Shown: positions 1 through 64,000 of the stretch, piece after piece
Position numbering within the stretch: the stretch's first letter is position 1
How the letters are laid out: each line of letters begins with the position of its first letter
DNA from: Amphirosellinia nigrospora
Lineage: Eukaryota; Ascomycota; Sordariomycetes; Xylariales; Xylariaceae
DNA: 64,000 bases
NCBI GenBank assembly: GCA_004123355.1
Contig: SCHM01000002.1
Span: forward strand, 3,817,569 to 3,881,568
Direction: 5' to 3'
Notes under the pieces: model-generated
The model's input: only the letters and a program-made list of their open reading frames with translations
Databases searched by the model: none
Told to the model about the DNA's origin: nothing
Translations under genes and position numbers: made by a program

Positions 1-1520
1 GTGTTCGGGGAGAAATTGTATTGGTAAATGAAATCTAAGTAGGCTAGGTAGGTTGTAGCTATACTAAAAGTAATAGAAAAATCCAGTACTGAAGCTAAAA
101 AAGCAATCTCACACACATTTCAACCAAAAAACTTCCCCGTGCTGAGTATGCTTGCTGTAAGCCACACATAGGTATCCAGCCAACGGAATGCTGTAGAATC
201 GGTCTTAAGACCCTAATTACACTATGTACATAAAAGACGACCCTGAAAATCAGAAAGTCGACCCCGCGATCTACATACCTACTCAGCATATCCCGAAATA
301 GCACCCTACCAACTTTGAAGTCCACCCCATTCCGATTCCAATCCGCGGAGCAAAACATTGGAGCGCAGGGACCGACAGAGCCGTGAATAATCCCAGGAAT
401 TCAATTCCCGAGCGTAGTAGTATCTATCAAATACCCAGACAGTTCCGGCCGCGAGAAGTCCAGGCGACGCGCCTCATGCGGCTGAACAGAATTGGGGATC
501 AGCGATCGTCGAGTGCGATGGTACGGTTGCATCCCGCTTTCAAACTACTTATGTACCTACATACATAGTGTAAATTAACTTCACAACATATACTTATATT
601 TAGTCACCGTATATTACTGCTGATCGGGTAGGTAGTAGATATCAGTGTTAACAAGTTGGGTAAAGGTATGGCACTTCTTAGTCCCCCCTGCCACCGGCTC
701 ACGCCGATGTGCTATTCCATTTCCCCTCCTACTTAGTATACGTAGTCACTTAATCCTGAGCGGAAGTTCCCATTTCCTGCAATAAGTAACGATTGCTGGG
801 TTGGGTAGTTTAACGCGCTGGCATGCGCCTAGGCAAACTCAATTTACAGGCAAGACAATTCAGCATATCACTCACGCACGAGCACAAAAGTACATGGCAA
901 GGATATCGTAGTAATATCAAATTGACATTTCCGACTCGTACATTTCTTTCCTTCTTTCGCGTCTCGCCTAGCCTACTTTCTAGCCGAACTGCTAGCAGCC
1001 AGCGCGCGCGCGCGCGATATACGCATGGACAAAGGAAAGCGGAGGGAATGCGGTGGCGAATTCCAATTCGCCGTTCATTGCGCTCTAGCTGTCTTTCCCT
1101 CTTCTCTTGCGTCATTTCAAAAGTCTGAAAAGTCTAGCTATAAAAAGCATGCGCAATGAAAAAAATTCCGTGCCAAACAAATTCGAGGCCGCCGATCCCA
1201 GTTCTGGACTGATTAAAAGTAATTAAAAAAACAACAAAACGACATTCAACTCCAAGTGTAGGTTGGGTGTATGTGCGAAAACACCGGGCGGGTAAGTGGG
1301 TAATATGTACAAGAAGGGCGTTTTAAATGCGGTAGGCGGCTCGAAAACAGGCATGAGCAGTGATCTTCGACATTGAAGATTGCTATCTTCACCGCAAGTG
1401 AAGGTTGCGCGGCGGAATAAATCACGGCGTAAAGAATAGTTGAACTGCCAGAAGGGTATTTTGGCTCTGGTCGTTTTCGCATGGCTCGAAAATCATGGCG
1501 GGTCTGTCGCCGGGGTCGGT
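1..1520. other. intergenic, no gene supported
   Basis: No reading frame here looks coding. The longest open frames overlap each other on opposite strands around 810-1130 and have biased, low-complexity translations. A run of alternating GC is present near 1003-1017. The right part is the 3' flank of the minus-strand rho3 gene. Confidence 0.6.
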
Positions 1521-2345
1521 TTACATGACGACACACTTGGATTCCTGTTCGCCACTGGGCTTCACACTTAGCGCAACCCGGGCAGCCTCAGTAAATGCCT
1601 CATTGACACCTCGATTCCTCATGGCCGAGCACTCGAGGTACCGCATGGCCTTGATCCGTCGTGCGACATCAAGACCCTGGTTGTACTCGATCATGGGCTT
1701 CTTCTCGCGCTGGGCACCGTCGGCAGCGCCACTCGCGCCGCCCTCTTCCTCCTCTTCGCCGTTTTCGCGGAGATCGCACTTAAGGGCGACGAGGACGAGT
1801 TTGACGCCGGGGCAGTTCTCCTGGATCTCGCCAATCCACTTGCTCTCGACGTTCTCGAGCGAGTCTTTGCTGTCGACGCTGAAACAGAGCACAACGACAT
1901 CTGTGTTATCGTAGGAAAGACTTCGCAAGCGGTCGAATTCTTCTTGTCCTGCCGTGTCCCATAGCGACAGCTCGATGTGCACGTTGTCCACAAAAATATC
2001 TGCCATTCTATTAGTGGTCTATGTGGGACGTTGCACATAATCAAACAGTCCATTGCATTGTCGACAAAGGAGTGCACGAGCGTTAAGGCAGGCATAAGAA
2101 GAAAGTAGAAACTGGCGACTCACCGTGAACGTAGTTTTCAAAGACCGTAGGCTCATAGACCGTCGGGAAATATCCTCTTGTGAAGACGTTCAACAGAGAT
2201 GTCTTTCCGCAGGCACCATCTCCAACTAGAATGACATATGGTAAGCCGGGGAACCCTGGGCGTGGCCGGGAGAGGCAGCAGCAACCTACAGAAGCACTAG
2301 CTTGCGCTGTACTGTCTTAGATCCTCCCAATCCACAGAGCGGCAT
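1521..2345 (-). CDS. rho3: Rho-family GTPase, Rho3 type
   Basis: Small membrane-anchored GTPase. In fungi Rho3 directs polarised exocytosis and actin organisation. Exons are 2290-2345, 2124-2225 and 1521-1999, with the second acceptor placed so that the VHDIFVDN segment is restored. Visible motifs are the P-loop GDGACGKT, switch [15 protein letters not shown] (G4), ECSA (G5) and a C-terminal CVVM CaaX box for prenylation. An acidic and Gly/Ala-rich insert of about 20 residues follows G4, as in fungal Rho3. The spliced length is 637 nt, one base too long: exon 1 ends QRKLVL plus two bases and exon 2 starts with one surplus T before GDGACGKT. That fits a one-base insertion error or a slightly misplaced junction. 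Predicted protein about 211 aa, normal for the family. Identity is sure; the first junction is not. Confidence 0.9.
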
Positions 2346-3237
2346 GTTGCGAGGCTGTGGCTACGTTCGTTGCGTGTTCTGGTCACCGTGCAAAAAGGGG
2401 TAGGATGTTCGTATCGTGGATTCGGCGGAATAAGGTGAGCCGGTGGAGGGGAGGATGGATGCGGTTCGATGCTCGGTTCGCACGGCGGATGAATTCGGGG
2501 GAGTGCGGCGACGAGTACGGTGATTGCACGTGTTGGTGTTTGGAGGATGTGCTATTTCGTTGGCGCGATTGGCAATTGGCGAAGGAGGAGTGAAATGGGA
2601 GAAAGTTGGAAATGAAGGCAGCACCAATAGTGGATTACCTTGGATTACCTTGGATGCACTTAATCTGTTGACGCCTGCGAGGTACCACTTGGAAGGCACG
2701 CTAGCCCCAGTGCGCTAGAATATCTGCAGCGCTAAAATGTATTACTATAGTGAGCTGCGAGGTACTGCTAGGTAGGCTCGCCTGCCAAGCCTGGCGACCG
2801 TGGCGGGCGGCGGGTCGGTCTTCCATATGCCCGCCTTCCATTGCAAGTGGGCCCAATCACCGGCATTCTTGAACCACTTCGCGACCACGAACCGTTATAC
2901 AGGATTATGAGTAGTTTATAATGAGAAAGCTATTCACAAAGAGATAAATTCAGAGGGATAAACAAACAAATGAGAACCATGTTCAAAGAGTCTGAACTAA
3001 ACAAAGTAATTGAATTTAAACAATTCACTTGTGCTTGTAGGCTGTTCTACGAAGTGCATGGCTATAAGTATGCTGAATTACTTCACTCTGCTTAGCCTTT
3101 CTCTGCTCTCCTATCACACAAACTTAACTCAACTTCACTTCAACTTCACTTCACTTACAACTTACAACAGAAACTCAAACTCATACACCTATACACATTT
3201 AACCAACACGCCATAACCGTTTGTATTCCCATTCACA
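2346..3237. other. intergenic between rho3 and a small plus-strand gene
   Basis: Holds the rho3 upstream region and, at the right end (about 3090-3237), a pyrimidine/CA-rich leader with repeated ACTTCA and ACTTAC words. Such leaders are typical immediately upstream of fungal start codons. No gene seen. Confidence 0.5.
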
Positions 3238-3665
3238 ATGCCTTCTCTGCCACAATTGCCAATGTCTTCTCAACCAGTATTCTCACCTTTCACCCATCGC
3301 CTTACCCCCTCCCTTGGGGATGTAAGATCATGATAAACATTGCAACCGAGCTGCCGGTTCACACTGAAATTTTCCATTATGCTAGTTGCCTGTGCAATCG
3401 CTTCGGCGGTGAGCGGGACGTCGCCAGAGACTTTCTCATCGTGGTTTGTACCGAGTTCTACCACAAGAAAGATCCCGAGCAATACAACAAAAAGTGGTGT
3501 GCTAAGACTCTCAAGGCCGAGGCACAACAGCTTGGTATTGAGAAAAAGCACTTGAAGGCCGGCCTACAACGGTGTGTTCCTTGGCGAAAATGCTTTCGCC
3601 GATACGATGTCGTTAAAGTAAACGGCAAACTTGTATCTACTCCTGTTGTCAACCCTCAGAACTAA
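3238..3665 (+). CDS. small hypothetical protein, frame broken once
   Basis: An ATG at 3238 follows a CT/CA-rich leader and begins MPSLPQLPMSSQPVFSP. This frame stops at about 3331, but the next frame continues from the same place (MINIATELPVHTEIF) to the stop at 3665. One missing base near 3325 joins them into about 142 residues, matching the deletion pattern in neighbouring genes. The C-terminal part is Lys-rich (KDPEQYNKKW, AEAQQLGIEKKHLKAG). No family recognised, no membrane segment seen in this frame. An overlapping frame at 3340-3555 could encode a signal-peptide-like start but ends in low-quality sequence, so I prefer this one. Confidence 0.4.
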
Positions 3666-4689
3666 GGGAGATAATGAGTTACTGACATACCTGCTCGTAA
3701 GTAGGCAGTTTCTATCAGTAAATGCAACAAGGACGTGCTGCGAACAAGTTGTTAACTAAGCCTCGTAAAACCTGACGCGGATAGAATACCTCTTTCATTT
3801 AATAGATTGTAATATTTGAGAATTTATACCCTTGCTATCTTATAATATTTTGTGGGACATGTAGAATCTAGACGCGGGCGATGAAAAGGGCTCTACGCGG
3901 GTACCCTCCGGTTAGATCTCCCCGGATCCCCTTCCGATTTTGTTAATAATAAACCCACAAGTAGGTCCCTGTGAATTACCCCTGAATCGTGTTGCAATGC
4001 CAAGATAGAATGCCAATGTGAATGACAGCAGAATTCATATGTGGCCAGGGGAGTACGCTGTTTTTTTTAAAAGCTTTTATACTATTGCTGCATGATTTTA
4101 AGCATTCGACGACGGACCCTCGGGTGGTGGCGCAATATACTTCATGCAGTCAGCAATGCCAAACGCCCCCGGGTACCCGTGCAAAAAGCCTTATACCATA
4201 AATCAAACGACATCTACTTACTCAGTACCGGCGATTTAGAGTTACAAGAAGGGCTATTCACAGCTACTAGTGAACCTCTGACTGAATCAGATACTTGATA
4301 TCGAGTATTATGTACTATCATCTGGTTCATGCCTAGTCTTCTTCGTCCTCGTTGAGGTCGCGAATAAGCCGGGAAGTGGGGTAATTGGACAGGTGCCGTG
4401 TGCTTGTAGAAGCCTCACTGACGCGGGAATCTTTTTTGACATAACTAGCCCCATATAAACCCATAGTGGCGTGTGCCCTTTAGAATTATACGCTACCTAT
4501 GCCATGGAAGTGATTGGTTTGGGAGTTACTATAGATTCAATACTACCTAAGTGATTGTGTCATGAACAATGATTTTAACATGCACCATATCGAAAGTGTG
4601 ACAACCTTGAGACTCAAGTTTCGAGTAGAAATCTGTAACTTCATGGATTGAACCACCTCATAGTATATTCATGCCACGCGAGATGGTAC
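3666..4689. other. intergenic
   Basis: AT-leaning, no convincing gene. A 68-codon open frame at 4092-4298 has no recognisable features. The right end is the 3' flank of cwc25. Confidence 0.5.
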
Positions 4690-5906
4690 CTAGCTGATGA
4701 GCTTTCTTCGTAATCCGTGAGCAAACTCCTGATCCCCATATTTTCCAGCACGAGCTCTTGCTTTGTCATCAGCCTCTCTGGCCTGCCGATCCTGTTCTTC
4801 TAAAATTGCCAGCCGATTCTCCCGATCTTTGTCGAGGTCTGAGGCCGCCTCTTGCATCGCCGCCAATTTCCGGGCACGCTCTTCAGCTGCGGCAGCATCC
4901 GACGTAGTCCCTGAACGATTTGCACCTCCGTTACGGCCATTGCTTGGGTCACTCCTATAATTGGAAGCTCCGCGATGATCGCGATTGTCACGCCGTTCTT
5001 CATCCCTGGAGAAATTCCCCCGACGCTCTTTGGGAGGCTCCAGAGAGTAGTCCCGGCGCCGCCTATAGTCCTCTTCTCGACGGTCATTATGTCGTGGACT
5101 CCTTGATCGACCTCTGTACGACCTGTCATTGCCCCCTTATCTCCTTTGTAGTCATCCCGTGAACTAGATCGTCTCGTCCTATTATGCTCTCTCCGTGACT
5201 CTTGCCTCTCTCTCGAGTCTGATCTATTAGAGTCGCGTCTATGATGTCGGTGCCTCCTTTCCTCGAGTCCTCGCGCTCTCGAGAATCTGACCGCCGATGC
5301 CTTCTGTGACGATGCTCTCGGGAATGTGATCTGTGTCGGTGCCTGTGTCGTTTCGAATGCTTCTCATCCTTACCCCGCGACGATTGCTTATCGTCGACCT
5401 GGCCCATGGATGCGAGTAATTGCCTCCGCTTGATAGGGTCGTTCATCATGGCCTCATATGCCTCCTGTTCTCGACGTTTGATGGCCAGCAGGGGATCTTC
5501 TCTGATCTTGGCCGCTACATCTCTTGCACTGATGGCTGAGCTCTGAGGTGCGGCGAGGGCATCGTATGAGGCTTGTTTTTTAAGATTGTCGTTGTCCGAC
5601 CGCGCGTGAGGATGGTATCAATCCTCCTCTTGCCAGAAGAAAACCCTCGAGTTCCTCAGTTGTTCCGCCTTGACCATCGCTGGGGCCCTGGTACATCCAA
5701 TCCACTCGGTCGATACGTTTCCGGCCGCCTGCTGCCTCGAGTTTCTCTTGTATCTCCTTCTTGGCACGCTCTTCCTTGATCTCTTGAATGCGCGCCTCGG
5801 TCTTCTTCCTCTCGGCGAGTGCGGCCTGCTCTGCATCGTAGACCTTGGCCTGGTTCTTCAAGAGAGCCGGATGGTACGACTTCTTCAGCTGCAAATCTCC
5901 ACCCAT
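4690..5906 (-). CDS. cwc25: pre-mRNA splicing factor Cwc25
   Basis: Spliceosomal step-one factor of the Cwc25/CIR-N family, nuclear. The N-terminus [19 protein letters not shown] is followed by a charged helix ([20 protein letters not shown]), the family hallmark [14 protein letters not shown] and then GKRRIDTIL. The middle is an Arg/Ser/His-rich RS-like tract. The C-terminal part contains [19 protein letters not shown] and ends GLRRKLIS. The reading frame changes four times, at about 5634, 5603, 5255 and 5112. Every change fits one missing base, and several lie in short G or C runs. Adding four bases gives exactly 407 codons (406 aa). No intron is needed. Divergent from csn2 over a 635-bp shared promoter region. 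Identity is firm; whether a few C-terminal residues are also lost is open. Confidence 0.9.
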
Positions 5907-6541
5907 ATTGATGATTTATTTTCTCTTATGGGCGGATTGGGCTGGGGACAAGAGTGGTCGCGACGCGATGCGGCGCAATCTTGCGCAATTAAGTGGAAGA
6001 AGTCACACTCGGTATCGATTGTCGGGATGAAATAACGATGATTTTTACAAAATTAAGGCGTGCGCGAATGCTGTTTGTAGATGAAAAAGAGGGTGGTTCC
6101 GGGTTGCAATGTCGATGGATGATGTGTAAGGTGTGTAAGGTAGAGGAGAGTCCTTGCCACCCAAAAATTGCCCAGCCTCGCTACACTAAGTATCGAGGTA
6201 CCTCTCCAGGTGCCTAATCCTGCGCAGGGAGGCTGTTTACCCTTGCTAAATAGTGGGGCAGTGCTAGCCCAAGCTGCCCCGCACTAACCTCTTTGGTGTT
6301 CTGTCACTTATCTCATAGCAACAACCCATCCCGCAGATGATGTTTGCCTGCACGCAGCCTTACTCTGTAAACCTTCCAACTGCAAGCCACCCTCCGACAC
6401 AGCTTACTTAATACCAGCATAGTACTTTGCCATCCATATTCTTCATATAAACTAACACAACCGCGTAAATCACTCTCGTCGCTAGTAGTATCGTCATTCC
6501 TGAGTTACAGACAGCTACCGACCGGTGCAGCTACCGCCAAC
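5907..6541. promoter_or_regulatory. shared divergent promoter region cwc25/csn2
   Basis: This 635-bp stretch separates the two start codons (5906 minus, 6542 plus). It contains CT/CA-rich leader sequence before csn2 and no coding signal. Two tandem AGGTGTGTAAGG-like words lie near 6126-6140. Individual promoter elements cannot be assigned. Confidence 0.5.
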
Positions 6542-8086
6542 ATGTCGGACGATGATTTCATGCAAGAATCGGATGAGGAGTATGAAAATTCCGCCTTGGT
6601 ATAAATATGCGCTACTGACAATTCCCCCATAGCTACGATTTCGAGTATGAAGAGGAAGATGAAGATGATTCCGCTGACGTTGATACCGAAAACAAATACT
6701 ACAAGGCGAAGCAGATTAAGGGTACCAGTCCTGAGGAGGCCATCGATGTATTCCTCGAAATACCCGCCTAGAGCAGGAAAAGGGCGAATGGGGGTTCAAG
6801 GGCTTGAAGCAAGCCATCAAACTCGAGTACCGGCTCGGGAGGTATGACAAGGTCAGCTCCCGAGAGTCCGGGCACGGTGGTCGCATTCTCACTGACTATC
6901 AAAACAGGCCGTGGAGCATTACACCGAGCTTCTCACCTATGTCAAGTCTGCCGTGACCCGCAACTACTCTGAGAAGTCCATCAATAACATGCTTGACTTT
7001 ATTGAGAAGGAGTCCGAGACCGAGACAGCCCAGCGATGCATGGAGCAGTTTTACTCTCTCACTCTTACGTGTTTCCAAAGCACTAACAACGAGAGACTGT
7101 GGCTCAAGACGAATATCAAGCTGGCCAAACTCCTCCTGGACCGCAAGGAATACCTGTCCGTGACCAGGAAGTTACGTGAGCTTCAAAGGGCTTGCCAGCG
7201 AGAAGACGGTAGCGACGACCCAAATAAAGGCACTTATTCCCTCGAGATATATGCTTTAGAGATACAGATGTACGCCGAAACACGAAACAACAAGCAGCTC
7301 AAGGTGCTATACCAAAAAGCACTTCGGGTGCGCTCGGCCGTGCCACATCCCAAGATCATGGGGATTATCCGTGAATGTGGTGGTAAGATGCATATGAGTG
7401 AGGAGAACTGGAAGGATGCCCAGAGTGACTTTTTTGAGTCGTTCCGGAATTACGACGAGGCCGGCTCGCTTCAGCGCATTCAGGTTCTCAAGTACCTGCT
7501 GCTTACTACTATGCTCATGAAGTCTGATATCAATCCTTTCGACTCCCAAGAAACAAAGCCATATCGTAACGATCCTCGCATCGCAGCCATGACCGAATTG
7601 GTGGATGCGTACCAGCGAGACGATATGCACCATTACGTCAATGTGCTGCAGAAGAATCAGGACATCTTGGCTGACCCCTTCATTGCGGAAAACATCGACG
7701 AGGTAACCCGTAACATGAGGACCAAGGCAGTTGTGAAGCTCATTGCGCCCTACACCAGAATGAAGTTGGGCTGGTTAGCGCGGCAACTTAAAATAACCGA
7801 GGCCGAGGTTCAGGATATCCTAGGATACCTGATCATCGACAGCAAAATCCGTGGCAAGCTTGACCAACAATCTGGTATTCTCGAAATAGAGTCTCGCGGC
7901 GATACAGAGCGGGTTAAAGCTCTTCATGTCTGGAGCGAATCACTTGCTGGCTTATGCTCGACCATGTTCAAAGATGGTGAGGGATTCCGTGCGACGGATA
8001 CGTCACAGACTGAGGAGTCGTACATGCTCGCCGGGCAGAGCTCGGGAGGCCGGGTACCCCCGGCAGAGGTAGTCGGAAGGGACTAA
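6542..8086 (+). CDS. csn2: COP9 signalosome subunit 2
   Basis: PCI-domain subunit of the COP9 signalosome, which removes Nedd8 from cullins; fungal csn2/csnB affects development and light response. Exons are 6542-6579, 6633-6851 and 6908-8086, with GT-AG introns of 53 and 56 bp. The start MSDDDFMQESDED and the acidic YDFEYEEEDED stretch are characteristic. Conserved blocks include VEHYTELLTYVKSAVTRN, RECGGKMHMSEENW, NYDEAGSLQRIQVLKYL, KSDINPFDSQETKPY and, in the PCI region, DPFIAENIDEVTRNMRTK. One missing C near 6767 (CCC read as CC) makes an in-frame TAG in exon 2; with it restored the total is exactly 479 codons (478 aa). The tail after GEGFR differs from typical homologues. Very sure of identity. 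Confidence 0.95.
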
Positions 8087-8903
8087 AGGGGTTCTGGGCT
8101 CCCAGCACCTAGGTGGATGAGATGGGCAACGAACACATACATGAGACGATGAGACAGCTGAAATTAATGACGAGCAAATTGAAGAAATCATTGGCTCCGC
8201 AACATATCAGCAAAGGGGCTATGTGGCCCCGGAGTCAGGATCGCCAACCTCTTCATCATAGACGTCGCAGTTCATAGAGAATTGATATACCCAGAGATTG
8301 GGGGGAGGGTTTTTGGGGTGACTTAGGTATGCGACGTACGGCGTAGAACAGGATTCAAGCCGCGACACAAATGAGCTCACGTGGATTCGTGGTGGCGCCC
8401 TATAGGAGAGACACAGAAATGATTATAATGATCACGTTTTATACGTTTCATATGTGCAGTGTAATGTTGCTGCTTAGGATTCAGTGGTTCAATCTACTAC
8501 TTACCAAGTAGCAACCTTATCAAGGAGATTCGCAGGAGCCAACGAACTTGGAACTGGGCCAAGTTGAGTTTAATTTCCCGCTGTAAAGCAATGCATGCGG
8601 TGAAGATTTAGGTGAAAACGTGTCCAGTGCTCAGGGGCTGCAGCGCCAGCGGGAGACATTGATCTCCACTACGGGACGGCCAACAAACACCAGCCGCCAC
8701 TGCAAGACATGAATTAGTGACGCCACCCGCCGTGGCTAGCTGCAAACACCAACCACCACGACAGCAAACAATATCGAGAAAAAAAACATTCGATTGCCAT
8801 CCTGTCGGGTATAACTAGTTACTTGACGTATCTAGTTTCAACCTCATATTTCCACCATCATCTTCCTCCTAATGCAAAAAAACCGTGAGATTGCGAGTCC
8901 AAT
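8087..8903. other. intergenic
   Basis: 3' flank of csn2 and 5' flank of the Nudix gene. The segment 8690-8770 has two similar CAAACACCA-C-CCAC words about 60 bp apart. No gene seen. Confidence 0.5.
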
Positions 8904-10171
8904 ATGTCACTCACCAACGGGAAAGTTATAAACTCGGAGCCTCTCGTAAGTAACAACAGCCGGAAGCTCGTTGGCTCACCCTCCCCAACTCACACGGTCG
9001 TTTGACATCATGAGATAAGCGGTGTAAAAATTTTGGTGAACTTTTCAAGAGCTTTGAATGCTGCAGACCAAACTACCTGATATATTAATTTCGTACTGAC
9101 TAGCTGACAACGTCTTATCATAGGCTTCAACAGAAGGGAAATGGATCAAGCTAGTCAAGTAAGGCGGCCCTCACCTCACTTCATTGCCTACCTTATCATC
9201 CATTGGCCAAACCCAGTCGTGCGCAGCTCATGAAGATACCATGAGAAACCTCATAGCTACACATGAAGATAGCTCGCAACATGAACTCCTCATAACTATT
9301 GTCCAGCCAAACCCCCTTTCCCTCTCCTATCTCATCACAAGCGCAGCCCGCGCCACTAACATCCTCAACACAGGTTGACCTACAACGACTACAAGAACCA
9401 GACGCGCACATGGGAGTCAGCAGAGCGGACGACCCGAGCGCAGGGCAGCGGCGTAGACGGCGTGGGAATCCTCGCCATCCTTGAGAAGCCCACGGGGCCT
9501 GAAATCTTACTGCAGAAACAGTTCCGGCCTCCGCTGAATCAAATCGCCATTGAGCTTCCTGCCGGTCTTGTGGATGAGGGCGAGAGCGTACAGGAGGCTG
9601 CTGTCCGTGAACTGAAAGAAGAGACCGGTTATGTGGGAACCGTCTCGGAGATGTCGCCTATTATGTTTAATGGTGAGTACCTACATACAAAAGGGGCTCC
9701 CTTCGGCCTATTAGAGATACTTTGATTCTTTGTTAGACTCTAATTTTGGAAGGGGTGGTGTATGGAATGTGAATCATTGACCATTTATCGTTCACGGACC
9801 CCTGAACTTTTGCTTGCTCGGGGAGTTTGGCTCGCCGATTACTGTCTCCTTTTCGCCTGTTTTCTGCCAACTGTTCTCACATCACAACCATGAGATTCTC
9901 ATGCACTAGATGGGGTGCTGACGCGATACCAGACCCCGGAATGACCAATACCAACACGGCAATCTGCTCTGTCCAGATCGATACGACGCTGCCCGAGAAC
10001 CAGAACCCTACTCCCAGTCTCGAGGACGACGAGTTCATCGAGACCTTTACGACACCCCTGGCCACGTTGTATGCCGAATGCAAGCGACTAGAGGCCGAAG
10101 GCTACGCCATCGACGCGCGCGTTGGGACTTTTGCGCAGGGCATCGAGCTGACGAAGCGCATGAATTTATGA
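8904..10171 (+). CDS. ysa1: Nudix hydrolase, ADP-ribose/ADP-sugar pyrophosphatase
   Basis: Hydrolyses ADP-ribose-type nucleoside diphosphate sugars to AMP and sugar phosphate. Exons are 8904-8945, 9124-9158, 9374-9672 and 9933-10171; all introns are GT-AG and the spliced total is exactly 205 codons (204 aa), with no correction needed. It starts MSLTNGKVINSEPL. The TWESAERTTR block is typical of the family. The Nudix box is present and complete: GLVDEGESVQEAAVRELKEE followed by TGY. The last exon gives DPGMTNTNT, LPENQNP and the ending GIELTKRMNL. Introns 2 and 3 (215 and 260 bp) are long for this window. This gene is one of two multi-hundred-codon genes here free of frame breaks. Yeast Ysa1 is the closest named relative I recognise. 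Confidence 0.92.
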
Positions 10172-10745
10172 TTATGTCAACATTTGCGGCGGTGTACAAT
10201 CGTCAGTCGAACCAGCATGCGTGGGCGATGAAAATGCCGAAAAGCAGCGGCTTGTGGTTGGATGGAGGAAGGAAGGAGGGTTACGATGATGTTGCACCAG
10301 CTTAATTTATCCGGTTGTAGGACTTGCGAGAGAGTGCTGATGAGAAAAAAGCTGAGTGTTGTTTATGGTTTGTTGGAGTGAGTGTAGGATCATTGATTAC
10401 TGATCATGTTCTTTCGCACACCTTGCGTCGATTTCTCGGTTACTCATCCATTAATGCAACTAACTGGCCAGGAACTCACTAGACGGGACTAGAGTGATTT
10501 ATAATAGATAGAATAATAGACCTTCGCGATGATTTCGAATTGTGGTTGGGTACTCCCGGTTTTTTGCCTGCCGTGTTCATACCATGTGATGGGTAGTCAT
10601 CAAGTGTATATAAACTGAAGCCTTTCTTTGTCAATAATATCCTGAAAGCATAAAAAGCAAGAGCACAGTTCCATTGAACACAAAAATTCACAACACGAAC
10701 CCCAGTATCAGTCGATAGAATTATATACCCAGTTAGTCAGTCAGC
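10172..10745. other. intergenic
   Basis: Between the Nudix and NmrA-like genes, no coding signal. The NmrA-like gene has a TATA-like TATATAAACT at about 10607 and a CA-rich leader ending in CAGTCAGTCAGC before its ATG. Confidence 0.5.
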
Positions 10746-12111
10746 ATGTCGAACCCCCGCCTCGTAGCCATCATCGGCGGAACCGGAGCCCAAGGCGTCC
10801 CAGTTGTCCGGGAGCTACTCAAGTCCGGAGAGTACTCTGTCCGCGTTCTCACGCGCGACACGAACAACGCCCGGTTCAAGGAGTTGCAGTCCTACGGCCC
10901 TGTCGAGAGCGTCGTCGGCACTTACGCCTCCGAGGAGTCTCTCCGCGCTACCTTCCGCGGCGCATGGGGCGCTTTTGTTAATATTGACGGGTTCAACAGC
11001 GGCGAAAAGACGGAGATGTTTTGGACTATTCGGGGTAAGATACTTTGAATCTACTCCTGTTCACCTATGCGTTGAGCTAGGGGGTTATCATACATTGTGT
11101 AACGATTATACTGCCCCTGAGCCATAGCTACGGGTGTTGCAAACTAGCAATATTCCATACTTAGCTATATAATGCTGACAACTTTACAGTTAGTATACTC
11201 CTTTTGATACACTCCTCCTACAGCGAAGATTTCGCAGAGCCTGCCTCAACAAATCCCAGAAAACATATTATTAAGTACATAAACTAACCCCTAACAGGCC
11301 TGGGAGCTCGCCATCGAAGAAGGCGTAAAGTTCTACGTCCACGGGAACCTCGACTACGCATACAAGAAGAGCGGGTTCCGCCCGAGTTGCACGCGGGACA
11401 CTACGACGCCAAGGGGCGCGTGGGCGAGTGGATCCTGCTCCAGAACCGGGACGCGGCCGTGCACGCGCGGATGCGCAGCGCCCTGTTCACCACGGGGCCG
11501 TACGCGGAGATGACCATCGGGCTGGGCACGCCGTTCCAGCCGACGGTCGAGGACGGCGTCGCCGTGTGGCGGGTCCCGCTCGCGCAGGGGGCCGTGCCCT
11601 TCACGGCTCTGGACGACGTCGGGGTCTACGTCAAGTGGCTCTTCGACCACGCGGATGGCGAGGCCGACGGGCTGGACCTCGAGATCGCGCTCGACCACGT
11701 CACCTTCGAGGCGTACGTACGCGCGTTCGAGAAGGTCACGGGCAAGCCTGCGCGCTGGGTCGATACCGAGCTTGATGGGCACATCGACGCCACCTGGGGG
11801 CCCGGCGCTGATCATCCGGCGGGCTACAACGCGGACCCCGCGGACCCGGCCACGATGACACTGCGCCGGAACTTCACGGCGTTCTTTAACCTCTGGAGGG
11901 CGTCGGGGGTAATAACGGAGTTATCAGGCGTGATTATGCATTCTTGGATAAGATCCATCCGCAGAGGATCAAGACTGTTGAGGAGTGGCTGGCTAGGGAG
12001 AATGAGAAGGGCTTGAAGGCGGGGTTGGGGAGTCTTTGGGGTAGGATCCAGCCGGAGAATCTGGGCCATGTGTTGAAGATTACGGAGGATGGACGCGCGG
12101 GAACGATTTAG
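10746..12111 (+). CDS. NmrA-like NAD(P)-binding Rossmann protein
   Basis: Member of the NmrA / atypical short-chain dehydrogenase family, often redox-sensing regulators rather than enzymes. The N-terminus VAIIGGTGAQGVPVVREL carries the dinucleotide-binding GGTGAQG loop. Exons are about 10746-11034 and 11298-12111. Exon 2 has FYVHGNLDYAYKKSGF, GHYDAKGRVGEWIL, LFTTGPYAEMTIGLGTPF, the VPFTALDDVGVYVKWLF segment, and near the end RRDYAFLDKIHP and TVEEWLARE. Three single-base changes restore one frame: one extra G at the exon-1 donor (about 11031-11035), one missing G near 11384 and one missing G in the GGGGG run near 11911. The result is exactly 368 codons (367 aa). The region 11380-11900 is noticeably GC-richer than its surroundings. 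Physiological role not deducible. Confidence 0.85.
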
Positions 12112-12347
12112 GGCTTTGCCTCTGGTGATGCTAGGTGGATGATATCACGTTGTAGGGGTTGCTTGAGTACCCGTTTCCTTTGTAGACCTTGAAGATATGC
12201 TAGCAAGATATAGATTGTTGTCTTTGATCAATTCATCATTTAGTTCATGTTATCTCTCAAGCTCTCTGACTTCTAGGTGCTGAAGTCAATCTGTGTAATG
12301 TGACAGCGGAACGAACGAAACGTTCGTCTTTTCAAAAGCATATAGCC

Positions 12348-15300
12348 TCAGAATACAGCGTTCATCCGCGTCTCGTCTAGGTTACATTCTATAAGCACCA
12401 CCCGATCGCCCTTGGGCCAGAAGAGTGTCCCATCCTCAACCAACACACATTGCTCTAGGCTTTCCTTTGTCACCCAGTTGCGGGGGATAAAGTAGAACCG
12501 GTTATAGATCGCCCAGGTCGTAGATTGAAAGTTCTTCCCTAGGGGATATGAACACAGCCAGAAGCCCTTGTCGATGAACACTAACTTGCGACCCGAAATT
12601 ATGCCAAGGGGCATTAACATATGCGAGACAACGTCTGAAGGCGCGGAAAGCAGGTCGGGATCGGACTGTGGTAGCCCCTTTCCTTTATTTTCTCGTAATA
12701 TCGTCACTGGATAATTTTGAGAGACTCGGTAGACTGAAGGCGGTGTGTATATTCGGTGGTATATAGAAGGATATACTGTGAGTCATATGTTGTCACTGCT
12801 TTCTTGACTATTTGCGTCGTTTGGCTCTCGGGTGCAAGTCTCATTTGAGCTAGTGCTTGTGATCCAACACTTGATTCTTCTAAATCGCTATTTCGATGCA
12901 TTCCCGAGGAAGTCATAGACCAAGCTATTTCTAAAGTATCCCACTTGTAAGCATCAATATGGAGGAAGCCACACTGAAGAACGATATCTGGCTGAGTTGG
13001 ATGACATAGCCACTTCTCATGGCTGCTAGTCGCAACTTGGGACTTCGCAACAAGCTCGCCACCCCTCGTAGAACATACGAAGACTGTTTCTCCCGCCGAG
13101 ATAAGAATGTGCTTATTATCGAGACTGAAAACTATTCCTTCGATGTTATGTTCGCCGCGCTGGATCTGTGGAGGAGGTAGTGCTGATGACGTTGCGTCCT
13201 TCTTGGAATCCTGACCAATATCCCACACTTGAATGTCGCCGGCCAGGTCGGAAAGAGCCAGCAGCCGCCCATCGTGGCTCCATCGGATGTTGGTGATTGG
13301 CATATAGTTGTAAAACTGGGTAAAACTTTTCCCTTGTGTCGAGTCTCTTCTGAATTGTTCTACGTTCCCATCATCGTACCCAACACAGTAGGAAAACCCA
13401 TCTGGTGCCGGAGCAAACGCAGTCACGGCTTCAAATTGCTCGGCCCATTCCTCTGAAAACTTAGACATTGCCGTAGACGATTGGTCTTCGCTGTTGCTGT
13501 CGCTAACATGCTCGTCAGATTCGAGGAAACGAGTTAGGCTGTTTGATTCCCACGCGTTAATAAATCCGTCGCGCAGATCATAAAATCGGCGGCTATCTGG
13601 ACTGAACGCTATTTCTGTGACCAAGCTGTCTGACGAGAGTTGGTAAATAACGCTAAAGTATGTAAAGTCCCATACGCGAATAGAACCATCACTACTGCTA
13701 GTAGCGAAAACTTTTCCGTTGGGACTCGCCGCGATCTCGTCAGCCGTCCGCTTCGCTTCAATATTCTCATCTGTCATAGGGTGCCACTTGAAAACACAGC
13801 CATCTTTGTAGACACCTAGGATATGGCCAGTGACGGGGTTCCATGTGAAGCGATCCACGGCGAACCAGTTGGTTGACGGTCGACGTTGATCGATTCGTAT
13901 GTTATTCGCTCTTCTGCATCGATTGATGCATCTCCCGTCGCTAATACCCCAGACCGAAAGTGGTGCGCCTCTATATGAGACACCAATTTGTGTTCTGTCT
14001 CCGTTGAAAGCTAAACACATCGGTGAATTAACCACAGCACCATCAATCTGTGCCGTATCTTTTAGGAGATTGGGATTTAGAATCTGCCAACCTTGCTGAA
14101 GGTTTTCGCAGGTCATGTGCCTGATCACATTGTCATCTCCGCCCATAAGTAGCTTCCGATCATTTTCAGCGAAGTCTATCGCTAGCGCCTTGATACGTGG
14201 AGGATTTGCGATCGATGAAAGTAATTCTCCGGTAAGCGTTGACCATAATTTGGTATTTCTCAAGCCGTATGTGCACAGCTTCCCGCCATTACCATTCAAT
14301 GCAAAAGCCGTCACGGGTTCCCCATGTTTTATCGTGGATAGTTCGGCGAAGCTTGCTGCGTCCCAAATATAGACTGACCCGTTGGAACCGAGGACCGTGA
14401 GGTACTTGCCTGCGCATGCTATATTCCAGGCTCGCACCTTGTCTGGAAGACTAAGTTGGCAAAGATTGTCGTTCCAACTTGTGTCTTCAACCCCAATAAC
14501 TTTGATATTCGTGTTGCCGTTAAATTGTTTATGTGTAATTGACTTTGGGGGACACACGGCGGGGATGGTGTCATACAACACTCCCGGATTGGCGACGATC
14601 TTACTGGCAAATCTGCCTACTAGCTTTATAAGATCGACTGCCCATTCGCTTAGTAACTCAAGGTCCGATAGTCGGTGCAGCATCGGGTTTGTTGACGCAT
14701 TGCGCCGTTTTGTGTTGTTGACAACTGTCGCTAAGACTTTCGATGCTTTCACCAGCACCTCTAGGCGCCATAGTAATGCTAACGTATGAATCCAAACGAG
14801 GACTCCGGGGCCGCGAAAGACTCTCGCGAGGACGTCTAGGCATTCTGATGACGATGACGAGGCGCTATGGCCAAGATGGAATGGCCAACTAACTGCGGAG
14901 TAAAATAAATGGTTCGCTCGATTGAAGAGTATGCTGATTCTGCAGTAGCCTCCATCGTAAACCTGCATCTTCGAACACTGTGAGGGTCCTTGAAAATAAT
15001 CTCTCGTGACTTTTCTTTGTGTTGATGCGAAACTCGCTCTCCGACGAACGAGTGAAATATTCGCGAGCGGTATGATGGAGCATTGTGACTTGGTTATTAC
15101 CATCTACTTGTACGAATTGTCCACAAGTTTCCTGAACCGTCCGCTTGAAGTCAAGAAAGCCAGAAAACTCAGGCTGGAGTGCTTGTGATAGCTCTTTCAA
15201 GCTTAGTGGCCGCTGAGCACAAGTAGTCCATTCAAGCAACGCCTTAACGAGCGGTACATCCGACCGTCGGACGGATTGGAGCAGGCTCTTTTCCATACGT

Positions 15301-17255
15301 TGAAACAGTAATGTCATGTCGCTTGGGATCTCCTCGAGCACTTCGCGTATGTTCTCTTCAGTATGGCAACCCAGCACCTCTTCGAGGACGAGCTTGACCC
15401 AAAGAAAGTTTCCTTCCGACCGTTTCATAATCTCTTGTAGAAGTTGCTGTCGAAACTGGCTGCCTCCGCGCATATGGTCGAGCTCCCTCTGAACGAAGCG
15501 CTCAATATCGTTCCTGTTATGGCCCGCTGTTGGCTTCTCTATCCTCGACGTTTGTATACTTCGAGAGAGCCGGTCAAAGCTCATCGAGAGAGAATCCGTA
15601 TTCCTGCTTAAAATCAGGATTCGGATGGGCAACGTATCTGTAAGGGAGTTAAAACACTCAAGGAATACCCTCGGGGAGTCACACTCATCCAACGCGTCTA
15701 TCACCCAGTAGATTGGGTTAGTAAGATTTAATTCTAAGAGTATACCTTCAATTATGCTCCTCCATATCAGCACAGGATCCGATGAGTCCAAGCCTAAAAT
15801 CTCCCTAGAGGAACGGGCTAGCGCCCTCTTGAATTCGGGTTGACTTCTCGAGAGTTGAAAGGCCAGAGACTTAATACAATTTGCCACCATGCGCTTGGAA
15901 TTATCGGCATATTTGAATAGAAAGAACTGGCATGGTACGCCTTTTTTTCGTAGATGGTTGATGACGAATGAGGCTAAAACAGATTTCCCATTTGCTGGAG
16001 GAGCAGTGTACCATAGCATAGCCGGTTTGAGAGACGATAATTCAAACCACGAGACAAACTCTTCTTCTTTAAGAAACCATTCACAAGTATCAGGTATCCA
16101 ACAGCGTCGAATGGCGTTGTAGTCAGTTTCGGTAGATGGACAATTGCGAAAAAGATCCTGAATGTCCATTGACTCATCTGACATTGTCTTAGTTTTAGGT
16201 AGTGTCGCTAATGTTCCTAAACTTTGGTCTTTGAATCGCTCTACCAAGGATTTTATTGCATTTCTTACTGTCAGGTAACTCGAGTCCATTGGGCTCTCAA
16301 ATTTGCAGACATTATGGTGGTCAGCTTGTAAGGGCCTGGAGATCTCCGCTGGATATCCCAAAACTGAGGATTCTTTCTCTAATACCATAATCTTTCGTGG
16401 CCCAATCGGTGTCGCTAATGTTTCATAAAACGACCAAATCGACAGTTTCGGAGCGAGATGGCGAAATTGCTCGTTCAGCTCCTCAATTGCAGGAGAGCTT
16501 TTGTTCAGGTCGGAGATAAAGTTTTTAGATGATTGAAAGGATGCAGCTAGCACTCTGTTAAGAATCTCAGCCAAATTCGTACCGCGATGAGGCGTTGATA
16601 GAAAGATGATGGCCGATATTGCTTGAACAAGCTCTTGGTAGTTTGTGTCGTGCAAGCCAAGCAGATATGCCTTCTTAACAACCAAGCCTCCCATACTGTG
16701 CACCACGAAGATTATTGGATTCGTACCAAGCTTCAAATCATCCCCAGAATGGTCTTTTCCAAATTGCATTTCAAATAAAAGCTCTTTAGCAAAGTCGGTA
16801 ATGCTAGAGACGGATTTTGTTGCACCACGCCAAGTCGCATTGTACCCGAACGTAAATATCCGGGTGCTTGCGAGGTCAGGCTCAAACGGCAGCCATAATT
16901 CGGGCCAAAAGAAAGAGGGGTCATGATCTTTTGACCACGTATTTTTACTGTGTCCGCCCAAGCCATGGACGAAGATGATGTCAGTAACTGCACAGTCTGG
17001 CTGGTGAATTATGTGAAGACCTAATCCGGATGTTGAAGGTGAAGGGCTGCGACGGTGCGAAGCTGGGTGGGCCGTCGAGGGCACGCTGAGAAGCCGACCT
17101 CGAGCAATACCGGATTCGGATGGTCCAGGGGTTTCTTCGCTAATTTCACCTTGGGATTCCTTCCGTTGTGCTTTCTTTGAGCGAAAGCGTTTGAACTTTC
17201 AGGTCAGGGCCATTAGAGTTAAAGCGATGAGGCTAGTGGCAGATCTACTCACCAT
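12348..17255 (-). CDS. NLR-like protein: serine esterase, NACHT, WD40
   Basis: Large cytosolic STAND (NLR-like) protein of the type implicated in fungal non-self recognition and heterokaryon incompatibility. A one-codon first exon (ATG at 17253-17255) and a 57-bp intron (17196-17252) lead into FKRFRSKKAQRK. Residues about 95-300 form an alpha/beta hydrolase: FVHGLGGHS, nucleophile elbow VVHSMGGLVVKKA and STPHRGT. The NACHT domain follows, with Walker A APPANGKS and Walker B WVIDALDECD. The rest, from about residue 830, is a degenerate WD40 region (VYIWDAASF, SIRVWDFTYF, DIQVWDIGQD) and a C-terminal capping module (PRNWVTKESLEQC, LFWPKGDRVVL). The frame breaks twice, at about 14920-14960 (one extra base) and about 12707-12715 (one missing). 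Net length is exactly 1617 codons. The annotated-looking start MPSTAHP would use GTG; the spliced ATG is better. Confidence 0.85.
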
Positions 17256-17670
17256 TTTGAGATCTAAGCTATTGAGTGCTTCACGCTAGCCCGCACGGCA
17301 CGAGCTTGATTGAACTAGAATGTTGGCATGATACATGAGAACACATTTGTTGATGATGGATGGTCTGACCGCCTTTGACCTACCTAGGTAGAGAACAGCA
17401 GCCGCCGAATGTCACATAACCTCAGCAGGTAGGGCACCAGGCACCCCTGCTAATCCTTCGTCGATGCATGCCACCAACAGCTCATGATAAAAACATGGGT
17501 CTTGCAGCAGGTCGGCGCGGGCTAACCACCTTGAAATATGCAAGAAAAGAATAAAAACGTAACTAACTGTATCTCAGCATTACTAGATAGATAGCTAGCT
17601 AGGATCTAGAATTGTTAAGTACTCGAGGTTACCCTCAGTTCAGTCTTCTAAGCCTACCCATGATAATAAA
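17256..17670. promoter_or_regulatory. divergent intergenic between NLR and kinase-like genes
   Basis: 415 bp separate the two start codons. The stretch contains CTACCTAGGTAG near 17380, a palindrome-like word repeated in other intergenic regions of the window, and GATAGATAGCTAGCTAG near 17586. No gene. Confidence 0.4.
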
Positions 17671-18841
17671 ATGTCACTAGATTCGACCACAATGAATACC
17701 TCACTGCATTCTCTCATAGATATTTCACATGGAGATTCTTTTCCGTACCCGGGAGATTTCCGAGTCGATGACAATGTCTTAGCAGAGTTTCCTGACCAGA
17801 CACAGATCCTCTCTGCCAACCGCTTCGGGACATCAGCATGGACCGTTACAGCTCGTCTAAATCTAAAGCTACCTAATGGCTCAGAGCAACATGTGTTTCT
17901 CAAGTCGGCCCTGGTAGCCATGGACACGTAATGATGGAAGGTGAATTCAATGCGATGTCCGAGCTATATAAATGGGATCCTGATTTGGTGCCAAAGCCTT
18001 TGGCATATGGTCGGTATGCCGTCGCAGATCTGGAGGCCTATTTCTTTCTGTCCGAGTACATTGATATGAAGGCTGGAATGCCAGATCCAGACCAATTATG
18101 CGGCGAACTCGCTCGTCTTCATCGTCAAAGTCAGTCACCCACTGGACAATATGGCTTTCACATCACCACCTGTCAGGGACGTGTGCCTCAGCTTGTGTCT
18201 TGGGAGAAAAGCTGGACCACCTTCTTCATTAAGCTTCTCCAACATGTTATGAAGCTAGACTTCGAGTATAATGGTCATTGGGAAGAGCTTGATATTGTCG
18301 GGAAGCGCCTCATTTCCAACGTCATCCCCAGGCTGTTGGTGCTCTCGAAACAGATGGGCGTAGCATCAAACCGAGTCTCATCCATGCCGACCTTTGGGAA
18401 GGCAACACGGGCACGGTTCTCGAAAAAGATAAGGTTTATATATTTGACTCGGCCGCATTCTATGCTCATAACGAAATGGAGATTGGCGACTGGCGCTGTC
18501 ACTACAACAGAATCCAGAACAAAATGTACACGAAGACCTACCTCAGGAAATTCCTGCCAAGCGACCCTCAAGATGAGTGGGAAGACCGAAATCGACTTTA
18601 TTCTATTTACTTCAACGTTATCTATTCTGTCAATCACCTCAGCAATGAAAAGCTGTGCGACAAGTGTGAGTGCCATCGCAAGCGGTTTGCTGGTGAAGCA
18701 TGCTGATTATCTCTCTAGCGCCTACAACGACATGTACTACTTGATAGATAAATTTGCCCCATTCCCGAAGGAGACGGCCCCCCAAAGTTGGAGGAATCCG
18801 ACATGGCAAAGCTCTCTGATGAGCGAGATCATACGGCTTAA
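17671..18841 (+). CDS. fructosamine/ketosamine-3-kinase-like protein
   Basis: APH-fold small-molecule kinase of the fructosamine-3-kinase (protein-deglycating) family as found in filamentous fungi. Visible blocks: SANRFGTSAWTVTAR, VFLK (ATP-site Lys), MMEGEFNAMSELYKWDP, YFFLSEYIDM, TGQYGFHITTC, catalytic loop HADLWEGNTGT, metal-binding IFDSAAFYAHNEMEIGDWR, and YNDMYYLIDKFAPFP. One 53-bp intron lies at 18666-18718. Four single missing bases are needed: near 17928 (GG), 18338 (GG run), the A run 18648-18651 and the C run 18777-18783. With them the coding length is exactly 374 codons (373 aa), ending ERDHTA. Start at 17671 or the nearby ATG at 17692. The catalytic residues appear intact, so I infer a functional enzyme with sequencing errors. 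Confidence 0.85.
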
Positions 18842-19203
18842 GAGAACTGGGAATTGCACTATCAATTAACCCCTCACTTTCCAAGGTGATCAGCTACTGC
18901 GGTCTCGTAATGGTCGGAAGGCGTGGGGGTTGTTGTTTTCCCAATTTGTATGGATGCGTGCATAGTATGATCAATTCTTGACTGTTCTTTGGTACTCAGC
19001 CGCTGTAGGCTATGCTTTATAGCGTCGTATTGATATTGCCGATGTGACAATGTGCTGGCGGGGTAAGCCCTCCAATTGGCTTAAGGAGGTGGGTAACTTC
19101 CCGGCGTTGGCTTCCGGCGCCATCACCCATTTGCTTTTCGCGGTGATCGCTGATTTCTAAACCATCACATCTGCAAGCCCATTCTGTTCTCGTTTATTTC
19201 AGG
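18842..19203. other. intergenic
   Basis: 362 bp between the kinase-like and MFS genes, containing the MFS promoter. No gene seen. Confidence 0.5.
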
Positions 19204-20790
19204 ATGGCTGAAGAAAATCCAACAACTAGAAGCGAAATTCCAAATAAAGAGGGAGAAATGGTGTATAGTGCTCAGATAGAGCCGACCACGAAACCCGACA
19301 GCGAGCTTCAACCAAAACAATATTCAGCAATTGCCCATTCGCGGTTAAAGCAATTTCAGTTGCTGCTAGGAGTTGCCACCATTACTTCTCCTCTCACAGC
19401 CACAATTTACTTTCCACTGCTACCACTCTTGCGCAAGCATTTTAATACTTCAGCACAGGCCATCAACCTGACCCTGACTATATACATCATATTCCAAGGC
19501 GTATCGCCGGTAATATTTGGTCCGCTTTCCGACTATTACGGCAGGAGGCCATTGTTTTTAATAACTTTGCTCCTATATGTTATTGGCAATGTTGGTCTTT
19601 CTGTGAACAAGAGTAGCTATGCCGTGCTATTAGTGCTACGTGCTGTCCAGAGCCTAGGGGCAAGCGCTGCGTATGCGATTAGCTTCGGTGTAGTTGCGGA
19701 TCTATGCCCTCTGAGTGATAGAGGACGTATGCTGGGGCCGATAAACATGGCCCTCAATTTGGGAGCTTGTGTAAGTCCTATAGCAGGAGGAGCTGTTGCC
19801 TACAAAAGTCAGAATTACACCTGGGTGTTCTACTCGCTTGTCATCGTTGGAGTTGTCCTGCTCGTAGGAGTTGGTCTTTTCTTACCAGAGACAGCTAGAA
19901 GCTTGGTTGGCAACGGGAGTGACCGTTCACGATATAAAAAATGGCAACTCAGTTGGATCAATTTGCTTACCCAGCAGAAAGGCAATTTGCAAGACCAGCA
20001 GGCAACTAAACACGGATTATCAGATAAACGGGAAACCGAAGTCGCGAGACAGATGTATACCTTTGGTATCTTTCTCACCTGCTTTCGAATCATTTTCCAT
20101 AAGGACACCATCCTCACTCTCTGGATGCATGGATCTTTCTACGTCGTAGACTATGCCTTTGTGGCAGCATTGCCTGACATATACACGAACTACAACTTTA
20201 ATGAACTTTATATTGGATTAGCGTATCTTCCCCGAGGCTTAGGTATCATTATCGGTAGCTACTTCACTGGTAAAATAATGGACCGCAACTATCGGAAAAC
20301 TGCAAGAGAAATAGGATGGCTAGCAGACAAGGCTACAGGAAATGACCTGTTCCGTTTTCCAATCGAGAAATCTCGTACACGATGTAGTTACTGGATGCTG
20401 GCTTTCTCAACCGCGACCATGATTGGCTACGGATGGGCTGTGCATTTTGAAGCTCATTTTGCTATCGCCCTTATACTACAGCTCCTTCAAGGGTTTTGGG
20501 GTACCTTCTTTTACACGACGTATAGCGCACTGCTAGTAGATTCATTTTCTCAAAGCCCTAGCACCGCAGCTGCGACTACAAGTCTTACACGGACAGCGAT
20601 GGCTGCAGCAGGAGTGGCGATACTACAGCCCCTACTAGACGCAGCGGGAAAAGGGTGGTATTTCACAGTCTTAGGCCTATGGAGTGGTACACTAGGATGT
20701 GTAGCTATTTTCATGTTACGAAGAAACGGAATGGCATGGAGACGAAGGCGAAACGGCCTAGATCCCAATGAGAGCAGTAGTCGTACGTGA
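19204..20790 (+). CDS. MFS multidrug transporter, DHA1 (Qdr-like)
   Basis: Plasma-membrane drug:H+ antiporter of the major facilitator superfamily. A single uninterrupted frame of 528 codons with no intron. After a hydrophilic N-terminus of about 50 residues come 12 predicted membrane segments. The loop 2-3 signature is GPLSDYYGRRP (residues about 107-117). TM4 has LRAVQSLGASAAYA, and TM5 carries the antiporter motif as NLGACVSPIAGG. A central cytosolic loop of about 70 residues lies between TM6 and TM7, and the C-terminus is basic (RRRRNG). The arrangement matches the Qdr subgroup that exports quinidine-like drugs, polyamines and weak acids. No biosynthetic cluster is visible next to it, so substrate is not predictable. 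Confidence 0.92.
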   Translation: MAEENPTTRSEIPNKEGEMVYSAQIEPTTKPDSELQPKQYSAIAHSRLKQFQLLLGVATITSPLTATIYFPLLPLLRKHFNTSAQAINLTLTIYIIFQGVSPVIFGPLSDYYGRRPLFLITLLLYVIGNVGLSVNKSSYAVLLVLRAVQSLGASAAYAISFGVVADLCPLSDRGRMLGPINMALNLGACVSPIAGGAVAYKSQNYTWVFYSLVIVGVVLLVGVGLFLPETARSLVGNGSDRSRYKKWQLSWINLLTQQKGNLQDQQATKHGLSDKRETEVARQMYTFGIFLTCFRIIFHKDTILTLWMHGSFYVVDYAFVAALPDIYTNYNFNELYIGLAYLPRGLGIIIGSYFTGKIMDRNYRKTAREIGWLADKATGNDLFRFPIEKSRTRCSYWMLAFSTATMIGYGWAVHFEAHFAIALILQLLQGFWGTFFYTTYSALLVDSFSQSPSTAAATTSLTRTAMAAAGVAILQPLLDAAGKGWYFTVLGLWSGTLGCVAIFMLRRNGMAWRRRRNGLDPNESSSRT

Positions 20791-21425
20791 TATATAAGAG
20801 CGACGAATGGGCGTTTCCTCTCACAAGGCTATAACGACAGTATTACCGCGGTTGTTTTAAGGGTATAAATGAATTGGGATGCATTTCGGTAAATTTATGT
20901 TTGAGGTCAGGGAAGAAGGTTAATCATTACTATGTTCATGTAGAAAACCGTCAACCAACTCTCAACTAAGCTGATCTTTGCTTTATTGGACAGAGTGCCA
21001 ATTCTCATTGTAAGCGGGATAATATGCGGATTATTTCAACCTAACCAGCGAGAGTCGCATATAGTCTACATCGGTTTTGTTCTCCTTGAAACTTCAATCT
21101 CTTTATCCTAACAGACATTTGAGCTGAAATATCAAAACAATGAATTACAGCCGCAGACAATACCATTGTCAAGTAGACTTGACCCCCGCCACTCAGTAAC
21201 TTCGTAACAATATCTTTATATAACTGCCTCGTAGTCTAATGAAGCTGTTTTAACTGATCAAGCACATAAATATCTCGGAAATTTACCTGGAATCCCAATC
21301 TGACACTGCTAACCATATCAATAATCACAATTACCACAACTTTCACTCGAACCAACAATAGATCAATAAGACAGCACACTGAAATCTATCACACTCCTCT
21401 ACACACCAAGACATACGCCTACGAT
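20791..21425. other. intergenic with a strong-looking leader at its right end
   Basis: No long reading frame. From about 21210 (TTTATATAACT) to 21425 the sequence resembles a promoter plus CA-rich leader of a well-expressed fungal gene, directly before the micro-ORF at 21426. Confidence 0.4.
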
Positions 21426-21558
21426 ATGCCTGGTAACACTCCTCCTCTAAACCTTCAGGTTCCAAGCCTCCCGCAGCCCCAAGCCTCCTCCAGCTCCCCG
21501 GCCCAGTTTCGCAACTCCCGTTCAGAGTGACAAGCCAAAGGTGCCCATTCCAAAATAA
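21426..21558 (+). CDS. proline-rich micropeptide, tentative
   Basis: The ATG at 21426 follows a CA-rich leader and starts MPGNTPPLNLQ; that frame stops at 21530 after 34 codons. A second frame over the same bases reads PKPPPAPRPSFATPVQS and then DKPKVPIPK to a stop at 21558. The proline and lysine content and the tidy ending suggest the real product is about 44 aa, with the frame broken by one or two bases in the C-rich stretch near 21470-21510. No family recognised and no signal peptide. A CT-rich spacer with chance proline codons is the alternative. Confidence 0.35.
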
Positions 21559-24500
21559 GAAATATAGAGATCATATTGGCCTCAGAGGATTTGAAATCTA
21601 CACTGTTCCAAAACTTTCAGTACTAACCTTTCTTGCGAATTGCAATATTCATTCATACCTTTACATACAAAAGTTTAATTAGTCTTTTACCTAGAGTAGC
21701 ATGCCGCCAAAATAAACCCAGTATCCATAAGAATATCTTTTGATATTATATAGTAGCAGTTGTCTGGTGAACAGATGAGAGAATATATCATAATCTACCT
21801 AATATAATATTTGTTGGTCTTTCTGATTGTATCAAATAAAAGAATTATTACTTGATGAAAATGATTCGACTTATTCTTGGCAATACATAGACCAAGGTTG
21901 GTGATGGAAACTCACTACTTTGACTTTTTTTCTTTTCTGTTTTTTTCGTACACGCGATTCCACCTCAGACAAAATATCGGTATCGCCTTAAAACTACTCG
22001 AACCCAAGCATAAACCACCCTCTACGATAGTGAAATATGAAAGTCTCAGTCAGTCAGTCACATGAATATCATAGCCGAAGGCCAATAGTTCAAGTTTATA
22101 GAATAAAAATCAATTCTCGCAACATTACGATCTCGGTTCGGAAACCTACGATGAGGGTAATGTGTATACAAGGACGAACAGCAACCCAAGACATTGGACT
22201 ATTGCATTAGCTAACGGCTGGCCTTTCCGGAACGACAGGATTGGACCTCTTGATTGACAGAGTATTAATTGGATGTCTTTCAATGATTTTGAGGCAATTT
22301 CTGTTCGCAGCCTAAGATGATATATTCGTCGTCTATGGCGTTCTGTTCGGGGTCGGTTGTGGTTTGTTCGTCGTGGATGGAATCTGTTCGGGGTCGGCCA
22401 TTGTTTGTGGCTGGTGATCGTGGTTCTACTCTAATGTCTGTAGATGCTGCCACTGCCCTCCTTCGGCAGACCTTCTCTCTAAAAACGTGAAAAGAAGGAG
22501 ATCGGCAGTTAAACCGGACTGATAACGATCGGCTGGATATGAGTCCGTGATTTGAATGGTTACCCCATCGCTATCCATCGCAGCTAAAGAAAACCGGGTT
22601 GGAAAGGGGCGCAGCTCGGAGTAGACCGATACGAATCATGGGACCCTGCAACCTGGATGGCAACAACTGGGCCAAGCAAGTCAAATCCGGCCTAAGTATC
22701 GCAGGTTAGGTTATAGGCATTTTTACGGTTCGCGGTTAAGACAGTACCAATGAGATTTCCATGATTCTTAAAGGATCATGTTGCGAGACCAATACAGCGA
22801 AGGGGCTCAGATCGGCTGCCCCTCTGATAACATAGATGCTGCATTGATCCTGCCATTGGATTTCGATGCCATTTTTCATAACAAGCAAGGCACTGCCTGG
22901 TTGAGGCTGGTATCTACGTGTTAGACATGCCTAGCTTATTTGGACAAGGAATTTGGCATACAACGCGACCACTTCCAAAGGGATGATTAGATATGACCTT
23001 TAGAGAGTCAATGAATTTAAGCTATTAAATAATGATGGTTAACGAGACTTACGGGCTGCAAAAAGGGATTCACGCAACGCATTACAGAAATAACAGATCC
23101 TGCTATAGAGGCATAGTGTTCAAGTTCTTCCCTGGCCGCAACTAAACTCCTCCTGTCTGGAAATATAACATGGCACAGCCCGTGGTAGCCTCCGGGCTGG
23201 CTATCGTTGGTTGGCTAGACCAGAATGCAAGCCTCGCAGTTGATAAGCGAAGGGATAATGCGGGTGAGATCTGCGGGGCTCAGGTTGGGGAGATTTAATA
23301 GTAGCAACACACGGCGGTGTCTGATTGCGCGCGTATACGCATTGTATGCAGCTTCAGCCATGACTTTTTTAGATAGTAGTAAAAGTAGAAGTGGTGATGA
23401 CAATGGCAGGGTTACTAGTACTGATATTGCCTTAATGTGAAGCTCGTAAAACGTATTTTCTGGTGGAGAGAGTAAATGACGAAGAGACATAGTCTGGATC
23501 GAGTGGGCTGGTGTTGTGTGTATAATTATTTTGTCGTATGTTCGCTGGCCATTACCTCAGCTGAATATCGCAGCATCCGGTTCCAGAGTTTTATGACATA
23601 CTAAGATACGTAACCATCAAATGACGTCAATAGGAATGCGCATTATTTTGTATGGCCGTCATACTTACCTGACGTTTACATCATGGTGGTGCTCGGTAAG
23701 CACGTTCTTTGTAGATAGTACCTAGGACCTACGTACCTTGATAAACATCAGCTGTCCCTAACCTTACATACATCGCCTCTTGAGGCAGTGCATGGCGGGT
23801 TTTTGCCCAGTTCAGCCTGAGCAACTAATCGCTACATGAAAGTGAATAGTGCTTAGCGTAAGGCGCACAGCGCTTACATCTTCATAGAATTGCACGTCGC
23901 ACTACTTACACCATTGGATTTAACAATATATGTATGATATTTCAATTGAGACCTTGAAGATTTCTTTCGTCCTTTAAGAAATAACACCAAAATTATAGTA
24001 CTCCTGTGGGGCATAGCGTGAATCAGAGTTTCTTAGTTGTATAGTAGTATCGCACGCACCGAAGGACCGAGCCGCGAGTCTGACCTTCTGCACGAGACTT
24101 TAGCTATTCCCCTGCACATGTATCTCCCTATCTGTGAAATGAACTATACGCCAGTGAGCGAAGCCGGGGAAGCCAAGTAACTTGAAGCAATGCGATTGGA
24201 AGCGAGGTTATCTGGGTATATAGACTGGGGATCTCCTGCTTCGCCGTAGGGAGGGGATAAGACCTTCATGCCACCCTTAACTCCCTAACAATTTAAATGC
24301 CATCCCAAACTCTTGGACATGTAGCCTTATTACAAGGAGCTAGCACAAAGCTATATTGTTGTTAGATATCTTTCATTGTATATTTCATGTTGACTTTGGT
24401 GCATATCAGAGCCAAGGATTTTCGAAGATATCGGGAAACTCGACATCCTTAATAGGTATACACTGGTGGCCCCAAGCTGATTTATATTCTTCGTCTTCAT

Positions 24501-24732
24501 CGGACGGAATCAAACAAGTGTCCTCCGTTTTCAATCGATCGAGGGCTGTACGCCATGTATGATGGGTGAATCACTTCAGTGACTCCCAAACCTGGCTGGT
24601 CTTGTCGGCTCCAGCTTGTCCAAGGCGCCTTATCTTCGTGCATACTGGAATTGAATGCAGGTTCCGTCGGCCCCTCAAATCTGTCCCTTCCTGATATATC
24701 TGTCTCCCGGACGCCTTGGTCCTGATCTTCAT
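21559..24732. other. long gene-poor stretch
   Basis: About 3.2 kb with no convincing conserved gene. It contains two near-copies of TCTGTTCGGGGTCGG about 50 bp apart (22340-22410), a weak minus-strand frame listed separately at 23215-23490, and the right end is the 3' flank of the ankyrin gene. Confidence 0.5.
23215..23490 (-). CDS. small hypothetical protein, weak
   Basis: A 91-codon frame with an ATG start, starting MSLRHLLSPPENT. It has a Leu-rich hydrophobic stretch (LVTLPLSSPLLLLLLSKK, residues about 25-42) that could be a membrane segment and a C-terminal part NLSPADLTRIIPSLIN. No family recognised. No neighbour supports it, and chance is possible. Confidence 0.25.
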   Translation of the reverse strand: MSLRHLLSPPENTFYELHIKAISVLVTLPLSSPLLLLLLSKKVMAEAAYNAYTRAIRHRRVLLLLNLPNLSPADLTRIIPSLINCEACILV

Positions 24733-27288
24733 TCAGTTTGACGGTGTAGCACGATCGTGCCTCTGGTCCACCGGTTCATCGTTCCAGTAAGGGCATTGGT
24801 CCTCTCTCCCTTTCCAGATGGCCTCAAAGTCCTGTCGCGTGTAACTCTTCGTATAATGAGCTTTTCGCTGATGGTTTTGGCGGAATTCAGCGATATCATA
24901 ACCGCAACTATGTAAAACGACATCCCAAAGGTCACCCACGTAGCTACCACGCCTCATATATCCATAATCCTTTTGGGAGTAAGCAACATCGCAGACACTT
25001 TGACCATGATAATCCCGCGCATGCACGTCAGCGCCTCGCGTGACCAGGAGTTGCAGTACGCCAAACTGCTTCTCATCCATTTACCCACCAGGGGAGCCCA
25101 CAAGCGTGGAAGGCATCTATGGAGACAAGACTGGCCTTGATCATCTCGTGCGTCGATATCTGCCCCCGCGTCTAGGAGTATGCAGAGTCCTTCTATCGCC
25201 CGATCACCCGCAAATTGGTACATGAATGGAGAAAAGGCGGCATTCCGGTAGGCAACGGCTCGTTATATCGATAAACACTTTGCCGATCCGAAGCCCCAGA
25301 TTAGCTGGTTGGTTTCCTATAGAATAATTAGTGATCAACAAGTCCATTCTAGCGATACTAATACGTACAGGGTGACCGGATGACAGCCCATTCAAGAAAG
25401 CCAGGGTTACTTTATGGTCCGTTAAGTTGTTGCACTCGGATCCGCCCCAGCTTCCAGGATGAGTCTGCGACAGGAGTCTGCTTGAGAGTTCCCAGTGTTT
25501 TCGACCTATCTCCCCAAACATCATGTCGAGCTCTAAAACATATCTTTCAGGTATTAAAATCAGTATTTCAATCTAACTTGGCTCGTCTTGTGAGAGTGCG
25601 CAGATTACCTTGGTCTCTTATCATGTACAGCCACCCCCCAAGACCATGAGCGCTGGAGACATGATCGACGTCTGCCCCATTTTCAAGCAGGAACTTGCAC
25701 ATTTCGACCTGGCGACTGAACGCTGCATAGAAAAGGAGACTCGCTCCATGTTCGTCGTGGTCCCGCAGCGTTGCCGTACCTTCTTGAAGCATAGCCCGAA
25801 GCTCTTGGAGGCGACCGTTCTTAACGATGGTGAAAACGCGAGACCCAACTGGTAGGACCTATTCACGGCAAGCCGAGATATTGTATTGATTGATTCCTTT
25901 GCCGTTTCCCTGAGTGGCAGAAGCTACGATCATTGCAAAGTGCCGCGGATCTTTGGGCATAAAAGAGGACGTGGTGAACTTGTGAAGCCTATTTCGGTTG
26001 AGTTCCCTTTCCTTGAAGAAGGTCCTGGTCTACATTTAGTTACCATGACTGAAACCGTGCCTAGACCTCCAAGTGTGGCTCTTGTATATGTCCGCTCCTG
26101 TCTGACAGCGGTAGAGGGGTGCCTTCTGATTCCCGGGCTGCATAAATGTTAGCAATTGAGCGCCTGGAAGATATTCTTTCGGCTTTAACTCGCCATCTTG
26201 ATTGAGGACGATTCCATAAGGCCAAAAGAATGCCGAAAGCGCATAAGATTTCGGCGAAGGATTTTCGGGTCGAAGGAGCTTCGCATTCCAATTGATGAAA
26301 CCTCGTGTGTTACGGCGGTATTTTGAACCGAGTCTACGAGTATCCAGAGGTCCGCGATGATGTCGTCTGCTTGGGTATCTTCTTCTGAATCCCTATCAAA
26401 AGTTATGCTTTTCTCTTGGACTAAGCGACTTAACCTTTTAATACTTCGTATTAAACCTGTATCGGGACCATGTCGTCGTTCGAATTCGTTCTTCTTAATG
26501 TAGTAGAATTGCCTTTCTCCGATGCATCATCTCTCAATGTTCCTCCCTGAAATTCACCTCGATTGGGTTTATACCGTTTTTCATCTCATTTAGGAGTTCG
26601 ATAATAATGTCCATCTTTCTCTGTGAGACGGATGAGATGTTGTTAACAGCATTTTGTAGAAAAACAAATTCGCTTTGTAAGTTTTCGTGGCGCGAATTGA
26701 AGGTACTTCTGACGTCGCCGATTTTACTGTCAAGAATCTCCGTCTGCTCTCCAACGTTGCAAATTAGGCGATCGATTGACTGATTGACTCTGTCTGTGCT
26801 GGACAAGAGTTCACAGGTAGCATTGCTGAATTAGTTAGGTTGCTGCGAGGCTTTTCACAAAAATCATATTCACTTTACTGACCTGTGGAGTAAACTCAGT
26901 CTAAAGTTGAGGGTAGTAATGTGTGTAATGACCTGTTCACGAATGTAATCTAATTGACTCTCGCCAAGAAAGGCTTGAAATCGCTTCCACATCCTATTCG
27001 TTTTTATATCACCCTTGGTACGCTGGAATTTCTGCACTGTATTGAACAACGGCTCGAGGTCTGAGACACATGATTTGATGTGTTCAGCCAACTCGGCGTC
27101 ATGACGAGCGAGTGGGGAGTGCCTGAGCTGGTCGAGGATCCCGTGTAGTTGCAGTAAGTGATTGGATATTCTTCGAACATTGTTTGGGCCATCTTTTATG
27201 AGGAGAATGTGTTATAGAGTACTTTCGAAAGCTGCGACGCGAGGACAATGAAGGCCACGACATTCGCGCCGAGGCCAAGTGGCTCCAT
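24733..27288 (-). CDS. ankyrin-repeat protein with fungal STAND-type N-terminus
   Basis: The ATG at 27286-27288 starts MEPLGLGANVVAFIVLASQL, the hydrophobic helix that opens the fungal N-terminal domain common to STAND and ankyrin proteins. It continues with LQLHGILDQLRHSPLARHDA and WKRFQAFLGESQLDY. An intron at 26826-26882 precedes a probable coiled coil (NQSIDRLICNVGEQTEIL). A middle region has FWPYGIVLNQDGELKP, typical of this class, then VFTIVKNGRLQELRAMLQEG. Ankyrin-type repeats follow: DEHGASLLFYAAFSRQ, CKFLLENGADVD, LCILLDAGADIDARDDQGQS and LQLLVTRGADVHARDYHGQS. The C-terminus is acidic to basic and ends DRATPSN. The frame changes at least six times, all apparently by single-base indels and without clusters of stop codons. 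About 830 aa if repaired. I infer sequencing error more than decay, but more breaks than elsewhere leave a pseudogene possible. Confidence 0.7.
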
Positions 27289-29101
27289 GTCGGCCTCCAC
27301 TCGCTGGCAACAATACCACGACGTGGTGACAGAATGAATTCGTTACTGGGATACACAACGTTGTAAACAGTGGAATGCTACTATACTAGGTAGATGATCT
27401 TGTAGACCTGGAGTCGACACGTGAGTCAGAGAATCTCGAGTCTTGATCATTGCTGAACAGCACTTGGCTTACGCCTCAGCTTGCTCCTATTCTAACCAAT
27501 CGAAAGCCATCGAGTTTCAGCTCTGCGCGGGAGACTCCCGAACACACAATTCCTTGCATTTCTTCCCGATGGCACTTTATCACGGAAAATAACCAAAATA
27601 ATGGAAGCCACAATGGATTGAATTAAGATTAGTATATTTGGTCTTGTGTTGGTATCATGTTTTGGATGCCCCAGGTCTTAGCTTGATGCGACTTCCGATG
27701 CTGCTGCAAATAGATAGCCCTACAGTAGATCCCATCAAGTTAACTATCATTTCATGTTGAACTATCTACAGTACAAGTAAGATGTGGCGCCCGCTAAGTT
27801 TCACTTCTCGGCACGCATGGCGGCTTAGCCGAGTAAAGCTTCAAAGATATTGTCTGAATGGACCGTGTTACTGAAATACAGACCTGAAGATGACTTTGCT
27901 GAATACGGGTAAGTTCAGTTCTTCAAGCTTTTGTTGGAGAGTCGTGGCTGTGCAGTTGTCAGACGTTTGCCTCCTTGAGGCGGTTAGCACGAGACCAAAT
28001 AGGTATGGTTAGTCGGGTTGTCTGTCCGGCGCGATACTCAACCCTCACACCATATAACCGGCGCCATTACGGAACGGATCCTAGGCCACGTTGGCTTTAA
28101 ACGGGAGTCAATCTTAATATCTGACGCTAGCAAGCGACGGACTTCGCTTGAAACCTCCGCCTCAGATGTTTGGTATCTTCGTTTGCATAGTCAGTTCGCG
28201 CGATGAGAGATGTGGGCAGATGCGGGTACTAGAGCTGCATATGACTACTGAACTTCACCAGATCGAGAATCTTCGTCTGGCCAAGCTTCCTTTTCCTACC
28301 ACATATCCGTGTACCCAGCAGCAGGGCCCAGGCCATCAACCGCGTTGAATTGGTAAATAATGGCGCTTAGCTCCTAGCAAGCTAGGTTGACAGTTGAAGA
28401 TGCTTGCAAGTTGCACCCCCTACGGACCAGGGTAACCGTTAGGTTAGTCCTAATACGATATCTTGGCGGAAATCAAAGTATGAAAATGTCTTGCATACGG
28501 TGGTGAGGATGTCCTTATACATATACATCACCATAAAAGACTTAATCAAGCGACACATACCGAGGCACGTAAATCAAGGAGTTCGTGGAGGGGTAAGCTG
28601 AAAAGCCGCTGGAGGGTCGCTTGGTTGTTGGGTCTCAGAAGTGCAATCTTGCAGCTCATTTAGACACCAACAGGTAATGCCATGGCTGGAGATCGCGAAC
28701 GGTGCGCTCAAAGCGGTAGGTCGTAAGGTCCCCATCGTCGTCATCTCCACGCGCCATGCGCCCCGGAGCTAACAGTTTAGTAAGTACAAGATCCAGGTTC
28801 CCGAGCTGGCTTTTTCATCTTCCCCAGATATAACTGGGCATTTCTCCTTTAATTCTCTTCGCGTCCCATTCGCTTTCCGGTTTTGGATTTCTGAAGGTCT
28901 GGTGCCTTTTTTCATTGTAGCGCTTGGGGAACAGTTTCTTTTACTGCATCTTTATTCTAGACTAAACGAACAGAGTTGGATCAAATTTAGAGCGTTTTCT
29001 TCTACCTATTCCTTTATTGTCTCTACTTATATTTATACGGACCATGCGATGAACGACTAGCTGAGTCGTCGTGATCATATTACAAGGCTCTCACATTCCA
29101 G
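27289..29101. other. gene-poor stretch
   Basis: No conserved gene seen. Short frames at 28018-28348 and a minus-strand frame of about 36 codons at 28665-28782 (RFERTVRDLQPWHYLLVSK) are too short to support. The flank before 29102 contains the putative promoter of the following gene. Confidence 0.45.
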
Positions 29102-30049
29102 CGTCCTCGCTCTGTGGCTACTTATAGACCATGTATTGAGCCAACCTACGACAGCGAGCTTCATACCTACGATTCCGCTCTACCATCACCCACATTTGCG
29201 TCGCCATCCTTAGGCCGAATAATCGAAAGAGGGCTGACCGAAGACGATAAGATTGGCATCTCAATAGGCGTCACCTTTGCTGTATACTTATAGTCGGGTC
29301 TACTGCGATTATTGTGTAATTAGGGGACGGCGCAAAGCTTTGGCGCAGCCGGAGACACGGGACTGGGCTCGAGCGATATAAACGATGAAAGCTTGGCCGT
29401 TGGAGACGACCCCGGGAAGGGCAAACAGGTTTATTATATGAACCCTCCTCGGGCGGCCAATCAAGTTTTGCTTCACCAAGCTCCGGATGGAACGATATAC
29501 CAAACGGGGGGATACCCCACGATATCAGAACAGCCATACGCGCCGCACCCGCAAGCCTATGCGACGCAATATCCGACGACACATCCCGGAGAGACGTATG
29601 CTATTCCTGGGACGGCGTATCCTGGATCCGCGGTCATAGACCCGAGTCAGCAGAACGGTTATGCAGGGCCGTCGAATGCGCCATATCAATCAGAGGCATA
29701 TATACAACCTCAACAATATCAATATCAACACCCACAGCAGCAGCAGCAAGAACAGCAACAACAACGACAAGGAAGTCATGTAAGCTGACGTATCCGGCAT
29801 CAGCGACATCTCCAGTACAGGGCATACCCGCCCCAGATTTCCAAGATAAATATCTTCAAGATTACCAACAACCGCCACAAGACCAATGGACGAACCAAAG
29901 CCAGTACCAGGATAGGACCTCGATTTCCAATCAAGGATACCAAGAGGATCCGTACTACGTCCCCGCCACATCCACACGCTAGCGAACTGCCAGATCAAAG
30001 AAAACCCGTCGAATTGATGGGCGAAGGACACTACAAGGAAGTGCCTTGA
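29102..30049 (+). CDS. single-pass membrane protein with Q/P/Y-rich tail, 5' end unresolved
   Basis: This looks like the C-terminal half of a fungal wall-sensor or adhesin-type membrane protein. Around 29220-29300 the translation runs ERGLTEDDKIGISIGVTF, an acidic juxtamembrane piece entering a hydrophobic segment, followed in another frame by a basic RGRRKA stop-transfer. A long cytosolic tail follows: YYMNPPRAANQVLLHQAPDG, repeated Tyr/Pro/Gln (PYAPHPQAYATQYP), a glutamine run near 29735-29765, and the ending PVELMGEGHYKEVP with stop at 30049. The GEGHYKE ending is common in such fungal proteins. At least four single-base breaks occur (about 29277, 29370, 29785, 29975). No start codon or extracellular domain could be placed, so the limits are approximate and function is inferred from architecture only. 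Confidence 0.55.
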
Positions 30050-31483
30050 CGGGAGTATCTCGTCATATTGGACTCGCAACCCCAGAGCATTATTTACGCA
30101 TTATATTAACGGCTCAAAATTGTATATATGAAGGAATGGAATGCATATACGATATCAGGTTAGGCAATAGCTTGAACGACGAGCAAATTGGCAACTTGGA
30201 CATTCAAAGCGAAAAGGTTGCATCATATCTCTACGAAAAACGAGAGGAACTAGCTGTACATAGAAACACATAAACAAATAGTGTAATAAGAACAGAACCT
30301 TAAAAGCAACAATTACCAAGTTCATTTCACAATTGAAACTCTCGCCTGTTGGCGAAGATCGCCATGCAAATACGTCCAAATACGGCATCTAAAAATAGTC
30401 GGTTCCTGAACCGGGATGTCAACAGAGGACAAGGAGATTGCCGGCCTCCACAGTAGTGTAGTGTAGTAGCTACCCCTGACCGGCACTATTATATGTACAC
30501 TACAATGCAACATGGTTCCCAAGAATGAGAATCGGCGAATCATGGAAAACGTGAACATTTCCAATCCTCATCATATTTGATGGCTGGCGTAGCACAAAGC
30601 AAGACAAACAAGACAAGACAAAGTTCTCCCGACAGCTCGCTCGCGCGCGCTGGATCCGCACATGTCAGAGTCGACCGAGGCTTAGCGATGCCGACGAACA
30701 AGCATGGAGACCTCGGCATCGCCCACCCGCACCCGCGCATCAACACAATACCACGATCCCTGTGCCTAATGTAGCGTATTATATGCGATCCCGAATTATA
30801 CCAGTGATCATCATCGCTCTTCAGCTAGTGTAGTCTACAGAAACTTAACAAAAACTTCCAACTGAGCCAGAATGCATTCGGTTCCAATTAGTCACGACAC
30901 ATTCACCGAGCCATGCCGTACGACCAACATGAGATATAAACCAATCACATCTCTGAACCCTAGTCAATCGTGACTACGCGGGTTGGCCGCACTTGTACAA
31001 CTATTGCGCGCAGTAGTGTTGATATATGTCTCAGTCCCAACAGCCTTACGTCATGAAGTTGAATGACCATTCCTCAGCGATTCTATGAACAATATCATTA
31101 TTCACATCATGAAAAGCAAGCCTACTGGGTAAGATGAGAGGTTGAGGGTGTATCGTTGATATGCGTGTACTCGATTAACTTGGCGGTTCTGATCCGCGGC
31201 GCATCTTACACCCCGTCCTCATCCCGACAGATCATAAGCTCCCCGAAACCCCCTCATGAAGTATTTGAACGAATTCGACCAACACACATGACAACGTCTA
31301 AAAGAATTTATAAAATCTGTCAAGTCTAACAAATACTGTAAGTAGAATGAGCAGGGCAAACCTCCATAGGCACCAAAGCAGTACTACCATCCTATCCCTA
31401 TTCCGCCGTTTTACCGCCCAGACCGATCCCGCTTTTAACCTCAAGACTCCGAAATGATGCTTTCTCTCTCTCTTCTACTCACT
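30050..31483. other. intergenic between convergent genes
   Basis: 3' flanks of the membrane-protein gene and of pfk1. No supported gene. A GC-alternating GCTCGCGCGCGC patch is near 30640. Confidence 0.5.
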
Positions 31484-33929
31484 TCATTTTACGAGGAGCC
31501 CTCGCTTCGCGTCCTTGGCCGATATGCCCTCCAAGTTTTGCACCGGCGCCGGGTATCCGGGCGTCCGCCTAGGATGTCCACAATAGACTTCATGCCCATC
31601 CAGTGAGCGGCTGTCGGTCGGCGGTTCTTCCAATCTGTCTCGTTCTCCTCTAGGTCTTGCATGGAGGAGAAGACAACCTCGGCGCGCTTGATACCGATGA
31701 CCGAAGCGCTGAAGGGATCTTGGGAAATCTTTCGGCCTCTCATAGCCCTTGCCCGAACTTCTCCAGTTGCTGTATACACTTAATGCAAGTCTCACAGCCC
31801 GGCATCTATCCATGGGTGAAGGAACGCCTCCCTGTTGACGTGTCCGGGGATGCTGTCCCGAGATTCAAATCTGTTGTGCGCTTCCTCACGCATGATGTCG
31901 CAATCAGCTTAGCATTGTAAGTCTGCTGGCCTTTTCGTTGATGAGCACCAGCCTTCCTGCTCTGGTTTGGCCTTTGTCCTTGGCAAAGACCTCCTTCAGA
32001 TGCATGACGTCTGCCGTCAACATCTGCAAGCTGATGCCCTCCTCCGGGATATACACAGCACTCGCTCCTACGCTCAGGCCTGCCAGGAGAGCAATATAAC
32101 CTGACCGCCCACCTTGCGTTTCAATGACAAATACTCGCCGCCGGGTGGCAGATGCCGACTGTTTGATCTTGTCACAATACGCCACGAGCTCGTTGAGGCA
32201 TGTGTCAGACCCCAGAGAGTATTCGGTGCCGGCACGTTATTGGAAATAGTCGCTGGCAATAAAGTGAATGGAATGCAGAGTGAAGGGTACTGACTTCTGG
32301 CTTTGCGTAGTTGGGAGATGGCGTGGAAAGCCTCGAAGCCGCCAATCAAGAAGATAGCATCAAATTTATACTTCTTGATGAGTTCAGCGATGTGCTCCAT
32401 GCCTGATTCCTCGGGTAATTCGCGGTTTGCCAATCTCCGAGCCACCTTTGCTAGCCCATCCGTCTACATCTAGCCAATCGAAAGTCGAACAGCACCGAGA
32501 GGCGCGTCGCCGTGATGTCGAGCGAATCCAGCAAATCCGTTATGGATGGCAAGGGCCTCGTGTCCTCGGGCTCGCAGTAAGCCACGCCGGCGCGGATAGC
32601 AGCGTTCATACCACCTGCTGGCGCGCCGACGTTGATAAACCCAATTCTCATTTTCTACTAAATGTCAACAAGTGTCACCTTTATTGCGCGGCGTATCAGA
32701 CTCACCTCTTCTTTGACCTTATCTACATTCCCCCATCCCATGTTCGCTGACATTGCATAGGAATTGTACTGGTCTGAAAACTCGGTATCACGGAGTGCCA
32801 TCGCTTCATCGAAAACGTTGTGCATCGATTAGCTTCGCAACCTCCTTCGTTTCTGCAACAGCAGCCATTAGAGGCTTCCTCGCGATCTTGTTCTCAATAG
32901 CGATGAAACAAGCTTCGGGCTGTAGCTTCGAGCACTGCCTTGACAGCCTCACACCTTGCAAGGTACCAGCATTCTATCATAGGCGACGGCCGATCCTCCT
33001 TCTGAACGTGGCCCAGTGTTGTGATGCGAGTATCGAGGCCGAGGCCTTCCTTATCCGCGAGGAGATCTTTGACCATGGTAGGGGAGATCTTGTTGCCGTG
33101 TTTATCGAGAGCGCCTTCGGCAATAATGACGATAGTCTTTCGTTTGCCCATACCTCGATGCTGTATACGTATCAGTAGGCTGGTAAGGAGCTAGGACTTG
33201 AGTGTAGCTGCTGACCTGTTTTATAACTTGGCACATCTCTTCTTTCCAATTATCTTCTCTAGGCTTCTCTGGGATGAAAAGAAAGTCTGCACCAGTAGCA
33301 ACTGCTGCCATGAGCGCAAGCCAACCGCAATGGCGGCCCATTACCTCGATAACAAAAGCACGGGAGTGAGATGAAGCGGTAGCCAATGTAGTCGACCATC
33401 TCGCAGATACGCGACAAGGCAGAATAAGCGCCAATGGTGGCGTCGGTTCCGGATAGATCATTGTCGATTGAGCCAACCAATCCCACGATATTCAAGTGCT
33501 TGAATGCTTCGATCTGTTCTTTTTTCAGGTCTCCTTTCTCGACAAGCTCGGCTAGGAGCGATGGCCATTCAGCTCGGAACCGATCAGCACCAGTCAGCGA
33601 ACCATCACCACCGCAGATAATGAGTGCATCAATGCCGTTGAGGACCATGTTCTTTGCGGCCTGGAGGCGGCCTGCGCGTTCAAAAAAGCCATACATCTTG
33701 CAGTGCCGATTAGAGTGCCGCCTTCGGAGAGGTAACCCCGCACATCCTCCCAACCCATCTGCTTGATATAGGTACCACCACGAACGAGACCTTCGTACCC
33801 TTCATAGACGCAATAGGCATTGCAATCTAAGTGGATGGCTGTTCGGACGACGGCTCGGACGACAGCGTTCATGCCGGGGAGTCTCCCCCCGACGTCATGA
33901 CAGCGATGTTCTTTTTTGTGTTGCGCCAT
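31484..33929 (-). CDS. pfk1: 6-phosphofructokinase, fungal two-half type
   Basis: Key glycolytic kinase converting fructose 6-phosphate to fructose 1,6-bisphosphate. It is the fused eukaryotic form: an N-terminal catalytic half and a C-terminal regulatory half. Exons are about 33216-33929, 32706-33160 and 31484-32654, totalling exactly 780 codons net. Catalytic half: [48 protein letters not shown] and [15 protein letters not shown]. Second half: [71 protein letters not shown] and the ending DAKRGLLVK. Many compensating single-base breaks occur, for instance an extra A in the A run at 33912-33917, a missing C near 33873 and a missing T in the run at 33682-33687. An essential enzyme with all active-site blocks legible argues for sequencing error, not pseudogene. 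Confidence 0.93.
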
Positions 33930-35612
33930 GACGAAGCAAGGTTGATGTGGATGATGAGGTGAGATGAATATAAGTTCAAAAATGGTGGAAGATTGGGTAT
34001 TGAGGAAGTAGAACAGCAAAAGGAAGCAGAATAGAAGACGTTTAAATAGGCTGTCTATGAGCTCTATAGGTGTATCAGCGATGTTAATGATTGTGATTGC
34101 GCACGTAGTGAATGCAGAGTAGTGAGAGGTCGAGGTCGAGGTCGAGGTCGAGGTCGAGGTCGAGTGGCAGCACAGAGGAGGCGTGCGGCGTGATTCTAGG
34201 TAGAGGGTAGAGAGACCGTTGTGCAACGGCTGAGGTGATTCTGGGTCGTGTTATGTCATGTAATTGGGCGCATCGCATCTCGATGGCAAGAAAGCACTCA
34301 CTCGACAGGGCTCCGGTGGTGGGATGGTGGGATGGTGGGATGGGACGACATGCATAGCAGCAGCTCTCTTATCGGCCTTATCCAGTGGCCGTGGTGCGGG
34401 GAGCTACCCTACCTGCAGTTCTCTTAGTGGTGCAGCGAGCAGCTGCAGGCGAGGTCACAGCGAAATCCCTGAACGGAGCCCGGACTAGCAGGGATGCTAG
34501 CGCGCCGAATGCCGGCCAGCTCTAGATGCCCCTCCGGCGGAGCTGAGCGCAGTGCGTCATTTCCAATGGTGGGATGATATATTACCCAGACACGATGCAG
34601 CTGGGTTTGAGGCCGTGCCCTATGGCCATGCCTATCCCTACGTACCTTAGCGTTATAGACTTCTGGTCAAGTGCTTTTTCATCGTACGATGGATTTACGC
34701 GAGAACGTTGTCAACTAATTTAGATCCGCTGCTTTAGATTAGTCATGCATTGTATAGAAACCATGAGATCTTCAAGGTCCGAAATAGGTACCGTAAGAAG
34801 GCCGGATAACTGCACCTACATAAGTTATAGTTTGATATAGTTTGATGAGCGACTTTTTTCGACACTGAGCCAACCATTAACGACATTTGGCACCCATGCC
34901 GCCAATCGAGGGCATTTCCTTGTCCACGCGTTCCTTGGAAATCCCGCAGTGTCGTCTATGACACAGCCCATTCAATGCCATCTCATCCTACTTATAACCA
35001 CTCTGCAACATCATGTGATGGAGAATAGAACTAGGTTGCTCGATAGACCACCCAATGGAATTAGCATATAGTATTGGAAGTCTTATACTTCACTTTTATC
35101 CCACTATACCAGTAGCCCGTCCTCTAAAGATACAAGATATAATTTGTAGTATATTTCAGGACAGAATATAAGAGCCAGCCCGGACGGATACGACCATATC
35201 AATATGCCCTACTGCTTTATGATATCAACAAAAAAGAAATATTTTCTTCCATTTAAGCCGTGCTGCAGTGCCTTCCATTTGCAAGTACTACCTGCATGTA
35301 TACCTCTAGGTGGATATAGGTACTTCAGGTAGGTACCTATGTAGATAGCCTGAGCGACTGATGAATGCACTAAACCGTGATAGGCGTGGCGCATCCTAGC
35401 CGGCCGTTGCCGTGGATGGACGTACACTTGTATCAATTGAAATAAGAACCTTTGACACCAAATTTGAACAAACATCACGTCGAGGGTATACTGTAATGGG
35501 AATCGTATACGCCTATGGATATGGATTCCGCCCTCGCCCTTCGGCAATAAACACTTCTTATAAACCACGTTGCATGACTATTTGAGATCTACACCCTCGA
35601 AAGCACGCCACA
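33930..35612. promoter_or_regulatory. divergent intergenic between pfk1 and med17
   Basis: A 1.7-kb region shared by two divergent genes. It holds the pfk1 5' flank with a GAGGTC microsatellite (34126-34164), a GGTGGGAT-type repeat at 34313-34345, and a cluster of AGGTAGGTACCTA-like words near 35320-35345. Open frames inside the pfk1 leader are repeat-driven and not credible. Confidence 0.5.
34126..34164. repeat. hexanucleotide microsatellite (GAGGTC)6.5
   Basis: Six and a half perfect copies of GAGGTC, about 200 bp upstream of the pfk1 start codon. Likely polymorphic in length between strains and subject to copy-number miscalling in this assembly. Confidence 0.9.
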
Positions 35613-37602
35613 ATGTCTGCCAACAATCAGAGCCCCTTCTCGCTACGCCCTTGGCCAATCGGTAACAAGAAGCCCAAAAACCTTGCCGAGTTTATCACGC
35701 GCATCAACGCAGAGCCTGGCGGCTTCCGAGACCTGAGCGAGGCCGAACTGCGCCGTGAGATTCGAGAGAAACAACAGCAAAAACAAGAGAGCCTCGAGGA
35801 TGATGCATGGACACTTCGGAGGGGGAAGACGACGATGATGAGGCCGAGGAGGCGAAAGGCAAGACCGCCTTGGCTGCGCGCGAGGAGTTCCTGAAGAACA
35901 TTGAGTCAGTTTCGTCCTACACCAGGAATAGCAGAAGCGGGAGCGAGCAACCACTAACTAGATAGGCTACAGCTTCGCACATCAGTCTTCCATGCTAGCC
36001 CTCGATTCCATCTCCCTCTTGCTCTCCAAAGATGCCCCCGTCCAGGCCGGAACTACGCTGTCTCCAGCACTGCGCGACCTCGTGGGCATCGGAACTCTAG
36101 GAGCTTCCAAGCTCAAAGAACCCAACATCACAGAGGACCAAATCCGGAACAACCTCTCCGTCGCAACCGGATGGCGGATTATGGGCATTACTAAAATGGT
36201 GGACTCGGTTCTGGCTGCAGCCGAGCGCTGGAAAGGGAGGTTGAACTCGAGACCAAATACTGGGCCGATGTGCTGGCTGTGAGCGACGATGGCTGAACGT
36301 CTGTGCGCTTCCTCAAGAGCCATACACTTTAGGTGTCCGCTTCGGATTCTCCGAGTCAGCACCCGAGTTCAGAAACAGCAGCATCGCACCTTTGGTTCGG
36401 AACGATGACGGCACTATCAAGCTAGGCGTAGGCAAGATGGAGGGGGCACCCAGAGAATACGTGTCACCGTGAAAAATAGAAAGACCGGCATGGTTACAGA
36501 CCGATCACCACTCCCCGGCCGAATACCGGATGACGCGTCTTGAAAGACCGCGTTCGCGAAGCGAGAGATACCATCTTTCATCAGGAGCTCTGGTACGAGT
36601 TAAACCGAGAAGCTCGCGTTCTACTCGCTTATGATGTCTACTACGACGGGGCGGCCATCATCTGGAGGCAAAGTCCGGAGATTGAATTCATTTACAATAG
36701 AAGATCTCGAAGAACAAGATGATACAACCGCCAACTTTTCAAAGGGCATCCGGTCCTCGACGGCCGCATATTCTTTCCTGCAATTCCTCCTTTTTCAGAG
36801 CCATCGACAAAATTATCACAAACGAACATCCCTGTCACCCTCTGTACGGCAAACTGATTCGAAAAACTCAACGTATAACATACTACGCAGTTTCATATCC
36901 CGTTCGCAATATTTCAAAACTCGGCGGAATTCGGCGGCCACCTCGACAAGCTAGTTCATATACTACGAAATGCCGGTGTTTCGACATCATTCTTCTCACT
37001 CCTCTCTCACCCCAACTCGGCAGCGGCTGGGGGCCCCCAGGTTCGTCACACACCCACCACCGAACTACTCTGGGTCCAACAACTTGTTTTCAATCTGGTG
37101 TCCCTCTACACGTTTACTATCACACCAGATGTGCGCATTTGCTATAGCCGGGCTTACTTCGCCCATCTATCGAGACATATTTCACTATGAGCTTAAAGAA
37201 CCCTTTCGCCGATAACAAGATCAGCCACCAAGTCCACTAGAGGCCACATATCCACCATCAGACTACTATACCAGTGTCCAAGAAGCTATGTCCTATATTT
37301 GCCAAGCAACTGTTCGAGTTCTGGCACAGAAAGTGGCCCGGACAGCAGCTGAAAAGCTCGCCGACAACGATATCCAGTGGTCGGAAACCATCTCAGGCAT
37401 TGGGATCAAGAATAATAAGGATAAGAATGCCATGATTGACATTGAGTTCGCGGATGGTAAGGCGGTTCTCACTTTGAAGGCGAAGTGGCAAGATGGGAAA
37501 GTTAGCCGTTCCCGTACCTGGACTTGGGCATCGGATGAACGGAATGCGGAAGGTGAAACTATGGAGGAAGTGGTGTTGCAGTTCATGGGAGGAGACGTAT
37601 AG
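35613..37602 (+). CDS. med17: Mediator complex subunit 17
   Basis: Head-module subunit (Srb4) of Mediator, essential for RNA polymerase II transcription. Exon 1 is 35613-35904; a 68-bp intron (35905-35972) precedes exon 2. Start MSANNQSPFSLRPWPIGNKK then NLAEFITRINAEPGGFRDL. The acidic stretch MDTSEGEDDDDEAEE and AAREEFLKNI close exon 1. Exon 2 opens FAHQSSMLALDSISLLLS, then RDLVGIGTLGASKL, VATGWRIMGI, YTLGVRFGFSESAPEFRN, EARDTIFHQELWYELNREAR, LLAYDV and FTIEDLEEQDDTTANFSKG. The C-terminal segment ends FMGGDV at 37602. Single-base breaks lie near 35808, 36230, 36290 and at several later points; the repaired product is about 640 aa, as in Sordariomycete Med17. Identity is firm in the N-terminal half, weaker at 36.8-37.3 kb. 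Confidence 0.88.
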
Positions 37603-39761
37603 ATAAAATAACGGATACCCAAAAGAATGATACGGAAATCAAGTTAACCGTGTCTGGACGAAGATTGGGTCAGAATCAATTGGGAAAATAAATCCGTAAT
37701 TGATCGCCATAGCCGTCAGACTTCTTCACAAATGTGCTCGCGTAACGAATTTTACATGCTTCACACTGTAGTACCTGTCAGCCAATCTCATGACGTTTAT
37801 AGCCTAGAAATCGATGCCTTACCGCCCGGAGCACTAATGCAAGACTCTTGCGCTGGCATGTGGAAAGCAATATGATTTAATCACATTAATTTCTATAACG
37901 CTTTTAGTATCCATAGCCATCAATCGATTCCTCAGCGGTCGTTTTCGGAGAGAGTGGTGAATTTTTGAAGTCGCTTCTGAGGAGGGTCCGAGGACCCGAG
38001 ACCCCTGAATTAGTGCCGACTGCAGCAAAACCCCAAAGACTAGGGGAACGCATCGGAATTTACTACATACAAAACACAACACAATCTTGCCGTGCATCCT
38101 ACACTTCACATTATCATAACTCACTAGTCATATCGGCTTTAGCGCTCAGTATTGGCGACTGGGGTTTGGGTTGGCAGGTGGCCTTCTCAACATTACTTAC
38201 AGCCACACTTACACACTCACCCAAGGAACGCGTATACGAGCTTAATGTTTGGTGATTTTCAAATTCCTTGTTAACATTAAAAACGCTATATGATAGATTC
38301 TACTAGAAATCCTATAATTTAAGTAGGTCTTGAACACTTGTCATTACGGAAAGATGCTAAAGACCGTCTGTAGGCTGATGAGGGCTACGTACAGTAGCTC
38401 TTTGTTGCATGGTTTCAAGTGTTGTGATAGATCGAAATCATATTTCGCTGGTTAAAAACGACTGAAAGAGCGATTGATGCTAAGAGCACAAGTTGGTTAG
38501 AACGCTGCGGTGTAAGGGTCGGAAAAGGTAGCAAAAAGGTAAATAGGGGCAAGGAAACATAAATCAAAGAAGAATTAAGACAATAAATAGTAAGGGGAAA
38601 TAAAGCAAAAAAGGAAGTAAAGAGAATAGCCAACGGGGGAATCGAACCCCAGTACCTAACGATGCGGAGTAAATATGTTGAGTGTAAGTATGCTTTACGC
38701 TGTGAACGCTAGGCTCGGACTGCATCGCTAGGCCGTACCGACTCGGCCAAAGGGACATATTGTTAAAGTTTCATATATAGACGATGCTCAGTAGGTATGA
38801 AAGCAGACTGCGGACACGTGACTCAGACTGTTTTACGTTTGAAGGACGCGTAATGGAAGAATGCTGGGGAAACTCTATACCTAGGCACCTAGGAAGAGGG
38901 CTCTGCTACCCAGAAGAATCCGCCGGGCCCAGCTGCCGTTTTGTAGGATATTTACTATGTAATAGCGCGGCTAAGGCCATATAAGGATGATGAATGGATT
39001 TGTAGAATTGAATATGAAATCCATGTTTCTTATGCCAAAACCCTGTACGGCACTGAGTATAAATACTCACTATTACGGAAATGTTACTCTACAGCCACCT
39101 TCGCGAGATGCTTTGGGCGTATTCTGAGGGCTCTTTGTCGCGTAGTTTCAGGCGTCCAAATGGTTGTGACTTGTTATACCCCTTTTCATGTAACGGTGTA
39201 GTAAATGTGACAGGTAGTGGCAATTGGTGATTACGACTGTGATCAACTACAAGAAAACCGAATAGACTACTGCAAACCATCTCTTCGAAATCATTAGACG
39301 AGTTCAACTCGAGTGTTTATTTCATATTAAGGTAGTTTGTATTGTAGACAACTTGTAAGGGGCTAAGAAGGTGAAATAAAAGGGTTCTAAGCATTTAATA
39401 ATTTTAAGAACGGCATTGTAATATGTCAATATATCCCCAAGTAGAATTGTTTATTGATAATTTCTTTCAGCCCACATTCAACAAAAAGCATAGTTTTAGC
39501 GTGTGACAATGCCCTTGTTTTTAAGAATATGAATATTAAAGAGAACCTTAAACAGTGAACCCCTCGAAGAAGAGGATTTCCGACCGAACGAACTTACTCC
39601 TGGTGATGCAGACTTGATAAAACGCTCAAATATAAATCTAACGACACTACAAGCTTGCAGTTTTGACTCAATATCACCAATACAGCTCTAATCATACCAA
39701 ACTAACAACCTTATTCACTTCATCTACTTACTGCTATCCAGCTTTATTCAAGACCTACGCA
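37603..39761. other. intergenic, contains a tRNA-like element
   Basis: About 2.2 kb before the AT-rich block. Apart from the Pol III-type element at 38629-38756 no gene is supported. AT content rises toward the right. Confidence 0.5.
38629..38756 (-). ncRNA. tRNA-like Pol III element with split A and B boxes
   Basis: On the minus strand TGGCCGAGTCGG (38738-38749) matches the Pol III A box, and GGTTCGATTCC (38638-38648) matches the B box exactly. The D-arm GCC...GGC and a T-arm (GGGG TTCGATT CCCC) can fold. Between them CCTAGCGATGC and GCATCGTTAGG form an 11-bp stem with one G-U pair. A T6 run on the minus strand (38607-38612) lies about 17 nt past the end and could terminate Pol III. However, the 5' arm GTCCCTT and the 3' arm GTTGGC do not pair as an acceptor stem, and no anticodon can be placed. 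I read it as a degenerate or intron-bearing tRNA gene, or a tRNA-derived SINE head. Confidence 0.45.
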
Positions 39762-40312
39762 ATGTCTTCTTCAAGCTCACCCACAATAACACCTAATTTT
39801 GACGAACCCACCACGCCTTCTATAAATTCACCTATCATATTGAATGATTGGCGAACTGAGATAGAAGTGATAACCTTCTTCCCCAGTTCAGCAGTTCGAC
39901 AGAAGCTTATAAAGAGACATATGCATATATGTCGAAAAAGAATCTCAAAGTCGAACTGAAACGTGTCTTCGAGGAGACTAGGGGCACCCCGTTGCTCGAG
40001 AAGGTACGCGAACGCCTCTTGGCTGACGAGATCATAACAGATGATCAAAGTGATGTGCTCAAATCCTTCTCCGATAAATTCAAGAGGATGGATGGACCAG
40101 CCGCTAGACTTTTAATTACAATCCAGCTTCTCCCAGCCGACGCCGGGTTGACTGATGAGCTACGCAGCGAGGTTGTAGACATCCTTGAGCGATACGATTT
40201 CCAGCTGTTGATAATCGAGGGGATTAATTATTGGGCTGAAACGAGCGCGGACGACCTTGAAACTTTCATCGACGGCGCCCGGAAGTTGCTCGAGCCCCGC
40301 TCCCAGTCGTAA
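39762..40312 (+). CDS. orphan small protein, family member A
   Basis: Starts MSSSSSPTITPNFDEPTTPS after a CA-rich leader. The first frame runs to about 39860 (LNDWRTEIE) and the next frame continues (LLPQFSSSTEAYKETYAYM, then KKNLKVELKRVFEETRG) to the stop at 40312. One missing base joins them into exactly 184 codons. The C-terminal two thirds look helical and charged: LPADAGLTDELRSE, DILERY and WAETSADDLETFIDGA. The same pattern recurs in the gene at about 50 kb, so the two are paralogues. No signal peptide, membrane segment or known domain recognised. The gene ends exactly where the AT-saturated block begins. Confidence 0.6.
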
Positions 40313-40600
40313 GTTTATACTAACTCATCTAGCCTTGGAGGCTCTCATTATTTCCTTAAAAGCGCTCTTAAAACACCTTTTTAGAATTAGAAAATGCTTA
40401 ATAATAATGAAAATTCATTCTCTTTATTAAAAACGCTTTAGGCAACTGTTTTATGTAATACCCTTCGTAATATAGAATCTTATAGCACAGCTAAATTTTT
40501 ATTGTATCAAGTCTATAAATAATTAAATGAAAAAAACAGTGTTAATCTCTTAGATATAATGTTTCTCATGCAATTTTGCTTTACTTAGAAAAGCGATTTT

Positions 40601-40895
40601 AGTTACGCTTATACACTTAAAAAAACAAAGCTTTAATATATATAGTATATTAATATAAAATCTACAAATAAAGTAAGAAAGAAAAAAAGTCTAAATCTAT
40701 AGTATAAATAGCTGCTTAAATATTTATATAAAGTAGTTATATTTATTACTAGTGCTTGCTTTTTTATTATAATTATATTTACTACGAATAGTAGTTATAC
40801 ATTTATTACAAGTAGTAGTTATTATAAGTAGAAATTATAGGTGCTATAGCTAATAGTAAGGCATAGCTACTAAAGCTTGTAGATTTATAACTACT
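40601..40895. repeat. RIP-degraded LTR-like repeat, copy 1
   Basis: Begins AGTTACGCTTATACACTT and ends near ATTTATAACTA. It aligns along its length with copies at 49283-49577 and 55526-55770 (shared core AAAAAAACAAAGCTTTAATA). Compared with copy 2 it has T or A at most positions where copy 2 has C or G. Probably one LTR of the retrotransposon whose RT lies at 43.6-44.0 kb. Confidence 0.7.
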
Positions 40896-43624
40896 TTTTT
40901 TTCGAAAAAAAAAATAACTTAATTAAGGTTAAAATTATAACTGTTTTTTAACGAAAAAAAGGATCGCTTCGGGTTTTTACTAATATAACTTTTTATAAAA
41001 CCTTTATACTATTAAATTATTATACTAGCTTTTTTATATATTGCTTAAAGTTTTTTTTGCTTAATATAATATTTAAGCATATATAGTATTTACGTATTTT
41101 TTTACTTTATATGTTTTTTTTTTGTGTTATTTTTCTTTTTATGCTATAGCTTTATTATTATTTAAATATAACTTATTAAATTTATTTTTTACGCTATTTT
41201 TAACTATATTTATAATTTTACTAAAAGTCCGGCTAAATTAAAGTTTATATTATAAAAATTTTTTAATACTTTTATATTGTTTTTAAAATTCTTTGCTAAA
41301 TATTATATATTATCGGGGTTTTAACTTTTTTAGTTTATTTAGTACTATAACTTCCGATAATAAAGTTGAAATATTTGTATTTTTTTAATAATAAATTTTT
41401 TTTTACTTTTAGGTTTTATTATTTTTTTTTTTAAGTTTTCTGCTTTTTAACCTAATAATAAATTATTTAAGTATTTTTATAGTCGATTTATATAATAATA
41501 GTTTAATATTTTCTAAGTTATAGGAACGTTTAGTACGAAAATATTTTTGTTTTTTTCGCGTATTTTAAATTTTTATTATATTATAAAAAAATCTAGCTTG
41601 TTTAATAAACGGTTTATTTTTTAAGACTATTTTTTTTTTAAAATTAATATATAATCTTTTATATTAAAATTAGGTTTACGTTAATTTTTATTAGCTTAAT
41701 TAGTTATATGTTCTTAAATATATTATAGGTTTTTTTTAGCTAATTTAACGAACTATATTATTTTTTTTACTTTTTTTTATATATTTATTTAAATTGTTTT
41801 TTTTTTTTTAAAAAGTTTTTATAGCTTTATATTTACGGTTTAATTTTCTTAGTTAAAATTAAATAATATTAAAAAACCTATTTTTATTTCGTAAAACAAT
41901 AATTTTATCGAAGTATAAAAAATTAAAGCCTATATATAATTTATAGCAAATATACGCTTAGACTAATTGTTTTAATAATAGTTTATATATAGTTATAATT
42001 TTTAGTTAATATATTTATTTATAATTTTTGCTTATTTTATAGTTTTATAATATTTTATAATAGCTAGTATATTTTATATTTATTAGCTTATATAGTTTAT
42101 TTATAAAAGCGAAAATAAACTAAAATTTTTGGTTTAAAGTTATAGTTATAAATATTCTAAAAATTTAAAAAAAATTTTTATAGTATTTTAATAGCGTTTT
42201 TTATAGTTGTTTTTATAGTATAAAGTATAGTTTAAGTTTATTTATTTAAACAGTTTATTTAATTAATATATTATTATATTTATATTTATTTTTAAATATT
42301 TGTTTAAAATTAATAATAAAGTAGCACTATATACGCTTAAATATTAAAAAAAGTATAAATTTATTAAAAATTTTATTTTTAAATATTTTAATAAGTTTAT
42401 ATTTTATATAGTTTATTATATAATAATTATAATTTTTGTTTAATTTTAGCTATTAGTAGCGTTTAATAATAAATTTGCGCGTTTTATTTTTGCTAAAATA
42501 TATAATAAATATTTTATAATATATTTTTTTAATAAAATATATTTATAAATATAAAAAATTAAAATAATTAAACGTCCGTAAAAAATAGTTAATTTGTTTT
42601 TTAATTTTTATGGGTTTTTTAGCTTATTATTTTTTATTCGTTAATAAAAATTTTATATTTATATTTTTACGGTTTTTTTTAAAAATTTGCTTAATTAACT
42701 ATAGTTCTATAAAAATATTTAATTCGTTATATATTTTAATAAAGCTTATTTAGTATAACTTTATTTATATAAAAATTAATTATACTATATTATTTATTAG
42801 CTAAAATATTATAAAGTAATATTATGTTTTTTTTTTAGCTTTTTATATTATTAGGTTTTTTTATTTTTATAATAAAACGTTAGCTAATATATTATTTTTA
42901 CCGGGGCGATATAATATTAAAAAATTATATTTTAAAAAAAAGTTAACTTATCCGGCTTATTTTAAATTAAAATATTATTTTTTACTAAAAAACTTTAATA
43001 TTTAATTATTAATAAATATTAAAAAAAGCTTATTATAATTACTAATTAATTTAAGTTTTTATTTTTTAAAGCATAGTATAATTATTAATAATTTTTTATT
43101 ATAAATATTATAATCTAATTTAACGTTATAAAATATTTTCGAAAAATATACTATAAAATATTAAGTTTTATTATATAGTTATAATAGTACGCTAGAACTA
43201 ACGCTATAAATAAATATTTTAACTTTTATTAATAAGTTATAATTAAAATATTTTAATAAAAAAAATCTTACTAAAGCTTTTTTAAACTAATAGAATAATT
43301 TTTTATATTTTTTAGTTTATTCGAAAAATATGCTTTTTTATATTAATCGGTTTAAAAGCGTTATAATATAACTTTAAGCATTAATAAAATCTCGGTAAAA
43401 ATTATAAAATCCTAAAAAAAATTATACGCTTTTAACTAATATAAAAATCTTTTACTTTAATATAATATTAATTTTAGCAAAATTTATTCGAATTTTTTTA
43501 GTATTAATAATATAGCTTAAAAACTTAGTTTTAATAATATAAAACTTAGACTTTTTTAAATTAATTTATAATTTAGCCTAAATTAATTATTTTAGCATAT
43601 AATATATATAAATAATATTTTTTT

Positions 43625-44003
43625 TATTATTTCTAAATAAATAATAATATTATCCGCGTAAACGCTATAAAAATTATCTAAAAAATTAAATAATATATTA
43701 TTAATATATTATTAAAACATTAAAAATCCGTTAATAAAACTAAATAATAATACTAATAATTAATACGTATTATATTTATATAAAACGTTATATAATTTTT
43801 ATTCCGAATAATATATAAATATAGTTAAATATTTATTATATATTAAATCGGGTAAAAATTTTCGCCTTAGTAATATAAGCCAAGGTTTTTTTAATAAAAA
43901 AAAGCGGATACTAGTTTTTTTTTATAATTTTGTTTAGCTTATAATAATTTATATAAAAGTAAAACCTATTATTTGTTTTTTTTATAAATAAAACGGGTAT
44001 ATT
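43625..44003 (-). pseudogene. Ty3/gypsy-type reverse transcriptase remnant
   Basis: Read on the minus strand, 43911-44003 translates as PVLFIKKTNNRFYFYINYYK then LN and, after a stop, YPL. This follows the gypsy RT pattern PVLF-KK-...-RF-VDYR-LN-...-YPL. Downstream, 43625-43685 reads DNFYSVYADNIIIY, the YxDD active-site box with its last Asp changed to Asn. The segment between has FGI and FN remnants and many stops. The losses are G:C to A:T changes as expected of RIP. The element therefore runs right to left, and the gene is dead. Confidence 0.75.
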
Positions 44004-44723
44004 ATATAAAGCATTATTAAGCTTAATAAAGCTTTTATATAAATTTTCGATTAAGAATTTTTATATAGCTTTTAGCTCGTTTAATAATATTTTATACAAA
44101 AAATTATAGCTTAAATTAGCTTTAAACTTACTTTTAATAAACTTTATTTTATAGTTTATTTATAGGCAATATAGTAGTAATGTATTAAAGTTTATTCGGC
44201 TAAAAACATATACTAAATTTTAATACTAAAAGCCTTTTAATTTAAGGGTAAAAATGTTTAAGTTTTTAGGAACTATATATTTAGGTTAGTAAATAAGTTA
44301 TAGTTGCCGGTTATATTAGTTTGTTTTTTTTAATAAGTTATATGTAGTAAAACCTGCTATTTTATTTTAATTTATTAACCGTAATATTTTGTTTTTTTAT
44401 ATAATTATATAATTACGTTATAAAATATTTAGCTATTTAGTTAATAGTAATAATAAATTTGTTTATAAATATAAACGTTAATATACGGTATTTTTTATAT
44501 ATTTGCTTTATTAATAATAGTAATATATACTAAAGTTATATTATTGTTTTATAATTAGATTATAATTTCGAGCTATAAAGCAAGATTAAAAAGTTAAATA
44601 TTATAGCGAATAATTAATTCTTATTTTAAGTAAAAAAAATTTATTGCAATATTAAAATTTTTAAACCGATTTTTAACCTAAGTAAGATTAAAAAAATTCT
44701 CCGGTAAATATAAATTATTATTT

Positions 44724-44810
44724 TAAATTTTAAATATAATTATAAACTATTTTTAATTTTAAATATAATTATAAGCTATTTTAATTTTAAATATAATTAC
44801 GAATTTTATA
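44724..44810. repeat. tandem repeat, about 29-bp unit x3
   Basis: Three consecutive AATTTTAAATATAATTA units inside the degraded retroelement, diverged by a few bases. Confidence 0.6.
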
Positions 44811-44869
44811 TTTTAAATAATAGTATTATTATAAATATATTAATTTTTATAACGTATTAAATTTTTATT

Positions 44870-45105
44870 TTTTTCGAAAAAAGCTTAAACTTATTAATAA
44901 GTTTAAAAAAACTTTATAAATTAGCTAAAACGTTTAAAAAAAAAAAACTTTTCGAAAAAAGCTTAAGCTTATTAATAAGTTTAAAAAAAACTTTATAAGC
45001 TAGCTAAAACGTTTAAAAAAAAAAACTTTTTAAAAAAAGCTTAAGTTTATTAACGAGTTTAAAAAAAACTTTATAAACTAACTAAAACGTTTAAAAAAAA
45101 AAAAC
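44870..45105. repeat. tandem repeat, 78-bp unit x3
   Basis: Three units recognisable by GCTTAA at 44883, 44961 and 45039, each followed by TTATTAA-AAGTTTAAAAAAA and GCTAAAACGTTTAAAAAA-type sequence. The exact 78-bp spacing is kept. Lies within the body of the degraded retroelement, upstream (minus sense) of its RT. Confidence 0.75.
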
Positions 45106-45439
45106 TCGAAAACTTAAAAAATATATTTATTACGATTAATTTAAAATTTTAAAGTTTTTAAAAACTTAAAGATTGCGCTTAAAATATATAATAAAAAGTA
45201 AAAAAATAAATAAAAAAAGTTATAAACGAATATTTTATAAAAAATATTGCTATATTTATTACGCTAATATAACGGTTAATTTTATAATAACTATAGTTTT
45301 TTAAAAAATAACTTAATAAAAGTTATATTTAAATAAAGTTTATAATAGCAGTATTAGTTTATAATTTAAAAATAATAAATATTTAAATTAATATTAAATT
45401 AAAAAAATAAAAAAATAGAATAACTATAAATATAATTAA

Positions 45440-45560
45440 ATAAAAATATTAAATAATTACGTTTAATATAACGTATAATTATTAAATAATTAGGTTTAAT
45501 AAAACGTATAACTATTAAATAATTAAATTTAATATAAAATTAAATTTAATATAATTTATA
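45440..45560. repeat. short AT tandem repeat, about 36-bp unit
   Basis: Repeated ATTAAATAATTA followed by TTTAATATAACGTATAA-like units, about three copies. Confidence 0.5.
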
Positions 45561-48500
45561 ATAAAAAAAATTAAAAATAAAACTTTATAATTTATTTATA
45601 TTATACTATTATTTTAATATAAATATTTAACTTTAAATTATTTTATTAAATTTATAGTTATTTATATAATAAAAAATAAATACTAAAGATTAAGTATATA
45701 CGATAATAAATAAAAATAAGGGGGTTTTTAATTCGAATAAAAGAATTTTTTATTTAAGATATAAAAAACAAAAAATTTTTTTATCGATAAGAAAACCTTT
45801 TTTTTACTTAGTTGTACCTCCTTTATAAAACTCAAGCATTTTTTAAGTATTTTTTTTGCGCTTTTTATTTTAACTTTTTATTTTTTTTTTTAAAAAATTA
45901 TTTTTATTTTTTTTTAATTTTTTAATTATTTTATCGACTTTATTAATATTAATAATATAAACGTTTTTTACCCGGTTTTTTTTTATTATTATATTAAAAA
46001 TAATTATATTTAAGCTAAATATTTTAATTATTAATTTTTTTTATATTAACTAATATTATTTGTTTTATATAATAAAAACTTTTTTTATTAAACTTTTAAA
46101 TAAAAATTAAAGTTATATTTTTCGCGAAAAAGCGTAGCTTATATTTTTTAAAAACAAATTCTAACGGGGGCTAGTTAGATATTATTTGCTTTATTTTATC
46201 GAAATCTTTTTATATTAAATTACTACGCTTTAAAATAAATATTTTTAGTTTTACGTCCTTTAAATATTATTTTGCTTTTTTTTATTATTATTAACGCCGT
46301 ATTTTTTTAATCTTAAAGTTATAATTTTATCGATTAGCGTTAAGTTAATAAGCTAAATATTATAGCTATATACTTATTTTATTTATTATTAAATAATATT
46401 TTATATTATAATTAAAAAGTAGCTAAAATAAAAATATTAAACGGTTTTATTAATAGTTTAAAAATATTATAATATTTAAACTATAGTTTATTTAAAATAA
46501 TATTATAAATTAAATTAATAATAGTTATAAGTTTATTTTTAAAAGTTTTTTATATATTTTTAATAATAATAAAAAAGCTTAATTAATATTTTTTTCGTTT
46601 TTGCTATTATATTTTATAATTTTTTTAGCAAAAAAGTTTATATAATAATAAAGTTAAATAGTTTAATAATTTTTTCCGCGAATCGTTAGTTATATTTATA
46701 ATATATTTATTTTTATATTTTTAAAAAATTATCTATAGTTAAAAAAATCTATTACTATATAAAATATAAGTATATAATAAAGGTTTTTTGCTTAAATACT
46801 TTTTTATTAGATTTATTTTATAATTAATAGTATTTTTTAAAAATATTTTTTTAAAAAAAAAGCTATTTTTTTTAAAGTTATTTTTTTTTTTTTATGCTTA
46901 TTATAAGTTTATTTTTTTATATATTAGCCGGCTTAGTATCCGATATATTATATATAGCTAAAATAGCAGCAATTTAAGCTTTTTTATTTATTAGAGTTTA
47001 ATTTTTTAAAAAGTATTTTTTCGAAGTATATTTTTATTAACAATAATTAAAGCATTTATTATTAAAAATTAATTATTATATTTTATTAGCGTTAAGTTTA
47101 AATAATTAAGTAAAATTATATTATTATTATTTAGTTTCGGAATAAAATAAAAGGTTGTTTAAACAAAAGTAAAAAAAAAAAAAAATAAAAATTTAGTAGT
47201 AAACGTAAACTTTATATTTTTTTTTTAGTTTTATTTCGTTTATAGTTAGTTATTATTAAGTAATAAATTATTTAAAAATAATATTTTACGTAAATATTAA
47301 AGTTAATATTTTTTTTTAAATATTTTAATATAGCTTTAGTTATTAATTAAAAAAATAACTTATTTTTAAATTTTTTTTTATTTAGCTTTGTTAAGTTTAG
47401 TTTTATTAGCTAAACGGACAAAAATAATTTAAAACTTAAAAAATTTAGCTAATATATACTAATTAAAACTAAATAATTAAAAGTTAGCTTTTGTTTTTTT
47501 ATTACGGTTAATATCGATATAAATTTTTTAAAATGTTTTAAAATAATTTTTAAATTAATAAATACGTTAAAATGGTCGGATAAAAATAAAAAAAGAAATT
47601 ATTAGCTATATAGTTTTCGATATAGGTTTTAATATTAATTATTTTAGCTATATTATTATAGAACTAATTAGCGTTAAATTTAAAACGATTTTATATAGTT
47701 CGAATTTATATTTTAAATTTAAATTTATTTTTAGTTATATTATTATAAAATAAATATTAATATTTTAGCCGTATATTGGCTATTTTTTTATTGTTTAATA
47801 AAGCAAAAGTTGCTTTATAACGACTTAGTAAATTAACTATTTGCTAGTTTAAAGTATTTAAGTTATTTTAAGCGCGGTTGCGCTATTTAGTTATTTTTTA
47901 TAGTTTATTTAATAATTAATTAATAGTTTATTAGTTAGTTTATTATTAGCTAAAATTACTTTTAGTTATAAGTTAAAAACGTTAGTAATATATTTAATAT
48001 AATATGTTTTATTGTAAAAAATAGCAATTTTATTTTATTTTTTTGTTTAGTCGAATAAAACTTTGTTTTGTTTATTTAACTTTTTAGCGAATATATAAGT
48101 TAGTAGCAAAATAATAAAAGCCGTTATTAAAAAAACGTATATTTTTATTTTTTAGAAAACAGCAGTAAAATTTTTATATATATTTTTATATTAGTTTAGT
48201 TTATATTTTTATCGAAATTAAGCTAGATTATTTTGTTATAATATATTTTAGTTTAAAATAAAAGCTAGGCTTAGTATTTTTTATTTATAGTTTAGCGTAA
48301 TTATTAGCTAAATATTAAACCGTTTAATTAAAACTAATAATATTTATATCGAATTTTTATTTTTTAAATATATAGTTATTAATAGTATTATAAAACTATT
48401 ATAAAATTAATTAAAAGTAATTAGCTTTATAGCTTGCTATTATAGTTTCCGCGTAATTAAAAAAGCTAAAGTAAATATATTTTTTTTATTTGCTAGAGTT

Positions 48501-48716
48501 TTATTATAAAAGCTTATTGTTTCGAATATTTAAAGCAAATAAGTTTGAAATAAATAAAAGCTTTAGCACGTATAGCTATACGCGCTTATTATTTTAGTTC
48601 TTTTTAGGAAATATTTTAATATTTTTAAATTAAATTAATTATTTAGTTTAGTTAAAAAATATTATAAAAGTAATTTTAATACTTTATAATATTTTAAGTA
48701 ATTTATAAATAGTTAT

Positions 48717-48903
48717 TGTCACAGCCTACAGTGACCTGTGCAGTGAAGCTGCGGCACTGTAGCTGTGGACTATATACAGTAGCTTAGTAACCAAGGCTGT
48801 CACCTTGGTTATTCTGATCCCTTTTGGCAGATGCCCCAACTGGTTAGGTGTGCGCACCCGGCAGGTCCACCAGGCTACTGTGGTTTATAGCTTGTCCGTC
48901 ACA
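48717..48903. repeat. 5' terminal repeat of the TRIM-like element
   Basis: 187 bp, TGTCACAGCC...GTCCGTCACA. Contains an inverted pair AACCAAGG/CCTTGGTT (48790-48812) and a tRNA D-arm-like CCCAACTGGTTAGGTG (48836-48851). Confidence 0.85.
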
Positions 48904-49097
48904 ATAACCAAGGTACCTATGGGTCCAGTGTTCGAGCCCTGGACTTGGCAAAAGCGGCACCTGCGCTTTTCCGGATTAGTGGTATATACTGGCGTACGAA
49001 AGAAGCCAGGCCCCTCTAAGGTTCCTAAGATATGCTCGCTTGAGCCCCGTGCGGCAGGGGTTCAAGGTCTTCGGGACGAAGCCTTAGTGACGCGGGG

Positions 49098-49282
49098 GGT
49101 CACAGCCTACAGTGACCTGTGCAGTGAAGCTGCGGCACTGTAGCTGTGGACTATATACAGTAGCTTAGTAACCAAGGCTGTCACTTGGTTATTCTGATCC
49201 CTTTGGCAGATGCCCCAACTGGTTAGGTGTGCGCACCCGGCAGGTCCACCAGGCTACTGTGGTTTATAGCTTGTCCGTCACA
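49098..49282. repeat. 3' terminal repeat of the TRIM-like element
   Basis: 185 bp, same as the 5' copy apart from the first base (G for T) and single missing C and T in CACCTTGG and CCCTTTTGG. Confidence 0.85.
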
Positions 49283-49577
49283 GTTATGCTTTATATATTT
49301 AAAAAAACAAAGCTTTAATATATATAGTATATTATATATAAAATCTATAAATAAAGTAAGAAAAAAAAAAGGTCTAAATTTATAATAAAGTAGCTGTTTA
49401 AATATTTATATAGGGCAGCTATATTTACTGCTAATGTTTGCCTTCATTTATTACAACTATATTCATTGCGAATAGCAGTCACGCATTTATTGCAAGTGGT
49501 AGTTATTATAGTAGAGATTACGGGTATTATAGCTAGTAGTGGGGCACAGCCATTAGAGCTTGCAGATCTGTAACTAT
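49283..49577. repeat. LTR-like repeat, copy 2, lightly RIPed
   Basis: Begins GTTATGCTTTATATATTT directly after the TRIM-like element and ends near CTGTAACTA. It matches copy 1 over about 295 bp but keeps many C and G bases (for example ACGGGTATTATAGC and GGGGCACAGCCATTAG). Likely the other LTR of the degraded gypsy element, with copy 1 about 8.7 kb away. The TRIM-like element sits at its left border. Confidence 0.7.
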
Positions 49578-49955
49578 TTTTATTTTAGTTGCGATAAAGC
49601 CGGAGCAAAACAACAATTCTTTTAAATTACTATTAACTGGTTTATTGCTTTGCAATCTGGCTTTTTTTTTTGTTACTTGTTAAAATTTCAGTAGAAGTTA
49701 TACATATTTTTTACGGCATTAATTACATGTTTAGATTAGAAACAAGACAAAAGCCTTGTTTTTTTATTCGCTTAATAAAAAGGATTGTTAAAGAATTTCT
49801 CCAGTAATAAAAGGGTTGTTTAAAAACAATGGATTCTATTGAAACAGACTTTATAAGATCTCGAATATAATATTTTACGGTGTTGCTTAGTGAGAAAGAT
49901 TTGCTATTCACACATAATATCTTTATTGTAACCAAACAACCTTAACACAACCACT

Positions 49956-50573
49956 ATGAGTTCACCACAAAACACTTCACAAAGATTACTGAAAAAGCTC
50001 TAACAAGTATGTCTGATGAAATTGAGAAGAGAACCATCAATGGACGCAACAAACCCGAATGGATCATATATTGTGTGCCGGACGACAACCCCTACGACAA
50101 CGACCCTACGGGCCTTCTGCAATATTCCTCGATGACATCGTTAACGAGGAAGCTCCACCAGAGTTCCTACAGCACTACAAAAAGGCTATCAAAGGGTTCA
50201 AGGGAAAAGCCTCCCCAGCCCAAGAGAAGATTCTCGCCTCCGTGCTGGAGAAGGCGGAGAACATGTCAAAGGCCGCCATAGTGCTCGTTGTCGCCCTGGA
50301 GAACGTCCCAGCCGACAATGGCCTGGCCAAAGACTTGCGAGGTAGGGCTATATTTCTCCTAGAAGAGTACCGCCGTCAACGCGCGCACGTATGGTGGTTA
50401 GAGTTTTTGCGGAATTTCATCCTGATGACCTCGCGGGTCTACTTTTCGATGCAGAGGAATTTCCCGAGCCCCCCTTTCCAAACTCGGGCTACGATCCGCG
50501 GATTCATACCTTCTATACTGAACTGCGTGGGGGCTTTTGGTCATGTCTGCTGAATGATAATCAAATAAGGTAG
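49956..50573 (+). CDS. orphan small protein, family member B, broken frame
   Basis: Paralogue of the gene at 39762-40312. Two possible starts: 49956 (MSSPQNTSQRLL) or 50009 (MSDEIEKRTINGRNKPEW). Frames then shift at about 49998 (first start only), 50120 and 50395, each equal to one missing base. From 50009 the repaired length is exactly 189 codons (188 aa), close to member A. Shared features: VPADNGLAKDLRGR against LPADAGLTDELRSE, LLEEY against ILERY, and AEFHPDDLAGLLFDA against AETSADDLETFIDGA. It then has a longer Pro/Gly/aromatic end (PEPPFPNSGYDPRIHTFY). It is surrounded by AT-saturated DNA but has normal codon composition and no RIP-type stops. Function unknown. Confidence 0.55.
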
Positions 50574-53500
50574 GGCGCTGCATAACAAGTAAGTCACCCC
50601 GGCCCTGAACGAAAAATTAGAACAGTGAGTACTTTGAGCTATTTTCATAATAGTATTTCTATACTTTTATTTTTCACCAAATATATTTAATAATAATAGA
50701 CTTTTATTTTATCTTTAATAAACAATAAATTATATGTGACTTGTTATATAGCTTACACGTGGGATTTTAAAGACTCATATAAAAAGAAGTGCTTATGGGC
50801 TATTTATGTAGAGTTTAAATATATTAGATCCCATATTGTAATAATAATACTCGTAATATCCCAAGTTAACTCTTTATTAAAATAAGACGTAGAACACTAT
50901 CTACTTATTGTTGCACAAAGGTCTCCGAAACCCCTGCGTAGAGGTAATACACGAAGTCTTTTTGTTTATACTATTCTTAAGCTTTTAAAAGCATAATTTG
51001 CTATTTTAAGTAAGATCTTAGCTCTAAAGATATATTTTTAAAGCTTTAAAAACATATTTCTAGAGCTATTAATTAATATATAATTTTAAACATTTTTTTT
51101 GTTTTTATTAAGTTTAAAGTTAAAATTAAAAAACTAAAGCTTTTAAAAACCTTAAAAAGATTATTAGCTAAATTAAATATATTTTAAGCATTTTATTATA
51201 TTAACCGTAGCTTATTATTTATTTTAAAATAAAAATAATAAAATAAAATAATTATATTTATACGTAATATTTATTAAAAACGGTGCTTTAAGTAAGTAGT
51301 CCGCCTAATAATATATCCGTTATCGATTCTTTTGTTAGCATAATTTAGCATAACGTTAATAATTACCTGTAGTTGGACGTTCGGACGTTTAGCTAGCTTT
51401 TTTATCGAAATCCAAAATCTATATAACTTTTTTGCCCTAACGCAGTTTATAAAAGCAGGTTCTTATATAGCTAAAATAAATATATTAACGTTAAAATAAT
51501 ACGCGTTTTTTTATAGCTTTATAATATTTCGTTTAAGCTTTATATTTTATTAAAAAAAAAAAAGCGTTTATTAATCTATTTTTTTAGCAATTATATATTT
51601 TTTTCTTAATAAATAATTAATAATAATAACGTTTAAATTATTAGCTATTATTTATTAATTATATAACGTTCTAGCTTTATAAAAAATTTTTTATTAAGCT
51701 TATATTTATAAACTATAGTAAAAAAAAAGCAGTATAATCTGCTTTAAAAATATTTTTTAATAAATAAAAGCTTAGTTAAATTTATAACTTTATATTAAAA
51801 TATATAGTATATTTTTTAAAAAAAATAAAAAAATTTAAACTAATAAAATATTTTTTTATAAAAATATAAATATAAAGCAAATAAATTAATATTTTACGAA
51901 TAAAAAAAATATATGCTAAGTTTTTTAAAATAAAAACGTAATAATTATATTTAATTTTTAAAGCTTTTTTTAAATATTAATCGATTTATTTAATATAATT
52001 TCGTAAACGCTAAACTAACTATTTATAAAAATAATTTAAAACAAAAAAATCTTTTTATTTTTAAAAAATAAAAATTTATACGTTATAAGCTATAAATAAT
52101 TAAAAAATAGTTTATATTAGCTAAAAATTATTTTAAATTTAATTAGCGCTAATAATATAGTTTTAAAGTTCGTAAAATAGTAAAAATAAAAAAATATTAT
52201 AAATATTACGTTTTTATTATTTAAAATTAAAAAAACGGATAATAACTTTAAAAAAAAATAACGATTTAAATATATAAAATTAATAATTAGCTATTTTATT
52301 TAAGCTAAAAAAATTATTTATTTTAAATATTTTATAATAAACTAAAAATTTTCGGAAAGCTTTTAAAATACTACTAATAAATAAATATAATAATTTTAAG
52401 TATTTTTTTTTAAAAGCGCTCCTAATAAATTAAAAGCTTTTATTAAATTAAAATAATATTAAAGTATTATTATAATAAATTTTATAATTTTAATAAAAAA
52501 TTAATAATAAAAAAAATAGTAAAGTTTTAATTTATAATAGTTATAAATTAAGCTAAAATTTTAATAAAAAAGTATTAAAATTAAAAAAATATTTTTATAA
52601 GTTTTAAAAAATAATACTACTAATTTATATTTTTAAATACTATATAAAACTAAAAATTCTTAAACTTAAATATTAGCTAAAAAAATAATTAATTTATTTT
52701 AAAATAAATTAACTATTAGTTTAATAATTTCTTAATATTTTATAAAATATTTTTATTAAACTTTTTGCTATAATTTTTATAAAATAACATTATTATTAAA
52801 TTATTTTTATAAGCTTTATATAATTATATAGCTATATATAAAAATCTTTTTATTTAATTAATTTTTAATTTTATTTTTAATACTAATTAATTAATAAAAA
52901 TATAAATATTAACTACTAAAATATTTACTATATATTATTAAACTAATTTATATATTAAAAAAAAAAATTTTTATATAATTAAATAATTATATAAACTTAC
53001 GGAAATAACTTTATTAATTTTTTATATAATAATAAATATTTATATTTTATTTTATAAATTTATAAAGCTTTTTTATTATACCGGATATTATTTTAATATA
53101 TAGCTGTTTTTATTTATATAATATTATTTTAACGAAAAAAATAAAAACTTAAATATAAAAGCTAAATAAGTTTATATTATTTTTATTTTTAAAAAATTAT
53201 ATAATAAAGCTAAAAAAATAAAAAATCGGATAAATCTAACTTTTTATAATTTTATAAAAAAATTTAAATATAATTATATAATATTAATTTAAATTAAAAA
53301 ATAATAAAATTATTTAATCGATAATATTTAAATTTAGTATTATTATCGATAATTTTATTAAATGTTTTAATAACGCGTAAAAACTTATTATATAAATATA
53401 GTTTTTTTTTTTTACTTTTAAGCAGAAAAAACTATATAGCTATATAAACTAACTTACGTTATAAAATAATAAATTTATTTAATAAAATTATATTAAATAA

Positions 53501-55525
53501 AGCTTTTTTAAACGATTTAAAATATTATAGTTATTAATAATAATAAAAAAAAAACTAACTAATTAAATAAAAAAGTAATAATAAAGCAATAAAACTAGTA
53601 TTGTTTATAAAAAAATAAAAAGCTATAGCTAAAAAATATTATAAATAACTATAATAAATATATTAAATAAAAATTAAAAATTAAGTAGTTAAATTTAAAA
53701 TAAATTTAAAAAAAAAAATCTAGCTAAATAATTATAACCGAAAAAGTTTTATATAAAATTTAGGATATAATTTTAAAAAGTTCGGATTTAAAATTATTAA
53801 TAGATTTAAAAGCAAATATTAAAGCTATTTATAAATAATAATCGATTAGTAGCTATATACTAAATAAACTTAAGTTTAAAATTTATTATATTATATTTAT
53901 TAAATTTTATTTTTAATTTTATAGCTTAATGTATTTATAATATTTGTTATAACTTTTATAAAAAATAATTTATTTAATTTTGCGACTTATAATATATATT
54001 TTTTAAAATATAATTTATATAAAGCTTTTAATAACGTTTTAACGTTAATATTATTAGGTTAAAAATAAAATAATTATATAACAATAAAAGCCGATTTATT
54101 AAATAGTTTTATTAATTTTATAGTTATATTTTTCGCGTATAAATATTAAGTTATATTAGTTTTAATTATTTTATTAAATATATTTAATAATATTTTTAGC
54201 TTTAGTATATTTAATAATAATAAGGTTAATTAAACTATTTATTTTATGCTTTTATTTTAATATAAAAATTCTGTTTTTTTTTTATTAAGTGTATAGTTTT
54301 TTATATTTTAAAAAGGTAATATAAATTTAAAAAAAGATTTAATTGTTTAATATACGCGTTTATAATAAAACTAAAGACTTTAAGCTTATATTTAAATAAA
54401 GTTTGTAAGTAATTATTTTAATAAAGTAAATATTAGCAGCTAATATTTTTTAAAATTACGAAAATTATATATTATATTTAGTAGTAGTATTAGTTAAAAA
54501 AAGCATATTATTAAGCGTTAAAAAACTTAGGTTTAAAATATAAAAAAAGGTTTTTAAAGCTTTGTTAGTACTTTTATTAGTAGTTTTATTTTTATTAACG
54601 GTTTTATTAACGTTAAAGTTTTATTAATAAGCTTTATATTATTAAAGTTAGTAGTTTTATATTAATATTAAATAATAATATTAATTATTTAAGCTTTAGT
54701 TATACTTTGTTTTTAATACTAGTTTTTTAAAATATTTAATAAATATTGCTTTATAATAGCTAAACTTAGTTATAATATTAATATAAAATTAGTATTTATA
54801 ATTTTTTTTTTAGCTTTAAATATATTTAAATTATATATAATTTAGTTTATTATTATAGTTTTAATATTTTTATTTTTAGTAAAGATTATTTATAAATTGT
54901 TTTTATTATAAAATACGTTTAATTGTTTTTAAAAAAGCCGAATTAATTTTGTTTATAAGTAAAAGTAAAAAAAAGCAATAAATAATATTTTAGGTTTAGT
55001 ATAACTTATAAAAAACTAAAATAAATAAAAAAATATAAAAAAAATATATATTTAGCTATATTTTTATTAAAAGTTAAATATATTTTAGCTATATTTATTT
55101 TTGCTTATTTTTATTATTATTATTATCTAAAAATAAATAGTTATTATAAGTTTTATTTTAGTTTTATAATAAAATAAAAAATATATATTAATTTTTTTAG
55201 GTTTTAAAACAGTATAGTTTTATTTAATAATAAACTTTAAAAATATAAATAAAATTTTTTTATATTATAATCTTTATAAAATAAGGTATAAACATTTATT
55301 GTTATATAAAAAACTAGTAAAGTTATTTTTATAAGCTTTATATAATTATATAGTAATATATAGAGTTTTTTTGTTTAACTAGTTTTAATTTTTATTTTAG
55401 TATTTTATATTTTATTTTATATTTAATATATAAGCTAGGAAGTTTTTAAGTTTTATTGATTTTTATTAATATATTGCGTTTTTTTTAATTAAAGGATTTT
55501 TTTGTTTTTTATATAAAGCATAATT

Positions 55526-55770
55526 GTTATGTTTTATATACTTAAAAAAACAAGGCTTTAGTATATGTGGTATATTATATATAAAATCTATAGATAAAAA
55601 AGGAAAAAAAGAAGGTTTAACTTTACGCTATAAGTAGCTATTTATATATTTGCGATTTAGTAAGCAAATATATTTACTGCTTATACTTGCCTTTATTTAC
55701 TATAAATATTATTTATTATAAGTAGTAATTATTATAAGTAAAGATTATAAGTGCTATAATCTATAACTAT
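55526..55770. repeat. LTR-like repeat, copy 3
   Basis: Starts GTTATGTTTTATATACTT and shares AAAAAAACAAGGCTTTAGTA and ATTATAAGTAAAGATTATAAG-type segments with copies 1 and 2, in the same orientation. Shorter (about 245 bp) by internal loss. Belongs to another degraded insertion or is a solo LTR. Confidence 0.6.
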
Positions 55771-56132
55771 TATATAAAATTATTTAAGTATATAAAATAT
55801 ATTAAACGAAGTTTTTTATATTATATTAATATAAATATTTAAATATTATTAATATTTTATAAAAGTAGTAAGGGTTAAAACTACTATTTTTTACTACGCT
55901 TTATTTAGCCATTTTAAAGTGCTATAATATTATATCCTTAGTAATTATATATATATCTTTTATAAAAATACTTTAAATTAAACAATATAACTAACGCGAA
56001 ATTATTTTTTTTATTAATTTTTTCTAGCTTTAAAGCTTTAAATACTTAATTTAAAATAATAATAAAGTTTATAAATTTTTTTTTTATTAAACAAATAATA
56101 TATAGTTAATATATTTATAAAGTTTTAATAAG

Positions 56133-56397
56133 TGTCACAGCCCCACTCTTTTGACCCACTTATCTAGGGCTGTGGCTGCACTGTGGCTGCCCCACAGGGA
56201 ATGTGTGGCAGTACTGGGCTGGGCGGTGTGTGGCGGCAGTACTGGGCGGTGTGGGGCACACACCCACAAATACTTATTACCACCTGCAGGTCAATGTACT
56301 GGTACTTTCTTCCTTCTTTCCCTAAGTAGAATATTAGCTTTTAATATAGGGTAAATTAGGTGTCTGAACCTTTTGCCTGTGTTGTATCTATTACAAT
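56133..56397. mobile_element. solo LTR with 5-bp target duplication
   Basis: A 265-bp GC-normal island that starts TGTCACAGCC and ends TATTACA. It is flanked by ATAAG on both sides (56128-56132 and 56398-56402). The TG...CA ends and TSD mark it as an LTR left after recombination or a very small element. Its first ten bases equal those of the TRIM-like element. Inside, GGCAGTACTGGGC occurs twice. Not RIP-mutated. A 67-codon open frame over it is not protein-like. Confidence 0.75.
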
Positions 56398-56704
56398 AAG
56401 CTTATAAACTTATAATTTAAGTTCGAAATAGCTTTAGCTTTATAAACTGGCCTTTTATTTTATCTTATTTTTTATGTTTTTTATATTATTTATATAGCTT
56501 TATAAACTTATAAATTATTTAAAAGCGATTTTTAGTATTATTTTTTTTAATTATTTTTTTTTTTTTAAAGTTATTAGTAAAAAAGCGATTTTATTTCAAT
56601 AAAATATCCGGCGTAAAAAGCGTATTTATAAATATTTTTATTATAATATTTATAACGTAATAAATTATAAAGCAAAAATTAATAATAACTAAGTATTTAA
56701 AGTA

Positions 56705-57035
56705 GGATTTTTTATTATAATATTATTAAGCGTAATTATATTATAAAAAAAATATTAGTTTTAGCTAAAAGTTTAAAAATAAAACTTTTTATTAAAATAT
56801 TACTTTAAGCGTAATTATATTATAAAAAAAAATATTAATTATAGCTAAGGGTTTAAAATAAAACTTTTTATTAAAATATTATTTTAAGCATAACTATATT
56901 ATAGAAAAAAAATATTAATTATAGCCGAGGGCTTAAAAATAAAACTTTTATTAAAATATTATTTTAAAAATAATTAGGTTATAAAAAAAAAACGTTAGTT
57001 ATAGCTAAAAGCTTAAAAATAAAAATTTTTAGCAA
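56705..57035. repeat. tandem repeat, about 79-bp unit x4
   Basis: Units marked by AAGCGTAAT (56728), AAGCGTAAT (56807), AAGCATAAC (56886) and AAAAATAAT (56966), each followed by ATTATAAAAAAAA, a TTAGCTAA-like word and AAAATAAAACTTTT. Spacing is 79-80 bp; differences are mostly transitions. Confidence 0.75.
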
Positions 57036-58172
57036 TATTTTTTAAATATAAAGCTAGTTTTAATAATAATATTAAATTTATTAAAGCTATTATAAAAGTT
57101 TTATAATTAAAATTATTTTAAAATTTCGGATATAAATATTTTTAGTTTTAATATTAATATTTTAAAAGTTTTAAGCGTAGTAATAAAAGCTAGCTTTTAT
57201 TAAAAAGCTTTTATATTAATTTTATAAAAAAAAATATAATTTTTAGTATTATTTTTAAGCAAAATATTATAAGCTTTTAAACTGCTATAATATGCTTTTA
57301 GATTGCTATATTGCGCTTTTAAACTAATAGCTTATAAAATATAATTAATAAAGGTTATATTTTATAAAATAGTTTATTAAAAATTTATTTTTAGCTAAAA
57401 AAACTATATATTAATAAATATATTATATTTAGATTTTTTAAATTTATAAAAACTTTATTTATAATAAACAACTTTTAACTAATAAAAAGCTCGTTTATAA
57501 TAAGCGGTTTTTCGCTAAAAAATTAAAATAAACAATTTATAAAAAAATATACTAATTATATAATACTTAGCTAGCTATTTTAATAAATATTAATATAATA
57601 TTAAGCTAAAATTATTATTAGTATTTAAAAATACTATTTTATATAGGTTTAGCCGTATAAATATTTAGCTATTAAAATAATAACGTTATTATATAATTAT
57701 TATTTCCGAAAATATTAGGATAAAACAGCTAACGAGCTATTAGTTATTAATAAAAAAACCTCGTAGCGTTATTACTATTAGTAAATATACTAGCTAAAGA
57801 ATAATTAATTATATAAATATTTAACTATTAAAATAATAATATTATAATAATTATTATTTTTAAAATATTAAAATATATAACTAGCGAGCTAGGGTATTTT
57901 ATTTAAATTGTTTAATAAATAAGTTAAAATATAAAAGATTAGCTTTATTAATAATTAGTTATTAATAAAAAGATTTTATAATATTATTATTATTAAATAT
58001 ATTAGTTAAAAAATAACCGGTATATAATATTAATAAGTTAAATAAAAATATAGTAATAATATAACTATTAAAGCTAATATATAAAGCTAGCGGTTAAAAT
58101 ATTTAGAATATATTAATTGCTAAATAAATTATTTATTTGCAAATAAACGGGGTTATATTTAGGCTTACGAAG

Positions 58173-58226
58173 CTAAGGCTTAAGTTCGGGCTAGGGCTTA
58201 AGTTCGGGCTAGGGCTAAAGCTAAAG
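58173..58226. repeat. 18-bp tandem repeat, G-bearing patch
   Basis: CTAAGGCTTAAGTTCGGG is followed by CTAGGGCTTAAGTTCGGG and a third, partial CTAGGGCTAAAG. It is unusual for keeping G and C within the AT block. Confidence 0.7.
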
Positions 58227-58837
58227 CTTGTGCTTATGCTTATACTCGGGCTAACTATTTATTATTAGAAAACTTTAATTTATAACCTTAGCTTTTATTA
58301 TGCGTATTTTTTTATTTTTTTAAATATATTATTATTTTAGCTACGTTAGTTTTAAATCGAAGTTTATAAAAGCTATATAATTTTAAAGCTATTTTAGTTA
58401 ATATAAGTTTTTAAAACGTACTAATTAATTAATTTTTTAAAGTAGTAATAAAAGTTATTATTAATTTTTAAAGTTATAATTTAGCGGTATTTTTAACTTT
58501 TATTTATTATTATTATATATAAATAATAGTTTATTAATATATTATATATAAATAAACTATAGCTAAGTTTATATACTAGCTAGCTAGTATATTTTTTAAT
58601 TTTATAGCTTAAGTAAACTATATTTTAGTTATAATTTAAGCAAACTATTTATTATAAACGTTATTTAAAAATAATTAATAATATAACGCTAGATATATTC
58701 GTAAAAAAGTTCGCTTTTATATTAAAAGGGTTTAAAAAGTATATAATACTAGCGTAGTTAAATTATAGGTTATAAGTAAGAACTAATTAATAGTAAAATA
58801 ATAATTATACTTATATATAAATTTTTTTATAATATAT

Positions 58838-58859
58838 ATACATATATATACATATATAT

Positions 58860-58891
<32 letters not shown>

Positions 58892-58892
58892 G
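58838..58892. repeat. AT/CATA microsatellite
   Basis: ATATATACATATATATACATA units grade into a pure (TA)n run of about 30 bp. Confidence 0.85.
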
Positions 58893-58984
58893 CACATATA
58901 TTATTAAAAATAGATTTTCGAACATAACGTTATATATTATTAATTAATATATTATTCCTTAGGTATACTATTTTAACAGTATTT

Positions 58985-59375
58985 TGTTTTATTTTAAGTA
59001 GCTAGGCTAAAATAAAACATAAACGCTGTTTAAATATTAAAATTTTTTTTATTTTTTGTTTTATTATTGCTGCTTTAAAACATTTTTTTTTTTTTAAATA
59101 GTTAAGCTAAAATAAAACAAATATATTTTTTAAATAATAAAATAGAAGCGCTATTTAAATATTAAAGTTTTTTTTAAGTTTTATATTTTGTTTTATTATT
59201 ATTGCTTTAAAGTATTTTTGTTTTATTTTAAGTAGCTAAACTAAAATAAAACATAAGCGCTGTTTAAATATTAAAGTTTTTTTTATTTTTTGTTTATTAT
59301 TGTTACTTTAAAATATTTTTATTTTATACTAAGTAATTAAGCTAAAATAAAACAAAATATGCTTTTTAAATAGCA
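58985..59375. repeat. degenerate tandem repeat, units of 100-134 bp, x4
   Basis: Four copies of TTTTATTTTAAGTAGCTA followed by CTAAAATAAAACA (near 59007, 59107, 59240 and 59342), each with a downstream GCTGTTTAAATATTAAA-like part. Confidence 0.65.
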
Positions 59376-59607
59376 AAGTAAAATAAAAGCTATATTATAT
59401 TTAAAATGAATTTATTTTGTTTTTTGCTTAAATATATATAAAAACAATAATTAAAACCTTATTAATTAAACTATTTTAGCCTTATAATAAACGTTTTTAT
59501 TAAAAATATATATTATAAATATATATGTTTAAAAGAAAAGTAGTTATAAGCTTATTAATAACTGAATTATAGTTTAGTTTTATTATAGGCCTTTTTTTTT
59601 TTTTTTT

Positions 59608-59695
59608 TTTTATTGTTATTATTGTTATTATTATTATTATTATTATTATTGTTGTTATTATTGTTATGTTATTGTTATTATTGTTATTATTGTTA
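59608..59695. repeat. TTATTG/TTA microsatellite
   Basis: Long run of TTATTG and TTATTA trinucleotide-type units preceded by a T run of about 20; a smaller similar run is at 59789-59818. Confidence 0.85.
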
Positions 59696-62600
59696 TCATT
59701 AATCTACATATTTTTAAACACGTATATGCAAGTAATAAGCGGTAATATAATATTAAAAAACAAAGCTATAGTTTAATCAAGTAGTATTTATTGTTATTAT
59801 TATTGTTGCTATTATTGTTGTGGGAAAAAGCATAAATTTTAACGTTAAGTAAGTAGGTTAATAAGATATCTTTGTTTAAATATTATAGACTAATATTTTA
59901 AATAGTAAGGTTAGAAAGTAAATAGTTAAAGTATTATAATAGTGGATTAAGCTATGCGCATAAATTGATATAGTTTGTTTAATTTTTTAATATTAATTAT
60001 AATAGCTTTTTTATATTTTAACGAAATAAAGAAAATAAAAACTTAAAATATATTTAAACTTTAGGATAAATATATTTATATTAACTTTTTTTATAACATA
60101 TAAACTTATTAATTTTAAAAATATGTTTTTTATTTTATTTATAAAGCTATATAAATTATTAGTTAATATAGGAAAAACGGTTAAAATATAAAAATAAAAT
60201 AGTTAAAATATTAGATATTAACTATAGCTTTATATATTTATAATAATTATTAGACTAAAACTTTATATAAGTAGTTATATAACATATTTGCTTCGGTATA
60301 AAGGATTTTTCTTTTTTTTCTTTATTATTTTTTTTGGTTTTTGTTTTTATATCGCTTTATATATTTTTTTTTATTTTTTTGTCTTTTATATTACTTTATA
60401 TATTTTTTTACTTTTGTTTTTTTGTTTGTTTTATTAGTCCGAGTTAGGTTAATAACGTATTATTATTTATTAAATAATGTATAAATAGTTTTAGTTTTAT
60501 TTAGGTTTTATTATAATATCTTTTTTAATTTTAGTTTTTTTTAGGAAATTTATTTATTTTAAATTAATAGAAAAACTATAACTATTAGCGTTAATTTATT
60601 TTAAAATATTATTATATAAAAGATTTAATAATTTAATAGCTTATAATATATTATATTATTTAATATATTTAACGATTATATTATTAGTATTAATATAGCT
60701 ACTAAAAATATAAAAAATACTTTTCGAATATTTAAATATTTATTAAAATATTTATTAAAAGCAATAAAAACTATTAAAATATAAATATATATTATTAATA
60801 TAATATTTATATAAAAACTTTAATAGCGTATATATTTTAAAAAGCTAAAAGTATATATAAAAACTATACGCTTAGTAGGGTAGCTTAGCGGTATAATAAA
60901 ACATTATTTAATATATTAATATTTTATAGTATAGCTAAAAAATAGTAAGAAATATTTATAAATAATATATAGTATTAAATACGTATATAAGTGTTAAATA
61001 TATATAGGTGTTAAATATATACTTAGGTTTTAGGTTTATTTAAAAGATAAATATGTGCTTAAGCGGTAAATAAGTATGTTTTTAAGTAGTTTTGGATTAT
61101 TATAAGATTTTATATCTATTACTTTAATTAAGAACAAAGGATAATAATATTTAAAAGACTTGGTTAGCTAGGTATAAGACTAGGGTTAGTGAAATTAGAT
61201 ATAACAAATTAACTGTCCGGTATCCGGCGTATAAAATAATACTTAATACTTAAAATGTTTTATAAAAGTTTTAGAATATAAGACTATAATATATTAAATA
61301 AGCTTTTTTATACGTAGTATTATAATAATATTATAAAATAAAACTATATAAGTAAATATTATTATAAGTTTAATAGCTTATGTTTTTTATAGTTTCGATT
61401 AAAATATAAATAAAATATATTAAAATTTAAAGTTAATATTATGTTTTTATAAAAATAAGTTATTTTATTTAAACATTATAAATAATTAATAAAAATAAAA
61501 TATTAAGTAGTATTATTATACTAAAATTACTAAATATAAATATTTTAGTTATTTTTAATTATACGTAGAACTTTTAACAATTTTGCGAGAATAGTATTAA
61601 AAATAAGATCGGTAAATTAAGTTTATTTTATATATTAAAAGCTACTAGTACTTAATATTTATTAAACTTTATAGTTATATAATATTTCTAAGTATATTTT
61701 AAAATAAATAAAAAATTTTTAATTTATTATTAGGATTTTAAGCATTTAAGGCTGTTTATAATAGTGAATAGCTGCTTGGGTAGCTTTAGTTATTTTTACT
61801 AGCTAATGGTTTAGTTTGTTTATATTATTATTTAATCTTAGGATTATGTGGCTTAAAAAGATTACTAGCTTAAATATTATTGATTTATGGAGATTATGTT
61901 AATATAATATGCTTTTGTTAAAAAAGTATTTAGGCTAGTAAAAAAGTATTATATAGCTTTTATATAGTAGAAAAAAAAAGCTTTAAAAAATATTGTTAGA
62001 TTAATAGCGTTTTAAGGGTAAAAATAACGTATTTTAGTATATATATTATTTAGCTTAAAAATTAGTAGGTGTTAAAGCTAAAAATAGTTGTTATGTTGTT
62101 AAATTTTAAATTTTGTTTATTAGTAGATTTAAATTATTCGGTAAATAAATTATATTTTATATTACGCGAAATAGAATTTTTTAATTATATAATAAAAATA
62201 TATTTTTTGATAACTATATTATTATAATAGCTTAAGCAATAACGTAGTTTAATAAATAGCTATAAATAGGTATAAAGTTTAATAACTTTATTAAAATTAA
62301 ACTTTATTAATATTATAATAGTTTTTATATATAACTTTTTATATATAAATTTTAATTATATTGTTTTTAAGCCGATTTATATAATTATAATTATTAGAAT
62401 ATTAAAAAAAGCGTACTTTTTACGTAGCTAAAATAAATAGTCCTATTAAAATATAGTTTTTATAACCTTTTTTATTTAATATAAATAAATAAGGTATTAT
62501 AATAACGGCTTTTAATAAGCTAGTATATTTAATTTAATATAGTATGTTTTTTTTATTATGTTTAAAAATGTTTAATTTAAGTATTTATGCTATAATAGTT

Positions 62601-64000
62601 TTATAAGCTTTTTTAAATATTATTTAGTTAATTATTGTAGTACTGGTATTTTACGTTTAAAATAAGTTTTTTATAGATTTTATTTTTTTTAATTTTGCTA
62701 TTTAGTTAAAGTTTTATAACTAGGAATATTATTAGCTTTAGTAAGTATTGTTATTATTTAATTATTATTTGTTAGTTATATTATTATATTAAAAGCTTTA
62801 ATAATTTACGAATATATAGGCTTATATTTAAAAAAAAAACATTAAATTATAGTAATAAAAAAAAAGTAAAAAAAGTATAACGTATATTAAGTTATAAGAG
62901 TTATATTTAAACTATACGTAGTAAGTTAATAAACTTAATTTAAATAAAGCTAGCTAATATTTTAAAAAGGGATTTTTATAAAAGGACGTTAAAAAGTAGT
63001 ATATATATATAAAATAAAATTAATAAAAGCTATAAGACTTAAAAGTAGTATTATAGGCTAATGGGAAAAGTAGTAAAAATAATTTTTATTTACTATATAT
63101 ATTTATATATAAATTAAAGCTATTTATTAAGTAATGTTGCTAAAAATAAAGCTTAATAATATAAATAATAATAGAAAAGTTTAATAATATTAAATAAAAA
63201 TATAAATAAACTAATTACTATTTAAAATTTTATTTATTATTATTTATTTTTAAATAATAAGCTTTTTATTAATAATAATATATTAGTATATAATAAAGAC
63301 TTTGTTTTATAGCTTATAAAAATTAAATTATTATTTTATTATAAAACAATTTATTAATTATTATATTATAGTTATATTTAACCTAGCTATTTTTTACGTT
63401 TATAAAATACTTTGCTAAATAGTTCTTTATTATTATATTTATTTAATATATAAAATATACTAAAAAGTTTTTAATTTTTGCTTAGATTATTAGCTAAAAT
63501 AATTATTTTTTTTTTAAAACTAAAGTTTATAAATATATAACTAGATAAGTTTTTATTTTTTTATATTAGTTTAAATATAGTTATTTTTATAGTATTTATT
63601 ATTTTAGATAATATTTTAATATTTAGCCGGAAATTAAAATAAAGTTAGTTATATTTTTAGTAGCTACGATTAAAATCTAAGTAAAAGGATTTAGGATTTA
63701 TTATATGGTTTAATATATTAAGTAAAGTTAAAAAGCTGTAGATTTTATATAATAGTATTTTAAAGTAAGTTATATATTAATTATTTTTTTAGTTTTAACT
63801 AATAAAATAAAACGTTTTTTAAATAAAGCTATATAATATTGTTTTTAGGCTAGGATAGTAGTAATAATAAAGCCGATAATAACGATAATAATAAAACGAC
63901 GATAAAATAATAATAAAATAATTATAATGATAGAGTGTTAACCATAACGATAATAAGAAAAAGACGTAAAATTAACGACGTTAATATTATGCAAAAAGAA

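What the first reader, a model, noticed from the sequence alone, without database searches (positions are those of the whole stretch)
48717..49282. Intact TRIM-like mini-retroelement nested in RIP-wrecked DNA
A 566-bp element has two nearly identical 187/185-bp terminal repeats, TG...CA ends, a perfect GTTAT target duplication and no coding capacity. The surrounding DNA is heavily RIPed but this copy is clean. Either it inserted after the last RIP cycle or its repeats are below the length RIP detects. Fungal TRIMs are described only in few lineages.
Basis: partly seen in the sequence, partly recalled or inferred. Interest (0 to 1): 0.75.

Follow-up and report, generated by a model that had tools for sequence, protein, structure and literature searches.

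The report
Self-primed mini-retrotransposon with identified helper
A tiny gene-less jumping element in a mutation-scarred region of what looks like a fungal genome belongs to a real family that appears to start its own copying with its own RNA, and fused copies show that it once integrated together with a larger, protein-coding retrotransposon.

Summary
Window 48717-49282 is a 566-bp two-LTR element flanked by GTTAT twice, one of at least 20 loci of a family in the window's own 48-Mb genome. It sits in the last bases of an LTR of a RIP-damaged chromodomain Gypsy element (Z). A GC-normal Z copy aligns without a break across the site with one GTTAC; 60 of 61 substitutions are C-to-T or G-to-A.

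Twelve bases starting at the last base of the 5' LTR are the exact complement of a stretch 29-31 bp below a TATATA box in the same LTR, in 7 of 8 full copies (the eighth is RIP-damaged): Tf1-like self-priming. (2) A 7.1-kb self-priming Gypsy family (X) shares the LTR ends only. At three loci X and TRIM are joined head to head with a 5-bp duplication outside the pair (two exact, one with a C-to-T), so each pair integrated as one molecule. X is the likely helper.

This copy is clean and young, but the family is not immune to RIP: all 75 LTR-LTR substitutions in eight copies are transitions.

The parts
48717..48903 (+). 5' LTR (187 bp), TGTCACAGCC...GTCCGTCACA
48771..48776 (+). TATATA box, 31 bp upstream of the start of the self-primer stretch
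   Evidence: distance 31 bp in 5 and 29 bp in 2 of 8 full copies; the eighth (L011) is RIP-damaged
48802..48813 (+). ACCTTGGTTATT: inferred RNA 5' end (start of R) that acts as its own primer
   Evidence: start site inferred, not measured. In the 3' LTR of this copy the stretch lacks one C
48903..48914 (+). Primer-binding stretch AATAACCAAGGT, exact reverse complement of 48802-48813, beginning at the last LTR base
   Evidence: 12 nt; 1 of 2000 shuffled LTRs does as well for this copy
48904..49098 (+). Internal region (195 bp); four helices paired in all 10 aligned copies, 3 pairs with changes on both sides; inferred packaging/reverse-transcription RNA signals
49085..49098 (+). Polypurine-tract-like end of the internal region, TAGTGACGCGGGGG
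49099..49282 (+). 3' LTR (184 bp), 0 substitutions against the 5' LTR, 3 gap events
48712..48716 (+). Target-site duplication GTTAT, left copy
49283..49287 (+). Target-site duplication GTTAT, right copy
   Evidence: single GTTAC at the unoccupied site in Z
40613..49578 (-). Host of the insertion: RIP-damaged chromodomain Gypsy element (Z); LTR matches at 40613-40893 and 49289-49576; the TRIM lies within the last 7 bp of its 5' LTR, next to the primer site
56133..56397 (+). Solo LTR of family X (inferred helper), TGTCACAGCCCC...ATCTATTACA, flanked by ATAAG twice

Best explanation
The element is a young copy of a TRIM family (minimal LTR retrotransposon without protein genes). Inferred cycle: RNA polymerase II starts about 30 bp below the TATATA box, so the transcript begins ACCTTGGTTATT. 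That 5' end folds back onto AATAACCAAGGT at the LTR/internal boundary and primes minus-strand synthesis, as in Tf1. Plus strands start at the G-rich tract before the 3' LTR. The roughly 195-base internal region is a structured RNA carrying signals needed in cis. Gag, reverse transcriptase and integrase come in trans from family X, a larger self-priming Gypsy element with the same LTR ends. Shown: family, ends, 5-bp duplications, complementarity, TATA spacing, composites, empty site. Inferred: start site, priming, packaging, helper proteins.
Against: X and TRIM LTR bodies are not significantly alike (31, 51 and 74 of 500 shuffles score as high for L001, L003, L004), and the TRIM has no match in the two X copies searched, so neither descent nor a shared packaging signal was seen. 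The three X copies read end to end are RIP-damaged, so the helper of this young copy may have been a lost X or another family. Two cDNAs may meet in one nucleus without one serving the other. L014 does not fit: X LTR, 16-nt TRIM tract, TRIM LTR, no matching duplication. L008 lacks one base in the primer-binding stretch and L011 keeps only 6 nt. The 3' LTR of the window copy lacks one C in the primer stretch. No RNA or protein evidence exists.
Confidence: 0.85

Rival explanations
1. Ordinary TRIM moved by an unidentified Gypsy element; the X-TRIM composites are chance neighbours.
For: X is abundant (77 and 87 first-look candidates), and TRIMs do insert in other elements: L002 beside an X LTR in X-like DNA, the window copy and L003 in Z.
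Against: Three abutting junctions, two with no base lost, and outer pentamers matching at all three (two exact, one with a C-to-T), one written down beforehand. Neither a separate TRIM insertion nor a separate X insertion predicts that pairing.
Confidence: 0.1
2. SINE-like or Pol III TRIM (Helenus or Cassandra type) with a tRNA-like promoter: TGCCCCAACTGG in the LTR and GTTCGAGCC in the internal region resemble A and B boxes (resemblance recalled and read by eye).
For: GTTCGAGCC is kept in 9 of the 10 rows (L002 has GTTCAAGCC).
Against: ARAGORN found no tRNA in the window (bacterial settings). Rfam found no tRNA or 5S match in 48600-49400 down to E = 5. The B-like stretch lies outside the LTR, unlike Helenus. 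A TATATA box lies 29-31 bp before the primer stretch in 7 of 8 copies.
Confidence: 0.06
3. The TRIM stays clean because it is too short or too diverged for RIP, not because it is young.
For: L003, L004 and L005 are clean (0-1 LTR-LTR substitutions), two of them with flanks of 8-15% G+C; the eight solo TRIM LTRs measured have 48-53% G+C; 15 other X LTR matches stay 91-96% like the window's.
Against: Four of eight full copies have 6-44 LTR-LTR substitutions, all transitions; 47 of all 75 are in CpA/TpG context. In L011 all 44 lie in the LTR touching X, as if RIP spread in from X.
Confidence: 0.35

Closest known systems
TRIM elements of plants, animals and fungi (definition from a passage of PMC6934838; Gao et al. 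2016, PMC4717578, passages)
   Same: Under 1 kb, LTRs of 100-250 bp, 5-bp duplications, solo LTRs
   Different: Self-primed instead of tRNA-primed; helper recognised from composite insertions, not from sequence similarity
Bivalve TRIM (PMC6934838, passages)
   Same: Lacks a conventional primer site; its authors recall self-priming of other elements in that context
   Different: They propose no mechanism; here an LTR-anchored complement is present
Helenus TRIMs (Kojima 2024, PMC10886601; outline, results part 1 of 2, discussion and legends read)
   Same: Fungal TRIMs with 5-bp duplications, many families and solo LTRs
   Different: Helenus LTRs carry tRNA-like boxes and use tRNA 3' ends or anticodon loops as primers; fungal ones are thought to depend on Copia. 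This family shows neither and is tied to a Gypsy element
[quoted passage not shown] list from a passage of PMC6934838 citing Lin and Levin 1997, which was not read)
   Different: Those are full-length elements (recalled); no protein gene was seen in this one
FRetro129 (SMART) and FRetro64 of Oryza brachyantha (PMC3281118, passages)
   Same: Tiny element and putative helper with unlike LTRs sharing only a short motif
   Different: There the internal sequence is 96% alike; here no internal similarity was seen and the tie is physical co-insertion

Membership tests
TRIM | Terminal direct repeats of 100-250 bp, whole element under 1000 bp | tested here: met
   502-566 bp in 8 full copies, LTRs 156-187 bp; definition from PMC6934838 passage
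TRIM | 5-bp target duplication | tested here: met
   18 of 20 loci, three of them at 4 of 5 bases; L014 no match, L020 not assessable
TRIM | No coding capacity | tested here: inconclusive
   No frame of 30 aa or more starts with ATG; longest is 112 aa from TTG, conservation not tested, indels between copies there
TRIM | Primer site complementary to a tRNA | tested here: not met
   The stretch after the LTR starts ATAACC, not TGG (the TGG rule is recalled); it complements the LTR instead. tRNA genes of this genome were not compared. Taken strictly this makes it a variant
TRIM | Polypurine tract before the 3' LTR | tested here: met
   G-rich tract ending GGGGG or GGGGGT at that place in the 8 full copies; function not tested
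Tf1-type self-priming | Primer complement anchored at the LTR end and equal to the RNA 5' end | tested here: inconclusive
   Complement met in 7 of 8 copies; RNA 5' end inferred only from TATA spacing
Helenus | tRNA-like sequence in the LTR | tested here: not met
   definition
Cassandra | 5S rRNA-like sequence in the LTR | tested here: not met
   No 5S match
Chromovirus/Gypsy for helper X | Gypsy pol with chromodomain | tested here: inconclusive
   Copy L057/L060 matches Z reverse transcriptase (3.0e-13) and RNase H/integrase protein (4.6e-29) with a short C-terminal match (4.7e-4); copy L058/L059 matches only the reverse transcriptase (3.9e-5); RIP hides the rest

The most novel reading that the evidence does not exclude
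Joining of TRIM cDNA to helper cDNA before integration is a recurrent route of the life cycle, not an accident: the TRIM rides into the chromosome covalently joined to its helper. 3 of the 20 loci would have used it. The joined ends look like products of self-primed reverse transcription: the TRIM part of L008 begins at the primer site, and the left part of L006/L013 is an LTR plus the primer complement, like a plus-strand strong-stop product.
Probability: 0.15. Interest if true: 0.8.

Novelty: new variant of a known kind. Interest (0 to 1): 0.6.

Why it matters
How a TRIM's dependence on its helper is maintained is stated to be unknown (PMC10886601, discussion), and only 11 of 289 plant TRIM subfamilies had a related longer element (PMC4717578, passage). 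Composite insertions with one shared target duplication give a sequence-only test that needs no similarity between the partners and can be run on other genomes. A self-primed TRIM could be missed by annotation that demands a tRNA primer site. In the listings of searches (open PMC library, 5-20 papers listed of 5-1,049 found per search) I saw no self-primed TRIM and no helper-TRIM co-insertion; most of the papers listed were not opened, and subscription papers were not searched.

Tried and rejected
Pol III/SINE origin: rejected as above. Gypsy family G3 (L048-L052) as helper: its ends TGTGGCTCC...GCACAA do not match and its self-complement is 4 nt. Z as helper: self-primed, but its ends are GTTACGG...CGTAACTA (a first test with a wrong LTR end gave 0 nt and was redone). 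Longer similarity between X and TRIM LTRs: not above shuffles. Pattern search of the primer site: 16 matches with up to 2 mismatches against 8 of the reversed control; 12 lie in known TRIM loci, the other four, all with 2 mismatches, were not examined. First fold of the internal region included RIPed L011, whose paired C-to-T and G-to-A changes mimic compensation; it was dropped and 10 rows kept. One helix was misplaced by one column and corrected. The empty-site alignment used a left flank from the wrong Z LTR (142 of 209 columns alike); one search repeats it with the right one. An intact X was looked for: three RNase H matches could be placed in X copies, one by fetched sequence and two by distance only, all with stops; only 40 of 77 X candidates were scored.

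Not done: conservation test of the 112-aa frame, organism identification (fungus is inferred from RIP and the elements), any other strain, tRNA comparison, prokaryotic, phage or viral collections.

Full report
What is there. The window is a piece of contig C4 of a 48.1-Mb genome in 11 contigs. Its G+C falls from about 50% to 9-18% beyond 41 kb, with richer islands near 48-51 kb and 56 kb. The element at 48717-49282 has LTRs of 187 and 184 bp with no substitution between them and three gap events, GTTAT on both sides, and 53.9% G+C between flanks of 15.6% and 26.4%.

It is a family. A DNA search of the same genome gave 21 matches, a lower bound. L006 and L013 are parts of one inverted composite, leaving 20 loci. 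Eight have two readable LTRs (L001, L003, L004, L005, L007, L009, L010, L011). L002 is a ninth with an insertion of about 200 bp in its 5' LTR and was left out of the LTR comparison. L008 lacks the 5' LTR; the rest are solo LTRs or fragments. Matching 5-bp duplications are found at 18 of 20 loci: 12 simple and exact, two simple at 4 of 5 (L002, L016), four composites (L008, L011 and L006/L013 exact, L010 at 4 of 5). L014 has no match and L020 is truncated.

Where it sits. Right of the element lies a RIP-damaged LTR of a chromodomain Gypsy element, here called Z; Z proteins from L046 match the window from 48.6 kb down to 41.2 kb on the minus strand. When the window flanks are joined with one GTTAT, they align to the 5' LTR/primer-site region of the L046 Z copy with no gap except at the two ends of the alignment: 109 of 177 columns alike, 27 C-to-T, 33 G-to-A, 1 other substitution, 7 end-gap columns, and Z has one GTTAC there. 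On the left side alone the changes are 16 C-to-T, 24 G-to-A and 1 other. Both GTTAT copies carry T where Z has C, which fits insertion after RIP; independent change of both copies is possible in DNA this damaged. L003 is inserted elsewhere in another copy of the same LTR, and its site is unoccupied in L046 and in the window. The inverted pair L006/L013 lies in a GGGGGG run before a Z-like LTR.

Who moves it. X has LTRs of about 265 bp, TGTCRCAGCCCC...CATCACA, spans about 7.1 kb between LTR ends and has Gypsy pol similarity. X and TRIM share ten bases at the start and similar letters at the end of their LTRs, not the LTR bodies. At L010 and L011 the first base of X abuts the first base of the TRIM; at L008 X abuts the TRIM primer site. 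If each pair integrated as one molecule, the five bases outside the two far ends must match. They read ATTTT/AAAAT (L008), TTAAT/GTTAA (L010, one C-to-T) and ATTAG/CTAAT (L011). For L011 the expectation, ATTAG or ATTAA, was written before the sequence was fetched. Such matches occur at 0.0176, 0.0154 (C-to-T allowed) and 0.0024 of nearby positions, product about 6.5e-7. So X and TRIM DNA were joined end to end and integrated together. That X proteins also copy and package the TRIM is inference.

RIP. LTR-LTR substitutions are 0, 0, 1, 1, 11, 6, 12 and 44 for L001, L003, L004, L005, L007, L009, L010 and L011: 75 in all, every one a transition, 47 of them in CpA/TpG context, and all 44 of L011 in the LTR touching X. 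The window copy is thus young. Short size may help but does not protect: 15 X LTR matches besides the window's own are 91-96% like it, of 41 listed; whether they are solo was not checked. Of the three X copies read end to end, two match at 87% and 84% and the third is not in that list.

Literature seen. PMC10886601: outline, results part 1 of 2, discussion, legends. Passages only: PMC6934838, PMC3562529, PMC4646964, PMC4717578, PMC3248453, PMC2864245, PMC3281118. The A/B box letters, the TGG rule for tRNA primer sites, the details of the Tf1 mechanism and the idea of a length limit for RIP are recalled.

Noticed in passing
L048-L052 (G000 C1 and C4): Gypsy family of about 5.7 kb, LTRs of about 211 bp, 98-100% identical within the copies where both were read, long open frames: a recent, un-RIPed multi-copy element in a RIP genome.
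   Followed up: partly
L006/L013 (G000 C1, about 1121775-1122451): Inverted TRIM composite with a U3 start at both outer ends and a G run outside both; its left part ends at the primer complement AATAACCAAGGT(AC), like a plus-strand strong-stop product.
   Followed up: partly
L014 around 972-1650: X LTR carrying an insertion of about 200 bp with TGTCACG...CCGTGACA ends, followed by a 16-nt TRIM tract and a TRIM LTR; no matching duplication, unexplained.
   Followed up: no
window 50970-51300: Copy of the DNA that flanks the Z LTR plus TRIM in L003, apparently without that insertion.
   Followed up: no
G000 contig C9: Several RNase H family matches without stops lie on this 1.3-Mb contig, whereas many matches on other contigs have stops; perhaps less RIPed.
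   Followed up: no
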